Below, one piece after another: positions 1 through 64,000 of a stretch of DNA of 64,000 nucleotides. The stretch spans positions 1 through 64,000 of the forward strand of contig NZ_CANMRA010000015.1 in assembly GCF_947500125.1 (NCBI RefSeq). Reading direction: 5' to 3'. Position numbers and translations under genes: made by a program. Each line of letters opens with the position of its first letter. The stretch's first letter is position 1. The notes beneath the pieces were generated by a model. The model was given only the letters and a program-made list of their open reading frames with translations, had not been told where the DNA came from and did no database searches. Origin of the DNA: an uncultured Kocuria sp. (GTDB taxonomy: Bacteria; Actinomycetota; Actinomycetes; Actinomycetales; Micrococcaceae).

Positions 1-34
1 GGGACCGACACGAGGCTGGCCCCGGGGCTGAGAA

Positions 35-103
35 CAGGGAGATCAGCTGTCCGTCAGCAGGGAGGTACGTGTCCGCCTACAGGGAGATTGGCATGTCCGC
101 TAG
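35..103. repeat. Three imperfect 22-24 bp direct repeats at a mobile-element edge
   Basis: Three consecutive units begin at 35, 58 and 80. Each starts CAGGGAG(A/G)T and contains TGTCCG 5-6 bases later. The units follow each other with no gap. Short phased repeats like this are typical of recombinase or transposase binding sites in the subterminal part of a mobile element. The element itself would lie to the left of the window, so the assignment is an inference. Confidence 0.45.
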
Positions 104-200
104 CACCATCGGCCAGTGACGCCGGTTAAACCCTTCCACCACCAAGCCCACCGATGGAGGGGATGCCCCACGCATCCCCAGTTCCGCACATAACATCCGC

Positions 201-797
201 TCACCTGCTCAACACAGGCAGTTCACGGATCCGCCGGTACAGGGTCGCCCTGGACATCCCAAGGTCCCGGGCGACCTGGGTGGCCGGCTCCCCACCGTCA
301 ATCAACCGCAGGGCATTGCGGATCTGGGAGTCGGTGAAGGTCTGGCGCCGCCCACCGAGGTCCTTGCCGGCGGCCCGGCGCTTGGCCACCGAGTCGGTGA
401 TTCGCTCCCGCTTGATCTCCAGCTCCATCTGGGCGAGGGCCGCCATGACGGTGAAGACCATCGAGCCCATCGGGGTCGCGGTGTCCACGTCTCCCCCACC
501 GAGGTTCAGTACCCGCAACCCAGCGCCTCTTCCCCGCAGTGCTTCGGCGAAGGCCAGCATGTTCTGCGTCGACCGACCCAGCCGGTCCAGTGTGGTGATC
601 ACCAGCGTGTCGCCCTCCTCGAGCGCAGCCACGGCCTTGTCGAACTTTGGACGCGATGCACGCCCTCCAGATACTCCACTGTCCACATAAAGGTCATCGC
701 GCCGCACACCGGCATGCAGGAGGTCGGATACTTGACGGTCCGCATCCTGTTGCCGCGTCGACACCCTCGCATATCCGATCAGCTTCCCCATGTCCAC
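201..797 (-). CDS. Serine recombinase (resolvase/invertase family)
   Basis: A 198-residue small serine recombinase that would cut and rejoin DNA at a res- or inversion-type site. The N-terminal catalytic domain shows GYARVST with the catalytic Ser near residue 13, the LDRLGRS motif near 70-76 and the helix-E segment with KRERI near 130. The C-terminal 45 residues form a Hin-like helix-turn-helix (TQVARDLGMSRATLYRR). The length is normal and the frame is intact. The gene ends a lower-GC segment beside dnaB, and the facing intergenic region holds an inverted repeat that could be its target. Whether it belongs to a Tn3-type element or acts alone cannot be told, because no transposase is visible. 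Confidence 0.9.
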   Translation of the reverse strand: MDMGKLIGYARVSTRQQDADRQVSDLLHAGVRRDDLYVDSGVSGGRASRPKFDKAVAALEEGDTLVITTLDRLGRSTQNMLAFAEALRGRGAGLRVLNLGGGDVDTATPMGSMVFTVMAALAQMELEIKRERITDSVAKRRAAGKDLGGRRQTFTDSQIRNALRLIDGGEPATQVARDLGMSRATLYRRIRELPVLSR

Positions 798-1423
798 CCC
801 ATCTGTCTCGCAACCAACGTTGAGTATCAGATTCTAGGGGTACGAATAAAGTACATAGCTGTGAGACAGGCCGATCCGCGGAAACATGCGGGCGCAAACT
901 TTCGGGACGAGACGTCTCGCATCCCATCGCTTGAGATACCTGGTGCGCTTTCGTGACTGTCGCTCTTCCTGGGTTCAAGCCCACGACGCCGGAACGCGAA
1001 GATCTTGGCGCTGACGACCTCGCACCTTTTCTGGACGTCGGCCAGCGTGTCAGAGCACGGCTGTCACAAGTCCTGCTATTTCGAGAGAAAGACTGGGGTG
1101 TTGGCCACGCCGTCCCCGATGAAACGGGTTCACTGCTCCTTCGCCGTTTGGATGCGGTTCAGGCCAGGTCTCAATAGCCGGTAGGCAATCTGCTCATTTG
1201 CCTTTCGCAGTTTGGAGCCCTTTGACCAAAAACGGTTCCCTACGGCGTCGATCCTGACCGTCAATTTTCCAGGGATCACTGGAAGGTTCTATGGACTCGC
1301 GCATACAGCTTGTGCCTCGGAGTGGCCAGCCGCGCCTTAATCAAGATTTAGGTTCCCCGAGGGTCGTTCAGTTTTGCCTGTATCTCGATAACGCCGACGG
1401 CCCTGCAAGTCGCCCTGCGAGCG
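798..1423. other. Lower-GC intergenic region with candidate res site
   Basis: About 620 bases without a convincing gene. Base composition is clearly less GC-rich than the rest of the window, which suggests transferred DNA. Next to the recombinase start lies an inverted repeat: CTGTCTCGCA at 803-812 and TGTGAGACAG at 860-869, 9 of 10 matching. Between the arms is an AT-rich stretch with GTAC at 840-843 and 851-854. This is a plausible recombination site or operator for the recombinase. A 74-codon ORF at 953-1177 has no recognisable motif. TTCCAG-N6-CTGGAA at 1268-1285 is a weak inverted repeat. I see nothing else. Confidence 0.4.
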
Positions 1424-3232
1424 CTACAGCCCTTCGTGGGCCATGTTCGCGAACCGGGAGTAGTGGCCCTGGAACGCCACCACGATCGTCTTGGTGGGAC
1501 CGTTGCGGTGCTTCGCCACGATGACGTCGGCCTCACCGGCGCGCGGTGACTCCTTGTCGTAGACGTCGTCGCGGTGCAGCAGGATGACCATGTCCGCGTC
1601 CTGCTCGATAGATCCACTTTCACGAAGATCAGACACCATCGGCTTCTTGTCCTGGCGCTGCTCGGACCCACGGTTCAGCTGCGACAGCGCGATGACCGGG
1701 ACCTCCAGCTCCTTGGCCAGCAGCTTCAGGGCACGGGAGAACTCCGAGACCTCCTGCTGGCGGGACTCGACCTTCTTGCCGGAGCTCATGAGCTGGAGGT
1801 AGTCCAGCACCACGAGCTTGAGGTCGTGCTTCTGCTTAAGCCGCCGGCACTTCGCACGGATCTCCATGAGGGACATGTTCGGGGAGTCGTCGATGAACAG
1901 CGGCGCGGAGTCCATCTTGCCCATCGTGGTGGCGATCTTCGCCCACTGCTCGTCCTGCAGGCGACCCTTGCGCAGGTCCTGCATGTTCAGCGTGGCCTCG
2001 GCGGAGAGCAGTCGCATGGCGATCTCGTTGCGGCTCATCTCGAGAGAGAAGATCACCGTGGTCTGGTTGTGCTTGATCGCCGCGGACCGCGCGACGTCGA
2101 GCGCCAAGGTGGAGTTGTGGGTGGGGATGAAGGTCCGCCCGGCCAGGTACAGGTGCGAGGGGTGATCGATCTCGATGCACCGCACCGGTACGGAGTCGAT
2201 CGGCTCGACAGCCGTGAGACGTCGTCGCCCTCCCGGTTCATAGCTGGCCTCCGGGCGGTCGAGGGCGGGGGCGTTGACGACGACGTGCTGCTCTCCCACC
2301 AGCATGGAGGCCAGGATCTCCTCGGTGGTCCGCACCGCGGAGGAGTCGTCGGTGGCCGTCAGCCACTGGTGCTGCTCGTCCGCGACGATCTCGGAGCCGT
2401 CGTCGAAGCGCACCCGGTAGCAGGGCCGGTCGGTCATGACCTCGGTGGTCGCGATCACGCGGGACGGCGTGCCGTCGGCAGCGACGACCTCGTCCCCCAC
2501 CTGGATCTCGCCCATGGTGGTCCATCCGGCAGGAGTGGGGATCGCGGTGTCGAGGGCGAGCGCCTTGCCCATCGCGGGGCGGGCCGCGATGACGATCATC
2601 TGGCCGCCCTGGAAGCCCTGGGTCAGCTCGTCGAGTTCGATGAAGCCGGTGGGCACGCCGCGCATGCCCTCGCCGCGCGAGCCGGCGGCCTCGATCTCGT
2701 CGACCGTGGACTCGATGACCTCCTTGAGCACCGTGTAGTCCTCGGAGGAGCGGCGCTCGGCCACCTGGTAGATCTCCGCCTGGGCGGCGTTGACGATGTC
2801 GTCGACCTCGCCGTCCGAGCTGTAGCCCAGCTGCACGATCTTGGTCCCGGCCTCCACGAGCCGGCGCAGCACGCCGCGCTCGCGCACGATCTCGGCGTAG
2901 AAGCCGGCGTTCGCCGCGGTGGGGACGGAGGAGATGAGGGTGTGCAGGTACGCGGGACCGCCGACGCGCTCGATCTCGCCGCGCTTGGTCAGCTCGTCCG
3001 CCACGGTGATGGCGTCGGCGGGCTCGCCGCGCCCGTACAGGGAGATCACGGCCTCGTAGATGGACTCGTGGGCGGGCTTGTAGAAGTCGACGCCGCGCAG
3101 TACCTCGACCACGTCCGCGATCGCGTCCTTGGACAGCATCATCCCGCCGAGCACGGACTGCTCCGCGACGTTGTCCTGCGGCGGGGTCCGGCCGAACTCC
3201 CGGTCGCTCCCGGACGAGCGCTCCGACACCAT
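1424..3232 (-). CDS. dnaB: Replicative DNA helicase DnaB with in-frame intein
   Basis: The hexameric replicative helicase that unwinds DNA ahead of the fork. Translation gives 602 residues, of which 224-373 are an intein, so the spliced protein would be about 452 residues, the normal DnaB size. The N-terminal primase-interaction domain covers about 15-120. The RecA-like domain starts near 190, and its Walker A (ARPAMGK-ST) is split by the intein exactly between Lys and Ser. LVVLDYLQL (Walker B) and the SQLNRGSEQR and DLRESGSIEQDAD motifs follow the intein. I chose the ATG at 3232 because an AGGAGAGG ribosome site lies about 14 bases upstream; an in-frame GTG further upstream adds 49 non-conserved residues. 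Helicase activity should require splicing. Confidence 0.95.
   Translation of the reverse strand: MVSERSSGSDREFGRTPPQDNVAEQSVLGGMMLSKDAIADVVEVLRGVDFYKPAHESIYEAVISLYGRGEPADAITVADELTKRGEIERVGGPAYLHTLISSVPTAANAGFYAEIVRERGVLRRLVEAGTKIVQLGYSSDGEVDDIVNAAQAEIYQVAERRSSEDYTVLKEVIESTVDEIEAAGSRGEGMRGVPTGFIELDELTQGFQGGQMIVIAARPAMGKALALDTAIPTPAGWTTMGEIQVGDEVVAADGTPSRVIATTEVMTDRPCYRVRFDDGSEIVADEQHQWLTATDDSSAVRTTEEILASMLVGEQHVVVNAPALDRPEASYEPGGRRRLTAVEPIDSVPVRCIEIDHPSHLYLAGRTFIPTHNSTLALDVARSAAIKHNQTTVIFSLEMSRNEIAMRLLSAEATLNMQDLRKGRLQDEQWAKIATTMGKMDSAPLFIDDSPNMSLMEIRAKCRRLKQKHDLKLVVLDYLQLMSSGKKVESRQQEVSEFSRALKLLAKELEVPVIALSQLNRGSEQRQDKKPMVSDLRESGSIEQDADMVILLHRDDVYDKESPRAGEADVIVAKHRNGPTKTIVVAFQGHYSRFANMAHEGL
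2114..2563 (-). other. Class 3 mini-intein in the DnaB P-loop
   Basis: A 150-residue intervening sequence with no homing-endonuclease domain. It begins with Ala instead of Cys or Ser and ends with THN followed by Ser of the C-extein. The three residues that define class 3 inteins are visible: Trp at intein position 67 (block B), Cys at 129 (block F, VRCIEIDHPSH) and Thr at 148 (block G, FIPTHN). Class 3 inteins are known to use the block F Cys as the first nucleophile, which explains the missing Cys1. Insertion between the P-loop Lys and Ser would keep the unspliced helicase inactive. The intein matches its surroundings in GC content, so transfer is not recent. Confidence 0.9.
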
Positions 3233-3384
3233 CGACACCTGGTCCACCTCTCCTCGCGCACCCGCGGACTGCGGGGTGCGCACACAACGACGACGCCGCC
3301 CCGACCTTCCGGGCAGCCCCTCCATTCTCGCACCGACCGCGGACACCGCTTGCCGCCCGGGCCCGTCCGTGGACACCATGGATC

Positions 3385-4815
3385 ATGACGCTCAGCACAG
3401 ACCTCAGCGGCCCCTGTTCGTGGGACATCCGGACCACCCGGGCGGAGCTGGCGGCGGGCCGGATCAGCCACGTGGAGCACCTCGACGCCCTGCTGGAGCG
3501 CCTGCCCACGGCGCAGCGCCTGGGGGCGGTGATCAGCGCGGACCCGGAGCTGGCCCGGGCCCTCGCCCACGCGCTGGACCGCCGGGAGACCCGGGGCCCG
3601 CTGACGGGGATCCCACTGGCGGTCAAGGACATCGTGGACGTCGCAGGGTTCCCCACCACGGGCGGGACGCGAGCGCTCGAGCACGACGTGGCGGGCCGGG
3701 ACGCCCCCGCGGTGGCCCGGCTGCGCGAGGCGGGCGCCCTGTTCACCCTGAAGACCAACCTGCACGAGCTGTCCTTCGGCATCACCTCCAACAACGGCTC
3801 GTTCGGCCCGGTGCACCACCCCGCCGACCCGGCCCTGAGCCCCGGCGGCAGCAGCGGGGGCTCGGCGGTGGCCGTGGCGGTGGGCCTGGTCCCGGCGGCG
3901 GTCGCCGCGGACACCGGGGGCTCGGCCCGCATCCCCGCGGCCCTCTGCGGGATCGTGGGGTTCCGTCCCACGCTGGGCCGCTACCCGTCGTCGGGCGTGC
4001 TGCCGATCGCCCACTCGCGGGACACGATCGGCCCCATGGCCCGGACCGTGGACGACGTGGTGCTGCTGGACGCCCTGCTCGCCGGCGAGCACCCGCTCGG
4101 CGTGCCCGGCGCGCGGCACCTGGAGTTCGACGACGAGGGCCCCGGCCCGCTGCACGGCGTCCGGCTGGGCGTGCCCGAGCTGTTCCTCGAGGACCTGGAG
4201 CCGGGCGTGGACACGGTCTTCGGCGCGGCCCTGCGGGCGCTCGAGGCCGCCGGTGCGGAGCTCGTGGGCGTCGACGTCCGGCCGGCCCGCGAGCTGGCGG
4301 CCGCGGCCGGCATGACGTTCGCCCTCCACGAGTTCCTGCCTGATCTGCAGGCCTACCTGGACGCCCGCGGCACGGGACACTCCCTCGACGAGGTCCGGGA
4401 CGGGATCGGCAGCCCGGACGTGCGGCGGATCTGGGAGCTGGCGCAGGTGTTCCGCGCCGCCGACGACGAGTACCGGGCGGCCCAGGAGGAGCGCCGGCTG
4501 GCCCTGCGGCTGTACACCGGGGCGCTCCAGGCCCAGGGGGTCTCGGCCCTGGTGCAGCCGACGTGCCCGCTGACGGCCCGGCCGATCGGCGACGACGAGA
4601 CCGTGGACCTCAACGGCCGGCGCGTGCCCACCTTCGACACCTTCACCCGCCACTCGGACCTGGCGGGCGTTCTCGGCACGCCGGGGATCAGCATCCCCGC
4701 CGGGCGCACCGCGGAGGGCCTGCCGGTGGGCCTGGAGCTCGCGGCGGGGCCGGGTGCGGACGCCGTGCTGCTGGACCTCGCGCGCACCGTGGAGGCGCTG
4801 CTGCGCGACCAGTGA
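3385..4815 (+). CDS. Amidase signature family hydrolase
   Basis: A 476-residue amidase signature enzyme, expected to hydrolyse a small amide or act like indoleacetamide or mandelamide hydrolases. The Ser-cisSer-Lys triad is visible: Lys81 in AVKDIVD, Ser156 in PGGSSGGSA and nucleophile Ser180 in DTGGSARIP. The length is normal. It is not GatA by context, since gatC and gatB are absent. The ribosome site before the ATG is weak. It runs divergently from dnaB and is followed by an orphan ABC-type binding lipoprotein about 165 bases downstream. That gene has its own promoter, so a shared pathway is possible but unproven. The substrate cannot be read from the sequence. Confidence 0.88.
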   Translation: MTLSTDLSGPCSWDIRTTRAELAAGRISHVEHLDALLERLPTAQRLGAVISADPELARALAHALDRRETRGPLTGIPLAVKDIVDVAGFPTTGGTRALEHDVAGRDAPAVARLREAGALFTLKTNLHELSFGITSNNGSFGPVHHPADPALSPGGSSGGSAVAVAVGLVPAAVAADTGGSARIPAALCGIVGFRPTLGRYPSSGVLPIAHSRDTIGPMARTVDDVVLLDALLAGEHPLGVPGARHLEFDDEGPGPLHGVRLGVPELFLEDLEPGVDTVFGAALRALEAAGAELVGVDVRPARELAAAAGMTFALHEFLPDLQAYLDARGTGHSLDEVRDGIGSPDVRRIWELAQVFRAADDEYRAAQEERRLALRLYTGALQAQGVSALVQPTCPLTARPIGDDETVDLNGRRVPTFDTFTRHSDLAGVLGTPGISIPAGRTAEGLPVGLELAAGPGADAVLLDLARTVEALLRDQ

Positions 4816-4844
4816 GCCGGCACGGTTCACTTCGGGGGACAGTG

Positions 4845-4896
4845 CAACGGTTCAGAGCCACAACCGTTGACGAATCCAACGGTCTGCCTCTACGGT
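4845..4896 (+). promoter_or_regulatory. Promoter and operator-like inverted repeat before the NMT1-type gene
   Basis: A -35 TTGACG (4867-4872) and a -10 TACGGT (4891-4896) are separated by 18 bases. A perfect inverted repeat, CAACGGTT (4845-4852) and AACCGTTG (4862-4869), overlaps the -35. A third CAACGGT half-site lies in the promoter spacer at 4877-4883. The arrangement fits a repressor that blocks polymerase binding. The regulator is unknown. Confidence 0.6.
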
Positions 4897-4981
4897 GAGG
4901 ACACCGACGTGCGTGATGCATGTCACAGCGGATTCGCCGGTGCCGGGCGCCGGCAGGACCGACCCGAGGAAGAGGACCACC

Positions 4982-5956
4982 ATGAAGCACCCGTTCGCCA
5001 GAGCAGCCGCCGTCGGAACCGTCCTGACGTTCACCCTGACCGCCTGCGGCGGCGGGGGAACCACCGGTGGGGGCGCGGACGGTGAGGAGATGCAGCCCCT
5101 CACCATCGGCGTCATCCCCATCGCCCCGTCCGCGCCCGTGCAGCTCGCCCTCGACGAGGGCATCTTCGAGGAGCACGGCCTGGACGTCACGATCGAGACC
5201 GCCCAGGGCGGCGCGGCCATGCTCCCGGCCGTCTCGGGCGGCTCCATGGACATCGGCGTGGGCAACCCGCTCTCGGTCATCCTCGCCAAGGACCAGGGCC
5301 TCGACATGAAGATCCTCAGCGGCTACAGCAGCTCCATGCCCGAGGGCGAGGACATCACCGGGGTCGCCGCCAACCGGGACGCGGGCATCGCGTCCTGGGC
5401 CGACCTGGCCGGCAAGCGGGTCGCGGTGAACACGATCAACGGCCAGGGCGACCTGACCATCAAGGAGGCCGTGAGCCAGGACGGCGGGGACCCCGACGCC
5501 GTGGAGTTCGTGGAGATGCCCTTCCAGGACATGCCGGCCCAGCTGGACCGCGGAGAGATCGACGCCGCCTGGGTCCCGGAGCCGTTCCTGACCCAGCTGA
5601 TCAACGGCGAGCAGACCGCACTGGTCGGCTACAACTACCAGGACACGGTGCCGGGCCTCGACACCATGGTCACCTTCAGCAGCGCGTCGTTCGCCGAGGA
5701 GAACCCGGAGGTCCTCGAGAACTACAACGCGGCCATCGAGGACGCGCTCCAGTTCGCGCAGGAGAACCCGGAGCGGGTGCGCGAGACCCTGGTGAGCTTC
5801 CTCAACATGCCGGAGGAGGTCGCCGCCGACCTCCGGCTGGAGGAGTTCGACGCGGAGGTGGACCGCGACGAGCTCGAGACGCTCTCGGAGCTGATGCTGA
5901 AGTACGACGTGATCTCGAACGAGGCGAACCTGGACGAGATCATCCAGGCGGACTAG
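4982..5956 (+). CDS. ABC transporter substrate-binding lipoprotein, NMT1/SsuA-like
   Basis: A 324-residue periplasmic-binding-type protein that should deliver a small substrate such as a sulfonate, a pyrimidine precursor or an aromatic compound to an ABC permease. The N-terminus is a lipoprotein signal with lipobox LTAC (Cys22) followed by a Gly-rich linker. The body carries NMT1-family features: a TIGVIPIAPSAPV opening strand, the EGIFEEHGLDV segment, and GGSMDIGVGNPLSV. The ATG at 4982 is preceded by GAGGAAGAGG. The ORF could be extended upstream to 4895, but that would run past the signal peptide. No permease or ATPase gene is adjacent, so it is an orphan. Its stop overlaps the end of the convergent patatin gene by 4 bases. 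Confidence 0.88.
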   Translation: MKHPFARAAAVGTVLTFTLTACGGGGTTGGGADGEEMQPLTIGVIPIAPSAPVQLALDEGIFEEHGLDVTIETAQGGAAMLPAVSGGSMDIGVGNPLSVILAKDQGLDMKILSGYSSSMPEGEDITGVAANRDAGIASWADLAGKRVAVNTINGQGDLTIKEAVSQDGGDPDAVEFVEMPFQDMPAQLDRGEIDAAWVPEPFLTQLINGEQTALVGYNYQDTVPGLDTMVTFSSASFAEENPEVLENYNAAIEDALQFAQENPERVRETLVSFLNMPEEVAADLRLEEFDAEVDRDELETLSELMLKYDVISNEANLDEIIQAD

Positions 5957-7062
5957 ACCCCCGGGCCCGACCGCGCCGCCGGGAACTCGTCGGCGCGGTC
6001 GATGGCCTCCTCGGTCAGCCGCCGGCCGAGCTCGATGAGCTCCCCGGCGCGGTGGAAGTCCAGCAGCCGCCCGGCGCTCTTCGGCACGGTGATGAGAAGG
6101 TCGGGCGGATAGCCGGCCAGCCGGTAGCGCAGCACCATGGACTGCAGCACCTCGAGGGAGAGCTGCATGACGTCGAGCGTGCGCAGTCCCGCGGGCAGCA
6201 CACCGAACCCCTCCTGGACGAGCTCCTCCGAAGCCTTCTCCACGGCCTCCTCCGCGGCCTCCTCGACGACGTCCTGGACGGCCTCCGGGACGAGGCCCTC
6301 GTCCACGTCCGCCGGGGCCACCCCGGCGGAACGCAGGAACCGGGACGAGCCGCCGCGGCCGCGCGTCTCCGCGAAGCGCTCCAGGACGCTGCGGGTCAGC
6401 TCGCGGTCCAGGACGTGGGAGGCGCCGCGGCGGAACCGCTCCGCCCACTCCTCCGTGGGACGCACGGCGGCGGTCTCGTGGGCGGGGACCCTGCCCTCCC
6501 CGGACTGCTGACCCCCGGAGAGGGAGACCGCCACCGTCACGTCCGCACGGGTCGCGACGGTCGCGGCGATGGGCACGGGGTTCATGATCCCGCCGTCGGC
6601 GAGCAGCCGGCCGTTGAGCATGACGGGGGTGATGATGCTGGGCAGGGCGATCGACGCACGGACGGCCACGTCCACCGGGCCCTCCTGGAACCAGACCTCC
6701 TTGCGGGCGAGCAGGTCCGTGGCCACCGCGGTGAAGGGGATGGGCAGGTCCTCGATGAGCCTGCCGTCGAGCAGCTCGCGCACCTTCGCCATGATCTTCT
6801 CCGCACGGATCACGCCGGGCGCCGAGGGGGACGGGTCCAGCAGCCGCAGCACGTCCCGCTGGCTCAGGCCCCGCACCCACTGCGCGTACGCCTCCATCTG
6901 GCCGGCGGCGTGGAGCCCGCCCACGAGCGCCCCCATGGAGCTTCCCGCGACCGTCACGATGTCGTAGCCGCGCTCCTCGAGCACCTGGATCACACCGATG
7001 TGCGCGTAGCCGCGGGCGCCGCCGCTGCCCAGCGCCAGTGCCACGCGCGTGCGTGGGGACAT
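5953..7062 (-). CDS. Patatin-like phospholipase family protein (RssA-like)
   Basis: A 369-residue serine hydrolase with the patatin fold, expected to act on acyl lipids in the cytoplasm. Visible signatures are the oxyanion loop GSGGARGYAHIG (12-23), nucleophile Ser42 in GSSMG, and the DGG motif with Asp156 (LADGGIMNPVP). Ser and Asp form the catalytic dyad of this family. The N-terminal 200 residues resemble the RssA/NTE subgroup. The remaining 170 residues are a charged helical extension with a VVEEAAEEAVEKASEE-type coiled segment near 270. There is no signal peptide. The substrate is unknown. Confidence 0.88.
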   Translation of the reverse strand: MSPRTRVALALGSGGARGYAHIGVIQVLEERGYDIVTVAGSSMGALVGGLHAAGQMEAYAQWVRGLSQRDVLRLLDPSPSAPGVIRAEKIMAKVRELLDGRLIEDLPIPFTAVATDLLARKEVWFQEGPVDVAVRASIALPSIITPVMLNGRLLADGGIMNPVPIAATVATRADVTVAVSLSGGQQSGEGRVPAHETAAVRPTEEWAERFRRGASHVLDRELTRSVLERFAETRGRGGSSRFLRSAGVAPADVDEGLVPEAVQDVVEEAAEEAVEKASEELVQEGFGVLPAGLRTLDVMQLSLEVLQSMVLRYRLAGYPPDLLITVPKSAGRLLDFHRAGELIELGRRLTEEAIDRADEFPAARSGPGV

Positions 7063-7505
7063 CCGCCGCTCCTCTTCCGCAGGGGCACCCGACCGCCGGA
7101 CCGGCCGGTGCCCCGAGCCTAGCCCGCCGCCCCCGGCCCACGGAGGTCTCCGGCTCGGGAGGGCCGGAAACCCTACCAGTCCCCAGGGTTTTCCACCCTG
7201 TGGACAACCGGTGGAAAACGCCGTGGACGGCTGTGCACAGGTTGGGGAGAAGGCTGTGGAAAGTTATGCACAGGATCCCCAAAAGGCCGTTCTGACCTGC
7301 GGATACGTCGGTGCACACCCTGTGCAGGGACGGTATGGACAACACCCGCCCCATCCACAGCGCAGTGTTCTTCGACTCGTGTCCCGGCCCACGTCGGAGG
7401 CCACTCGGTCAGGCGCTCCGCTCGCCGGCCACGGCGCCCGCGACCGGCCCCGGGCGGACCGTGGACACCGGTCGGGACGCCGGGGTGCTGAACCGGTTCC
7501 GACCT
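7063..7505. promoter_or_regulatory. Intergenic DnaA-box cluster, left of oriC
   Basis: About 440 bases without a gene between a patatin gene start and the end of a small membrane-protein gene. Between 7190 and 7345 lie several DnaA-box-like 9-mers. 7199-7207 is a perfect TTGTCCACA on the minus strand. TTATGCACA at 7264-7272 has one mismatch, and 7334-7342 reads TTGTCCATA on the minus strand. Weaker TTTTCCACC and CTTTCCACA sites lie between them. The rest of the gap shows nothing I can name. The cluster is about 34 kb from oriC. The boxes are read directly; DnaA binding is an inference. Confidence 0.55.
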
Positions 7506-7814
7506 TCAGGACACCGACGCGAGCAGGGCCAGCCACAGCAGCGGGTGGCAGAGCACCGACAGGCCCAGCAGCACCAGGAACCGGACCCGCGCGGACGGGA
7601 ACCCCACGGCTCCCGCGAGGGCCACCACCGCCGTCACGGTCGCCCCCACCGCCGCCGCGATGAACCCGATCACGAAGAACGCCATGGAGGTCTCGGTGCC
7701 CGCGGAGTTCCCGCCCAGGAATGCCACGGCGAAAGCCAGTACGGTGAAGAGGAGACAGCCCACGCCGAACCAGTACAGGGCGGACGGTGTGACGCGGGAG
7801 ATCAGGGACGGCAT
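7506..7814 (-). CDS. Small membrane protein, function unknown
   Basis: A 102-residue protein with three or four hydrophobic segments: ALYWFGVGCLLFTVLAFAVAFL, an FFVIGFIAAAVGATVTAVVALAG segment, and FLVLLGLSVLCHPLLWLALLA. I do not recognise a family. The inner ATG at 7814 (MPSLISRV) is preferred over the longer ORF start at 7886, because the extra 24 residues are low-complexity and would run towards the divergent methyltransferase gene. Only membrane localisation can be inferred. Confidence 0.6.
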   Translation of the reverse strand: MPSLISRVTPSALYWFGVGCLLFTVLAFAVAFLGGNSAGTETSMAFFVIGFIAAAVGATVTAVVALAGAVGFPSARVRFLVLLGLSVLCHPLLWLALLASVS

Positions 7815-7912
7815 GCACCCATTGTCCCCCGAGGAGCTCGACGGCACCGCCGCGCCGCCCCAAGAGTCCCCGCACGCCCGACCCATCCGCCCGAGCCACC
7901 CAGGAGATGCCC

Positions 7913-8530
7913 GTGGACGACAACCAGCGCATGTGGGAGGACCGGTACGCCTCCGGCGCGTCCTCCCCCGACGGCGCCCAGCCGCACCCCGAGGTCACCG
8001 CCCTCCTGGACCGGACGGCCGGGGAGACCGCGGGCGGCCCGCCGACGGCCCTCGACCTCGGCGCGGGCACCGGCCGCCACACCCTGGCCCTGGCGGCCGC
8101 CGGCTACGACCCCACCGCCGTGGACTTCTCCCCCAGCGCCGTGCGGACCGTCACCGGTGCCCTGGCCGAGCACGGCCTGCCGGGCCGCGCCCTGATCGCC
8201 GACCTGCGGACCTGGTCCCCCGACCAGGAGCAGCGCTCCGGGCCCGACGCCGTGCCCCCACGGTTCGACCTGATCGTCGCCGCGTACTTCCAGCACGATC
8301 TGTCCCTGCTCCGCCGCGCCGCCGAGTGGCTCGTTCCCGGCGGCCGGCTGCTGTGGATCACCCACGCCCCCGGGAGCGTCGAGGGCCCGCCCCCGACCGT
8401 TCCCCGCCCGACGCTGCAGGAGACCGTCGCCGTGCTCGAGGGCAAGGGCCTGGACCTGCTGCGCGCCGAGCAGGTGCGCACCACCGAAACCGCGCTCGAC
8501 GTCGTCGTCGAGGCCGTCCGGCCGCGCTGA
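7913..8530 (+). CDS. Class I SAM-dependent methyltransferase
   Basis: A 205-residue Rossmann-fold methyltransferase using S-adenosylmethionine. Motif I is clear (ALDLGAGTGRHTLALA, about residues 42-57), followed by the acidic end of strand 2 (PTAVDFSP). DLIVAAYFQHDL is the motif IV-like region. I chose the GTG at 7913: AGGAG at 7902-7906 lies at a good distance, whereas the ATG at 7907 directly abuts it. The family resembles small tellurite-resistance (TehB-like) or generic methyltransferases. The substrate cannot be inferred. It is convergent with rplI and separated from it by a strong terminator. Confidence 0.82.
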   Translation: MDDNQRMWEDRYASGASSPDGAQPHPEVTALLDRTAGETAGGPPTALDLGAGTGRHTLALAAAGYDPTAVDFSPSAVRTVTGALAEHGLPGRALIADLRTWSPDQEQRSGPDAVPPRFDLIVAAYFQHDLSLLRRAAEWLVPGGRLLWITHAPGSVEGPPPTVPRPTLQETVAVLEGKGLDLLRAEQVRTTETALDVVVEAVRPR

Positions 8531-8564
8531 CAGGCCCCGGAGATGCGGAAAGGACCCAGAGATG

Positions 8565-8604
8565 CGGACAGGGCCCCCGCGGCGCACCGCGGGGGCCCTG
8601 TCCG
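8565..8604. terminator. Bidirectional terminator between methyltransferase and rplI
   Basis: A perfect 18-bp stem (8565-8582 with 8587-8604) and a 4-base loop lie between two convergent genes. It should terminate both the methyltransferase gene and the rpsF-ssb-rpsR-rplI operon. It has no long T tract, as is common in high-GC actinobacteria. Confidence 0.85.
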
Positions 8605-8629
8605 TGCTCGGACGGTCCGGAGGAACCGG

Positions 8630-9079
8630 TCAGGCGGGGACGACCTCGAACTCGACGTTCGCGTTGACGTCCTCGTGCAGGCGCACGGAGGCCTGGTACA
8701 CACCGGTGGTCTTGATGTGCTGGTTCAGCTCCACCTTGCGCTTGTCCACGGCGCCGAGGCCGGCGGCCTCGACGGCCTTGGCGACGTCCTCGGCCTTGAC
8801 GGTGCCGAAGAGGCGACCCTCGGAGCCGGCCTTGACCGGGATGGTCACGGTGGCGGAGGTCAGCTTCTGGGCCAGGGCCTGGGCGTCCTCGAGCGAGGCG
8901 ACCTCGCGCGCGGCGCGGGCGGCCTTGATGCTCTCGATCTGCTTCTCGCCGCCGCGCGACCACGGGGTCGCGAAGCCGCGCGGGAAGAGGTAGTTGCGGG
9001 CGTACCCGTTCTTGACCTCGACCACGTCACCGGCAGCGCCGAGACCCGTGACCTCGGTCGTCAGGATGATCTTTGCCAT
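8630..9079 (-). CDS. rplI: 50S ribosomal protein L9
   Basis: A 149-residue bL9 that binds 23S rRNA near the base of the L1 stalk. It has the diagnostic N-terminal domain ([37 protein letters not shown]), the long connecting helix and a C-terminal domain with [18 protein letters not shown]. The length is standard. It is the last gene of the rpsF-ssb-rpsR-rplI operon and is followed by a strong hairpin terminator. Confidence 0.97.
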
Positions 9080-9098
9080 GAGTGTCTGTCCTCTCTGA

Positions 9099-9335
9099 TC
9101 AGCGGCCGGCGCCGGAGTAGGGCAGCAGCGCGACCTCGCGGGCGTTCTTGATCGCCAGGGCGATCTTGCGCTGCTCCTGCACGGTCACACCGGTGACGCG
9201 GCGGGCGCGGATCTTGCCGCGATCGGAGATGAACTTGCGCAGCAGCGCAACGTCCTTGTAGTCGATCTCAGTGACTTTGGCAGCCTTGAGCGGGTTCTGC
9301 TTTGGTTTGGGCTTACGGAGTTCAGCCTTGGCCAT
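9099..9335 (-). CDS. rpsR: 30S ribosomal protein S18
   Basis: A 78-residue bS18 that pairs with S6 on the 30S platform. The conserved [48 protein letters not shown] core is present. The N-terminal zinc-type Cys motif is absent, which makes this a C-minus form that does not need zinc. It sits between ssb and rplI with short gaps, consistent with one transcript. Confidence 0.97.
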
Positions 9336-9413
9336 CGTGGTGCTCCTTGTTCTTCGAGTGGAGCCCGCGGCTTGTCACCGCGGGATGGGGTGGATGGGAC
9401 ATGTGCGGAAGGT

Positions 9414-10055
9414 CTAGAACGGCGGTTCGTCGTCCTGGCCGCTGCCCCAGTCGTAGTTCCCGCCGGAGGACTGGCTCCAGGGGTCGTTCTGGGGTGCTGC
9501 CTGCGGAGCGGGCTGACGCCCGCCGCCGGAGCGGCCGCCCTGGCCGAAGCCGGTGCCGCCGCCCTGCTGGCCACCGCCGCCGCCGAACCCGGAGTCGCCC
9601 CCGAATCCGCCGCCGGCCGGGGCGCCGGCGCCGAAGCCGCCGCCCTGCTGGCCGCCGCCGCCGAAGCCGCCGCCGCCCTGCCCGCCGGAGCGGGCGTTGC
9701 GGTTGACCTTCGCGGACGCGTAGCGCAGCGAAGGACCGACCTCGTCGACGTCGAGCTCGGTGACGGTGCGCCGCTCGCCTTCCTTGGTCTCGTAGGACCG
9801 CGACTTGAGCCGACCCTGGACGATGACGCGCATGCCCTTCTGCAGGGACTCCGCCACGTTCTCGGCCGCCTCGCGCCACACGGAGCAGCGCAGGAACAGG
9901 GTCTCCCCGTCCTTCCACTCGTTGGACTGGCGGTCGAAGGTGCGGGGCGTGGACGCAACGGTGAAGTTGGCCACGGCCGCACCCGACGGGGTGAAGCGCA
10001 GCTCGGGGTCGGCGGTCAGGTTGCCGATAACGGTGATGACGGTGTCACCAGCCAT
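9414..10055 (-). CDS. ssb: Single-stranded DNA-binding protein
   Basis: A 213-residue SSB that coats single-stranded DNA and recruits partners through its tail. The OB fold fills residues 1-110 ([34 protein letters not shown]). A long Gly/Gln-rich linker with repeated GGGFGGG-type units runs from about 120 to 200, and the chain ends in the acidic tip DDEPPF needed for protein contacts. It lies between rpsF and rpsR, as in most bacteria. The linker is long but typical of Actinobacteria. Confidence 0.97.
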
Positions 10056-10166
10056 GTGGACCTCCCGGGTCGAGGGTGTTCGCGGTCGTGCGGGACGTGC
10101 TCGGATCTCTGCAGCATCTCACCGGGGGCCCGTCGGGGCGCCCTCGATGGTCAGTCTGTGAAGTCC

Positions 10167-10472
10167 TTACTCGGCGGAGATCTTCTGCTCTTCCGGGCGG
10201 ATGATCTTGGTGCGCATGATGGCCTCGTTGAGGTTCAGGACGCGGTCGAGCTCCTGGGTGGTCTGCGGGGTCGCGGTGAAGCGGACGACCGCGTAGATGC
10301 CCTCGGTCTTCTTCTGGATCTCGTAGGCGAGGCGACGACGGCCCCAGATGTCGACGTTGTCGACGGTCCCGTTGTCCTTGGTGACGACATCGAGGAACTT
10401 CTTGAGAGTCGGCTCCACGGCACGATCCTCGACCTCGGGGTTGATGATCACCATCAGTTCGTACTCACGCAT
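10167..10472 (-). CDS. rpsF: 30S ribosomal protein S6
   Basis: A 101-residue bS6 with the hallmark [16 protein letters not shown] start and [21 protein letters not shown] chose the ATG at 10472, preceded by AAGGAGGTG, rather than the longer in-frame start at 10586, which adds a non-conserved basic stretch. It is the first gene of the rpsF-ssb-rpsR-rplI operon. S6 and S18 form a complex on the 30S platform. Confidence 0.97.
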
Positions 10473-10637
10473 GTTCGAACCCACCTCCTTCGGGCTGAGC
10501 GGCTGCGGTCCTTCCGCAGCAGGAGGTTCTGTAGCGTCGTCCGCGCGCCGGCGCCGCACGTCGGGCGGCGGGCACACAGACCTCACAACACTACTACATC
10601 CGCGGGCCGGCGCGGAACCGGCGCGCGGAACCCGGAC

Positions 10638-11039
10638 TCACCAGCGGGAGGCGCTGCGGGCGATGGAGGCGTTCACGAGGGCCGTGCGGAACGGCATGGT
10701 GAAGATGTCCAGGAACATCAGCAGCGCCCACGGGATCAGGAACAGGATCCCGACGCCGATCCCCGCCAGGGTCCAGCCCAGGCCGCCGAGGAACAGGTAG
10801 ATCAGCCCCCAGATCGGCTGGCGCAGGTAGAACTTGTGGATGCCCAGCCAGCCCAGGAAGAGCCACAGGACGTAGGCGAGGACCACGGACTTCCCGCCCA
10901 CCACGTTGACCACGGGCGGTCCGGCGTGCGGAGCGCCGTGCCCGCCGAACGGCTGCCCGTAGGGCGCGCGGGAGTACCCGGCGCGGCCGGGGTCGTTGTT
11001 CAGCGGGACGGGGCGGTAGTACTCGGGCTCGGGAGCCAC
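10638..11039 (-). CDS. TM2 domain-containing membrane protein
   Basis: A 133-residue protein with a Pro/Gly/Tyr-rich cytoplasmic N-terminus (about 48 residues) and a TM2 domain. SVVLAYVLWLFLGWLGIHKFYLRQPIWGLIYLFLGGLGW forms two membrane helices joined by the conserved GIHKFYL turn, and an additional hydrophobic segment (ILFLIPWALLMFLDIFTMP) follows. The molecular role of bacterial TM2 proteins is unknown. It is transcribed divergently from the iron-transport operon. Confidence 0.85.
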   Translation of the reverse strand: MAPEPEYYRPVPLNNDPGRAGYSRAPYGQPFGGHGAPHAGPPVVNVVGGKSVVLAYVLWLFLGWLGIHKFYLRQPIWGLIYLFLGGLGWTLAGIGVGILFLIPWALLMFLDIFTMPFRTALVNASIARSASRW

Positions 11040-11208
11040 GGGGGTCCTTTCGGCACGGACGGGATCTCGGGAGGGCCGTCCGCGGGGAACGGCCCGACCA
11101 GTGCAACCGCCCGCCCCCGGGCACTATTCCGGTGCCCGGCCCGCCGCGGGGCGCCCGGCCGGGCCCCGCGGCGGCGTCGACCCCGGGGCGACGCGAGGGC
11201 GGTTCCGA

Positions 11209-11227
11209 TTAGGTTACCCTTTCCTTG
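11209..11227 (+). promoter_or_regulatory. DtxR/IdeR-like iron box before the Fe(III) ABC operon
   Basis: TTAGGTTACCCTTTCCTTG matches 16 of 19 positions of the actinobacterial IdeR/DtxR consensus TWAGGTWAGSCTWACCTWA. It lies 54 bases upstream of the binding-protein start, so iron-dependent repression of the importer is expected. Confidence 0.75.
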
Positions 11228-11280
11228 CCAAATGATCGTCGCGCGGTCCCCGAGCGCCGCGCCCTCCGGAAGAGGCTCCG

Positions 11281-12309
11281 ATGCGTCGTCGTTCCCTGTA
11301 CGCCACCACCGGCATCCTGACCGCGCTGACGACCCTGGTCACGGGTTGCGGCACGCTCGGCCTGGGCGAGCAGCCCGCCGACCTGCAGATCTACTCGGCA
11401 CGGCACTACGACCTCGAGGGCGCGTTCGGCGAGTTCACCGACGAGACCGGCATCAGCGTCGAGTTCATCACGGGCGACGACGCCGAGCTCCTCGAACGGC
11501 TCAAGGCCGAGGGGGACGACAGCCCGGCCGACGTGTTCATGACCGTGGACGCGGGCAACCTGTGGAACGCCGCCCGGCAGGACGAGCTGGCCGCCCTGGA
11601 CTCCGCGGCCCTCGAGGAGGCGGTCCCGGAGGACCTGCGTGATCCCCAGGGCCGGTGGTACGGCCTGGCGATGCGCGCGCGCACCGTGACCTACAACCCG
11701 GACAACGTCGACACCGCGGAGTTCGACCCCGAGGAGACCTACGCGGGACTGGCCGACCCGAAGTGGCAGGACCGGCTGTGCATGCGGGACGCCACCTCGG
11801 CCTACACCCAGTCCCTCGTGGCGAGCCTGATCGACCTGCACGGCCGGGAGCGGGCCCTCGAGATCGTCGAGGGCTGGGTCGACAACGACGTGCAGATCAT
11901 GAGCAACGACATCCTGCTGCTCGAGGCGATCGACGCCGGCACGTGCGACGTGGGCATCAACAACCACTACTACCTGGCGCGCACCCTCCAGGAGAACCCG
12001 GACCTGAACGTCGACCTCTTCTGGGCCAGCCAGGAGGGTGCCGGCACGCACGTGAACATCTCGGGGGCCGGCGTGGTCGAGGGCTCCGACAACGCCGAGG
12101 ACGCCCAGCGGCTCATCGAGTGGCTCGCGACCGACGGCCAGAACGCGTTCGTGGACGCCAACCACGAGTTCCCGGTCAACCCCTCCGTGGAGCCCGCCCC
12201 CTCCATCGCGGCCTTCGGCGAGTTCGAGCGGATGCCCCTGAACGCCGAGGCCTACGGGGACCTCAACGCCGAGGCCGTCGACCTGCTGGCCGAAGCCGGG
12301 TACCAGTGA
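11281..12309 (+). CDS. Fe(III) ABC transporter substrate-binding lipoprotein
   Basis: A 342-residue iron-binding lipoprotein of the FbpA/FutA/AfuA family that captures ferric iron outside the cell. It has a lipobox VTGC (Cys22 region) after a basic, hydrophobic signal, then the type-2 binding-protein body with QIYSARHYDLEGAFGEFTDETGI. The C-terminal part carries NNHYYLAR, where paired Tyr residues are the usual iron ligands. The ATG at 11281 follows GGAAGAGG. The stop overlaps the GTG of the permease gene, and an iron box lies just upstream, so this is the first gene of an iron-regulated operon. Confidence 0.93.
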   Translation: MRRRSLYATTGILTALTTLVTGCGTLGLGEQPADLQIYSARHYDLEGAFGEFTDETGISVEFITGDDAELLERLKAEGDDSPADVFMTVDAGNLWNAARQDELAALDSAALEEAVPEDLRDPQGRWYGLAMRARTVTYNPDNVDTAEFDPEETYAGLADPKWQDRLCMRDATSAYTQSLVASLIDLHGRERALEIVEGWVDNDVQIMSNDILLLEAIDAGTCDVGINNHYYLARTLQENPDLNVDLFWASQEGAGTHVNISGAGVVEGSDNAEDAQRLIEWLATDGQNAFVDANHEFPVNPSVEPAPSIAAFGEFERMPLNAEAYGDLNAEAVDLLAEAGYQ

Positions 12310-13993
12310 CCGAAACCGCCGTCCTCGCGCAGACGAGGACATCGGCCCGCCGGCCGCGCCGGGCCCCCGGCTCGGGGCGCCCGGCCTGGTCGGCGCTCGT
12401 CGTCGTCGTCGCCGTGGTGGTGGCCACCCCGGTCCTGGCGGTGGTCGTGGACGGCCTGGGGAGCCTGGGCACCGCCACCCCGCCGCGCGACCTGGGCCGG
12501 ATGGTGCTCACCACGCTCCTGCTGATGCTGGGCGTGGGCGCGGGCACCCTCGTGGTGGGCGGCGGGCTCGCATGGCTCGTGACCGCCTTCCGCTTCCCCC
12601 TGCGGGACGTCCTGGTCTGGCTGCTGGTCCTGCCGCTGGCCATGCCGGCCTACATCCTGGGCTTCGTGTTCCTCTCCGTCTTCGACGTGGCGGGGCCGGT
12701 GCAGGGGGCCCTGCGCGCCGTGCTGGGGCCGGACGTGTGGGTGCCCGAGGTCCGCTCGCTGCCCGCCGCCGTGCTGGTGATGTCCCTGACGCTCTACCCG
12801 TACGTCTACCTCCTGGCCCGCTCCGCGCTGGTCGAGCAGACGAGCGGGACCTACGATGCCGCGCGGACCCTGGGCGCCGGCCGGGGACGCGCGCTCCGGC
12901 GGGTCCTGATCCCCCTGGCCCGGCCCTCGATCGCGGCGGGACTGGCACTCGTGATGATGGAGACGCTCACCGACTTCGCCACGGTGCAGTACTTCAACGT
13001 GCAGACGGTCTCCGTGGGGGTCTACCTCGTGTGGAAGGGCACCTTCGACTTCCACGCCGCCACCCAGCTCGCCGTGCTCGTGCTGCTGTTCGCCGTGGCC
13101 GTGCTGACCGGCGAACGGCTGCTCCGGGGCCGGGCCCGGTTCCACCAGCGCGGCGGCCGCGGCCAGGGGCTGCAGCCGCGGCGACTCACCGGCTGGCGCG
13201 CCTGGGGCGCCACCCTGCTCTCCCTCGCCGCCCTCTCCGCCGGGTTCCTCGTGCCCGTGCTCCAGCTGCTCGTGTGGGCCGTCGGGGAGGCGATCGGCAA
13301 CCCCGCCTCCCTCTCGGACCCGCGCTTCGCGCAGTACCTCGGCAACAGCCTCGTGGTCGCCGGGATCGCCGCCGTGGCCTGCGTGGCGCTCTCGCTCGCC
13401 GTCGCCCACGGGGTGCGGATGGGCGGCGGCCGGGCGGTGGCCTTCGCAGCGCAGCTCACGACCTTCGGCTACGCCGTTCCCGGCGCCGTCGTGGGCATCG
13501 GCGTCCTCATCGCCTTCGCCGGGCTGGACACCGCCCTCGAACGGGCGGGCGTGCCCGGGGGCACGGGGCTGCTGGTGACGGGCTCCGTGCTCGGCATCCT
13601 CTACGCCTACGTGATCCGCTTCCTCGCCCCGGCCTACCAGGCCGTGGACGCGAGCCTCGCCAAGATCTCCCCCACCGTCACCTTCTCCGCGCAGAGCCTC
13701 GGCGCGTCCCCGCTCCGGGTCCTCACCCGGGTGCACCTGCCCATCGCCCGCCCGGGGGTCGCCACGGCCCTCGTCCTCGTGATGATCGACGCCGTCAAGG
13801 AGCTGCCCATCGTGCTGCTGCTGCGCCCGTTCGGCTTCACCACGGCCTCCGTGTGGGTCTATGAGCTGGCGCGTGAGAACTTCTGGGAGAAGGCGGCCCT
13901 GCCGGCGCTCGTGATCGTGGCGGCGGCGGTCGTGCCCGTGTTCTACCTCGTCCGGCAGGCCCACCGCGGAGACCGCCACGGAAAGGTGCCCTC

Positions 13994-13997
<4 letters not shown>
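12306..13997 (+). CDS. Fe(III) ABC transporter permease (duplicated domain)
   Basis: A 563-residue FbpB-type permease that carries iron across the membrane. It contains two ABC permease halves of about 250 residues, each with an EAA-like loop: AARTLGAGRGRALRRVLIPLARPSI near 175-200 in the first half and SLGASPLRVLTRVHLPIARPG near 460-485 in the second. About 12 membrane helices are visible. I chose the GTG at 12306, which overlaps the TGA of the binding-protein gene (GTGA). The longer ORF start lies out of frame inside that gene. The next gene overlaps by 4 bases, so the three proteins are translationally coupled. Confidence 0.93.
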
Positions 13998-15178
<1,181 letters not shown>

Positions 15179-15201
15179 CGGTTTTCTCTACCCTGGTGCA
15201 G

Positions 15202-17745
15202 GTGAGCCTCCAACCTGACCTCGCCCGGGTCGCCTTCGCCGCCGATCTCGCCCGCCACGGGGACCGCCCCGCCGTTCTCACGGACGAGCTCGTCCTGAGC
15301 TACCGGGAGCTGGCCGAACGCGTCGAGGAGGTGGCCGCGCGCCTGGGGACGGAGCGCCGGCTGGCGGTGCTCACCGCCTCCAACGACATCGACTCCCTCG
15401 TGGCCTATCTCGCGGCCCTCACGGCCGGTCACCCGCTCCTGCTGGTCCCGGCGGACAAGCCGGCCGCGGTCGAGTCGCTCGTGGCGGCCTACGACCCCGA
15501 CGTCGTGCTGCGCTCCGGGAACGGGACCCCGGTCATCGAGGAGCGGCGCCCGGGGTCCCGGCACGAGCTGCACCCGGACCTCGCCCTGCTGCTGAGCACG
15601 TCCGGCTCGACCGGTTCCCCGAAGCTCGTGCGGCTCTCGCACGAGAACCTGGCGGCCAACGCCGAGTCGATCGCCGAGTACCTGGGCATCGGGCCCGAGG
15701 ACCGCGCCGCCACGACGCTGCCCATGTCCTACTGCTACGGGCTGTCGGTGCTCAACAGCCACCTCCTCCGGGGCGCCGGGCTGGTGCTGACGGACCTGTC
15801 GGTGGTCGACCCCTGCTTCTGGGACCTCGTCCGGGCCCACCGCGCCACCTCCTTCGCCGCCGTGCCCTACACCTTCGAGCTGCTGGAGCGCGTCGGCTTC
15901 GCGGACACGGACCTCCCGCACCTGCGGTACGTCACCCAGGCGGGCGGCCGGCTCGCCCCGGAGAAGGTCCGGCACTGGGCGGCGACCGGCAGGCGGCGCG
16001 GCTGGGACCTGGTCGTGATGTACGGGGCCACGGAGGCCACCGCCCGGATGGCGTACCTGCCCCCGGAGCTGGCGGCGGAGCGCGCCGGGACGATCGGGAT
16101 CCCGATCCCGGGCGGGGAGTTCCGCATCGACCCCGTGGACGGACTGCCGGACGGGGAGCTCGTGTACAGCGGACCCAACGTCATGCTCGGCTACGCGGAG
16201 CACCCGGAGGACCTCGCCGCCGGGCGGACGGTCGAGGAGCTGCGCACCGGGGACCTCGCCCGCCGCCACCCGGACGGGCTCTACGAGGTCGTGGGGCGGC
16301 GCAGCCGGTTCGTCAAGATCGTGGGCCTGCGCGTGGACCTCGGGCAGGTCGAGAGGATCCTCGCCGAGCTCGGCGTGAGCGCGGCCGCCGCCGGCGCCGA
16401 CGAACGGCTGGTCGTGGCCGCCGAGGGGGAGCAGGACACGTCCCTGCTCGCCAAGGCCGTGGCCGAGAGCATCGGCCTGCCGCGCCCGGCCGTCGAGCTC
16501 CACGCCGTCGAGCAGCTGCCCCGTCTGGGCACGGGCAAGGTGGACTATCCGGCGGTCCTGGCGCTCGGCGCACCGCCCGCCGCGCCGGAGGCACCGCCGC
16601 GGCGCCGGGCCGAGGGCCCCGAGGACGTCCGGCGGATCTTCGCCGAGGTGCTCGACCGGCCCGACGTCGGCGACGACGACACGTTCGTCTCCCTGGAGGG
16701 GGACTCGCTGTCCTACGTGGCGGCCTCCGTCCGGCTCGAGCAGGCCCTCGGGCACCTCCCGCCGGACTGGCACCTCACGCCCGTGCGGGACCTGGCCCCC
16801 CGGCCCGTTCCGCGCGGACGGGGTCTCGTCTCGTTCCTGGAGACCGGCATCGTGCTCCGGGCCGTCGCCATCGTGTGCATCGTGGCGACGCACGTGGAGA
16901 TCTTCACGTTCCAGACCGCCCACGTGCTCTTCGCGGTGGCGGGGTACAACTTCGCGCGCTTCCAGCTGACGGGGGCGCGGCTCCCGCGGCTGCGGCGCCA
17001 GCTGCGCAGCCTGGGCCGGATCGTGGCGCCCTCCGTGGCGTTCATCGCCGTCGCCCACCTGCTCACCGACGACTACACGGTCGCCAACATCCTGCTGCTC
17101 AACGGCATCGTCGGCCCCCAGGAGCTCACGTCCCAGTGGCACTTCTGGTTCGTCGAGATGCTCGTCTACGTCCTCGTGGCCGTCACCGCGCTCATGGCGC
17201 TGCCCTGGGCGGACCGTGCCGAGCGCGCCGCCCCCTGGCTCTTCCCGCTCGCCCTGCTCGCGATCGGGCTGGTCAGCCGCTACGACATCGTGGACCCGGG
17301 ACTGCCGAAGCCCGCGCCGGTGTTCTGGATCTTCGCCTTCGGCTGGGCCGCGGCCCGGTCGCGGACGACCCTCCAGCGCTCCCTCGTCACCCTCCTGACC
17401 CTCCTCACCGTGCCGGGCTACTTCGACAGCCCGGTCCGGGAGGCCACCCTGGTCGCCGGGATCCTGCTGCTGCTGTGGGTGCCCACCCTGCCGGTGCCCG
17501 TGGGCCTGCGCCGGGTGACGGCCCGGCTCGCGAGCGCGTCCCTGTACGTCTACCTCACGCACTGGCTGGTCTATCCGCCCCTGGTGCCGGTGAGCCCGGT
17601 CCTGGCCGTGCTCGCCTCCCTCGTGGTGGGGGTGGCCTACTGGGCCCTGGCCGACCGCGTGCTCGGCGGACTCCGGCGCGGACCGGTGCGCACGGCGCAG
17701 CCCGCCGACGAGGCTCCGCTCACGGCTGCTCCAGGCCCACGCTGA
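15202..17745 (+). CDS. Adenylation-carrier-acyltransferase fusion (NRPS-like)
   Basis: An 847-residue three-part enzyme. Residues 1-455 are an adenylation domain (core motif LSTSGSTGSPK at 132-141, YGATE at 274-278, RTGDL at 348-352, catalytic Lys446 in GTGKVDY). Residues about 470-535 are a carrier domain with phosphopantetheine Ser502 in EGDSL. Residues about 545-835 are a membrane acyltransferase-3 domain with roughly ten helices and a candidate catalytic His564 (ATHVE). The protein should activate an acyl or amino acid, load it on its own carrier, and transfer it across or at the membrane. An iron box precedes the gene, which follows an Fe(III) importer, so a siderophore or cell-surface role under iron limitation is inferred. 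The start is uncertain: GTG at 15202 or 15196, with no good ribosome site. Confidence 0.85.
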   Translation: MSLQPDLARVAFAADLARHGDRPAVLTDELVLSYRELAERVEEVAARLGTERRLAVLTASNDIDSLVAYLAALTAGHPLLLVPADKPAAVESLVAAYDPDVVLRSGNGTPVIEERRPGSRHELHPDLALLLSTSGSTGSPKLVRLSHENLAANAESIAEYLGIGPEDRAATTLPMSYCYGLSVLNSHLLRGAGLVLTDLSVVDPCFWDLVRAHRATSFAAVPYTFELLERVGFADTDLPHLRYVTQAGGRLAPEKVRHWAATGRRRGWDLVVMYGATEATARMAYLPPELAAERAGTIGIPIPGGEFRIDPVDGLPDGELVYSGPNVMLGYAEHPEDLAAGRTVEELRTGDLARRHPDGLYEVVGRRSRFVKIVGLRVDLGQVERILAELGVSAAAAGADERLVVAAEGEQDTSLLAKAVAESIGLPRPAVELHAVEQLPRLGTGKVDYPAVLALGAPPAAPEAPPRRRAEGPEDVRRIFAEVLDRPDVGDDDTFVSLEGDSLSYVAASVRLEQALGHLPPDWHLTPVRDLAPRPVPRGRGLVSFLETGIVLRAVAIVCIVATHVEIFTFQTAHVLFAVAGYNFARFQLTGARLPRLRRQLRSLGRIVAPSVAFIAVAHLLTDDYTVANILLLNGIVGPQELTSQWHFWFVEMLVYVLVAVTALMALPWADRAERAAPWLFPLALLAIGLVSRYDIVDPGLPKPAPVFWIFAFGWAAARSRTTLQRSLVTLLTLLTVPGYFDSPVREATLVAGILLLLWVPTLPVPVGLRRVTARLASASLYVYLTHWLVYPPLVPVSPVLAVLASLVVGVAYWALADRVLGGLRRGPVRTAQPADEAPLTAAPGPR

Positions 17746-18847
17746 TCTCGGCGCTCTGCCCCGTGGAGCGCACGGTGGCGCGGACGGGGAACTCGATCCG
17801 CTCCGTGACCGTCTCCCCGTCCTCCTCGTAGCTCAGCCGCGCCTGCGCGGGCCGGTACGGGTCCGCCGTCCAGCGCAGCGGGTCCCCGGGATCCTGGACC
17901 AGAACCAGGGCCGGCCGGGAGACCAGCCGCCACCGGACGCCGGTGATCTCCGGATCCGGCGCCCCGGACGCCGCCGCGGACGGCTCGAGGGGAACCTGCG
18001 GCGCCGCCCAGCGCCGGGACGAGGGACACCCCTCGGCGTGCAGCTCCTCCGAGGCCGTGCAGCTCTCCAGCCACTCCTGGATCCGGTCGTCGACCTCGTG
18101 CCACATCCTCGGCGAGGGCTCGAACCGCAGCTCCACCGTGGCCGGCTGCGGGGCCCGGAACGCCACGGTGTGCGGCTCCAGGGGCGGGGCGGCCGCGTAG
18201 TACGAGTTCCCCGGCAGCCCGATCGCGTAGTCCCCGGGCAGGGCCTCGAAGCGCCACGTGCCGCCGGGTCCCTGGGGGTCGGGCACCCGCTCGTCCGCGT
18301 CCGGGCGGATGCTCTCCCCGTTGACGGAGAGCTCGTCGAGGGGGGCGGGCAGGTGGATCGACAGAGGTGCCGCGTCCGGGGAGTCCAGCTGCCACTGGTC
18401 GTTGAAGGGACCGGTCCGCCGCACCTGGTGCACCGGGTAGACGTGGACCTCCTCCCGCTCCCGGGCGCCGCCGGGCCCGTCCCACCACACGCGCGCCCGC
18501 ACCTCGCCGCGGCTCCCGCGGTGGTCCACGCCCAGGATCTCGTGGCCGCTGATCCGCCCCGCGGCGTTGCGGTACACGCGGTTCGAGAAGATGGTCAGGG
18601 TGGGGTCCGCCACGACGGCCTCGGTGCGGGACAGCAGCTGCCGCGAGCTCCCGCTCTCGAGCCCGCCGAGCCACGCCTCCACCGGGTCCTGCGGCTCCCG
18701 GTCCACGAAGACCCAGTTCACCACGGAGCTGAACACGGTCACGAGGACCACGACGACCATCAGCCAGTGCAGCAGCGTCCGCCGCAGGCCCCGGGCGTCG
18801 ACCGCGGAGAGGGCCTGGCCGGCCTCCCGCTCCCGTGACACCGACAC
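17720..18847 (-). CDS. Single-pass membrane protein, function unknown
   Basis: A 375-residue protein with a short cytoplasmic N-terminus, one membrane helix (LLHWLMVVVVLVTVFSSVVNWVFV, about 30-53) and a large exported domain rich in beta-strand and Trp/Pro residues. I recognise no family. The GTG at 18847 is preceded by AGGAG at a short distance; the alternative GTG at 18841 would shorten it by two residues. Its end overlaps the convergent A-T-acyltransferase gene by 26 bases. It lies downstream of the ABC-2 exporter genes on the same strand, separated by about 110 bases, so co-transcription is possible. Confidence 0.7.
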   Translation of the reverse strand: MSVSREREAGQALSAVDARGLRRTLLHWLMVVVVLVTVFSSVVNWVFVDREPQDPVEAWLGGLESGSSRQLLSRTEAVVADPTLTIFSNRVYRNAAGRISGHEILGVDHRGSRGEVRARVWWDGPGGAREREEVHVYPVHQVRRTGPFNDQWQLDSPDAAPLSIHLPAPLDELSVNGESIRPDADERVPDPQGPGGTWRFEALPGDYAIGLPGNSYYAAAPPLEPHTVAFRAPQPATVELRFEPSPRMWHEVDDRIQEWLESCTASEELHAEGCPSSRRWAAPQVPLEPSAAASGAPDPEITGVRWRLVSRPALVLVQDPGDPLRWTADPYRPAQARLSYEEDGETVTERIEFPVRATVRSTGQSAEISVGLEQP

Positions 18848-18960
18848 CGCAGCTCCTGTCCCTGTCGGTCCGTCCGGCGCTCGCGCCGGAGATCCGGGCC
18901 GCGTCCCGGCCCACCAGCTCACATCGTAGGGCCGGCGCCGTAGCCGGGACGGGAGGACGG

Positions 18961-19977
18961 CTAGAGCGCGCGTCTCCTGGTGACCAGGACCCCGGCCGCC
19001 ACGAGCACCAGGCCCCAGGCGCCGTAGACGAGACCGGACTCCACGTGGTTCAGCACGGCGCCCGAGGGCTGGTACATCGCCGTCAGCTGCCCGCCCGCCG
19101 CCGCCGGGGAGTACGGCTTGACGTCGTCGAGCCACTCGAAGGAGAGCGCGAAGAGCACGATCTCCAGGACCATCAGCAGCACCACGAGCACCACGATGCC
19201 CCAGGTGGTGGACTTCAGCAGGGCGCCCAGGCCGAAGCCCAGCCACGAGGTGATCATGTAGAAGACGCCCACCGCCAGGACGTTGAGCAGCACGGCCTCC
19301 TGCAGCAGGTCGTATCCCAGGTCCCCGCCGGCCAGGATCGGCTGGACGAGCAGGTGGGACAGCAGGGCGCTCAGCACCCCGAACCCGAACGTGACCGCCG
19401 AGAGCACCACCGCCTTGGCGAGCATCACCGGTGTGCGCCGCGGCACCGCGGTCATGGTGGTCTGGATGGATCGGGTGGAGTACTCCGAGCCGATCGCCAG
19501 CACGGCGAGCGCGCCCAGCAGCAGCACGACCAGCTGCAGGCCGCCGTTGGCGCTGGACATCGCCATGTACTCGCCGAAGCCCATGCCGTCCGGCAGGGAC
19601 AGCCCCGAGCCCTCCGTCATCTGCTGCTCGGACTGGGCGATGAACTCGTCCTTCTGCTGCTGGACGTCCTCCTCGGTGAGCCCGAGCTCCTCCGGGCTCC
19701 GGCCGTCCAGCATCGCGTCCACCTGCTCCTGGGCGGCCTGCTCGTTGAAGTCGATGAAGGTCAGCGCGCTCGAGGCCGAGAGGGCGGCGAAGCCGAGGGA
19801 GAGGACCAGGGCGACGCCGAGCAGGATCCAGTGCGAGCGCAGGGACCGGAACTTGATCCACTCCGAGCGCAGGACCCGGCCGAAGCTCAGCCGCACCCGG
19901 GACGCGTGGCGGGACGGCCCGGCGGGGTCCGGGGCCCCGGTCTGCGGGCGGGGTGCGGTCGAGGTGCTGGTGCTCAT
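18961..19977 (-). CDS. ABC-2 type transporter permease
   Basis: A 338-residue permease of an exporter. After a Thr/Pro-rich start comes a conserved SEWIKFRSLRSHWILLG membrane-entry motif, then six hydrophobic segments with a GSEYSTRSIQTTMTAVPRR loop typical of ABC-2 permeases next to the second helix pair. A long external loop at about 75-140 is rich in Gln and Glu. The ATG overlaps the ATPase stop by 4 bases. The substrate is unknown; relatives export lipids, peptides or antibiotics. Confidence 0.88.
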   Translation of the reverse strand: MSTSTSTAPRPQTGAPDPAGPSRHASRVRLSFGRVLRSEWIKFRSLRSHWILLGVALVLSLGFAALSASSALTFIDFNEQAAQEQVDAMLDGRSPEELGLTEEDVQQQKDEFIAQSEQQMTEGSGLSLPDGMGFGEYMAMSSANGGLQLVVLLLGALAVLAIGSEYSTRSIQTTMTAVPRRTPVMLAKAVVLSAVTFGFGVLSALLSHLLVQPILAGGDLGYDLLQEAVLLNVLAVGVFYMITSWLGFGLGALLKSTTWGIVVLVVLLMVLEIVLFALSFEWLDDVKPYSPAAAGGQLTAMYQPSGAVLNHVESGLVYGAWGLVLVAAGVLVTRRRAL

Positions 19978-20939
19978 GCTCGGTCTCCGGTTCGTGCGTC
20001 GGCGCCCGCCCAGGGCGCCGGGTCGGTCGGTGCGGGAGCGCCGCCGGAGCGGTACTCGACCTCGTTCTGGGTCATGGCCATGTACACGTCCTCGAGGCTC
20101 TCCGTGAGGGGGGTGAGCTCGTGGACCAGCACACTGTCGGAGAGCGCGGCCTCGGCGATCCGCCGCGGCTCCGGCCCCGTGACCAGGAGTCCGTCGTCGT
20201 CGAACTCCGTGATCCCGGCGTCCGTGCCCTGCAGGGCGCGGCGCAGGGCCGCCCGGTCGGTGGTGCGCACCCGGGTGCGCGTGCGGCCGCCGGCGAGGAT
20301 CTGCTGGATGGGCGCGTCCGCGAGGATCCGGCCGCGGCCGATCACCACGAGGTGGTCGGCCGTCTGGGCCATCTCCGACATGAGGTGGGAGGACAGGAAG
20401 ACCGTGCGGCCCTCGGAGGCGAGGTACTTGGCGAGGTGGCGCACCCACACGACGCCCTCGGGGTCCAGCCCGTTGACGGGCTCGTCGAGGATCACGGTGT
20501 GCGGGTCGCCGAGCAGCGCGGCGGCGATGCCGAGGCGCTGGCCCATGCCGAGGGAGTAGCCTCCCACCCGCTTGTCGGCCGCGGCCCCGAGCCCGGTGAG
20601 GTCCACGACCTCCTGGACGCGGGACCTCGGGATGCCGTGGGTCGCGGCGAGCGCGGAGAGGTGCGCGCGGGCCGTGCGCCGGGGGTGGACGGCCTTCGCG
20701 TCCAGCAGCACCCCGACCTCCGCGAGCGGCGCCCGGTGCTGGACGTACGGCCTGCCGTTGACGCGGGTGTGGCCCCGGGTCGCGGACTCCAGCCCGACGA
20801 CGAGGCGCATCGTGGTCGACTTGCCGGCCCCGTTGGGCCCCAGGAACCCGGTGACCCTGCCGGGGCGGACGGTGAAGCTGACGTCGTCCACCGCCGTCTT
20901 GCCGCCGTAGGTCTTCGTCAGGTTCTCGATCTCGATCAC
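19974..20939 (-). CDS. ABC transporter ATP-binding protein (BcrA/ABC-2 type)
   Basis: A 321-residue ATPase partner of the adjacent permease. It has Walker A GPNGAGKST, Q-loop region VGVLLDAKAVHPRRTARAHL, signature LGMGQRLGIAAALL, Walker B TVILDEP and switch His in FLSSHL. The C-terminal 100 residues match the drug-export subfamily extension. The gene pair overlaps by ATGA, so the proteins should be made in equal amounts. The second signature residue (LGMGQ instead of LSGGQ) is a common variant in this subfamily. Confidence 0.92.
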   Translation of the reverse strand: MIEIENLTKTYGGKTAVDDVSFTVRPGRVTGFLGPNGAGKSTTMRLVVGLESATRGHTRVNGRPYVQHRAPLAEVGVLLDAKAVHPRRTARAHLSALAATHGIPRSRVQEVVDLTGLGAAADKRVGGYSLGMGQRLGIAAALLGDPHTVILDEPVNGLDPEGVVWVRHLAKYLASEGRTVFLSSHLMSEMAQTADHLVVIGRGRILADAPIQQILAGGRTRTRVRTTDRAALRRALQGTDAGITEFDDDGLLVTGPEPRRIAEAALSDSVLVHELTPLTESLEDVYMAMTQNEVEYRSGGAPAPTDPAPWAGADARTGDRA

Positions 20940-21083
20940 CGGCGCTCCTCCCGAGCACTCGTCAGTTCTTCTCCGCTTCCAACCTACGGGAGCGCCGGTG
21001 GGGACGGCACCACCGGCAGGATGAACCCGTGCGGGCGTGGCGCCCGCGCCCTCCCCCTCCCGGCGGAGCCGCCGCCGGCGCGC

Positions 21084-22322
21084 TCACCCGGGCTCGGACA
21101 GCCCGATCCGGCGCGCCCGCCCGCCCCGGAGGACGTCGACGGCGACGGCGACCACGAGGAGCACGAGGAGCAGCACGCGCACCGCGGCGAGCAGGTCCTG
21201 CGCGTCCCAGCCGATCGGTCCGAGGCCCGGCAGCACCGGCCACGCCGGCTCGGGCAGGACCAGGGTGGTCCACCACAGGACCTCCACGAGCTGCCACGCG
21301 GCGAACTCCGGCCAGCTGCGCCGGCTCAGCAGCACCAGGGGCGCCAGCCACAGCACGTGGACGAGCGAGTAGCCGGGGCCGGAGAGCACGAGCACGGCCA
21401 GCAGGAGGAACGCGATCTGGACGACACTGGGCTCCTGCCGGGTGAGCAGGGTCAGCACCAGAACGGCCACGAAACCCAGCACGAGGGCCAGGAGCACGTA
21501 CTGCGCCCCGCCCGCCGGATCGGGGGCCGCGCCCGTGCGCGCCTGCTCCACCCGGGCCCAGACGCCCCACAGGGAGGACCCGGCCACGGGCTCCTCCCCG
21601 GGCGTGCCGAACTGCCGGGCCCACCGGTCCCGCGCCGAGAGCAGGAACGGCCCGTTGACCAGCGCCCAGGTGACCACCGTCCCGGCCAGGACCACCGCGA
21701 AGTCCCGGAACTGCCGGTACCGCACGGCCAGGAGCAGCACGGCGAGGAGGACGACCAGGGGGAACAGCGCCACGGACGCCGCGAGACCCAGGACGATCCC
21801 CGCCGGCACGGGGCGGCCCCGGACGTGGAGAAGCAGCGCCAGCACCATGAGCAGCACGGCGAGCTGGTCCCAGGAGCTGAAGCCGACCAGGACCGCCACC
21901 GGCGCGAGCGCCAGCACGAACGCGTCCGCCCCGCGCCGCCCGGAGAGCGCGGAGACCACGACCGCCGTGCCGATCCACACCAGGGCCAGCAGCAGCACCG
22001 ACAGGTCGGCGAACACGTCCCGGTCCACGTCCGCGCCGAACAGCGCGGAGAGGCGGGCGGCGAGCCAGCCGACCACCGTGGTGATCATCCCGACCAGGGC
22101 GGGCTGGTCCCCCGCGGGACCGCCCGTGAAGAACCCGCCCGCCCCCGTGGGCTCGCCGGGACCGGTCCCGGTGGTGCACAGCGCCGGGAGGCTCGCCTCC
22201 GCGCCCCATCCCGGCACCCGGCAGGGCAACCGCAGCAGCCAGGCCGTCATGACCGTGTAGAGGCTCAGGCCGACCAGCAGCGCGTCGTGGCCGCCCCGGC
22301 TCCGGCCGCCCTGCGGGCTCAT
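21084..22322 (-). CDS. Membrane glycosyltransferase, GT87/DUF2029-like
   Basis: A 412-residue multi-pass membrane protein with about ten hydrophobic segments. It resembles the polyprenol-phosphate-mannose-dependent mannosyltransferases of Actinobacteria (GT87-like). It is a divergent paralogue of the gene upstream: both share the KLPCR- or RLPCR-like first loop, a SSWDQLA or INWDLWPV motif and a C-terminal AAWQLVEVLWW or VVWQLVEVLHW motif. The ATG overlaps the stop of the paralogue. It probably glycosylates a lipid or cell-wall glycan on the outer membrane face. The substrate cannot be read. Confidence 0.75.
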   Translation of the reverse strand: MSPQGGRSRGGHDALLVGLSLYTVMTAWLLRLPCRVPGWGAEASLPALCTTGTGPGEPTGAGGFFTGGPAGDQPALVGMITTVVGWLAARLSALFGADVDRDVFADLSVLLLALVWIGTAVVVSALSGRRGADAFVLALAPVAVLVGFSSWDQLAVLLMVLALLLHVRGRPVPAGIVLGLAASVALFPLVVLLAVLLLAVRYRQFRDFAVVLAGTVVTWALVNGPFLLSARDRWARQFGTPGEEPVAGSSLWGVWARVEQARTGAAPDPAGGAQYVLLALVLGFVAVLVLTLLTRQEPSVVQIAFLLLAVLVLSGPGYSLVHVLWLAPLVLLSRRSWPEFAAWQLVEVLWWTTLVLPEPAWPVLPGLGPIGWDAQDLLAAVRVLLLVLLVVAVAVDVLRGGRARRIGLSEPG

Positions 22323-23680
22323 GGGCTCGCCCGCCGTCCGCGCAGCACGTCCGCCGCGACGCGGACCACCAGGTAGCCCACGGCGAGCGTGTGCAGGGCC
22401 ACCGCGGTGAAGTAGACGTCCTCGGCGAGCGCGAGCCCGTCCCCGCCCCCGGTCAGGTGGCCCAGCCAGTGGAACACCGCCGCCCAGTGGAGGACCTCGA
22501 CGAGCTGCCACACCACGAACTCCCCGACCCGGGGCCGGGCCAGGAGCACGAGGGGCACGAGCCAGATCACGAACTGCGGCGAGTACACCTTGTTGGACAG
22601 CACGAACGCCGCCAGCACCAGGAAGGCGAGCTGCTCCAGCCGCGGCTCCTCGCGCGCCACGAGCCCCAGGACCAGGATCAGGACGCAGGCGAGGGCGAAT
22701 CCGGCGAGGGCCAGGACGTTGACCCCCTCGGCCGAGAGCAGTGGGACGTCCAGCCGCGGCGCGGCGACGTCGTTCCACCAGTGCCACACGGAGGAGAAGC
22801 CCGCGCCGCGGTCCTGGCTGAATTGCCAGAACCAGCCCCACTGCACCGGGTCCAGCAGCGCGAAGGGGAGGTTGACCGCCGCCCAGGCCCCTGCCGCGCC
22901 GGCGGCCGCCCGCAGCGCGGGCCCCGCCTCGCGGCGCCGGACGGCCAGCACGAAGACCGCCCCGAGGAGCAGGAACGGGAAGAGCTTGAACGCGGTGCCC
23001 ACGCCCAGCAGGACCCCGCCGAGCCCCCACCGCTCCCGGCGGAACGCGAGCAGGGCCGCCACGGTGCACAGCACCGGCCACAGGTCCCAGTTGATGAGCC
23101 CGGTGACCACCACCGCGGGCGCCAGGGCGGCGAGCACCGCGTGACCGGGGTGCGCCACCATCCGCCCGAGGACCAGCACGACGGCCACCCAGACCCCGGC
23201 CAGGAGCACCGCGTTGAGATCGAAATATATGCCCTGTCCGACATGTTCGCTGGCGAACGGGTCGACGGCGTGCGCCAGGACGCCGGTGGCGCTCGCCACC
23301 ACGGTCTGCAGCACGGGGTACTCCAGCAGCGCCGAGGCGTCCAGGTAGGGGAAGCGGCCCTCGGCCATGCCCCGAGAGGCATACAGCGTGGGCAGGTCCG
23401 AGTAGCAGAGCTGCCGGAACGTCTCGGGCTGCTCCCAGGTGACGAGCCGGCACGGGAGCTTGGTCAGGTACGCCAGGAGCGCGGCGTAGAGGGCGAAGCC
23501 GGCCAGAACCCACGGCCCCACGCGGAGCGCCGCCGGACGCCCGGCGGGCGGCACCGTGTCCGGGTCCACGTCACGGTCGACGTCCCGGTCGACGTCCCGG
23601 TCGACGTCCCGGTCGACGTCCCGGTCGATGTCCTGGTCGACATCCCGGGCGGCCGCACCCGTGCCGGCCCGGGTGCTCAC
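22319..23680 (-). CDS. Membrane glycosyltransferase, GT87/DUF2029, with Asp/Arg repeat tail
   Basis: A 453-residue GT87-type transferase. Residues 15-45 are a DRDV-repeat tail encoded by a 12-base tandem repeat. Then come about ten membrane segments and the GT87 features TKLPCR, LEYPVL, LINWDLWPV, GVGTAFKLFPFLLL and SNKVYSPQFVIWLVPL. GT87 enzymes such as PimE use polyprenyl-phosphate mannose, and that role is likely here too. The GTG at 23680 overlaps the stop of the CCA-adding enzyme gene (GTGA). Two tandem paralogues suggest two successive sugar additions on one glycolipid; this is an inference. Confidence 0.82.
   Translation of the reverse strand: MSTRAGTGAAARDVDQDIDRDVDRDVDRDVDRDVDRDVDPDTVPPAGRPAALRVGPWVLAGFALYAALLAYLTKLPCRLVTWEQPETFRQLCYSDLPTLYASRGMAEGRFPYLDASALLEYPVLQTVVASATGVLAHAVDPFASEHVGQGIYFDLNAVLLAGVWVAVVLVLGRMVAHPGHAVLAALAPAVVVTGLINWDLWPVLCTVAALLAFRRERWGLGGVLLGVGTAFKLFPFLLLGAVFVLAVRRREAGPALRAAAGAAGAWAAVNLPFALLDPVQWGWFWQFSQDRGAGFSSVWHWWNDVAAPRLDVPLLSAEGVNVLALAGFALACVLILVLGLVAREEPRLEQLAFLVLAAFVLSNKVYSPQFVIWLVPLVLLARPRVGEFVVWQLVEVLHWAAVFHWLGHLTGGGDGLALAEDVYFTAVALHTLAVGYLVVRVAADVLRGRRASP
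23575..23646 (-). repeat. 12-base tandem repeat inside a glycosyltransferase gene
   Basis: Six units of 12 bases run from 23575 to 23646. The first four (GGTCGACGTCCC) are identical and the last two have drifted. The length is a multiple of three, so copy-number change keeps the frame and only lengthens or shortens the DRDV tail in the cytoplasmic N-terminus. Confidence 0.9.
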
Positions 23681-25089
23681 AGGGCGTCCGCCGCCCAGGC
23701 CCGCAGCCGCCGCTCCGCCTCCTCCGGCCCCAGCTCCCCCTCGTCCAGGCGCAGGTCCAGCAGGAACTTGTACGCCCGCCCCACCGCGGGTCCCGGCGGG
23801 ATGCCGAGCACCGCCATGATCCGCTCGCCGTCCAGCTCGGGCCGCACGGCGTCGAGCTCCTCGCGCGCGGACAGCTCCTCGATCCGCGCCTCGAGGTCGT
23901 CGTAGGCGGCGGCCAGCCGGGCCACCTTCCGCCGGTTCCGGGACGTCACGTCCGCCCGGGTGAGCCGGTGCAGCCGCTCGAGGCACTCCCCCGCGTCCCG
24001 GACGTAGCGGCGCACCGCGGAGTCGGTCCACTCGGCGTCCCCGTAGCCGTAGAAGCGCATGTGCAGCTCCACCAGCCGGCTCACCGTCCTGATGGTGTCG
24101 TTGTCGAAGCGCAGGGCCCGCATCCGCTTGGCGGTGAGCTTCGCGCCCACCACCTCGTGGTGGCGGAAGCTGACCGCGCCGGACTCCTCGAAGCGCCGGG
24201 TCGCGGGCTTGCCGACGTCGTGCATGAGCGCGGCGAAGCGCAGCGGGAAGTCCGGGCCGGGCACGGGACCGTCCGGACCCGACTCCAGGGCGGCGGCCTG
24301 CTCCATGACGGTCAGGGAGTGCTGGTAGACGTCCTTGTGCCGGTGGTGCTCGTCCGTCTCGAGCTGCAGGGCGGGCACCTCGGGCAGCACGACCTCGGCC
24401 AGCCCCGTGCTCACCAGGAGGTCGACGCCCCGGCGGGGCCGGCGCCCGCAGATCAGCTTGACGAGCTCCTCCCGCACCCGCTCCGCCGAGACGATCCCGA
24501 TCCGCTCCGCCATGCCGGTCATGGCCGTGCGCACCTCGGGCGCCACCTCGACGTCGAGCTGGGACGCGAAGCGCGCGGCGCGCATCATGCGCAGGGGGTC
24601 GTCCGAGAACGAGTCCTCCGGGGCCCCCGGGGTGCGCAGCGCCCGGGCGTGCAGGTCCTTGATCCCGCCGTGCGGGTCCACGAGCTCCATACCGGGCAGC
24701 CGCAGCGCCATGGCGTTGATGGTGAAGTCGCGGCGGAACAGGTCGTCCTCGAGCGAGTCGCCGAAGGCCACCTGCGGCTTGCGGGAGTCGGCGTCGTAGG
24801 CCTCGGCCCGGTACGTGGTCACCTCCAGCTGGACGTCGCCCCGGCGCATCCCGATGGTCCCGAAGGCACGGCCGATCTCCCACACCGCGTCCGCCCACCC
24901 CGTGACCACGGCGAGCGTCTCGTCGGGCGTCGCGTCGGTGGTGAAGTCCAGGTCCAGGGCGGGCCGGCCGAGGAAGAGGTCCCGCACGGGACCGCCCACG
25001 AGGGACAGCTCGTGGCCGGCGGCGGCGAACCGCCGCCCCAGGTCGAGGGCGGCGGGATGGATCGCGTGGGCGTCGGGGAGCTGCGTCAT
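23677..25089 (-). CDS. cca: CCA tRNA nucleotidyltransferase with HD domain
   Basis: A 470-residue enzyme that adds or repairs the CCA end of tRNAs. The nucleotidyltransferase head has VGGPVRDLFLG and the metal-binding LDLDFTTDA (catalytic Asp pair near 47-49). RRDFTINAMA and the RNA-binding region with DPLRMMRAARFASQL follow. A C-terminal HD phosphohydrolase domain shows HRHKDVYQHSL and LMHDVGKPATR. The ATG at 25089 or the one at 25101 could be the start; neither has a strong ribosome site. The gene is divergent from the Nudix gene and overlaps the downstream glycosyltransferase gene by 4 bases. Confidence 0.95.
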   Translation of the reverse strand: MTQLPDAHAIHPAALDLGRRFAAAGHELSLVGGPVRDLFLGRPALDLDFTTDATPDETLAVVTGWADAVWEIGRAFGTIGMRRGDVQLEVTTYRAEAYDADSRKPQVAFGDSLEDDLFRRDFTINAMALRLPGMELVDPHGGIKDLHARALRTPGAPEDSFSDDPLRMMRAARFASQLDVEVAPEVRTAMTGMAERIGIVSAERVREELVKLICGRRPRRGVDLLVSTGLAEVVLPEVPALQLETDEHHRHKDVYQHSLTVMEQAAALESGPDGPVPGPDFPLRFAALMHDVGKPATRRFEESGAVSFRHHEVVGAKLTAKRMRALRFDNDTIRTVSRLVELHMRFYGYGDAEWTDSAVRRYVRDAGECLERLHRLTRADVTSRNRRKVARLAAAYDDLEARIEELSAREELDAVRPELDGERIMAVLGIPPGPAVGRAYKFLLDLRLDEGELGPEEAERRLRAWAADAL

Positions 25090-25212
25090 GGTGCGGCCCA
25101 TTGTTCCAGACCGCGGGGCGCTGACCCGGCCGCGGCGACCCCGCCGGAACCGGCCGGGGAGGCCTTCCCGCACTCCCGCAGGAGCCCGGACGATTGTGGC
25201 AAGGTAGGAGAC

Positions 25213-25713
25213 ATGGCTTTCCCCGTCCCCAGCGCACCGAAGAAGCGGCCCACCGCGCCGGCCGCCGCGCTGCCCACGGTCGAGGAAGTCTCCGCCGGGG
25301 GGATCGTCGTCGACCTCGCCACCCCGTCCCACCCGGTCGCCATCATCGCCCGGATCAACCGCGGCGGACGCCTCGAGTGGTGCCTGCCCAAGGGCCACCC
25401 CGAGAACGAGGAGACCAACGAGGAAGCCGCGATCCGCGAGATCGAGGAGGAGACCGGCATCGCCGGGGAGGTGCTGAGCCCGCTGGGCAGCATCGACTAC
25501 TGGTTCACGGTCTCCGGCCACCGCGTGCACAAGACGGTGCACCACTTCCTGCTGCGCGCCACGGGCGGTCACCTCACCACGGACAACGACCCCGACCACG
25601 AGGCCGTGGACGTCGCCTGGGTGAACATCGACGACCTCGGCCGGAAGCTGTCCTTCCCCAACGAACGGCGCATCGCCGACATCGCCCGTGAATACATCAT
25701 CCACCAGCTCTGA
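25213..25713 (+). CDS. Nudix hydrolase
   Basis: A 166-residue Nudix enzyme that hydrolyses a nucleoside diphosphate linked to another group. The Nudix box GX5EX7REUXEEXGU is complete at residues 61-83 (Gly61, Glu67, Arg75, Glu76, Glu79, Glu80, Gly82). The ATG at 25213 is preceded by GTAGGAGAC. The 3' end overlaps the start of murJ by 26 bases. This Nudix-murJ order, divergent from the CCA-adding gene, is typical of Actinobacteria. The substrate is not evident; relatives include MutT-like and diadenosine-polyphosphate hydrolases. Confidence 0.92.
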   Translation: MAFPVPSAPKKRPTAPAAALPTVEEVSAGGIVVDLATPSHPVAIIARINRGGRLEWCLPKGHPENEETNEEAAIREIEEETGIAGEVLSPLGSIDYWFTVSGHRVHKTVHHFLLRATGGHLTTDNDPDHEAVDVAWVNIDDLGRKLSFPNERRIADIAREYIIHQL

Positions 25714-27418
25714 GACCGCGGGCCCCTCCGGGGCGGGCGGCGCACGCCCCCCGGCGGCCCCGGCCCGGCGCTCGGGGGCGGCCTCCAGCGCTATCATGGC
25801 CTCGGGCACGCTCGTCTCCCGCGCGCTGGGGTTCGTCAAGGTCGTCCTCATCACCGTGGCCATCGGCTCCGTCACGACCGTCTCCGACGTCTTCGAACTC
25901 GCGAACACCCTGCCGAACCTGATCTACGTCCTCGTGGCCGGCGGCATCTTCAACGCCGTCCTGGTGCCCCAGATCATCAAGGCCTCCCGGGCCGCCGACG
26001 ACGGCGGGGCCGACTACATCTCCCGCCTGCTCACCCTCGCCGTGCTCGCCCTGCTGGGCGTCACCGCGGTCGTGGTGCTGCTGGCGGGGCCCATCGTGCG
26101 GACCATGGGCACCGACTGGTCCGAGGCGCAGCTGTCCCTCGGTCTGACGTTCGCACTGTTCACCTTCCCGCAGATCTTCTTCTACGGCCTCTACACCGTG
26201 GTGGGCCAGGTCCTCAATGCCCGCGGCGCCTTCGGCTGGTACATGTGGGCGCCGGTGGTCAACAACGTGGTGGCCATCGCGGCGCTGCTCGTGTTCGTCC
26301 AGCAGTTCGGCGCCTACCAGCAGGCCCCGCACACCCTGGAGAACTGGATCCCGGCCAAGACGTTCTGGCTGGCGGCCATGGCCACCGTGGGTGTCGCCGC
26401 CCAGGCCCTCGTGCTGCTCTGGCCGCTGCGCCGGCTGGGGCTGGGACTGCGGCCGAGGTTCGGCTGGCGGGGCATCGGGCTCTCCACCGCGGCACGGCTC
26501 GCGGGCTGGACCCTCGCCACCGGGATCCTCGCCAACCTGGCGTTCCTGACCCTGACCAAGGTCGCCGCGATCCCCACCGGCTACCGTCCGGAGTACCTCG
26601 CCATGGACCCGCCGCAGCAGATCGCGGGCGTGGCGGCGCTCAACCAGGCCTCGATGCTGTACTCCCTGCCCCACGGGGTGATCGGGCTGTCCATCGCCAC
26701 CGTGCTGTTCAACCGGATGGCCGCGGCCTCGACCGACGGGGACCGGGCCGGCATGGTCACCTCCCTGTCCTCGAGCCTGCGCATCACGGGCGTGGCCACG
26801 GTCTTCGCCACGGTCGCCCTCGTGGTCTTCGCCGGCCCGCTCGGCATGCTCTTCAGCGGCGGCGTCCCCTCCGCGGGGGCCGTGGTCGGCCAGGTGATCG
26901 CGGTGATCGCGATCGGCGCGCCCTTCATGTCGGTCTCCTTCATGCTCGGCCGGGCGTTCTACGCCCAGGAGGACGCCCGCACCCCGTTCCTGGTGCAGGT
27001 CGGCGTCGCCCTCTTCACCGTGGTCTCGGCCCTGCTGATCTGGTCCTTCGTCCCGCCGGACCTCATCGTCTTCGCGGTCGCCGGGTGCTACGCGCTGCAG
27101 AACATCCTGAGCACGCTCCTCTACCACGTGGTCCTGGTCCGCCGGATCGGGGACTACGACGTGGCCCGCGTCGTGGACTCCCACGCCCGGATCCTCGCCG
27201 CGTCCCTGCTCGCCGGCGCGGTGGGCGCCGTGGCCCTGTTCCTGCTCGGCGGCTACGACCCCGACGGCTTCCCCTGGACCAACCAGCTGACCGCGATCGC
27301 GACCGTGGCCGCGGGCGGGACCGTCATGGGGATCGCCTACCTGGGCGCTCTGCGGCTCTGCCGCGTCCAGGAGCTCGACAGCCTGGTGCGCCCGGTCCTC
27401 GCCCGGCTCCGCCGCTGA
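25688..27418 (+). CDS. murJ: Lipid II flippase MurJ (MviN)
   Basis: A 576-residue membrane protein of the MOP superfamily that flips lipid II to the outer face for peptidoglycan synthesis. After a 32-residue Ser/Pro/Ala-rich start come the family hallmarks SGTLVSRALGFVKVVLI and FELANTLPNLIYVLVAGGIFNAVLVPQI. About 14 helices follow, with PHGVIGLSIATVLFNRMA and LGRAFYAQEDARTPF in the second half. The start is a GTG inside the Nudix gene and has no strong ribosome site. In mycobacteria this protein is fused to a pseudokinase and an external domain; here they are encoded by the next gene. Confidence 0.95.
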   Translation: MNTSSTSSETAGPSGAGGARPPAAPARRSGAASSAIMASGTLVSRALGFVKVVLITVAIGSVTTVSDVFELANTLPNLIYVLVAGGIFNAVLVPQIIKASRAADDGGADYISRLLTLAVLALLGVTAVVVLLAGPIVRTMGTDWSEAQLSLGLTFALFTFPQIFFYGLYTVVGQVLNARGAFGWYMWAPVVNNVVAIAALLVFVQQFGAYQQAPHTLENWIPAKTFWLAAMATVGVAAQALVLLWPLRRLGLGLRPRFGWRGIGLSTAARLAGWTLATGILANLAFLTLTKVAAIPTGYRPEYLAMDPPQQIAGVAALNQASMLYSLPHGVIGLSIATVLFNRMAAASTDGDRAGMVTSLSSSLRITGVATVFATVALVVFAGPLGMLFSGGVPSAGAVVGQVIAVIAIGAPFMSVSFMLGRAFYAQEDARTPFLVQVGVALFTVVSALLIWSFVPPDLIVFAVAGCYALQNILSTLLYHVVLVRRIGDYDVARVVDSHARILAASLLAGAVGAVALFLLGGYDPDGFPWTNQLTAIATVAAGGTVMGIAYLGALRLCRVQELDSLVRPVLARLRR

Positions 27419-27572
27419 CCGTGTGACGGAGCTCTCGGCCGCGGACCGCCGGGACCGGTAAGGTGCTGAGTGGTCGATGACGTGGGTCGGGAACACCCCT
27501 CCTGCCCCGCCGGCCACCCCCGCCCGCGAGTTCCGGCCCCCGCCGCGAATTCCCGACCCCCAGGGAGCCAAC

Positions 27573-29015
27573 GTGCCCGCACCGATGAAGCTCGGTTCCG
27601 TCCTCGGCGGCCGCTACAAGGTCGTCTCCGACGTGCTGGCCACCGCCGAGGGCGACCACGTGCTCGAGGGACAGGACCAGATCCTCGGCCGCCGCGTCTC
27701 GATCCTGCTGCCCGCCGAGCGGCACACGTCCCTGCTGGTGGAGAACGCCCGCTCCATGGCCAACGGCAGCATCGGCGCCCCCTTCCAGATCCTGGACCTG
27801 GGCCAGGCGGAGGCGCACACCTACCTCGTGACCTCGCACACCCCGGCGGCGGACATGCTCGACTCCCTGCTCGTGGAGCCGGACGAGGTCGAGGACGAGT
27901 CCCTCAGCGACGACATCTTCGGCGCCCCGCGCGGCAACGGCAGCGGCTCCTACGTGTACGAGGAGCCGGACCCCACCAGCCCGGCGCCCGTGGTCGCGAC
28001 CGAGGCCTCCGACGACCTCGGCGGCGCGGCCCCGCAGCCCAAGGTCACCCGGTGGCGGGACGACGACTCGTACGACGACGCCGCGCCCGCGCCCTCGGTG
28101 CGCACCCGGCTCGGCCGGCCCGTGCGGGTCAGCGCCACCTCGACCCGGTCGACCCTCTTCGACCGGGCGGCGGCGAGCGGCACCGCGGCCTCGGCCGTGC
28201 GCACCGCCGGGACGGACATCGACCCCGGCTACGACGGCGACAACCGCTACGACGGCTACGACAGCCCCGAGGACGGGGGCCTGGACACGGCCCCCCGCCC
28301 GGAGGGGACCGCCCCGGCCGCCCCGCCGCGGAAGGAGCAGGCCGCGCCGCAGACCCGGAAGGGCGGCAGCGGCCTGCTGCTGCTCCTGCTGCTCCTGCTG
28401 GCGTTGCTGATCGGCGCCGTGGTCTTCAGCTTCGACCGGCTGGGCGGGCTCTTCGCGGGGGCGGACGCCCCGGAGCCCGCCGTGAGCGCGCCCGCGGCGG
28501 AGGAGGGCGGCGAGGAGGAGGCCCCGCCGAGCCCCGAGCCGGAGGCCCCGGCCGCCGACCCGGAGCCCCGCGCCGTCACCCGGGTGGTGCCCACCGATCC
28601 GGGCTTCATGGCCGACCAGGACGCCCAGCTGGGCCAGACCATCGACGGCAACCCGTCCACCTACTGGATCAGCTACGGGTTCTCCGACCAGAACTTCGGC
28701 AACCAGACCCCGAGCGTGGGTTTGGCGGTCCAGCTCGAGGAGCCCGCGCCGGTGGAGACCCTGAGGCTCGACCAGTCGTCCGGCTCGGGCGGGATGTTCG
28801 ACGTGTACGTCAACGACGCCCCGAGCCTGGACGGCGCCGAGCAGGTGGCCTCGGGCTCCTTCACGGGCCCGGAGATCACGGTTCCGCTCTCGGCGGCGGC
28901 CCGGGACGGGGAGCACGAGTACGTGATCGTGAACTGGACGCAGCTGCCGCAGCTGACGAACCCCATCGCCGGGTTCAACCACGGCCTGCGGGTCGGCGAG
29001 ATCCAGCTCGACTGA
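27573..29015 (+). CDS. Pseudokinase-like membrane protein (C-terminal half of mycobacterial MviN)
   Basis: A 480-residue protein. Residues 5-95 resemble the N-lobe of a Ser/Thr kinase (LGGRYKVVSDVLATAEG, then VSILLP where kinases have VAIK), but the catalytic Lys, HRD and DFG motifs are missing. An acidic, low-complexity linker (about 95-265) precedes a Leu-rich membrane helix near 267-290. The external C-terminal 150 residues form a discoidin-like beta domain (IDGNPSTYWISYGF). This order matches the non-MurJ half of M. tuberculosis MviN, whose phosphorylated pseudokinase binds FhaA. It is therefore a likely regulator of MurJ. I prefer the GTG at 27573, with GGGAG 5 bases away; an ATG at 27477 would add a Pro-rich stretch. 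Confidence 0.75.
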   Translation: MPAPMKLGSVLGGRYKVVSDVLATAEGDHVLEGQDQILGRRVSILLPAERHTSLLVENARSMANGSIGAPFQILDLGQAEAHTYLVTSHTPAADMLDSLLVEPDEVEDESLSDDIFGAPRGNGSGSYVYEEPDPTSPAPVVATEASDDLGGAAPQPKVTRWRDDDSYDDAAPAPSVRTRLGRPVRVSATSTRSTLFDRAAASGTAASAVRTAGTDIDPGYDGDNRYDGYDSPEDGGLDTAPRPEGTAPAAPPRKEQAAPQTRKGGSGLLLLLLLLLALLIGAVVFSFDRLGGLFAGADAPEPAVSAPAAEEGGEEEAPPSPEPEAPAADPEPRAVTRVVPTDPGFMADQDAQLGQTIDGNPSTYWISYGFSDQNFGNQTPSVGLAVQLEEPAPVETLRLDQSSGSGGMFDVYVNDAPSLDGAEQVASGSFTGPEITVPLSAAARDGEHEYVIVNWTQLPQLTNPIAGFNHGLRVGEIQLD

Positions 29016-29030
29016 GGCCTCCGCTCCCCC

Positions 29031-29056
29031 GCCGGGCCCGCCATGACGGGCCCGGC
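29031..29056 (+). terminator. Hairpin after the pseudokinase-like gene
   Basis: A perfect 10-bp stem (29031-29040 with 29047-29056) with a 6-base loop starts 16 bases after the stop codon. It has no T tract. Confidence 0.6.
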
Positions 29057-29147
29057 ACCGGAATATCCGCCGCGCGCCCCCCGTTGTGCCAGTGGTCCCT
29101 GCGGTCGGCGTGCCCGGCCGCTCCCTGTACGGAAGGTCTGCAGAACA

Positions 29148-30179
29148 GTGAGCCCCGACTTCGGTCCCGTGATCAACGCCCTGAACCTCGTCCCCTCGAG
29201 CGGCGAGCCGACGGCCACCGCGGACGACGAGACCGTCCACGAGGTGATCATCGTGGGTTCCGGCCCCGCCGGGTACACCGCCGCCGTCTACGCCGCGCGC
29301 GCGAACCTCCACCCCATCGTGTTCGCCGGGTCCGTGACCGCCGGCGGTGAGCTGATGAACACGACCGAGGTCGAGAACTACCCGGGGTTCGTCGACGGCA
29401 TCCAGGGCCCGGAGCTGATGTCCAACATGCAGCAGCAGGCCGAGCGCTTCGGCGCCGACATCCGCTACGAGGACGTCGTGGCCCTCGAGCTGGAGGGCGA
29501 GGTCAAGACCGTGACCCTCGAGGACGGTTCCGTGCACCGCGCCCACGCCGTGATCCTCGCGACCGGCTCCGCCTACCGGGAGCTCGGTCTGCCGGACGAG
29601 AAGCGGCTCTCCGGACACGGCGTGAGCTGGTGCGCCACCTGCGACGGCTTCTTCTTCAAGGAGCAGCACATCGCGGTGGTGGGCGGCGGCGACTCCGCCC
29701 TCGAGGAGGCCACGTTCCTCTCCCGCTTCGCCTCCAAGGTCACGATCATCCACCGGCGGGACAGCTTCCGCGCCTCCGAGATCATGCAGCAGCGGGCCTT
29801 CGACGACCCCAAGATCGAGGTCCTGTGGAACGCCGAGGTGGTGGGCATCAACGGCGAGGAGAAGGTCCGCTCCGTCACGGTCCGCGACACGGAGTCCCAC
29901 CAGACCACGGAGCTGCCCGTGACGGGCCTGTTCGTCGCCATCGGCTCCGATCCGCGCACCGCCCTGGTCAAGGACCAGCTGGAGCTCACCGTGGACGGCA
30001 CCATCGCGGTGGACGGCCGCAGCTCCACCACGAGCCTCGCCGGGGTCTTCGCCGCGGGCGACGTCGTGGACGGCACCTACCGCCAGGCCATCACGGCGGC
30101 GGGCTCCGGGTGCGTCGCCGCCGTCGACGCCGAGCACTACCTCGCCGCCCTGCACGACCGCTCCGTCCTGCACAGCTGA
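29148..30179 (+). CDS. trxB: Thioredoxin-disulfide reductase
   Basis: A 343-residue flavoprotein that passes electrons from NADPH to thioredoxin. It has the FAD fingerprint [20 protein letters not shown], redox pair Cys162-Ala-Thr-Cys165 in [14 protein letters not shown]-binding [16 protein letters not shown] and the C-terminal [24 protein letters not shown] site. I chose the GTG at 29148, preceded by GGAAGG, so the protein carries a 30-residue N-terminal extension. The trxA gene follows after 135 bases, with a hairpin between them. Confidence 0.95.
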
Positions 30180-30185
30180 GCCGTC

Positions 30186-30217
30186 CCGGTCGGGGCACCC
30201 GCCGGCGCCCCGACCGG
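30186..30217 (+). terminator. Hairpin between trxB and trxA
   Basis: An 11-bp GC-rich stem (30186-30196 with 30207-30217) and a 10-base loop lie just after the trxB stop. It may reduce read-through into trxA rather than stop it fully. Confidence 0.6.
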
Positions 30218-30314
30218 CATGGGTCATAATCGAACCGGATCCGCCTTTCGCACGTTCCACCCAGAGCGGTCCGGGCACGCCGACCGCGTGCCCGCGGCCC
30301 GGACAAGGAGAACC

Positions 30315-30650
30315 ATGAGCGCCGCCAAGAACGTCACCGACGCCGACTTCCGCACCGAGGTCCTCGAGTCGGACAAGCCCGTCATCGTCGACTTCTGGGC
30401 CGAGTGGTGCGGCCCCTGCCGCATGGTCGGCCCGGTCCTCGACGCGATCGCCGCCGAGCACGCGGACGCCGTCGAGGTCGTCAAGCTCAACGTCGACGAG
30501 AACCCCGCCGTGGCGTCCCAGTACGGCATCACCTCGATCCCCGCGATCTACCTCTTCTCCGGCGGCGAGGTGGTCAAGAAGGCCATCGGCGCGAAGCCGA
30601 AGAGCGCCCTCGAGAAGGAGTTCGCCGACTACCTCGTCGTCGGGAACTGA
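30315..30650 (+). CDS. trxA: Thioredoxin
   Basis: A 111-residue thioredoxin, the cytoplasmic disulfide reductant. The active site is WAEWCGPC (Cys32, Cys35). The cis-Pro lies in GITSIPAIYLF, where the residue before it is Ile and the one after it is Ala. The ATG at 30315 is preceded by AAGGAG. With trxB it forms a complete NADPH-dependent reducing system. A strong hairpin terminator follows. Confidence 0.96.
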   Translation: MSAAKNVTDADFRTEVLESDKPVIVDFWAEWCGPCRMVGPVLDAIAAEHADAVEVVKLNVDENPAVASQYGITSIPAIYLFSGGEVVKKAIGAKPKSALEKEFADYLVVGN

Positions 30651-30679
30651 CCGGTTCCACCGACATCCTCGGCACCCCG

Positions 30680-30721
30680 GGCTCGTCCGTCCCTCCCCCA
30701 TCCGGGAGGGACGGACGAGCC
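30680..30721 (+). terminator. Strong terminator after trxA
   Basis: A perfect 18-bp stem (30680-30697 with 30704-30721) and a 6-base loop lie 30 bases after the trxA stop and before the cwlM-like gene, which must then have its own promoter. Confidence 0.85.
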
Positions 30722-30765
30722 GCTGTCCTGGCACCTCACCGACCCTTCCGACCCGTGGGACACCC

Positions 30766-31974
30766 GTGAACAACGACGACACCGAACCGATGCTGCGCCG
30801 GACCATGACGAGCCGGCGGGTGGTGAGCCTGCGGGAGCGTCTGCTGCGAGCCGGCGTCACCGTGGCCTACCTCGCGCCGCAGGATGTCAACAATCCCTCC
30901 TACTTCGACGACCACGTCGACGCCGCCGTGCGCGCCTTCCAGCAGGAGCGCGGGCTCATCGTGGACGGCCTGGTGGGCCCCGAGACCGACCGGTGCCTCA
31001 ACGAGGCGCAGTACGCCCTCGGTGACCGCCCGCTCTACGTCGACGACGAGCGTCCCCTGCGGGGCGACGACGTCAGCATGCTGCAGCACAACCTGTCACG
31101 GTTGGGTTTCTACTACGGCCACCTCAACGGGGTGTTCGGGAGCAGCACGCACCACGCCGTCATGGAGCTGCAGCAGAGCCTGGGTCTCCCCACCACCGGA
31201 GTGGTGGACCGCGAGACCATTGCCGCCCTCGCCCGGATCAACAAGAACATCACCTCCTCCAAAGCCTTCTCCCTGCGCGAGTACCACCGCCTGGAGCGCG
31301 CCACCTCCGCCCTGCGCGGCCGCTCCGTGGTGCTCGTCCCGTCCGGGACCGCCGGCCAGCAGCCGCCCGCCTCGGCCGCGCCGGACTTCCGGGACCGCGC
31401 CGACGAGGTGACCCGGGACGTCGTCCTCCGGGCCTTCGAGCTCCTGCGCGAGATCGGCGCCGAGCCCGCGGTCGTCTCCCCCGGCCGAGAGCTCCGCGAC
31501 CGCCGCGGCGAGACGGTGCGGACGGCCTCCTCGGTCCACGAGGTCGTCGCCGGATGCCGGTCGGACTCCGTGGTGGTCACCCTGCACTGCGACTGGAACA
31601 GCTCCCCCGCGGCCGGTGGAGTGGCCTCGTACTACTGGGGCGAGCAGGACCGCTCCGAGATCTACTCCCCCATCGGCGAGAGGGCCGCGGTGCTCGTGCT
31701 CAAGGAGATGGTGGCCCGGACCGGGGCCCTGGACCTCGGCACCCACGCCCGGCAGTGGGACCTGCTGAGGTCCCACGACGCGCCGACCATCTGGCTCGAT
31801 CTCGGGTACCTCTCCAGCCCGGCCGACCGGGCCGCCCTCGCGGACCCCGAGCACCGGAACCACCTGGCCGAGGCCGTCGTCTTCGGGCTGCAGCGCATGT
31901 TCCTGATCGCGGAGGACGACGTGCCCACGGGGACCATGAGCGTGGACGACGTCGCCGAGTACAACGGGCGCTGA
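30766..31974 (+). CDS. cwlM: CwlM-like peptidoglycan-binding pseudo-amidase
   Basis: A 402-residue protein with two peptidoglycan-binding domains (about 18-80 and 98-160, AFQQERGLIVDGLVGPET and ELQQSLGLPTTGVVDRET) followed by an amidase-3 fold (about 185-380). There is no signal peptide, so it should be cytoplasmic. The first zinc His is missing: VVLVPSG stands where active amidases have a DPGHGG loop. The second His is kept (His274, TLHCDWNSS), and the catalytic Glu is replaced by Asp345 (IWLDLGYLSS). Mycobacterial CwlM, in the same position between trxA and parB, is a regulator that activates MurA when phosphorylated by PknB near its C-terminus. The PTGT tail here could play that part. Confidence 0.85.
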   Translation: MNNDDTEPMLRRTMTSRRVVSLRERLLRAGVTVAYLAPQDVNNPSYFDDHVDAAVRAFQQERGLIVDGLVGPETDRCLNEAQYALGDRPLYVDDERPLRGDDVSMLQHNLSRLGFYYGHLNGVFGSSTHHAVMELQQSLGLPTTGVVDRETIAALARINKNITSSKAFSLREYHRLERATSALRGRSVVLVPSGTAGQQPPASAAPDFRDRADEVTRDVVLRAFELLREIGAEPAVVSPGRELRDRRGETVRTASSVHEVVAGCRSDSVVVTLHCDWNSSPAAGGVASYYWGEQDRSEIYSPIGERAAVLVLKEMVARTGALDLGTHARQWDLLRSHDAPTIWLDLGYLSSPADRAALADPEHRNHLAEAVVFGLQRMFLIAEDDVPTGTMSVDDVAEYNGR

Positions 31975-32004
31975 GCCCGGCCCGCCACGGCCGAAGGGGC
32001 CCCG

Positions 32005-32060
32005 CGCCCACGCAGAAGCCCCGGTGTTTCACGTGAAACACCGGGGCTTCTGCGTGGGCG
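32005..32060. terminator. Perfect 56-bp palindrome: bidirectional terminator with central parS
   Basis: Two 28-bp arms (32005-32032 and 32033-32060) are exact inverted repeats with no loop base. They lie between the convergent cwlM-like and parB genes, 7 bases before the parB stop. The central 16 bases are a consensus parS. The RNA would fold into a strong hairpin in both directions, so one sequence seems to serve both transcription termination and ParB loading. Confidence 0.9.
32025..32040. promoter_or_regulatory. parS site 1 (perfect)
   Basis: TGTTTCACGTGAAACA is an exact match to the consensus ParB-binding palindrome and is the centre of the 56-bp palindrome. Confidence 0.97.
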
Positions 32061-32067
32061 GTTCCCT

Positions 32068-33789
32068 CTAGCTGCGGTCCATTCCGGGGTCCAGCACCTC
32101 GATGATGCGGTTCAGGTCCTCGACCGAGGCGAACTCGATGGTCATCTTGCCCTTGCGCGCGCCGAGGGCGATCCGCACGCTCGTGTCCAGCCGGTCGGCG
32201 AAGGCGTCCGCGATGTAGTCGAGCCGTTCCTTGTGCCGTCCGGCCGGGACCGCCGTCCGCTGGGGCTTGCGCTCCCCCGACTCGGTCAGCTGGACGGCCT
32301 CCTCCGTGGCGCGCACGGACAGACCCTCCGCCACGATGCGCTGGGCAAGACGCTCCATCTCCGCGGGGTCCGCCAGGGACAGCAGCGCGCGCGCGTGACC
32401 GGACGAGAGCACGCCTGCCGCCACGCGACGCTGGACGAGCGGGGGCAGACGAAGCAGACGGATCGTGTTGCTGATCTGGGGGCGGGACCGGCCGATCCGC
32501 CGGGACAGCTCCTCCTGCGTGGTGCCGAACTCCTCCAGGAGCTGCTGGTACGCGGCGGCCTCCTCGAGAGGGTTCAGCTGGCTGCGGTGCAGGTTCTCCA
32601 GCAGGGCGTCCCGCAAGAGGTCGTCGTCCGCCGTCTCCCGGACGATCGCCGGGATGGTGGACAGCCCCGCGCGCTGAGTGGCACGCCACCGGCGTTCGCC
32701 CATGACCAGTTCGAAGGACTGCTCGCCGTCCTCGCGGCTCGACCGCACCACGATGGGCTGCAGGACGCCCAGCTCGGCGATCGAGTAGGCCAGTTCCGCC
32801 AGTTCCTCCTCGTCGAAGACCTGCCGGGGCTGCTTCCGGTTGGGGTGGATGGCGGCGACGGGGATCTCCGCGAAGGTGGCGCCGGGCACCGCGGCCAGCT
32901 CCTCGGCGACATCCTCCGTTCCACGTGAAACATCGGTGTCCGGTGCGTCGACGGACTCCGGGGCGGAAGTGTCGACCAACTCCGACGCGGACGGGGATCT
33001 CGGTGCCTCGGGGTCGGCGGCCCCGGATGTCCGGTCCGCAGTCATCGGCGCACGGGACGAGGGGGGTGCGGGGCTCCGCTTCGACGGTTCCGGGGTCGGC
33101 GTCGCCTCCGGCGTGCTGTCCGCGGGTTCCGGGCGTCCCGCCGACGACGTCCGCGGCTCCGTCTCGTCCGTGGGGGACGTCGTTTCACGTGAAACACTCG
33201 TCGCCCCGTCCGACGCGGTCCGCTGGTCCGCGTCCGGCCCGTCGGAGATCGCCGAGGAGTCTCCCCCCTCGGTCGTGCTCGTCGACGGCAGGAAGAACAT
33301 GTCGGACGGCCGGCTGACGAGGGTGGTGTTGCGCAGGGCCTCGCCCATGTCCATTCGCGCCTTCATGGCCTTCTGCCGTGCGGCCGGGCCGGCGGACCGG
33401 CCGCGCCCGCCGGCGCTCGGGCGTTTGGCGGCGCTCGTCGTCCCCGCCTGCTCCGGTGTCGACGGTGACTCCGCATCGTCCGTCCGACTCCCCGGCGCGG
33501 TGGTGGTGCGCCGACGAGCATCCGCCGTCGGTGCCTCCGGTGCGTCCCCTGCCGGGCGCGGCGCGCCGTCACTGGGGGAACTCACGGCCGGCGTGTCGTG
33601 TCCCGCCCCGGAATGCTCCGTTTCACGTGAAACACGGTCTCCCGACGCGCTGCTCTGCGGTGCCTCGGCGGTGTCCTGAGCCGGGGGAGCGCCGGCCGGC
33701 GGCTCCTCCCGGTCGGCGGTCTCCGTCGCGGGCGCGCTCGGAATGAGCGCCCCCAGTCCTCGTCCCAGACCACGTCGTCGTTCGCTCAC
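32068..33789 (-). CDS. parB: Chromosome-partitioning protein ParB with long N-terminal extension
   Basis: A 573-residue CTP-dependent DNA clamp that loads at parS and spreads to segregate origins. The start ([15 protein letters not shown]) is the conserved ParA-contact peptide. From about residue 25 to 300 the chain is an acidic, Ser/Pro/Asp-rich unstructured region. The conserved core begins at [17 protein letters not shown] near 305, with the CTP-binding GERRWRA near 363 and the parS-binding helix-turn-helix ([18 protein letters not shown]) near 440. The core is normal, but the whole protein is about 200 residues longer than usual ParB. Three parS sites lie in the extension and are read as V-S-R-(E/G)-T. 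The GTG start is preceded by GAGAGGAA. Confidence 0.96.
32917..32932. promoter_or_regulatory. parS site 2 (inside parB)
   Basis: CGTTCCACGTGAAACA differs from the consensus TGTTNCACGTGAAACA only at the first base. It is translated as V-S-R-G-T near ParB residue 287. Confidence 0.9.
33181..33196. promoter_or_regulatory. parS site 3 (inside parB)
   Basis: CGTTTCACGTGAAACA has a single outer-base change from consensus. It is translated as V-S-R-E-T near ParB residue 199. Confidence 0.93.
33619..33634. promoter_or_regulatory. parS site 4 (inside parB)
   Basis: CGTTTCACGTGAAACA has a single outer-base change from consensus. It is translated as V-S-R-E-T near ParB residue 53. Confidence 0.93.
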
Positions 33790-33852
33790 GGTGTTCCTCT
33801 CCCTCGCCCGGCAATCCGGACAATTCTAGCCGAGCGTCGTGTTCCGACGTGA

Positions 33853-33868
33853 CGTTTCACGTGGAACG
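33853..33868. promoter_or_regulatory. parS site 5 (parA-parB intergenic, degenerate)
   Basis: CGTTTCACGTGGAACG keeps the core CACGTG and both GTT/AAC arms but has changed outer bases. It lies 64 bases upstream of the parB start and is probably a weaker site. Confidence 0.75.
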
Positions 33869-33907
33869 GTGCGGTGCCGCGGGGACGTTCCGGGGCGCCG
33901 ACAGCAC

Positions 33908-33937
33908 GACGCCCGCCTCCCGTAGGAGGCGGGCGTC
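33908..33937 (-). terminator. Hairpin between parA and parB
   Basis: A 13-bp GC-rich stem (33908-33920 with 33925-33937) and a 4-base loop lie about 30 bases after the parA stop. It may lower read-through from parA into parB. Confidence 0.65.
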
Positions 33938-33965
33938 GGACGGGGGAGTGGAGGAGACCGGCCGG

Positions 33966-35000
33966 TCAGTGCTCGGAGCGCAGAGCGATCTCGGCCGCGG
34001 CCTCGAGATAGGACAGCGCTCCCGTGGAACTGGGGTCGTAGCTGATGACGCTCTGCTGGTAGCTCGGCGCCTCCGAGATCCGCACCGAGCGGGGGATCAT
34101 GGTCTCCAGCACCTCCGAGGGGAAGTGGTTGCGCACCTCCTCGGCCACCTGGGACGCGAGGTTGGTGCGACCGTCGTACATGGTGAGCAGGATGGTCGAG
34201 ACCGCGAGGTCGGGGTTGAGATGCTTCTGGATCATCTCGATGTTCTTGAGCAGCTGGCTGAGTCCCTCGAGCGCGTAGTACTCGCACTGGATGGGGATCA
34301 GCACCTCGGTGGCCGCCACGAACGCGTTGAGGGTCAGGAGCCCGAGACTCGGCGGGCAGTCGATGAAGACGTAGTCCAGGCGAGGCAGTCCGTCCGCCTC
34401 CCGCTGGCGCGCGTAGGCCTCCAGTGCCCTGCGGAGCCGGTGCTCGCGCGCGACCATGGACACGAGCTCGATCTCCGCGCCGGCCAGATCGATGGTGGCC
34501 GGGACGACCCAGAGGTTCTCCGCTTCGGCGGACGGCTTCACCACGTCGGCGATGGGCATCTCGTCGATGAGCACGTCGTAGGTGCTGTCGACCTCGGAAC
34601 TGTGCTCCACCCCGAGAGCCGTCGACGCGTTGCCCTGCGGGTCGTTGTCGATCACGAGCACGTTCTGTCCCTGCCGGGCCAGGGCCACGGCGAGGTTCAC
34701 CGAGGTGCTGGTCTTGCCCACGCCGCCCTTCTGGTTGCTGATCGTGAAGATCCGCGTTGCGGCGGGCTTCTCCAGCTGGACCTTCTTCAGCCTGGCGCGT
34801 CGCCTGGTCTCCTCCACGAGCTTCCTCCCCAGCGGCGTGTCCTCCGCCATCGTTGTGGTCATCTTGGGCAGCTGTCCGTCCGTTTCACGTGAAACACGAG
34901 TACCCCGGTCAGGAACAACCTTGATCGATTGATCAAGCGGATCGGGGGGAAACTCGGCGTCGAAGCCTCTCGGACTTCCCGCGCCGTCGTCGATCGGCAT
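33966..35000 (-). CDS. parA: Chromosome-partitioning ATPase ParA
   Basis: A 344-residue Walker-type ATPase that forms the gradient along which ParB-parS complexes move. It has the deviant Walker A KGGVGKTS near 91-98, Walker A' VLVIDNDPQGNAS, and Walker B DYVFIDCPPSLG, and the whole core is intact. The ATG at 35000 (GGGAAGG upstream) gives an 85-residue unstructured leader containing a parS-encoded V-S-R-E-T. An ATG at 34862 would give a compact protein without it. The first choice is favoured because the leader reads like those in ParB. The gene order rsmG-parA-parB is standard. Confidence 0.94.
   Translation of the reverse strand: MPIDDGAGSPRGFDAEFPPDPLDQSIKVVPDRGTRVSRETDGQLPKMTTTMAEDTPLGRKLVEETRRRARLKKVQLEKPAATRIFTISNQKGGVGKTSTSVNLAVALARQGQNVLVIDNDPQGNASTALGVEHSSEVDSTYDVLIDEMPIADVVKPSAEAENLWVVPATIDLAGAEIELVSMVAREHRLRRALEAYARQREADGLPRLDYVFIDCPPSLGLLTLNAFVAATEVLIPIQCEYYALEGLSQLLKNIEMIQKHLNPDLAVSTILLTMYDGRTNLASQVAEEVRNHFPSEVLETMIPRSVRISEAPSYQQSVISYDPSSTGALSYLEAAAEIALRSEH
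34881..34896. promoter_or_regulatory. parS site 6 (5' end of parA)
   Basis: CGTTTCACGTGAAACA has one outer-base change from consensus. It lies in the parA leader and is translated as V-S-R-E-T if translation starts at 35000. Confidence 0.92.
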
Positions 35001-35186
35001 CTGACTGCGCACCTTCCCGGTTCGTCTCGAACTCGTTCCGTCGGAGCACGCCTCCCGTGGGGGAGGGGTGCCTGGGGCCGCGCCGCAGGTCAGGTCGCCG
35101 TCGACCCGGGGCCGAGTTCGGCGCCCCGCCCGTGGCACACTCCTCCCAGCCTACCGCCGTCACCGGCCGCAGCCGGCGGCGGCGTC

Positions 35187-35858
35187 TCAGAGCCGGACGC
35201 GGACCACCGTGGTCGGCTCCTCGAGCAGTCCCTCCCCGGCCGTCACGATCTCGGTGGACCGGGCGCCCAGACGGTCCAGTTTCTTCTGCGCCCTGCGCAC
35301 CTCGTCCGCCGCGGACCGCCCCTTGAGGGCGAGGAGCTCGCCCGTGCCTCGCAGCAGCGGCAGCGTGATGTCCACGAGGCCCACGAGCGCCGAGACCGCC
35401 CGGGCGGTGACCACGTCCACCTCGCCGACCTCCTCCTTGGCCTGCTCCGCCCGGGCCCGCAGCACCCGCACGTTCGTGAGCCCGAGGTCGGCCACGACCT
35501 CGTCCAGCCACTGCACGCGCCGCTCCAGCGGCTCGATGAGGGTGATCCGCAGGTCCGGGCGGGCGAGGGCGAGGCACAGGCCCGGCAGGCCCGCCCCCGA
35601 GCCGACGTCCGCCACGCGGGCGTCCGGGGCGATGTGCTCCTCCACCACGGCACAGTTGAGCACGTGGCGGCTCCAGAGCCGGGGGACCTCACGGGGGCCG
35701 ATGAGTCCCCGGACGATGCCCGAGGACGCCAGGTGCGCCACGTAGCGCTCCGCCAGGGGGAGCCGCTCGCCGAACAGCTGCTCCGCCGCGCGCCGCTCCC
35801 GGTCGTCCGGGACGGGAGGGTCCTGCGGGGCGGGGGAGGGGCGCTGGTCCTCGGACAT
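35187..35858 (-). CDS. rsmG: 16S rRNA (guanine527-N7) methyltransferase
   Basis: A 223-residue methyltransferase that modifies G527 in the 530 loop of 16S rRNA. Motif I is VADVGSGAGLPGLCLALARP near 84-103, preceded by the conserved LWSRHVLNC region. VTARAVSALVGLVDI and LALKGRSAADEV follow. Its ATG shares one base with the jag stop (TGATG). Loss of this enzyme is known to give low-level streptomycin resistance in other bacteria; here the frame is intact. Confidence 0.96.
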   Translation of the reverse strand: MSEDQRPSPAPQDPPVPDDRERRAAEQLFGERLPLAERYVAHLASSGIVRGLIGPREVPRLWSRHVLNCAVVEEHIAPDARVADVGSGAGLPGLCLALARPDLRITLIEPLERRVQWLDEVVADLGLTNVRVLRARAEQAKEEVGEVDVVTARAVSALVGLVDITLPLLRGTGELLALKGRSAADEVRRAQKKLDRLGARSTEIVTAGEGLLEEPTTVVRVRL

Positions 35859-36520
35859 CAGCCCTGCGGAACGGACACGACGATGTGCCGTGCCGCCCCT
35901 TCGCCCTCGGACTCGCTGACCAGACCTTCCTCGGCGACCACGTCGTGCACGATCTTGCGCTCGTAGGCGGACAGGGGGTCGAGGTGCACCCGCTCCCCGC
36001 TCTCCCGGGCCTCGCGCGCGGCGGAGCGTGCCAGCTCCTGGAGCTCGCCCGCCCGGCGGCGGCGGTAGCCGCCGATGTCCAGGACGAGGCGGGAGCGGCG
36101 GTCGGTGGCGGCGAGGACGGAGAGCCGCAGGAGCTCCTGGAGGGCCTCGAGGACCTCCCCGTCCTCGCCGACCAGCACCGAGAGGCTCTCGTCGTCGTCC
36201 CCGTCGGCCACGACCGACAGATAGGTGCGACCGTCGCGGACCTCGATGTCGATGTCGCCGTCGAGGTCGGCCGTGTCCAGCAGCTCCTCGAGGTAGTCGG
36301 CGGCGATCTCGCCCTCCTCCTCGAGCGGGTCGGCCGCGGTGCCGCCCTCGCCGTCGCGGCGGCCGGCGGGATCGTGCTCGGACTCCGGGCGGTCGGCGCT
36401 CCGGGCCTCGGCCGCCCGCGGCACGGCGGTCTCAGTCGGCACGCCGCGCCCGGCGTCGTCGCCCGGCGTGGGGTGCTGCACGTCGTCGGCGTCCTGGGTG
36501 GTCTGCCGGATGTCGGTCAT
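35858..36520 (-). CDS. jag: R3H/KH domain RNA-binding protein Jag (KhpB-like)
   Basis: A 220-residue RNA-binding protein of the SpoIIIJ-associated family. After an acidic, Asp/Glu-rich unstructured N-terminal part (1-75) comes a KH-like domain (ISVLVGEDGEVLEALQELLRL, with an atypical GEDGE loop) and a C-terminal R3H domain (AREARESGERVHLDPLSAYERKIVHDVVAE). The ATG at 36520 is preceded by AGGAG. It lies directly downstream of yidC, as in most Gram-positive bacteria, where the family binds RNA and influences cell elongation and division. Confidence 0.93.
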   Translation of the reverse strand: MTDIRQTTQDADDVQHPTPGDDAGRGVPTETAVPRAAEARSADRPESEHDPAGRRDGEGGTAADPLEEEGEIAADYLEELLDTADLDGDIDIEVRDGRTYLSVVADGDDDESLSVLVGEDGEVLEALQELLRLSVLAATDRRSRLVLDIGGYRRRRAGELQELARSAAREARESGERVHLDPLSAYERKIVHDVVAEEGLVSESEGEGAARHIVVSVPQG

Positions 36521-36605
36521 GTCGTCTCCTGGGGCCGTGGAAGCACGGGGCCGGGCACGCCGGCCCCGAGCGGGGAGGGTGTCGAGCCGGATCGACCGGC
36601 CGGGG

Positions 36606-37592
36606 TCATCGCGCCTGTTTCCGCTTCGCCTGCTGCCTCTGGCGCTTCTTGCCGACCGGCTGCTGGCGCTGCCCGGCGGCGGCGCGGGCACGCTGCTCCT
36701 CGACCTCGGCCTCGTGCTCCTCCTGGGTCTTGCCGAGCGGGGGGAGACCCTTCGCGGCGCGGCGCTCGTTGAGCTCCTGCTCGGCCTGCGAACCGGGGGT
36801 GGGGTTGTTGCGGATGACCCACCACTGCTGGCCCATGGACCAGAGGTTGGAGACGGTCCAGTAGATGAGGACGCCGATGGGGAAGTTGATGCCGCCGATC
36901 GCGAAGACCAGGGGGAACAGGTACAGCATCATCTGCTGCTGGCGGTACATGGGGGAGGCCTTGGCGGTCTCGCTCATGTTCTTGGCCGTCAGCTGCTTCT
37001 GCGTGAAGAACTGCGAGGCGGACATCGCGATGATCATCACGATGGCCAGGAGGATCGTGGCCACGTGGTTGCCGTCGCCCGGGTTGAGCAGCGTGGAGAA
37101 CAGCGGGGCCCCGAAGAAGGTCGCCTCGTTGAAGGACTGCACGGTCGGCGCGTCCAGGACGTGCACGCCCTCGCCCGCCGCGGCGGAGCCGGGCACGCCG
37201 TTGAGCACCTGGAACAGCCCGAAGAAGATCGGCATCTGCACCAGGATGGGCAGGCACGCGGAGAAGGGGTTGGAGCCGTGGCTCTTGTACAGCTCCATCT
37301 GCTCCTGGGCCATGGCCTGCCGGGACAGCTGGTCCTTCTTGCCCTTGTACTTGGCCTGGAGCTTCGCCATCTCCGGCTGCAGCTCCTGCATGCCGCGCAT
37401 GGACTTGATCTGCTTGAGGAACAGCGGGATCGTCAGCGTGCGCATGACCAGGGTCAGGCCCACGATGCACAGCACCCAGGTGATGCCCGCGGCGGGATCC
37501 ATCCCGATGGCCGTGAGCAGCTCGTGGAACACCCACAGCACGGCGGAGACGACCCACCTGAAGGGGAAGAGGATCATTTCGAACAGGTTCAT
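36606..37592 (-). CDS. yidC: Membrane protein insertase YidC
   Basis: A 328-residue insertase that places membrane proteins in the lipid bilayer alone or with SecYEG. Five helices are visible: an N-terminal FRWVVSAVLWVF segment, GITWVLCIVGLTLVMRTLTIPLFLKQI with the conserved hydrophilic-groove Arg, PILVQMPIFFGLFQVL, HVATILLAIVMIIAMS, and MMLYLFPLVFAIGGINFPIGVLIYW. The cytoplasmic C-terminal tail is long, basic and rich in Gln, as in other Actinobacteria. The ATG is preceded by AAGGAG and overlaps the yidD stop by 4 bases. Confidence 0.96.
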   Translation of the reverse strand: MNLFEMILFPFRWVVSAVLWVFHELLTAIGMDPAAGITWVLCIVGLTLVMRTLTIPLFLKQIKSMRGMQELQPEMAKLQAKYKGKKDQLSRQAMAQEQMELYKSHGSNPFSACLPILVQMPIFFGLFQVLNGVPGSAAAGEGVHVLDAPTVQSFNEATFFGAPLFSTLLNPGDGNHVATILLAIVMIIAMSASQFFTQKQLTAKNMSETAKASPMYRQQQMMLYLFPLVFAIGGINFPIGVLIYWTVSNLWSMGQQWWVIRNNPTPGSQAEQELNERRAAKGLPPLGKTQEEHEAEVEEQRARAAAGQRQQPVGKKRQRQQAKRKQAR

Positions 37593-38029
37593 GGGGAAGG
37601 CTCTCCTTGGGCCGCGGGACCGGTGCCCCCGGCGGGGTGGTGCTGGTGGTGCTCGGCAAGGGTGGGATGGTTCAGCAGGACGATCCGGGGAAGGGACGCG
37701 AAGTCGGGGAAGACCCGACCGCCGTCCGGGACCCTGTCGATCCCACCCGCCGCCCAGGGGTGGCAGCGGAGGAGCCTGCGGACGCTGAGGCCCAGGCCGC
37801 GCACGGCGCCGTGCACCGTGACGGACTCGAGCGCGTAGGCCGAGCAGGAGGGGAAGTACCGGCAGACGTCCCCGTACAGGGGGGAGACGATGGTCCGGTA
37901 GAGCTTGAGACCCGCGATGAGCGCGTTCTGCGGCAGGAACCACAGGACCTGCCACGCCGACGCCGGGCGGACGAACTCGTGGGGAGCCGCGGCCAGGAGG
38001 TCCTCGGGCGCGTGAGCGTGCTCGCTCAT
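37589..38029 (-). CDS. yidD: Membrane protein insertion efficiency factor YidD
   Basis: A 146-residue member of the YidD family, a small peripheral protein that helps YidC. The core contains GLKLYRTIVSPLYGDVCRYFPSCSAYALESVTVHGAVRGLGLSVRRLLRCHPW with its two conserved Cys-containing signatures and is followed by GGIDRVP. An extra N-terminal stretch of about 25 residues and a His/Pro-rich tail surround the core. It overlaps rnpA upstream and yidC downstream by 4 bases each, so the three are translationally coupled. Confidence 0.95.
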   Translation of the reverse strand: MSEHAHAPEDLLAAAPHEFVRPASAWQVLWFLPQNALIAGLKLYRTIVSPLYGDVCRYFPSCSAYALESVTVHGAVRGLGLSVRRLLRCHPWAAGGIDRVPDGGRVFPDFASLPRIVLLNHPTLAEHHQHHPAGGTGPAAQGEPSP

Positions 38030-38436
38030 GACTCCGGCTCCTCCCGTGCGGGTCGTCGGTCTTCTGCGGTGGTCGTCCCGGCGGTCCCGGGAACCCCGGC
38101 CCGCGCGGACGCCGTCCGCCACGCCTTCGCGTAGTCGGCGGCCAGCTCCGGCCAGTCCGCGCGGGAGGCCGGCGGCAGCGCACGCACCACGACGTCGTAA
38201 CCGTACGGGAGCTGCCTGACCGTGGTCTGGGCGAGCTCCCGGAGGCGTCGCTTCACCTTGTTGCGGCGCACCGCGTTGCCCACGGCCTTCGAGACGACGA
38301 AGCCAAACCGGGCCGGCAGCTCCTCGCCGGTGGGACGCACATAGACGACGACGTTCCGGCGCCCGTTGCGGGCGCCGGAACGCGTGGTGGCCGAGAACTG
38401 GACCGCGGTCCGGATCCGGTGCTGTTCAGGAAGCAC
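38026..38436 (-). CDS. rnpA: Ribonuclease P protein component
   Basis: The 136-residue protein subunit of RNase P, which helps the RNA subunit trim tRNA 5' ends. The conserved RNNR-like signature is present as VSKAVGNAVRRNKVKRRLRELA, and GYDVVVRALPPA follows. A short acidic tail extends the C-terminus by about 20 residues. The gene follows rpmH and overlaps yidD, as expected near oriC. Confidence 0.96.
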   Translation of the reverse strand: MLPEQHRIRTAVQFSATTRSGARNGRRNVVVYVRPTGEELPARFGFVVSKAVGNAVRRNKVKRRLRELAQTTVRQLPYGYDVVVRALPPASRADWPELAADYAKAWRTASARAGVPGTAGTTTAEDRRPAREEPES

Positions 38437-38538
38437 GGTCCCGCTCCTGCGCGGTCGGCGGCTCAGGCGGCTCCGGCACGCCGACGAGCGCCCGCCGCGG
38501 GGCGGTCGTCGGGAGCGCCGGCGCCGACACGGGCCGGC

Positions 38539-38676
38539 TCAGGCGGAGAGCTCGGTGCGGCCCTTGCTGCGGCGGGCGGCGAGGATGGCGCGACCGGCGC
38601 GGGTGCGCATCCGGGCACGGAAGCCGTGCTTCTTGGCGCGACGGCGGTTATTCGGCTGAAAAGTCCGCTTGCTCAC
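38539..38676 (-). CDS. rpmH: 50S ribosomal protein L34
   Basis: A 45-residue bL34, a small basic ribosomal protein. Translation of the minus strand from the GTG at 38676 gives [10 protein letters not shown], then a [18 protein letters not shown] core and a TELSA end. The ribosome site TTGGAG lies 7 bases upstream. The gene opens the rpmH-rnpA-yidD-yidC-jag-rsmG cluster and diverges from dnaA, the universal arrangement at bacterial origins. Confidence 0.98.
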
Positions 38677-39277
38677 TGGTTACTCCAAAGGCGTCAGGGT
38701 GTGCGTCCGCCTTCGTGCTCGTCCGCACCGGATCGGCGCGGACGAGGGGGACGGTCACAGCGGTGCTGGTGGATGCGTCCGAGCATGCGGCTGGGCATGG
38801 CAGTGGACACAAAAGACTGTTTCACCCTAGACAACGGGCAGGGGACGGTCAAATCGGTGGTGGGTGGCCGCGGGCCCCGACGCCACCGCGGAAGGAGCGG
38901 GGCGGCCGGGGAGGAGCCGTATCGGATGCTGATCGAGTGCTGGACCGGACCCCGGGATGCCCGGCGCCGCTGTGCAGTTCACATCCTACCCACAGCTGTG
39001 CACGGATCTTCATCACATCCTGTGGAAAACCGGTCCGGCCGCAGCCGCGGAACCGCGCGGATCAGGGCCCGAACTACACGTCTGTAGTTCCCGGAGGGCC
39101 TGGAAAACGGCTATGAACCGGCCTGACGCATGTTCTAGGCTGGCACTCGCGGCTGGCCCCCGACAGCTTTTCCACCGTTGTGAACAACGCTGTGGACAAG
39201 ATCCCCGCCGAGGGGCCGGGACGATCTGTCCACCGCCTCGTCATTCCGACGACATCTCGACGACAGCAGGAGTACGT
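38677..39277. promoter_or_regulatory. rpmH-dnaA divergent regulatory region with DnaA boxes
   Basis: About 600 bases without a gene between rpmH and dnaA. It holds the rpmH promoter (38824-38852) and a series of DnaA-box-like 9-mers towards dnaA: TTTTCCACA on the minus strand at 39021-39029, TTTTCCACC at 39168-39176, TTGTGAACA at 39178-39186 and a perfect TTGTCCACA on the minus strand at 39191-39199. A TAGGCT -10-like element lies near 39135. The boxes suggest DnaA autoregulation, as in other bacteria. Confidence 0.75.
38824..38852 (-). promoter_or_regulatory. rpmH promoter
   Basis: On the minus strand TTGACC (38852-38847) and TAGGGT (38829-38824) are separated by exactly 17 bases, a good match to a housekeeping sigma promoter, about 150 bases upstream of the rpmH start. 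Confidence 0.8.
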
Positions 39278-40918
39278 GTGGGCACGCAGGACAATCAGGC
39301 GCTCAGTGCGCAGTGGGCGGAATGCGTGCAGTACATGTACGAGGACCCCCTGACCACGGGGCGCTACCGGGGGTTCATCTCCCTGGCCCAGCCGCAGGGC
39401 CTCATCGGCACCACGCTGCTCGTCGCGGTCCCCAACGAACTCACCCGTGAGTTCTTCCAGAACCAGATGGCGTCCGTGCTCCGGTCCTCCGTGGGCCGCG
39501 CCTTCAGCCACGAGACGCTCGTGGCCTTCGTCGTGGACGCCGACCTCGAGACCGCTCCCGCGCCGGAGGCCGGGGCCTCGGCCCCCACCGCGGCCCTGCC
39601 CCCGATCAGCGAGCTCGAGGCCGAGCGCAACCGCACCGACCTGCCCGCGCGGGTCGACCACGCCGACACCGCCGACGCGGTGGACGTCGACCGGCGGAGC
39701 GCGGGCCTCGACCAGCAGCCCGTGGGGCTCACGGCTCCGCCCGTGGAGCCGGCGCCCCGTTCCGCCCTGGGCACCGCCGACCGGACCCTGCCGCCGCCGC
39801 GGGACCCGCAGGCCGCGCCGCCGCGCCGCCCCGTGCAGGACACCGGCACCGCTCCTGCCGTGGTGGGGGAGTGGGACAGCTCCGCGCGGCTGAACCCCAA
39901 GTACGTCTTCGACTCGTTCGTGATCGGCCAGTCGAACCGGTTCGCCCACGCGGCGGCGTTCGCGGTGGCCGAGACGCCGGCCAAGGCCTACAACCCCCTC
40001 TTCATCTACGGGGAGTCCGGACTGGGCAAGACGCACCTGCTCCACGCGATCGGCCACTACGCCAAGCGCCTCTACCCCCAGGTACGGGTGCGCTACGTGA
40101 ACTCGGAGGAGTTCACCAACGACTTCATCAACTCGATCCGCGACGACGAGGGCTCCTCCTTCAAGGAGATCTACCGCAACGTGGACATGCTGCTGATCGA
40201 CGACATCCAGTTCCTCGCGGGCAAGGAGCACACGCAGGAGGAGTTCTTCCACACCTTCAACGCGCTGCACAACCACGAGAAGCAGATCGTGATCACTTCC
40301 GACATGCCGCCCAAGCAGCTCACCGGCTTCGCCGAGCGCATGCGCTCCCGCTTCGAGTGGGGCCTGATCACCGACGTCCAGCCCCCGGAGCTCGAGACCC
40401 GCATCGCGATCCTGCGCAAGAAGGCCACGAGCGAGGGCATGGACGCCCCCGACGACGTGCTCGAGTACATCGCCTCCCACATCTCCACCAACATCCGCGA
40501 GCTCGAGGGCGCCCTGATCCGCGTCACCGCGTTCGCCTCGCTGAACAAGCAGTCGGTGGACCTGCCCCTGGCCGAGCTGGTGCTCAAGGACCTCATCACC
40601 GACGACGGCGCGCAGGAGATCACCGCCGCCTCGATCCTGGCCCAGACCGCGGTGTACTTCGACATCAGCCTCGAGGAGCTCAAGAGCAAGTCCCGCACCC
40701 GCACCCTGGTCACGGCCCGGCAGATCGCGATGTACCTGCTGCGCGAGCTCACCGACATGTCCTTGCCGAAGATCGGCCAGGAGCTCGGCGGGCGCGACCA
40801 CACCACGGTGATGCACGCGGACCGCAAGATCCGGACCCTGATGGCCGAGCGGCGGCAGATCTTCAACCAGGTCACCGAGCTGACGAACCGGATCAAGCAG
40901 CAGCAGCGCGAGGGCTGA
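39278..40918 (+). CDS. dnaA: Chromosomal replication initiator DnaA
   Basis: A 546-residue initiator that binds DnaA boxes, melts oriC and recruits the helicase. Domain I covers about 1-90. Domain II is a long Pro/Ala/Asp-rich linker to about 205. Domain III starts at [22 protein letters not shown], with Walker [10 protein letters not shown] near 245-253 and Walker [10 protein letters not shown] near 305-313. Domain IV ends with the box-binding signature [15 protein letters not shown] near 504-518. I chose the GTG at 39278 preceded by AGGAG; the longer frame upstream has no conserved residues. Confidence 0.98.
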
Positions 40919-40939
40919 GCACGACCTCACCCACCCCTG

Positions 40940-40969
40940 AAGGGCCCGGCGGACTCCCGCCGGGCCCTT
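40940..40969 (+). terminator. dnaA terminator
   Basis: A perfect 13-bp stem (40940-40952 with 40957-40969) with a 4-base loop and a short T tail follows the dnaA stop by 22 bases and separates dnaA transcription from oriC. Confidence 0.9.
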
Positions 40970-40974
40970 TTCGT

Positions 40975-41548
40975 GTAGTTCGTCCACAGGCTCCGCCCGC
41001 GGGATCCCGGGCCCGCCGGCACTCCTCTGCACAGGAGATCCGTCCCTGTGGAGCGCCTGTGCACAGGACAGAACCCACACCTGTGGATAAAATTGTGGAA
41101 TTCCCGGTCCGATCGGTGGAGAACCTCGGTACAACTCCGGGGAGGGCTGTGGAACCCGCGGAACCACGCGGATCTCGTCCACCGGCTGCCGTCGTTCCGG
41201 TGGACCGCGAACCACAGGAACTCAACAGGCCCGAACCGCCCAGGGCTTGGCCGAGAGGCAGTTATCCACAGATTCCACAGCGGTTATTAACACTCCCATC
41301 CTTAAAGAGAGATCCGGCCAAACAACAAGAATCCTGGAGCCCCGACCCCGTCCGGGCCGTTCCGGACGCCCGAACCACAAGAAAGCCGCCACGGGGCGGC
41401 CGAATGGCCGTCCCGTGAAACGGACCGATACGATGCAGAGGGCGAAGACCCGTCCGCACCGGCTGCACCTCACGGCGCAGCCGGCACCGGTTCCTCCCGG
41501 GATCGTGGCTCCGCCCTCCTTGCTCACACTGAAAGGCAGCAACCTCTC
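40975..41548. other. Replication origin oriC (dnaA-dnaN intergenic region)
   Basis: About 570 bases between the dnaA terminator and dnaN. Two perfect DnaA boxes are seen: TTATCCACA at 41262-41270 and its complement at 41082-41090. Degenerate boxes include TCGTCCACA at 40980-40988 and GATTCCACA at 41271-41279, with further TGTGGA-type half-sites between 41047 and 41153. An AT-rich stretch at 41281-41311 (GGTTATTAACACTCCCATCC onward) directly beside the right-hand box is the best candidate for the unwinding element. The last 230 bases before dnaN contain no obvious boxes and probably carry the dnaN promoter. Confidence 0.92.
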
Positions 41549-42673
41549 GTGAAGTTCTCCGTCGAACGCGATGTTCTCGCCGAGGCCGTCACCTGGACCG
41601 CACGGTCCCTCTCTCCTCGGCCCCCGGTCCCCGTGCTGTCCGGTCTGCTCATCCGCGCGGAGGGCGGTCAGCTGTCCATCGCGAGCTTCGACTACGAGAT
41701 CTCGGCCCGGCTCTCGATCAGCGCCGACGTCCAGGAGGAGGGCACCACTCTCGTCTCGGGCCGGCTGCTCGCGGACATCTGCCGGTCCCTGCCCTCCGCC
41801 CCGGTCGAGGTGCACGCCGACGAGGGCAAGGTGACCCTGACCTGCCGGTCCTCCCGGTTCAACCTCGCCGCCATGCCGGTCGCCGACTACCCCGAGCTCC
41901 CCGCCCTGCCGGACGTCTCCGGCGTGGTGGCCGGCGACGAGTTCGCCCACGCCGTGGCGCAGGTCAACATCGCGGCGAGCAAGGACGACACCCTGCCCAT
42001 CCTCACCGGCGTCCGGGTGGAGATCGAGGGCGAGAAGATGACGCTGCTCGCCACGGACCGGTACCGGCTCGCGATGCGCGAGCTCACCTGGCGGCCCAGT
42101 GCCCAGGACATTTCGACGGCCGCCCTGATCAAGGCCCGCACCCTCAACGACATCGCCAAGACCCTCGGCCCGGCCGGTGACATCAACATCGCGCTGTCCG
42201 ACTCCGCGGAGCTCGTCGGCTTCGAGTCCGGCGGCCGCCGCACCACGAGCCTGCTCATCGACGGCGAGTACCCCAAGATCCGTTCGCTGTTCCCGGAGCA
42301 CACGCCGATCACCGCCGCGGTGCGCACCACGGAGCTCGTCGAGGCCGTCCGTCGCGTCTCGCTCGTGGCCGAGCGCAACACCCCCGTGCGCCTGGCCTTC
42401 ACCCAGGGCCAGGTGGCGCTGGACGCCGGGACCGGTGAGGACGCCCAGGCCTCGGAGGTCCTCGACGCGCACCTCACGGGCGACGACATCACCGTGGCGT
42501 TCAACCCGACGTATCTGTCCGAGGGCCTGCACGCCTTCGACTCCGACTACGTCCGGTTCTCCTTCACCGCCCCGCCCAAGCCGGCCGTGCTCTCCGCCCA
42601 GGCCGAGCCCGAGGGCGAGGACAAGGACGACTACAAGTACCTGCTGATGCCGGTGCGGCTCCCCAGCCAGTGA
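41549..42673 (+). CDS. dnaN: DNA polymerase III beta sliding clamp
   Basis: A 374-residue clamp that tethers polymerase to DNA. Three repeated clamp domains of about 120 residues are visible, starting with MKFSVERDVLAEAVTWTARSL and ending with the conserved YKYLLMPVRLPSQ. LLATDRYRLAMREL in the second domain is typical. The GTG start is preceded by a weak AAAGG. It lies immediately right of oriC and is followed by recF. Confidence 0.98.
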   Translation: MKFSVERDVLAEAVTWTARSLSPRPPVPVLSGLLIRAEGGQLSIASFDYEISARLSISADVQEEGTTLVSGRLLADICRSLPSAPVEVHADEGKVTLTCRSSRFNLAAMPVADYPELPALPDVSGVVAGDEFAHAVAQVNIAASKDDTLPILTGVRVEIEGEKMTLLATDRYRLAMRELTWRPSAQDISTAALIKARTLNDIAKTLGPAGDINIALSDSAELVGFESGGRRTTSLLIDGEYPKIRSLFPEHTPITAAVRTTELVEAVRRVSLVAERNTPVRLAFTQGQVALDAGTGEDAQASEVLDAHLTGDDITVAFNPTYLSEGLHAFDSDYVRFSFTAPPKPAVLSAQAEPEGEDKDDYKYLLMPVRLPSQ

Positions 42674-42709
42674 CCGGCCGGCCCGGAACCGGAAGCTGCT
42701 GATCCCGGC

Positions 42710-43930
42710 GTGTTCGTCGACCATCTCTCGCTGCTCGACTACCGGACGTATGCCCATCTGGACATACGTCTCGCTCCCGGGACCACCGTGTTCCTGGGGC
42801 CCAACGGCGTGGGCAAGACGAACATCGTCGAGGCCCTGGACTACACGGCGGGCCTCTCCTCCCACCGCGTGTCCTCCGACGGGCCGCTGATCCGCTTCGG
42901 CGCCGAGCGCGCGATCGTCCGCGTCCGGGTGCGGCGCGGCGGGCAGCAGACCGTCCTGGAGCTCGAGCTCAACGACGGCCGCGCCAACCGGGTGCGCATC
43001 AACCGGGCCTCCCCGGTGCGGGCCCGGGACGCCCTGGGCATCGTGCGGACCGTCCTGTTCTCCCCGGAGGACCTGGCCCTGGTAAAGGGCGACCCCTCCC
43101 ACCGCAGGCGCTTCCTCGACGACCTCGCGAAGTCCATGCGCCCGGTCCTCGCCGGGACCCTGGCCGACTACGAGAAGGTGCTCAGGCAGCGCAACGCGCT
43201 GCTGAAGTCCGCCCGCCGCAGCGGCCGGTTCACGGACACCCACCGGTCGACCCTCGCCGCGTGGAACGACCAGTTCGCCCGCGCCGGGGCCGGCATCCTG
43301 CACGCGCGCCTGCAGCTCATCGACGCCCTGGCGCCCCAGGTCGCGACCGCCTACGGCCAACTCACGGACGGGAGCAAGAGGACGACGCTGCGCTACGTGT
43401 CCTCGGTCCTGCCCGAGAGCGCGGCCGGGGACGTCGAACGACTGCGCGGGTTCACCCCGGCCGACCTCCACCAGCTGATCCTCGACGCGTGCGAGGTCTC
43501 GGAGCAGCGGGAGCTCGAGCGGGGGATGACGCTCGTGGGCCCGCACCGCGACGAGCTCGAGCTGCTGCTCGGTGAGGCTCCGGCCCGGGGCTACGCCTCG
43601 CACGGCGAGACCTGGTCCTACGCCCTCGCGCTCCGGCTCGGCTCCTGGTACGTGCACCTCGCGGACGACCCCACGGAGGGCGCGGCACCGATCCTCGTCC
43701 TGGACGACGTGTTCGCGGAGCTCGACGCCCGCCGCCGCAGCCGCCTCGCCGCGATCGTGGCCTCCGCGGAGCAGGTGCTCGTGACCGCCGCGGTCGAGGA
43801 GGACCTGCCGGCCGAGCTCGTCGCCGGTCCGCACGACGTCGTGCGGGTGGGCCCCGGCACAGCCGTCCGGGACGACGAGCCGGCGCCCGCAAACACCGGT
43901 CCGGAGCCCGGGGAGGCGTCGTCGTCGTGA
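42710..43930 (+). CDS. recF: DNA replication and repair protein RecF
   Basis: A 406-residue SMC-like ATPase that helps load RecA at gaps. It has Walker A GPNGVGKT (30-37) with the N-terminal LLDYRTYAHLDIRL, the SPEDLALVKGDPSHRRRFLDDL block, the ABC-type signature around TWSYALALRLGSW, and Walker B PILVLDDVFAELD. The C-terminal 35 residues are a Pro/Glu-rich extension. The GTG at 42710 lies 36 bases after dnaN. Its stop overlaps the dciA start (GTGA). Confidence 0.96.
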   Translation: MFVDHLSLLDYRTYAHLDIRLAPGTTVFLGPNGVGKTNIVEALDYTAGLSSHRVSSDGPLIRFGAERAIVRVRVRRGGQQTVLELELNDGRANRVRINRASPVRARDALGIVRTVLFSPEDLALVKGDPSHRRRFLDDLAKSMRPVLAGTLADYEKVLRQRNALLKSARRSGRFTDTHRSTLAAWNDQFARAGAGILHARLQLIDALAPQVATAYGQLTDGSKRTTLRYVSSVLPESAAGDVERLRGFTPADLHQLILDACEVSEQRELERGMTLVGPHRDELELLLGEAPARGYASHGETWSYALALRLGSWYVHLADDPTEGAAPILVLDDVFAELDARRRSRLAAIVASAEQVLVTAAVEEDLPAELVAGPHDVVRVGPGTAVRDDEPAPANTGPEPGEASSS

Positions 43931-44607
43931 CCGGGCCCGAGCGGGGGGACCGCCGTCCCGGTCCCGACGAGCCCGACGGGTGGCCCGTCCCCGAGCCGCC
44001 CGTTCCCGAGGCGAACGTCGTGCGGATCGAGGACGAGATCGACGCACCGGCGGCGCTGCTCACCCGGATGCGCCACGCCGCGGAGGCCCGCGGGGACGGC
44101 CGGCTCCACGGAGCCGCCGCGCGGCGCAACCTCAAGGGCTTCGGCGCGGCCATGGAGTCGGCCACCGCGTCGCCCGCCGAGCGCCTCGGACGCCGGGGCA
44201 ACGACGTGGACCCGAGGGCGCTCGGCGGGTACTCCGGAGCAGGGCGCTCCGCCCGCGACCCCCGGGGCGTCGGCTCGGTGCTGGACGGGCTCGTGTCCGG
44301 CCGCGGCTGGAAGGCGCCGGTCGCCGTGGGCTCGGTGCTCTCCCGCTGGGACGACCTCGTGGGTCCGGGCATCGCCGGGCACTGCCGGCCGGAGAGCTTC
44401 GACGAGACCGTGGTGCGGGTCCGGTGCGACTCGACCGCCTACGCGGCGAACCTCCGGCTCATGGTTCCGCAGCTGCTGCGCATGTTCGACGAGCACCTGG
44501 GGGAGGGCATCGTCACCCGGATCGAGATCCTCGGCCCCACGGCCCCGAGCTGGAAGCGCGGCCGCCGCTCGGTGCAGGGCCGCGGGCCCCGCGACACCTA
44601 CGGATGA
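43927..44607 (+). CDS. DciA-like helicase loader (DUF721)
   Basis: A 226-residue protein. The N-terminal 150 residues are charged, Gly/Arg-rich and probably flexible. The C-terminal 75 residues carry the DUF721/DciA fold (VGSVLSRWDDLVGPGIAGHCRPESFDETVVRVRCDSTAYAANLRLMVPQLLRMF). DciA is the ancestral loader of DnaB and replaces DnaC or DnaI in most bacteria, including Actinobacteria. Translation is coupled to recF by a GTGA overlap. In this organism it must act on a DnaB that first has to splice out its intein. Confidence 0.9.
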   Translation: MTGPERGDRRPGPDEPDGWPVPEPPVPEANVVRIEDEIDAPAALLTRMRHAAEARGDGRLHGAAARRNLKGFGAAMESATASPAERLGRRGNDVDPRALGGYSGAGRSARDPRGVGSVLDGLVSGRGWKAPVAVGSVLSRWDDLVGPGIAGHCRPESFDETVVRVRCDSTAYAANLRLMVPQLLRMFDEHLGEGIVTRIEILGPTAPSWKRGRRSVQGRGPRDTYG

Positions 44608-47045
<2,438 letters not shown>

Positions 47046-47135
47046 TCCGCGACATATGTCTCGTCCGGCATGCAATGGCCGGGGGCGGGACCTGCGCAGG
47101 ACACCGAGGACCAGCAGACAGAACGGAAAGACCGC

Positions 47136-49825
<2,690 letters not shown>

Positions 49826-49829
<4 letters not shown>

Positions 49830-50440
49830 GCTCGAGTTCCGGCTCCAACGCCGCCGGCAAGTCCGGACGCGCCCCCCTCGCGTCCGCGCCCCGGACGGGG
49901 ACCGGGGCGCCGTCCGGGACGGCGAGGCCCTCGACGAGCGCCCGGACCGCGCCGAAGCCGGCGAAGTCCGGCTCCGGACCGGCCCGGTCGGGTCCCACCG
50001 CGTCCGGCTCCGCCCCGGCCAAGAGCTCCAGGCCCGCGAGCTCCACGAAGGGCCTGGTCCGCCCGGCCCCGCGCCCCCGGGTGCGCCGGGCCCGGCTCGT
50101 GGTCTCGAAGGTGGACACCTGGTCGGTGCTCAAGCTCGCGTTCCTGCTGTCGGTCGCGCTGGGGATCATCACCGTGGTCGCCGCGGTGGTGCTGTGGATC
50201 GTCCTGGACCTCACCGGCCTGTTCGACGGGATCAACGAGCTGCTCGGGATGCTGGGTGGCGCGGGCGGGGCCCTGGACATCAAGGACTTCCTGTCCCTGG
50301 GCCAGATCGCGATCTTCGCGACCATCGTCTCCGTGGTCAACGTCATCCTGCTGACCGCCCTGTCGGTGCTCGCAGCGCTCCTGTACAACATCGCGGCGGC
50401 CCTCGTGGGCGGGATCGGGCTCACCCTCACGGACGACTGA
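49826..50440 (+). CDS. DUF3566 membrane protein
   Basis: A 204-residue protein with an 80-residue Ser/Pro/Ala-rich N-terminus and a conserved DUF3566 domain: [55 protein letters not shown], then a second helix [31 protein letters not shown]. Two or three membrane helices are predicted. The family lies directly downstream of gyrA throughout Actinobacteria, but its function is unknown. The ATG overlaps the gyrA stop by 4 bases, so the two are co-translated. Confidence 0.92.
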
Positions 50441-50477
50441 TCCGGCGCGGACGCGGGAGACCGGCCCGGCCGGGGAT

Positions 50478-50506
50478 TTGGCACGGGTCGGCAACTCCGG
50501 TATCGT
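50478..50506 (+). promoter_or_regulatory. tRNA-Ile promoter
   Basis: TTGGCA (50478-50483) and TATCGT (50501-50506) with a 17-base spacer lie 29 bases before tRNA-Ile, a good housekeeping promoter. Confidence 0.8.
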
Positions 50507-50534
50507 TTCTTCTCGGTCCGCAAGGGCCGCAAGA

Positions 50535-50608
50535 GGGCGTATAGCTCAGACGGTTAGAGCGCTTCGCTGATAACGAAGAGGTCCCAGGTTCAATTCCTGG
50601 TACGCCCA
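50535..50608 (+). tRNA. tRNA-Ile (GAT)
   Basis: A 74-base cloverleaf. The acceptor stem GGGCGTA pairs with TACGCCC, the anticodon loop CTGATAA contains GAT, and the T-arm is CCAGG-TTCAATT-CCTGG. The CCA end is not encoded. It follows the gyrA-DUF3566 pair in the standard actinobacterial position. Confidence 0.97.
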
Positions 50609-50641
50609 CGGTTGCCCTTTTCCGCAGGTCAGGAGGCAGGC

Positions 50642-50764
50642 GTGAACAGGAAAGTGGCTGCGGCCCTCGCCCTGGTCGGGGCGTCGGTCGCGGTGCTCAC
50701 CAAGCTGCGGGAGGCCGACGCCGACAGGTCCGCCTGGGCGGACGCCACCGACGAGGTGGAGTAG
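50642..50764 (+). CDS. DLW-39 family small protein (motif variant)
   Basis: A 40-residue protein starting at the GTG at 50642, with AGGAGG 5 bases upstream. It has a hydrophobic N-terminal helix (VAAALALVGASVAVLTKL) and a charged end (READADRSAWADATDEVE). DLW-39 proteins occur at this place, between tRNA-Ile and tRNA-Ala, in many Actinobacteria and are named for an Asp-Leu-Trp motif. Here that motif reads Ser-Ala-Trp, with only the Trp kept. The function is unknown. Confidence 0.85.
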   Translation: MNRKVAAALALVGASVAVLTKLREADADRSAWADATDEVE

Positions 50765-50776
50765 CCCGGACACCGC

Positions 50777-50849
50777 GGGGACGTGGCGCAATTGGTAGCG
50801 CATCTGCTTTGCAAGCAGAGGGTTAGGGGTTCGAGTCCCCTCGTCTCCA
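50777..50849 (+). tRNA. tRNA-Ala (TGC)
   Basis: A 73-base cloverleaf with acceptor GGGGACG and CGTCTCC. The anticodon loop TTTGCAA contains TGC, and the T-arm is GGGG-TTCGAGT-CCCC. The CCA end is encoded at 50850-50852. Confidence 0.97.
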
Positions 50850-50856
50850 CCACATC

Positions 50857-50890
50857 GGATCCCGATCGAGCACACGCTCGGTCGGGATCC
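50857..50890 (+). terminator. Terminator after tRNA-Ala
   Basis: A 15-bp stem with one G-T pair (50857-50871 with 50876-50890) and an ACAC loop starts 4 bases after the CCA end of tRNA-Ala. Confidence 0.85.
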
Positions 50891-51046
50891 CGTCGTCTCC
50901 GGACCGGGTCACCGCGCAGGCTCCGCACCAGGGCTCTCCGCACGTCGGAGCGGGGATCTCGTGGCAGACTGGGCGCGTCCCCGCTCGTCCTCCTGGCGAG
51001 CTCCCCGGCCGCAGCCGGCTGAGCCGCCCGGAACCCAGGAGAAGCC

Positions 51047-52366
51047 ATGCCCCGAGACGACTTCGCCGACAAGGCGCTCACCCCCCTGCCGGGCATCGAC
51101 CCCGGCGAACCGCTCGAGAAGGTCAGCGGCTGGAAGGTCGTGGGACCGGGACTGGTGGTCGCGGCCACCGGTGTGGGCGCCGCGGACCTCGTGGCCACGC
51201 TCACCGCCGGTTCCCGGTTCGGCTACGGCCTGCTCTGGGCGGTCGTGCTCGGCACGGTCCTGAAGATCATCCTCGTCGAGGGCGCCGGGCGGTACTCCCT
51301 GGCCACCGGGCGCACCATCTTCGAGGGATGGCGCTCCCTGGGCCGGTGGACCACCGTCTACTTCGGCCCCTACATCATCATCTGGGGGTTCGTCTACGGC
51401 GCTACCGCCATGTCCTCGGCCGCCCTGCCGCTGGCGGCCCTGTTCCCGGTCCTGCCCCTGTGGGCGTGGGCGATCTTCATGGGACTGCTCGGCTTCTCCA
51501 TGGTCTGGTTCGGCCGCTACGCCCTCGTGGAGCGGCTCGCCGCGCTCATGGTCGGCATCATGTTCGTCGTGGTCGTGGGGCTGGCGGTCATCGCGGTCCC
51601 GAACGTCCCCGACATGATCCGCGGCTTCGTGCCGGTCATCCCGGAGGGCGGGCTGGTCTACACCCTCGCGCTGGCCGGCGGGATCGGCGGCACCATCACC
51701 CTGGCCGCCTACGGCTACTGGCTGCGGGAGAAGGGCTGGTACCGGCCGCGCTGGATGCGGGTGATGCAGCTGGACAACGCGGCCGCCTACACCGTCACGG
51801 GCATCTTCGTGGTCGCGATGCTCATCGTGGGCGTCGAGGTGCTCTACTCCGCGGGCTACGCGATCAGCGCCGGGGACGAAGGACTGCTCGAACTGGGCGA
51901 GATCCTCAAGGACCGCTACGGCGACGTCATCGGCACCGCGTTCCTCGTCGGCTTCTGGGCGGCGTCCTTCTCCTCGCTGGTCGGCGTGTGGTCCGGCGTC
52001 TCCCTGATGTTCGCCGATTTCTGGGGCAACATCCGCGGCAAGCACAGCGGGCACCCGGACACCGTGACCGGCGGCAAGTACTTCCGGTTCTACCTGCTGT
52101 GGCTGACGTTCCCGCCCATGCTCCTGTTCATGCTGGGCCGGCCGGTGTTCCTGATCCTCCTCTACGGCGTGCTGGGCGCCCTGTTCATGCCGTTCCTGGC
52201 CCTGACCCTGATCTGGCTGCTCAACACGCGGCGCACGCCCGAGCGCTGGCGCAACGGCGTCTTCACGAACGTCATGCTCGCCGTGTGCGTGGTGCTGTTC
52301 ACCGTGCTCGGCCTCTACCAGGCGTGGGACACGCTCCAGGACGTGATCGTCTGGTTCCAGGGCTGA
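51047..52366 (+). CDS. Divergent Nramp-family transporter
   Basis: A 439-residue membrane protein with about 11 helices and the Nramp fold, beginning GWKVVGPGLVVAATGVGAADLVATLTAGSRFGYGLLW. In true Nramp proteins the first helix carries DPGN and the sixth carries an MPH motif, which bind the metal. Here the aligned positions read roughly GAAD in helix 1, and the sixth-helix region is GGTITLAAYGYW. The classical site is therefore missing, although the helix layout is kept. The protein belongs to a divergent, uncharacterised clade; calling it a manganese or iron importer would be unsafe. A strong terminator follows. Confidence 0.8.
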   Translation: MPRDDFADKALTPLPGIDPGEPLEKVSGWKVVGPGLVVAATGVGAADLVATLTAGSRFGYGLLWAVVLGTVLKIILVEGAGRYSLATGRTIFEGWRSLGRWTTVYFGPYIIIWGFVYGATAMSSAALPLAALFPVLPLWAWAIFMGLLGFSMVWFGRYALVERLAALMVGIMFVVVVGLAVIAVPNVPDMIRGFVPVIPEGGLVYTLALAGGIGGTITLAAYGYWLREKGWYRPRWMRVMQLDNAAAYTVTGIFVVAMLIVGVEVLYSAGYAISAGDEGLLELGEILKDRYGDVIGTAFLVGFWAASFSSLVGVWSGVSLMFADFWGNIRGKHSGHPDTVTGGKYFRFYLLWLTFPPMLLFMLGRPVFLILLYGVLGALFMPFLALTLIWLLNTRRTPERWRNGVFTNVMLAVCVVLFTVLGLYQAWDTLQDVIVWFQG

Positions 52367-52386
52367 GCGGCAGGTCCCCCGCAACG

Positions 52387-52426
52387 GCAGAGGCCCCCGC
52401 TCCCTCCCGGGAGCGGGGGCCTCTGC
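52387..52426. terminator. Bidirectional terminator after the Nramp-like gene
   Basis: A perfect 18-bp stem (52387-52404 with 52409-52426) and a 4-base loop lie between two convergent genes and should stop transcription from both sides. Confidence 0.9.
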
Positions 52427-52441
52427 CCGAACGGGCGGGGA

Positions 52442-53314
52442 TCAGGCCTCGTTCTCGTCCTTCTTGCCCTGGATCTGCTCCTTGACCTCGTGGATCGTGG
52501 TCTTGGCGTCGTCACCGACGGCCTTGGCGTTGTCCTTGACCTCGGAGGCCGCCTCCGAGACACCGCCGGACTGGCCGGCCGGGGTGGTCGCGTCCTTGAC
52601 GTCGTCGACCTGCACGCCGGTGCCGGCGGCCACGGTGGACTGCTGGGCCACCGGGGACGCGGTCACGCGCGGGGACGTGGCCGCGGGGGTCTTCCAGGGG
52701 TCCTCGACGGGGCGCGACGCCTTCCAGGCGGCCACGCCGGCGACACCACCGGCCACGAGCAGGCCCAGCAGCAGCAGGCCCTTGTGGGACTTCTCGGCCT
52801 TCTTCTGCTGCTTGGCGTAGTCCTTGGCGACCTTCGCGGCGGCCTTCTTCGCGTTCGCCACGGCCTTCTTGTCACCGGTGAGCTTGGCGACGATGGCCTC
52901 GAGCTGCTCCGGGGTGTCCGCGTCGGCGAACTTGCCCGCCAGCAGGGCGGCGGCGCCGGCGTACTTCGCCTGCATCGCGGCACGGCTCTCGGAGGCGCGG
53001 TCGGCGGCCTTCGCAGCCACGGGGCCCGCGGTCTTGGCGGCCTTCGCCGCGACCGGGGCGGTCACCGCGGCCGCCTTCAGCTTCGCGGAGTCGGAGAACT
53101 CGTGCGCACGGCCCAGTCCCTCCTGGACCTTGGGGCCGGCGGTCGCGACGCCACCGGCCAGGGCCGCGGCACCCGCCTCAACGCTGTGCTGGAGCCGGGG
53201 CGCGAGATCACCGATCTCCTTGGACGCCCACTTCCCGGCGTCCAGGACCTTGCTCTCCGTGGCCTTCTGCGCCGCGACGGCCTTCTTCTCGCTCTTGGAC
53301 TTCTTGAAGCTCAT
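52442..53314 (-). CDS. Ala/Lys-rich membrane-anchored protein, function unknown
   Basis: A 290-residue protein. Residues 1-190 are helical and very rich in Ala and Lys with heptad-like patterns (VAAKAAKTAGPVAAKAADRA, KKAVANAKKAAAKVAKDYAKQQKKAEK). One membrane helix follows (GLLLLGLLVAGGVAGVAAW, about 195-213). The C-terminal 75 residues end in a charged helix similar in composition to stress-response LEA- or CsbD-like proteins. The ATG at 53314 is preceded by GGAGGG. No family with a known function is recognised; a structural or envelope-stress role is only a guess. Confidence 0.7.
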   Translation of the reverse strand: MSFKKSKSEKKAVAAQKATESKVLDAGKWASKEIGDLAPRLQHSVEAGAAALAGGVATAGPKVQEGLGRAHEFSDSAKLKAAAVTAPVAAKAAKTAGPVAAKAADRASESRAAMQAKYAGAAALLAGKFADADTPEQLEAIVAKLTGDKKAVANAKKAAAKVAKDYAKQQKKAEKSHKGLLLLGLLVAGGVAGVAAWKASRPVEDPWKTPAATSPRVTASPVAQQSTVAAGTGVQVDDVKDATTPAGQSGGVSEAASEVKDNAKAVGDDAKTTIHEVKEQIQGKKDENEA

Positions 53315-53473
53315 GAATCCATCCCTCCTCGGGTCGTGACAATCCACTGTCAGCATACGGGCAGAGCCGTCATGGCAGGAGGGTGCCCCGCGCAATCCCG
53401 GGCCTTTTCACTGTGCGCTGAACCCCGTGACCCCGCCGGGGAGGGCCTCCGGGCGCCGTGCAAGAATGAGCGC

Positions 53474-54019
53474 ATGACTTCTGCCATTCCCACCGCCAAG
53501 GCGACCATCCACACGAACCACGGCGACATCGTCGTGAATCTGTTCGGCAACCACGCCCCGAAGACCGTCAAGAACTTCATCGGCCTCTCGGACGGCACCC
53601 AGGAGTGGAGCGACCCGCGCACCGGCGAGAAGCAGACCGGGCCCCTGTACAAGGACGTGGTCTTCCACCGCATCATCCGCGACTTCATGATCCAGGGCGG
53701 GGACCCCCTCGGCCAGGGCATCGGCGGACCGGGCTACGAGTTCGACGACGAGATCCACCCCGAGCTCGACTTCAACGAGCCCTACATCCTGGCGATGGCC
53801 AACGCCGGCAAGCGCAACGGCAAGGGCACCAACGGGTCCCAGTTCTTCATCACCACCGCTCCCACCACCTGGTTGCAGGGCAAGCACACGATCTTCGGCG
53901 AGGTCGCCGACGACGCCTCCCGGAAGGTCGTCGACGAGCTCAACAACGTCCGCACCGGCGGCATGGACCGCCCGGTCGAGGACTGCGTGGTCACCTCGAT
54001 CGACGTCGAGCAGCTCTAG
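53474..54019 (+). CDS. Peptidyl-prolyl cis-trans isomerase (cyclophilin)
   Basis: A 181-residue cytoplasmic cyclophilin that catalyses proline isomerisation. The catalytic Arg lies in FHRIIRDFMIQGGDP, and GTNGSQFFIT with its conserved Gln/Phe and the HTIFGEV segment complete the active site. There is no signal peptide. The ATG at 53474 has no good ribosome site. Two hairpins follow the stop codon. It matches the single-domain PpiA/PpiB type found near gyrA in Actinobacteria. Confidence 0.94.
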   Translation: MTSAIPTAKATIHTNHGDIVVNLFGNHAPKTVKNFIGLSDGTQEWSDPRTGEKQTGPLYKDVVFHRIIRDFMIQGGDPLGQGIGGPGYEFDDEIHPELDFNEPYILAMANAGKRNGKGTNGSQFFITTAPTTWLQGKHTIFGEVADDASRKVVDELNNVRTGGMDRPVEDCVVTSIDVEQL

Positions 54020-54032
54020 ATCCGAGCAGTCT

Positions 54033-54105
54033 CCCCGTCCCGGCGCCGCCGGGACGGGGACCAGCGGCGCAGGCCCGTCCGGAGCGATCCGGACGGGCCT
54101 GCGCC
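54033..54105 (+). terminator. Tandem terminators after the cyclophilin gene
   Basis: Two hairpins lie in a row: a 12-bp stem (54033-54044 with 54048-54059) and a perfect 18-bp stem (54066-54083 with 54088-54105) with a GCGA loop. Together they isolate the cyclophilin gene from the rhomboid gene. Confidence 0.85.
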
Positions 54106-54166
54106 GTTCCCGTCCAGTCCACCCCGTCCAGCGATCCGGGCCCGGTCCGGCCCAGGAGGAGTTCCA

Positions 54167-54967
54167 GTGAGCGGCGAGCGACCGCAGTACGGCGCGTCCA
54201 CCGGAGGAGAGATCCCGGTGTGCCCGCGCCACCCAGACCGGCCGGCGTACGTGACGTGCCAGCGCTGCGGCCGGCCGACGTGCCCGGAGTGCCAGCGCAC
54301 GGCCGCGGTGGGCGTCCACTGCGTCGACTGCGTGCAGGAGGCGACGCGCTCGCGCCCGGCGGTGCGCACGAGCCTCGGCGGCCGGGCGGCCCAGGGCTCC
54401 CCGATGCTCGTCACGTGGTGGCTCATCGGCGCCAACGCGGTGGTCTACGCGCTGCAGTGGCTCGTGCAGGCGGCGGGGGTGAGCCTGCTGCAGCTGTTCG
54501 CCTACGCCCCCGTGACCACGACCTCCGAGCCCTGGCGGATGCTCACGAGCGGGTTCCTGCACTCGATGTCCAGTCCGCTGCACCTGCTCCTGAACATGTA
54601 CATGCTCTACCTCTTCGGGCGGATGCTCGAGCCGGCACTGGGCCGCGGCCGGTTCCTGCTGCTGTTCCTGCTCTCCGTCCTGGGCGGCTCCGTGGGCGTC
54701 CTGCTGCTGTCGCACCCCCTCAGCCTCGTGGTCGGCGCGTCCGGGGGCGTCTTCGGCCTCTTCGGCGCCCTGTTCGTGCTGCAGCGCCACCTGGGGCAGT
54801 CCATCACGCCGATCGCGGTGCTGATCGGCGTGAACGTCGTCTTCGGCTTCCTCTTCCCCGGCATCGCCTGGCAGGCGCACCTGGGCGGGCTCGTCACGGG
54901 GGCCCTGGTCGCCTTCGGCTACACGCTCGCTACCCGCCGGGGCCGCGGCGCCGGCCGCCGCCGGTGA
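54167..54967 (+). CDS. Rhomboid family intramembrane serine protease
   Basis: A 266-residue protease that cuts proteins inside the membrane. An N-terminal zinc-ribbon-like part (CPRHPDRPAYVTCQRCGRPTCPECQ...HCVDC) precedes six helices. The nucleophile is Ser192 in VGASGGVFGLFG, and the partner His238 lies in WQAHLGGLVTG. The helix-2 region is LTSGFLHSMSSPLHLLLNMY. The GTG start has AGGAGGAG upstream. The substrate is unknown; this domain order is common in Actinobacteria. Confidence 0.95.
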   Translation: MSGERPQYGASTGGEIPVCPRHPDRPAYVTCQRCGRPTCPECQRTAAVGVHCVDCVQEATRSRPAVRTSLGGRAAQGSPMLVTWWLIGANAVVYALQWLVQAAGVSLLQLFAYAPVTTTSEPWRMLTSGFLHSMSSPLHLLLNMYMLYLFGRMLEPALGRGRFLLLFLLSVLGGSVGVLLLSHPLSLVVGASGGVFGLFGALFVLQRHLGQSITPIAVLIGVNVVFGFLFPGIAWQAHLGGLVTGALVAFGYTLATRRGRGAGRRR

Positions 54968-55309
54968 CGCCGTTCCCGCACCCGCCCACTGGGCCCCGCG
55001 CGCCGAGGGCGGGGCGTGTTCTCCACAGGGGTTGTCCCCACCTGTCGACAAGTTACACCGGTGGAATTCCACACCTGTGACCAACGGTGTGGACAGCGCC
55101 ACGGCGGCTTCCACAGCTGTTAATAACGCTGTGGAGAGCGAGCTGTGCACACAGTTCTCCACACCTGTGGACAACGTTGTGCACCGGGTGGGGAGAAGGG
55201 GACGGAACGCGCTGCCCGGGACGGCGTTCTCCAGCGATCCTCAGGCCGCGTGCGGAAGACTGGACGGGGGCGGGTCCCGCCGCGCCCACGGACGAGAACG
55301 GGAGATCGC
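54968..55309. promoter_or_regulatory. oriC-like DnaA-box cluster before a two-component system
   Basis: About 340 bases without a gene. Between 55018 and 55190 lie TTCTCCACA (55019-55027), TTGTCCCCA (55032-55040), CTGTCCACA on the minus strand (55088-55096), TTCTCCACA (55155-55163), a perfect TTGTCCACA on the minus strand (55066-55074 + 100, i.e. 55166-55174) and TTGTGCACC (55177-55185). A GTTAATAACG stretch (55119-55128) is flanked by TTCCACAG and CTGTGGA, resembling the right end of oriC. The boxes are read directly; DnaA binding and function are inferred. Confidence 0.65.
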
Positions 55310-55998
<689 letters not shown>

Positions 55999-56002
<4 letters not shown>

Positions 56003-57447
56003 CCCCCCGCGGAAGGGGCCTGCTCGACCGGTGGGGGGTGCGGGAGCGCAGCACGGCCGCGGCGGCGCTGCTCATCCTCCTCGTGATGGCCGTCGCGGGA
56101 GCCGTGCTGCTCGAGGTCCTGAGCCGCGCGGCCGTGGGGGCCGCCCACGACCAGGCGGTGGCCCGGCAGACGGAGATCCTGCAGGACCTGGGCCTGCCGT
56201 GGGGACCGCGCAGCGCCGGGGGTACGGCGGGGGAAACGGCCGTGTTCACGCGGGCCGGTCTCGGCGAGCTGATGCTGCGACTTGGCCGGCCGGGGGTCAT
56301 CGTGCAGCTCCAGGACGCGGAGGGGCGGGTGGTGGCCGCGTCCCCCGCCAGCGCGCTGGACACGGACCTGTCCGTGCCGGTCCTGGAGCCGGGGCAGTCC
56401 TCCGACTCCGCGGCGACCGGGGAGGGACCGGTGCCCGGGACCGGCGACTTCGTGTATGTCGCTCATGGCATGTACATCAACGGTGAGCCCCTGACCCTCA
56501 CCGTGGCGGTTCCCATGGCGCTGCAGCAGGGCACCCTCCAGACCGTGTCCCTGTTCCTGCTGGTCGGTGGTCCGGTGCTGGCGCTGCTCGGGGCCGCGCT
56601 GATGTGGTTCCTCGTCGGCCGCTCCCTCGCGCCGGTGCGGCGCATCACCGGGCAGGTCCGGCGCATCGGCACGGCCCGTCTGGGGGAGCGGGTCGACGTG
56701 CCCCCCACCCGGGACGAGATCGCGGTGCTCGCCACCACCATGAACGGGATGCTGGACCGCCTGCAGGCGTCCGACCGCGCGCAGCGGAGGTTCGTCGCGG
56801 ACGCCTCCCACGAGCTCCGCAGCCCGCTCGCCACCCTCACCACCACGATCGAGGTGGCCGCCTCCGACCCATCCGGGGCGACGTGGCCGGAGGTCGCCCC
56901 CGTGCTCAGGTCCCAGTCCCGCCGGATGGGGCGGCTCGTGGAGGACCTCCTGACGCTCGCGAAGATCGACGACGCCGGGCTGCGGCTGCGCACCGCGGAC
57001 ACCGACCTGGACGAGGTGGTCCGGGAGGAGCTGGCCAGGATGCGCCCGGCCTCGCGGCACGAGGTGCGCGTGCACGTGGACCCCGTGCGGGTCCGGGGGG
57101 ACGCCAGCCGGCTGCAGCAGGTGGTCCGCAACCTGCTCTCCAACGCGGAGCGGCACGCGGACACCTGGATCTCCGTCTCCCTGCGGGCGGAGGGGCAGGA
57201 GGCCGTCGTGGACGTGGTCAACGACGGCGACACGATCGCGCCGGTGGACCGGGAGCGGGTCTTCGAGCGGTTCGTGCGGCTCGACGACTCCCGGACCCGG
57301 GACACGGGGGGATCCGGACTGGGCCTGGCCATCAGCCGGGAGATCGTCGCGGCCCACCGGGGGACGATCAGCGCGGGCGAGGACCCGCGGGGCCACTGCC
57401 GCTTCGAGGTGCGTCTTCCGCGGGAGAGCGGGGACGACGAGGACTGA
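55999..57447 (+). CDS. Sensor histidine kinase
   Basis: A 482-residue membrane kinase, partner of the regulator before it. Two membrane helices (about 20-42 and 185-212) bracket an external sensor domain of about 145 residues. A HAMP linker (RSLAPVRRITGQVRRIG) and an HisKA domain follow, with phospho-acceptor His271 in DASHELRSPL. The ATPase domain has the N-box LLSNAERHAD, VNDGDTIAP and GGSGLGLAISREIV. Translation is coupled to the regulator by a 4-base overlap. The signal cannot be read. Confidence 0.94.
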
Positions 57448-57494
57448 ACGCCTCGCCGTGCTCGTGGTCGCCGTGGCGGCGGTCCCCGGACCGC

Positions 57495-57531
57495 GTCTCA
57501 GCACGCCGTCTCAGCACGCCGTCTCAGTACC
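57495..57531. repeat. 13-base tandem repeat at the end of the GntR gene
   Basis: GTCTCAGCACGCC occurs twice in a row (57495-57507 and 57508-57520) and a third partial copy (57521-57531) contains the GntR stop codon. It probably arose by duplication of the gene end; a role is not evident. Confidence 0.7.
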
Positions 57532-58324
57532 CCGCGGCGGCGGCGCCCCAGACCTGCGCGGTCAGCTCCTCGACGCGCTCCGCGGGAGTGCGCTGCGCGA
57601 GCAGGGCCTGGGCGACGAGCCGCTGCGCGGTCGAGGCGAGGTGCTCGCGCATGGCGAGCGCCGCCGCCTCCTCGTCGCGGGCGAGGACGGCCTGCACCAG
57701 TGCGTCGTGCTCCCGTGCGAGCTCGTCGACGGGCCGTCGCGTCGTGGCGGCCACGACGCCCAGGAAGGCCGTGGTGGTGCGCAGCCGCTCCACGAGCTGG
57801 ACGGCCTGGGAGTTGCCGGCGACCAGGAGCAGCAGCCGGTGCAGCGCCTCGTCGGCCCGGGCGGTCGCCTCGAGGTCCCCGGTGCGGGCCGCCTCGTGCA
57901 TCGCCTGCCACTGGGCCCGGATCCGATCGAGCTCCCCGGGCCCCGCGAGACGGGCAGCCCGCCGGGCGGCGGGGACCTCCAAGGCGGTGCGCACCGCGAA
58001 GATCTCCGCGACGTCGGTGGGGCTGACCTCGACGATCTCGAAGCCGCGGTTGCGGTGGAACCGGATCAGCCCGGCCTCGCCCAGCCGCAGCAGGCCTTCC
58101 CGCACGGGGCTGCGGGAGACGTCCATGGCGGAGGCCAGCTGCTGCACCGAGTACAGCCGCCCGGGCTCCATCTCTCCCGCCGTGATCGCCCGGCGCACCG
58201 CGGTCATCACCTGCACGGCGAGCGAGCTGCCGGTCGTGGCGGCCACGGACGGCAGAGCGGGGAGCGCCGCCCCGGGGCGGCCGTCGTCCGGCGAGCGGGC
58301 GACGGAGCGGGGTGGGGTGGTCAC
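57524..58324 (-). CDS. GntR-family transcriptional regulator (FadR subgroup)
   Basis: A 266-residue repressor-type regulator. The winged helix-turn-helix lies at about 35-100 (LAVQVMTAVRRAITAGEMEPGRLYSVQQLASAMDVSRSPVREGLLRLGEAGLI). An all-helical FCD ligand domain fills the rest ([57 protein letters not shown]). The GTG overlaps the stop of the dehydrogenase gene upstream (GTGA), so it probably controls its own operon in response to a sugar acid or related substrate of that dehydrogenase. Confidence 0.93.
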   Translation of the reverse strand: MTTPPRSVARSPDDGRPGAALPALPSVAATTGSSLAVQVMTAVRRAITAGEMEPGRLYSVQQLASAMDVSRSPVREGLLRLGEAGLIRFHRNRGFEIVEVSPTDVAEIFAVRTALEVPAARRAARLAGPGELDRIRAQWQAMHEAARTGDLEATARADEALHRLLLLVAGNSQAVQLVERLRTTTAFLGVVAATTRRPVDELAREHDALVQAVLARDEEAAALAMREHLASTAQRLVAQALLAQRTPAERVEELTAQVWGAAAAGY

Positions 58325-59322
58325 GGGGTGATCGTCAGCTTGATGTCCCCGGGCCGGTGCTCCTCGGCCCGCTGCATGGCCTCCGCGATCCGCTCGAGGG
58401 GGAACTCGGCCCCGATGCAGTGCTCCACGTCGATCTCCCCCTCGGAGATCCGGCGCAGAGCCTCCCGGAAGGAGGTCAGTCCGGGCTCGGCCTGCGCCGC
58501 CACGGAGCACTGCAGCCGCAGGTTCTTGCGGAACGCCGTCCACAGCGGGACCTCGGTGGGCCCGTGCCGCTCCGGCAGGCCGAAGAAGCCGACGACGCCC
58601 CGGTCGGCCGCGAGCTCCACGGCCTGGTCGCGCAGCACGTCGTGGCCCACGGCCTCGATCACGAGGTCGGCGCCACGGCCCCCGGTGACCTCGGCCACGA
58701 CCGCGGCGAGGTCCTGCTCCGGCACCCGCACGGGGACGGCGCCCAGTCTCCGGGCGACGTCGAGCCTCCCCGCGTCCAGGTCGGAGGCGACGACGTGCGC
58801 GAAGCCCAGCCTCCGGGCCTCCTCCACGAAGAACAGCCCGGCGGAGCCCGCACCCATCACCGCGCACGTGTGCGCCCGGCGGGCGGGCGTCTCCACGGGC
58901 CAGAACTGGCGCATGGCGTAGAGGCAGGTGCCGTACTGCTGGGCCATCATGAGCCGCCGCAGCTGCAGGGAGTCCCCGGGGTCCGTGCCGGCGGGCAGCT
59001 CGACGACGTGCAGGTCGTCCAGCAGCTGGAGCTCCGCGAAGCACCCGCCCATCTCGCCCTGGGGGACCGTCAGCACGAGGGTGCCCTCCGGGACGCGCTC
59101 CGACCGGGACTCGACCACCACACCGACCCCCTCGTGGCCGGGGTAGCCGGGGCGGAGCGGACCCTCCGCGTGGAGCAGCCCGTGGAAGACCGCGTGCAGG
59201 TCCGAACCGCAGATCGAGGCGTGCAGCATGCGCACCACCACCTGACCGGGTTCCCGGGCCTGCGGATCGGGCCAGTCGGTGACGGTGATCGTGCTCGTGG
59301 TGGGGACGTGGGACCCTCGCAT
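58321..59322 (-). CDS. Zinc-binding alcohol dehydrogenase family protein
   Basis: A 333-residue MDR-type dehydrogenase. The catalytic zinc ligands are Cys38 (ICGSD) and His63-Glu64 (GHEGVG). The NAD-binding fold has VMGAGSAGLFFVEEARRLG and the acidic VASDLDAGR. The structural zinc loop with four Cys is missing, which fits a shortened subfamily. The ATG is preceded by AGGAGG at 5 bases. It is translationally coupled to the GntR regulator. The substrate could be a polyol or sugar acid, but the sequence does not decide it. Confidence 0.88.
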   Translation of the reverse strand: MRGSHVPTTSTITVTDWPDPQAREPGQVVVRMLHASICGSDLHAVFHGLLHAEGPLRPGYPGHEGVGVVVESRSERVPEGTLVLTVPQGEMGGCFAELQLLDDLHVVELPAGTDPGDSLQLRRLMMAQQYGTCLYAMRQFWPVETPARRAHTCAVMGAGSAGLFFVEEARRLGFAHVVASDLDAGRLDVARRLGAVPVRVPEQDLAAVVAEVTGGRGADLVIEAVGHDVLRDQAVELAADRGVVGFFGLPERHGPTEVPLWTAFRKNLRLQCSVAAQAEPGLTSFREALRRISEGEIDVEHCIGAEFPLERIAEAMQRAEEHRPGDIKLTITP

Positions 59323-59408
59323 GCGCGCCTCCTGGTGTCGGGCGCGCCGGGCGCCGGTGGGTGACATGCTACCCACGGTGGTGCCCCCGGGACGTGCGTG
59401 ACGCCGGA

Positions 59409-60254
59409 TTAAACCCGTGGTGCGCCCGGGGTCGCGCCGACGGCCTCGGCGGGGACCGCGAAGACGGGCCGGGGCGACTGCAGCCGGGCGGGCGCGGGCA
59501 GCTCCCGGCGCAGGACCCGTTCCCCGCGCTCGAGCTCGAGGGAGAAGCCCGCGACGGCGTGGTGGACGTTCTCGCTCAGCACCGTCCGCTCCACGACCTG
59601 CTCGGGGCGGGGCGCCCCGTGCAGCAGCAGCACCGGCTCGCCCTCCCGCAGCTCCTGCTCGACACGGGCCACGGCCTGCATCCAGTGGCTCTCCCGCACG
59701 CCGTCCGGGACGCGGAACGGCACGACGACGGCGCCGCCCGCCGCCTCGTGCGCACCCGGGGCCAGGACCCACGCCCGCCGGCCGTGCGGCGGCTCGGCGG
59801 GGGGCGTGCGGCCCTCCGCGGGCACGGGCCACACGTAGTCCAGCCCGGCGGGGTCGTCGGGGAAGACCCCGCGGTAGAGCTCCTCGTCCTTGCGCAGCAG
59901 GTTCGACCGGTGGGAGCGGTGGAACGCCTCGTCGCCGAGCCACGGGGGCGGCGGGGCCACACCGTCGTCGGGACAGCGGTCCCAGGCCTCGGGGGCGAAC
60001 TCGCGGATCTGCCACCCCGTGCTGTCGGCCCCGCCGCGGGCGGTCCACTCGTCGACCATCGCCCGGCCGTAGGCGACCAGGGCGGGAACGTGCCCCGACC
60101 ACATCGCCGTGGCCGGGTGGCGGTACCACCCGTAGCCGGGCACGGTGGCCGCGCGCAGCACCTGCAGGGTCTCCACCCGCTGCTTGCCGAGCCGCTTGCG
60201 GTCGAGGACGCGCGCGGAGCGGGCGAAGTCCGGGTACGGGAGAAAGGTCTGCAC
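59409..60254 (-). CDS. MSMEG_6728-like protein
   Basis: A 281-residue protein. The N-terminal 150 residues carry MQTFLPYPDFARSARVLDRKRLGKQRVETLQVLRA and YGWYRHPATAMWSGH, typical of the MSMEG_6728 family, related to pyrimidine-dimer glycosylase-like folds. HRSHRSNLLRKDEELY is also conserved. The C-terminal 120 residues are an additional domain with no motif I recognise. A nucleic-acid-related role is suggested by family similarity, but catalytic activity is unproven. It is divergent from the MFS gene. Confidence 0.75.
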   Translation of the reverse strand: MQTFLPYPDFARSARVLDRKRLGKQRVETLQVLRAATVPGYGWYRHPATAMWSGHVPALVAYGRAMVDEWTARGGADSTGWQIREFAPEAWDRCPDDGVAPPPPWLGDEAFHRSHRSNLLRKDEELYRGVFPDDPAGLDYVWPVPAEGRTPPAEPPHGRRAWVLAPGAHEAAGGAVVVPFRVPDGVRESHWMQAVARVEQELREGEPVLLLHGAPRPEQVVERTVLSENVHHAVAGFSLELERGERVLRRELPAPARLQSPRPVFAVPAEAVGATPGAPRV

Positions 60255-60319
60255 CGCCCCAGTGTCCTACGGATTCCCGACCCTCACCACCGGACCGGCC
60301 CGTGCGCGGGGGACCGCAC

Positions 60320-60329
60320 GGGGGGGGGG
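60320..60329 (+). repeat. Run of ten G before the MFS gene
   Basis: Ten consecutive G residues lie 11 bases before the start codon at 60341, next to the ribosome-binding region. Such runs change length easily during replication and could vary translation or promoter spacing. Confidence 0.85.
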
Positions 60330-60340
60330 ACACTGGGGGC

Positions 60341-61717
60341 ATGCCCCTGCCCCGTGCGCTGGAGCCGTTCCGGCTCGGCCGCTACCGCGTGCTCGCCTTC
60401 GCGATGTTCGTCAGCGTGTTCGGCGCGGGGATGTGGGCGGTGGCCCTCGTGAACCAGGTCCTGCAGCTGGACGGGACGGCCGTGGACCTCTCCGCCGTGA
60501 CGGCCACGGGCGCGCTCGGCATGCTCGCCTTCGTGCTCGTGGGCGGGATCGCGGCCGACCGCTTCCCCCTGGCCTCGGTGCTGCGCCTCGTCGAGACCGC
60601 CAACCTCCTGACGGCGGGGACCGTCGCCGTCCTGGCCCTGACCGGCGGGCTGCGGATGTGGCAGCTCGCCGCCGCGGCGTTCGTGTTCGGTGCCGGCTTC
60701 GGCTTCTTCTACCCGGCCTACTCGGCCTCGCTGCCCCGGATCCTGCCCGCCCGGCAGCTGCTCGCGGCCAACGGGGTGGAGGGCACAGCGCGCCCGCTCC
60801 TGCAGCAGGCGGCGGGACCGGCCGTGGCCGGTGCGCTCATCGGGCTGGTCGCGCCCGGTGGGGCGCTCGCCGTGATCGCCCTCTGCCACGCCGCCGCGCT
60901 CGCGCTGCTGCTGCGCCTGCACGTGCCCGGCCACGCCGCCGGACCCGGCTCGGAGCCGACCACGGAGTCCGCGGGAGACGCCGCAGGGGATCCCGCGGGG
61001 GACTCCGCCGCGGCACCGCACACCGGGGAGCCGTTCCCGGTGCCGGGCGCCGGGGAGCGACCCCCGCCGCAGGAGCCTGTCGGCGCGCTGCGGTCCGTAC
61101 GGGACGACCTCCTGGAGGGCGTGAGCTACACGGTGCGGACCCCGTGGCTGCTGTGGACCCTGCTGTGGGCGGTGCTTGCGGTGTTCCTGCTGCTGGGACC
61201 CCTGGAGGTGCTCGTCCCGTTCCTGGTCCGGGACCGGCTGGGCGGGGACGCCTCCACGTTCGGCTACCTGCTGGCGTGCTACGGCGGCGCCAGCGCGCTG
61301 GCCTCCCTGGTGGTCGCGTCGCTGCCCCTGCCGCGGCGCTATCTCAGCTGGATGATCGTGCTGTGGGGGTTCGGGACGCTGCCCTTCGGGCTCGTCGCCA
61401 CCACCGACTCGTTCTGGGTCATGGCGCTGTGCCTGGCGTTCGTCGGGGCCGGGGACGGCGCGGGCATGGTGCTGTGGGGCACGCTCCTGCAGCGCCGGGT
61501 GCCGCGCCACATGCTGGGGCGGGTCTCGAGCCTCGACTTCTTCGTCTCGATCGCCCTCATGCCGGTGTCGATGGCGGTCGCGGGGCCCGTGGCCCAGGTG
61601 GTGCCGCTGCCGGTGATCTTCTGGACCGTGGCCCTGCTGACCCCGGCGCTCGGACTCGGTGCCCTGTGGGCCGGGCGGATGCGCGAGGACGAGATCGCGC
61701 ATCCGCTGGCCGGCTGA
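60341..61717 (+). CDS. MFS transporter
   Basis: A 458-residue major facilitator protein, probably an exporter. Twelve helices are visible, with FRLGRYRVLAFAMFVSVFGAGMWAVAL first, GFGFFYPAYSASLPRILPARQLLAANG in helix 4-5 (typical of drug-export MFS relatives) and a Pro/Gly/Ala-rich loop of about 65 residues between the two halves. The ATG at 60341 has GGGGG upstream and lies just beyond a ten-G run. It is divergent from the MSMEG_6728-like gene. The substrate is unknown. Confidence 0.85.
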   Translation: MPLPRALEPFRLGRYRVLAFAMFVSVFGAGMWAVALVNQVLQLDGTAVDLSAVTATGALGMLAFVLVGGIAADRFPLASVLRLVETANLLTAGTVAVLALTGGLRMWQLAAAAFVFGAGFGFFYPAYSASLPRILPARQLLAANGVEGTARPLLQQAAGPAVAGALIGLVAPGGALAVIALCHAAALALLLRLHVPGHAAGPGSEPTTESAGDAAGDPAGDSAAAPHTGEPFPVPGAGERPPPQEPVGALRSVRDDLLEGVSYTVRTPWLLWTLLWAVLAVFLLLGPLEVLVPFLVRDRLGGDASTFGYLLACYGGASALASLVVASLPLPRRYLSWMIVLWGFGTLPFGLVATTDSFWVMALCLAFVGAGDGAGMVLWGTLLQRRVPRHMLGRVSSLDFFVSIALMPVSMAVAGPVAQVVPLPVIFWTVALLTPALGLGALWAGRMREDEIAHPLAG

Positions 61718-61764
61718 GCAGCACCGCCGCGCCCCGCGGGAGCACGGGCGAGAGCCCGGGGCAC

Positions 61765-61791
61765 GGGCCGCGTCCGTCCGGGACGCGGCCC
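61765..61791. terminator. Convergent terminator between MFS and ThDP genes
   Basis: An 11-bp stem (61765-61775 with 61781-61791) and a 5-base loop lie between two convergent genes. Confidence 0.7.
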
Positions 61792-61829
61792 GGCCCCTGT
61801 CGCGGGGCGGGCGGTGGACGGCCTGCCGG

Positions 61830-63506
61830 TCAGTACGCCTTGACGCGCTGCTCCACGATCAGGTGGATCAGGGCGAAGCGGCCCTCCTCGTCGATAGCCG
61901 TCAGGGCGGCCTCGAGCGCGCCGGGGATCTCGGCGTCGGTCTCCACGCGCACCCCGAACCCGCCGAAGGCCTGGGCCATGAGGGCGAAGTCGGGGTTCTT
62001 CAGCTGCGTGCCCGAGACCCGGTCCGGGTAGTCCCGCTCCTGGTGGGTGCGGATCGTGCCGTACTCCTGGTTGTCCATCACGATCACCAGAGGGGTGGCC
62101 CCGTACTGGGCGGCGGTGGCCAGCTCCTGGCCGTTCATCAGGAACTCGCCGTCACCGGCGATCGTCACCACGCGCCGGCCCGGGTAGCGCAGGGACGCGG
62201 CCACGGCCGAGGGCACCGAGTAGCCCATCGAGCCGTTGCGGGCCGAGATCATCGAGGCGTACCCCTTGGCGGGGAAGTAGCGGTGCGCCCAGTTGGTGTG
62301 CTCGCCGGCGCCGAAGGTGCACATGGCGTCGTCGGGCAGCCCCGCCACGAGGTGGGCCATCATGGTGTCCATCCGGGCCCGGCCCCCGGACGGCTCCGTG
62401 GACACGGGGGTGGAGAAATCGACCTGCTGCGCCCGCAGCCGTGCGGTCCACTCCTTCCACTGCTCCTTGGCCGGCAGGTCGATGCGCACGAGGTCGCGCA
62501 CGAACACGTCGGGCTTGGCCACGATCTGGTAGGACACCGGCCCGGAGCGCCCGCGCAGGGACGGGTCGATGGTGACCAGGAAGTTCTTCTTCCCCCAGTC
62601 CTGGCGGACCAGGAACCCGTTGGTGATCACGTCGCCGGGGACGGTGCCCACGAAGACCAGCAGGTCGGTCTCCTCGAGCATGTCGAAGGTCGGCTGGGGG
62701 CGGCCGTAGCCGATCGGGCCCACGTAGGAGTCGGAGTCGAACGGGACGGTGCCCTGGGTGCGCCACTCCGCCGCGGCCGGCAGGTGGTGCTCCTCCAGCC
62801 ACGTCGTGAGTCCCTGCGCGCCCTCGAGGGTCCAGTCGTTGCCGCCGGTCACGAACAGGGGCTTCTCGGCGCCCTCCAGGGCGTCGCGCAGCGCCTTCCA
62901 GTCGTTGACCGTCATCCCGCCGTGGGCCACCGGGATCGGCGGGTGCAGGGTCGCGTCGATCTCGGCCTTGATGATGTCCTCGGGCAGCCCGACCACCACG
63001 GGGCCGGGCCGGCCGGAGTTGGCGGCGAACATCGCCTCGGCCACGATCTCGGAAGCCCGCTCGGCGTGGTCCAGGACCATCACGCGCTTGGCCCCGGAGT
63101 CGAACCAGGCGTGCGGGTCGAACTCCTGGAACGCCTCCTTGTCCCGGTGCTCGAAGGGGATCAGCCCCACGAACAGCACCATGGGGGTGGAGTCCTGCCA
63201 GGAGGTGTGCAGGCCCACGTGGGCGTTGGCCGCACCGGGCCCGCGGGTCACCATGGCCACGCCGGGGGTGGAGTTCATCTTGCCGTCGGCCTCGGCCATG
63301 TAGGCCGCCCCGCCCTCGTGCCGGCACACGATGGTCTCGATCGGGGAGTGGTGCAGTCCGTCGAGCACGTCCAGGTAGGACTCGCCGGGCACCACGTAGG
63401 TGCGCTCGACGCCGTGCGCCACGAGCGTGTCCACGATGACGTGGCCCGCCGACTTGCGGGCGGTGGTCTGTGCGGGGGATGCGGGGTCCGCAGTGGTCTG
63501 GGTCAA
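61830..63506 (-). CDS. Thiamine diphosphate-dependent enzyme (acetolactate synthase-like)
   Basis: A 558-residue ThDP enzyme. The PYR domain has the activating Glu in VVPGESYLDVLDGL and TRGPGAANAHVGLH. A central domain and a PP domain follow, with the metal-binding motif GDGEFLMNGQELATAAQYGATPLVIVMDN. The length fits decarboxylases, acetolactate synthases and related enzymes; no regulatory subunit is adjacent, so a catabolic enzyme is more likely than ilvB. The start is a TTG at 63506, with AAAGGA 9 bases upstream; no ATG or GTG fits. The substrate is not evident. Confidence 0.88.
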   Translation of the reverse strand: MTQTTADPASPAQTTARKSAGHVIVDTLVAHGVERTYVVPGESYLDVLDGLHHSPIETIVCRHEGGAAYMAEADGKMNSTPGVAMVTRGPGAANAHVGLHTSWQDSTPMVLFVGLIPFEHRDKEAFQEFDPHAWFDSGAKRVMVLDHAERASEIVAEAMFAANSGRPGPVVVGLPEDIIKAEIDATLHPPIPVAHGGMTVNDWKALRDALEGAEKPLFVTGGNDWTLEGAQGLTTWLEEHHLPAAAEWRTQGTVPFDSDSYVGPIGYGRPQPTFDMLEETDLLVFVGTVPGDVITNGFLVRQDWGKKNFLVTIDPSLRGRSGPVSYQIVAKPDVFVRDLVRIDLPAKEQWKEWTARLRAQQVDFSTPVSTEPSGGRARMDTMMAHLVAGLPDDAMCTFGAGEHTNWAHRYFPAKGYASMISARNGSMGYSVPSAVAASLRYPGRRVVTIAGDGEFLMNGQELATAAQYGATPLVIVMDNQEYGTIRTHQERDYPDRVSGTQLKNPDFALMAQAFGGFGVRVETDAEIPGALEAALTAIDEEGRFALIHLIVEQRVKAY

Positions 63507-63723
63507 CGTGGGTCCTTTTCGCCGTTGAAAATGGAGCAGTGGGGCTGGGCAGGCCGGAAGCGGCTCGGGGATCCCGGCCTCGCGCAGTTCTTTCGAAAAT
63601 ACCCGATGGGGGCGGCGATCCGTGTCCTGGGGGTCACGCAGCGGTAAAGAAGGACGCACAGCGCCCGGGGCGTGCCGTGCGGTCCCGGGCCGGGACGGCG
63701 GTCCGTGCGGCAGGGTCCGGGGA

Positions 63724-63769
63724 CGACGACGGCCGGCCTCCCCGTCGGTGGGGAGGCCGGCCGTCGTCG
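63724..63769 (-). terminator. Terminator after the sugar-porter gene
   Basis: A perfect 20-bp stem (63724-63743 with 63750-63769) and a 6-base loop lie about 20 bases beyond the stop of the partial MFS gene. Confidence 0.85.
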
Positions 63770-63789
63770 CCGGGGGAACTGCCGCCGGT

Positions 63790-64000
63790 TCAGTCCTGCA
63801 TGTCCTCGAGCTCGATGCCGGTGGTCTCACGGACCATCTTGACCGTGAAGAGCAGGGACATGAGCGCGAAGAAGGCGTAGAGCCCGTAGGCGACGCCGAG
63901 GGAGAAGGCGGCCAGGGCCGGGAAGGTCACGGTGACCAGCCAGTTGGCGATCCACTGCACGAACCCGGCCACGGCCAGCGCGGCGCCGCGGATCCGGTTC
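63790..64000 (-). CDS. MFS sugar porter (C-terminal part, cut by window end)
   Basis: Only the last 69 codons are in the window; the frame is open to base 64000. The visible part, NRIRGAALAVAGFVQWIANWLV, two membrane helices and the end RETTGIELEDMQD, match the C-terminus of sugar-porter MFS proteins, whose PETKG motif appears here as the variant RETTG. The ThDP enzyme gene lies downstream on the same strand, so the two could be linked in sugar or sugar-acid use; this is an inference. Confidence 0.8.
   Translation of the reverse strand, partial: NRIRGAALAVAGFVQWIANWLVTVTFPALAAFSLGVAYGLYAFFALMSLLFTVKMVRETTGIELEDMQD

Follow-up and report, generated by a model that had tools for sequence, protein, structure and literature searches.

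An adenylation-carrier-acyltransferase fusion with candidate iron boxes, linked to Fe(III) importers across actinobacteria

As far as we know, it is unclear where the FbpABC-type importers of soil actinobacteria obtain their Fe(III). The stretch of Kocuria DNA analysed here (64,000 nucleotides, hereafter the window) gives this question a concrete form. Behind the genes of such an importer lies a single gene whose product joins an adenylation domain, a carrier domain and a membrane acyltransferase domain, and a candidate iron box precedes both the importer genes and this gene. What would such a protein do beside an Fe(III) importer? The initial annotation gave the gene the span 15155..17745, but 15155 is the start of the box and the gene itself runs from 15196 or 15202 to 17745. 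The features of the locus are as follows.

11209..11227, + strand: DtxR/IdeR-like box TTAGGTTACCCTTTCCTTG before the importer genes (matrix rank 1, score 20.5)
11281..12309, + strand: Fe(III)-binding substrate-binding protein of the FutA/FbpA class, with an NHYY motif and a lipobox-like start read by eye
About 12306..13997, + strand: ABC permease with two permease stretches (Pfam BPD_transp_1), start codon picked by eye
13994..15178, + strand: ABC ATPase with a TOBE domain (Pfam)
15155..15173, + strand: DtxR/IdeR-like box TTAGGCAAGACTTTCCTTC ahead of the fusion gene and within the 3' end of the ATPase gene (rank 2, score 18.2)
15196..17745, + strand: adenylation-carrier-acyltransferase-3 fusion, start GTG 15196 or GTG 15202
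15241..16563, + strand: adenylation domain and C-terminal lobe (residues about 16-456); the residue at position 235 is not Asp
16624..16752, + strand: carrier domain, Ser504 (GDSL) at 16705-16707
16822..17673, + strand: membrane acyltransferase domain, residues 543-826; by eye, about ten long helices
Residues 16-333: Pfam AMP-binding, 8.7e-48
Residues 477-519: Pfam PP-binding, 4.7e-7
Residues 553-803: Pfam Acyl_transf_3 (PF01757), 6.8e-10, 39 bits against a curated cut-off of 31

The fusion protein has 849 residues if translation starts at 15196 and 847 if it starts at 15202. All three Pfam families score above their curated cut-offs and are the only domains found at E≤0.1. Unlike a classical siderophore NRPS, the protein lacks condensation, heterocyclisation and thioesterase domains in this search; Pfam found no IucA/IucC domain in it either, and no NCBIfam model reached its cut-off among the 25 of 89 matches listed. 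The view that adenylation, carrier and acyltransferase-3 domains share one polypeptide with an intact GDSL serine is upheld by these domains and by the conservation of the predicted catalytic residues. Across 66 fusion sequences the carrier serine (Ser504) and the A10 lysine are invariant, as are Arg555 and His566 of the acyltransferase (Arg-x10-His), and Glu654 is kept in 65.

Which substrate the adenylation domain takes is less easily read. It shares with amino-acid-activating NRPS domains the A10 lysine and the carrier serine (66/66 each) but departs from them at position 235, placed through an alignment with LgrA, which we take to be the alpha-amino-group aspartate site of GrsA numbering: this residue is Cys in 55 sequences, Val in 9, Ser in 2 and Asp in none (0/66). 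An invariant Arg at position 331 is at most suggestive as a substrate clue. The initial annotation had proposed predicting the specificity code; the pocket could not be read to a substrate. Fold comparisons of the A domain return amino-acid domains (LgrA, PltF, EntF) mixed with acid ligases, so the fold does not reveal the substrate; the EntE-EntB fusion 3rg2 is on these lists. EntE-EntB activates and loads an aryl acid at the head of siderophore assembly, whereas our fusion has no condensation partner in the protein and transfer would fall to the membrane domain. For the model of that domain, plain Foldseek found no solved relative at E≤0.001 and HGSNAT was raised only by the VIA second search; the VIA list for the whole fusion model covers the A-domain part only. 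Compared with AT3/OafA and HGSNAT enzymes, the donor here would be the fused carrier and not acyl-CoA.

The genome of the window (4.31 Mb, 105 contigs) holds one full-length copy of the fusion, and 12 other matches span at most 437 residues, all within the adenylation-carrier part. The closest named relative is from Kocuria polaris (92%). Of the 27 genus genomes 7 carry the fusion, as do 39 of 245 in the family and 66 of 394 in the class. We also collected 66 named loci that carry it, in Arthrobacter, Pseudarthrobacter, Kocuria, Sinomonas, Nocardioides, Cellulomonas, Actinotalea, Brevibacterium, Terrabacter, Phytoactinopolyspora, Acidimicrobiales and one Thermoleophilia bin, among others. At two Arthrobacter loci (sp. 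H41, L079, and Hiyo4, L103) the gene was matched in broken pieces. A plasmid collection gave 91 matching records at 1e-60, 53 of them covering more than 80% of the query; matches are close in Rhodococcus and Mycolicibacterium, homologs in Rhizobium and Shinella have 37-40% identity, and 45 Rhizobium and 17 Leisingera records are included. The plasmid records inspected label the gene just 'AMP-binding protein', with 'acyltransferase family protein' added in one Rhizobium record, and under so bare a description the fusion is easily overlooked.

Is the transporter next to it really an Fe(III) importer? Among solved structures, its binding protein matches those of Fe(III)-binding proteins (best 7li0, 1e-82; also 6g7n, 2.5e-69, and 2pt1, 4.5e-68), and His229, Tyr230 and Tyr231 are invariant in 13 aligned sequences. 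It shares binding protein, permease and ATPase with FbpABC, SfuABC and FutABC systems, its closest solved relatives are Fe(III)-binding proteins, and the tyrosine pair places it, as a predicted member, in the FbpABC-type Fe(III) class.

The two boxes described in the initial annotation stand out clearly. With a weight matrix built on 52 sites from outside the window's family they rank first and second in the 64 kb; no other non-overlapping site exceeds 7.5, and ten first-order random sequences of 64 kb reach at most 12.0, so that none equals either box. The core TTAGGNNANNCTNNCCT has two exact matches in the window, both in these boxes, and three in the 4.31 Mb genome (none for the reversed pattern). 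The third copy (G000:C9 near 97887, L182) lies between a gene for a Peripla_BP_2 siderophore-type binding protein and an oxidoreductase gene, and hence also marks an iron locus. The Peripla_BP_2 gene is downstream of this box and is followed by a frame that looks permease-like by eye. Cruder counts are less telling. No site in the window comes within 3 mismatches of the full DtxR/IdeR consensus; with 2 mismatches allowed, the core has 7 matches in the window, a number attained by 11 of 100 shuffles; and by simple count the box at 15155, weak alone, agrees with 12 of 19 positions, as 6.4% of shuffled upstream regions also do. The genome contains five matches to the DtxR-family C-terminal domain (Fe_dep_repr_C). 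The conserved promoter box (see below) and a DtxR-family regulator in the genome together put the fusion box in a predicted DtxR/IdeR regulon.

The box is conserved among relatives. At least 13 of 19 positions are found in 93 of 144 upstream regions against 0.6 expected from shuffles, a count over proteins longer than 500 residues with upstream pieces of at least 150 bases, and in 86 of 132 once identical ends are removed. At 65 loci of the class sample, a box of this quality precedes the fusion in 43 and either the fusion or the binding protein in 59; in four mycobacterial operons (L162, L163, L164, L166) it sits before the binding protein. Three loci have an importer without such a box (L165, L190, L216).

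The link to importers was surveyed in the same 65 neighbourhoods, which come from the 66 fusion genomes of the class (the 66th is the window itself) and extend 6-7 kb to each side where the contig allowed; those of L200, L220 and L221 are cut by contig ends. A Fe(III)-type binding protein with a permease lies within this distance of the fusion in 49 of 65 genomes and in none of 40 control regions, 36 of which were drawn from the 65 surveyed genomes and 4 from genus or family members that carry the fusion. The controls gave an ABC ATPase match in 9 of 40 and an A-domain-like match in 1 of 40, and for this reason an ATPase alone was not scored as an importer. The 40 control regions, together with the shuffles, lead us to reject a chance association. 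The binding proteins are nearer SfuA/YfuA-type queries in 48 linked loci and nearer the window's FutA-type protein in one; the top solved matches of three representatives are Fe(III)-binding proteins. The arrangement also varies: the importer is upstream on the same strand in 20, downstream convergent in 11, upstream divergent in 10 and downstream on the same strand in 8. On a tree of 79 rows (the window, the 65 class loci and 13 hand-picked named loci) importer labels need 20 changes, gains and losses together, against 25.9 in shuffles; they are clustered, with many changes, and some 'none' labels stem from short contigs (e.g. L076, L081). That the type and order of the importer change while the link stays points to function rather than to an inherited neighbourhood.

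Two plasmids give clear instances of the link: iron binding protein, permease, ATPase and fusion are consecutive in Mycolicibacterium chubuense (L276), and the order is fusion, binding protein, permease, ATPase in Rhodococcus opacus. In the mycobacterial genus of the class sample, 7 of 10 loci have the importer followed by the fusion on one strand. All 13 of the 245 family genomes with a close binding protein are among the 39 that carry the fusion. Seven genomes of the class sample have a binding protein of 58-60% identity, and 3 of them lack a fusion at E≤1e-100, so the fusion is not a general requirement of the importer.

The initial annotation had held that finding the fusion in relatives away from any iron gene or box would speak against its proposal. 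Such loci occur. Three of the 65 class loci have neither importer nor a box of at least 13/19 (L167, L200, L223). A binding protein or permease is near the fusion at 29 of 66 named loci and no importer at 37; among the 35 of these 37 that could be scored, such a box precedes the fusion in 28 and is missing in 7 (L043, L076, L081, L084, L087, L094 and L102, of which L087 is a Kocuria), while L103 and L105 have no usable upstream region. On plasmids, no iron importer lies beside the gene in the one region inspected each of Shinella (L278) and Rhizobium phaseoli (L279), whose homologs have 38-40% identity, nor in the one Arthrobacter region inspected. YcaO-like and TfuA-like genes lie near the R. 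phaseoli copy, a hint that its product might be of a different class. Among close relatives the exceptions are outnumbered, and they leave the proposed iron link standing. Architecture, catalytic residues, boxes and importer link are thus supported by sequence, and an iron role of the fusion is, on this evidence, well supported.

How might the fusion serve iron uptake? Its substrate, acceptor and product, its regulation as such, chelation and the hand-over of iron are what we infer beyond this. The reading that we prefer, with a probability of about 0.55, is an iron-starvation-induced one-gene enzyme that would activate an acid, load it onto itself and transfer it at the membrane, giving an extracellular iron-binding ester for the FbpABC-type importer. 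When iron is plentiful a DtxR/IdeR-type repressor would occupy both boxes, and under shortage importer and fusion would be made. The adenylation domain would activate a carboxylic acid without alpha-amino group; the invariant Arg331 would suit an extra acid or hydroxyl group, hence our guess of a common hydroxy-acid such as citrate or malate. The acid would be loaded onto the carrier arm of the same polypeptide, and the acyltransferase domain, whose model may resemble HGSNAT, would hand the acyl group to a hydroxyl acceptor so that the product ends outside, where it would chelate Fe(III) and pass the iron to the binding protein. Elsewhere in the genome, an NRPS-like adenylation-carrier stretch lies in a 1380-residue open frame (G000:C19:3104-4459, L006). 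It could supply a separate siderophore, which would count against the chelator.

The neighbours of the fusion narrow the choice. At the 66 named loci the largest neighbour families are the importer genes; other shared neighbours, most of which lacked annotation, are confined to sets of at most 8 loci. A hidden gene cluster was therefore rejected, as no further family recurs beyond near relatives among these mostly unannotated neighbours. Seven neighbours or box-flanking genes compared with Pfam comprised one BNR/laminin-type surface protein, four without a family and two beside the third iron box. At 23561-23644 of the window, a long minus-strand open frame contains a run of about seven Asp-Val-Asp-Arg-like repeats, which may be a coding repeat or reflect a wrong start. 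With the fusion gene by itself or beside the importer and no other recurrent gene family, a one-step iron-binding ester of a primary metabolite or the acylation of a surface molecule would be expected.

The second of these possibilities is a rival to the soluble chelator. DltABC comprises a ligase, a carrier and a membrane acyltransferase as several proteins, with another membrane acyltransferase family and an amino acid substrate; the fusion is alike in outline but in one chain. When iron is short it might similarly attach its acid to a lipid, a glycan or a wall polymer. No soluble siderophore would then be involved; the cell would gain an iron trap fixed to its surface next to the binding protein, or would need less iron. 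AT3-superfamily enzymes usually modify sugars and surface polymers, which counts for this reading. So does the type of the linked importer: the accessible text of PMC3534580 describes SfuABC/FbpABC importers as carriers of free ferric ions, so a chelator is not strictly required and the fusion could act on the surface. The same description would favour a weak ligand that releases its iron outside over uptake of a whole siderophore. Against surface acylation, the recurrent partners of the fusion are iron importers of two types and no extra family recurs beyond near relatives, although unannotated neighbours leave room for a glycan gene in a few loci. We regard it as unlikely.

Polymerisation deserves separate consideration. 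Poly-lysine and poly-ornithine synthetases combine activation, carrier loading and a membrane part in one chain without thioesterase. The fungal polymalate synthetase, compared here by description, does the same (accessible parts of PMC9210645 and PMC11905612). In the manner proposed for the fungal enzyme, the A-carrier part might keep feeding a hydroxy-acid to a membrane domain that joins the units into an iron-binding polyester, for which a single gene suffices; in the same sources polymalate is handled as a calcium salt. Yet, as these sources describe it, the fungal enzyme has N-terminal membrane helices and a condensation domain, not AT3. The fusion differs from all three synthetases in its acyltransferase-3 membrane part, its non-Asp235 A domain and its link to iron importers, and a polymer maker seems distinctly unlikely.

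We give still less weight to the idea of a tailoring enzyme, in which the fusion would add an acyl group to a siderophore that the cell produces by a different route. Siderophores with acyl tails are known, and an IucA/IucC synthetase occurs in 21 of the 39 fusion genomes of the family sample. This must be set against 97 of 245 overall, which indicates neither exclusion nor clear coupling between the fusion and NIS siderophores. The window's own genome and 17 other fusion genomes of the 39 are without IucA/IucC, and none of the recurrent neighbours at the named loci was recognised as a siderophore synthetase. The converse idea, that the fusion substitutes for NIS, is not borne out by the same counts. 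Finally, that boxes and importer are coincidental and the fusion has no iron role, as the minority of relatives without both might suggest, is very improbable given the importer counts (49/65 against 0/40), the box counts (93/144 against 0.6) and an importer replaced repeatedly while the link was kept.

The iron-linked ester maker that we favour would bear on uptake systems already under study. In Mycobacterium smegmatis, the operon msmeg_3633-3636, with an SfuB-like permease (msmeg_3635), allows low-iron growth without both siderophores (PMC6684656), and sodium citrate raises MSMEG_3635 and 3636 (PMC10597346), according to the accessible portions of these papers. An A-carrier-acyltransferase partner is not mentioned in those portions or in that of PMC11052289. 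If M. smegmatis resembles the mycobacterial loci studied here, its 'siderophore-independent' uptake may include the fusion enzyme. It is conceivable, though on balance doubtful, that there is a third general siderophore route beside NRPS and NIS, in which a single membrane protein under iron control would turn a primary metabolite into a simple carboxylate chelator and release it for FbpABC-type importers; 'siderophore-independent' uptake, as by the mycobacterial SfuABC-type operon, would then depend on a hidden chelator.

In line with the initial annotation, which knew of no pathway with these parts, we found no description of the fusion enzyme or its pathway in the open-access literature searched. 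One large iron-linked membrane enzyme in many actinobacteria suggests an undescribed, one-gene mode of iron capture. If soluble, the product would define a new class of siderophores that need no assembly line; if bound to the surface, it would amount to a novel type of iron trap. In either case the importers would have a class-wide conserved enzyme partner, possibly a one-step maker of chelator, which makes for a concrete single-gene test.
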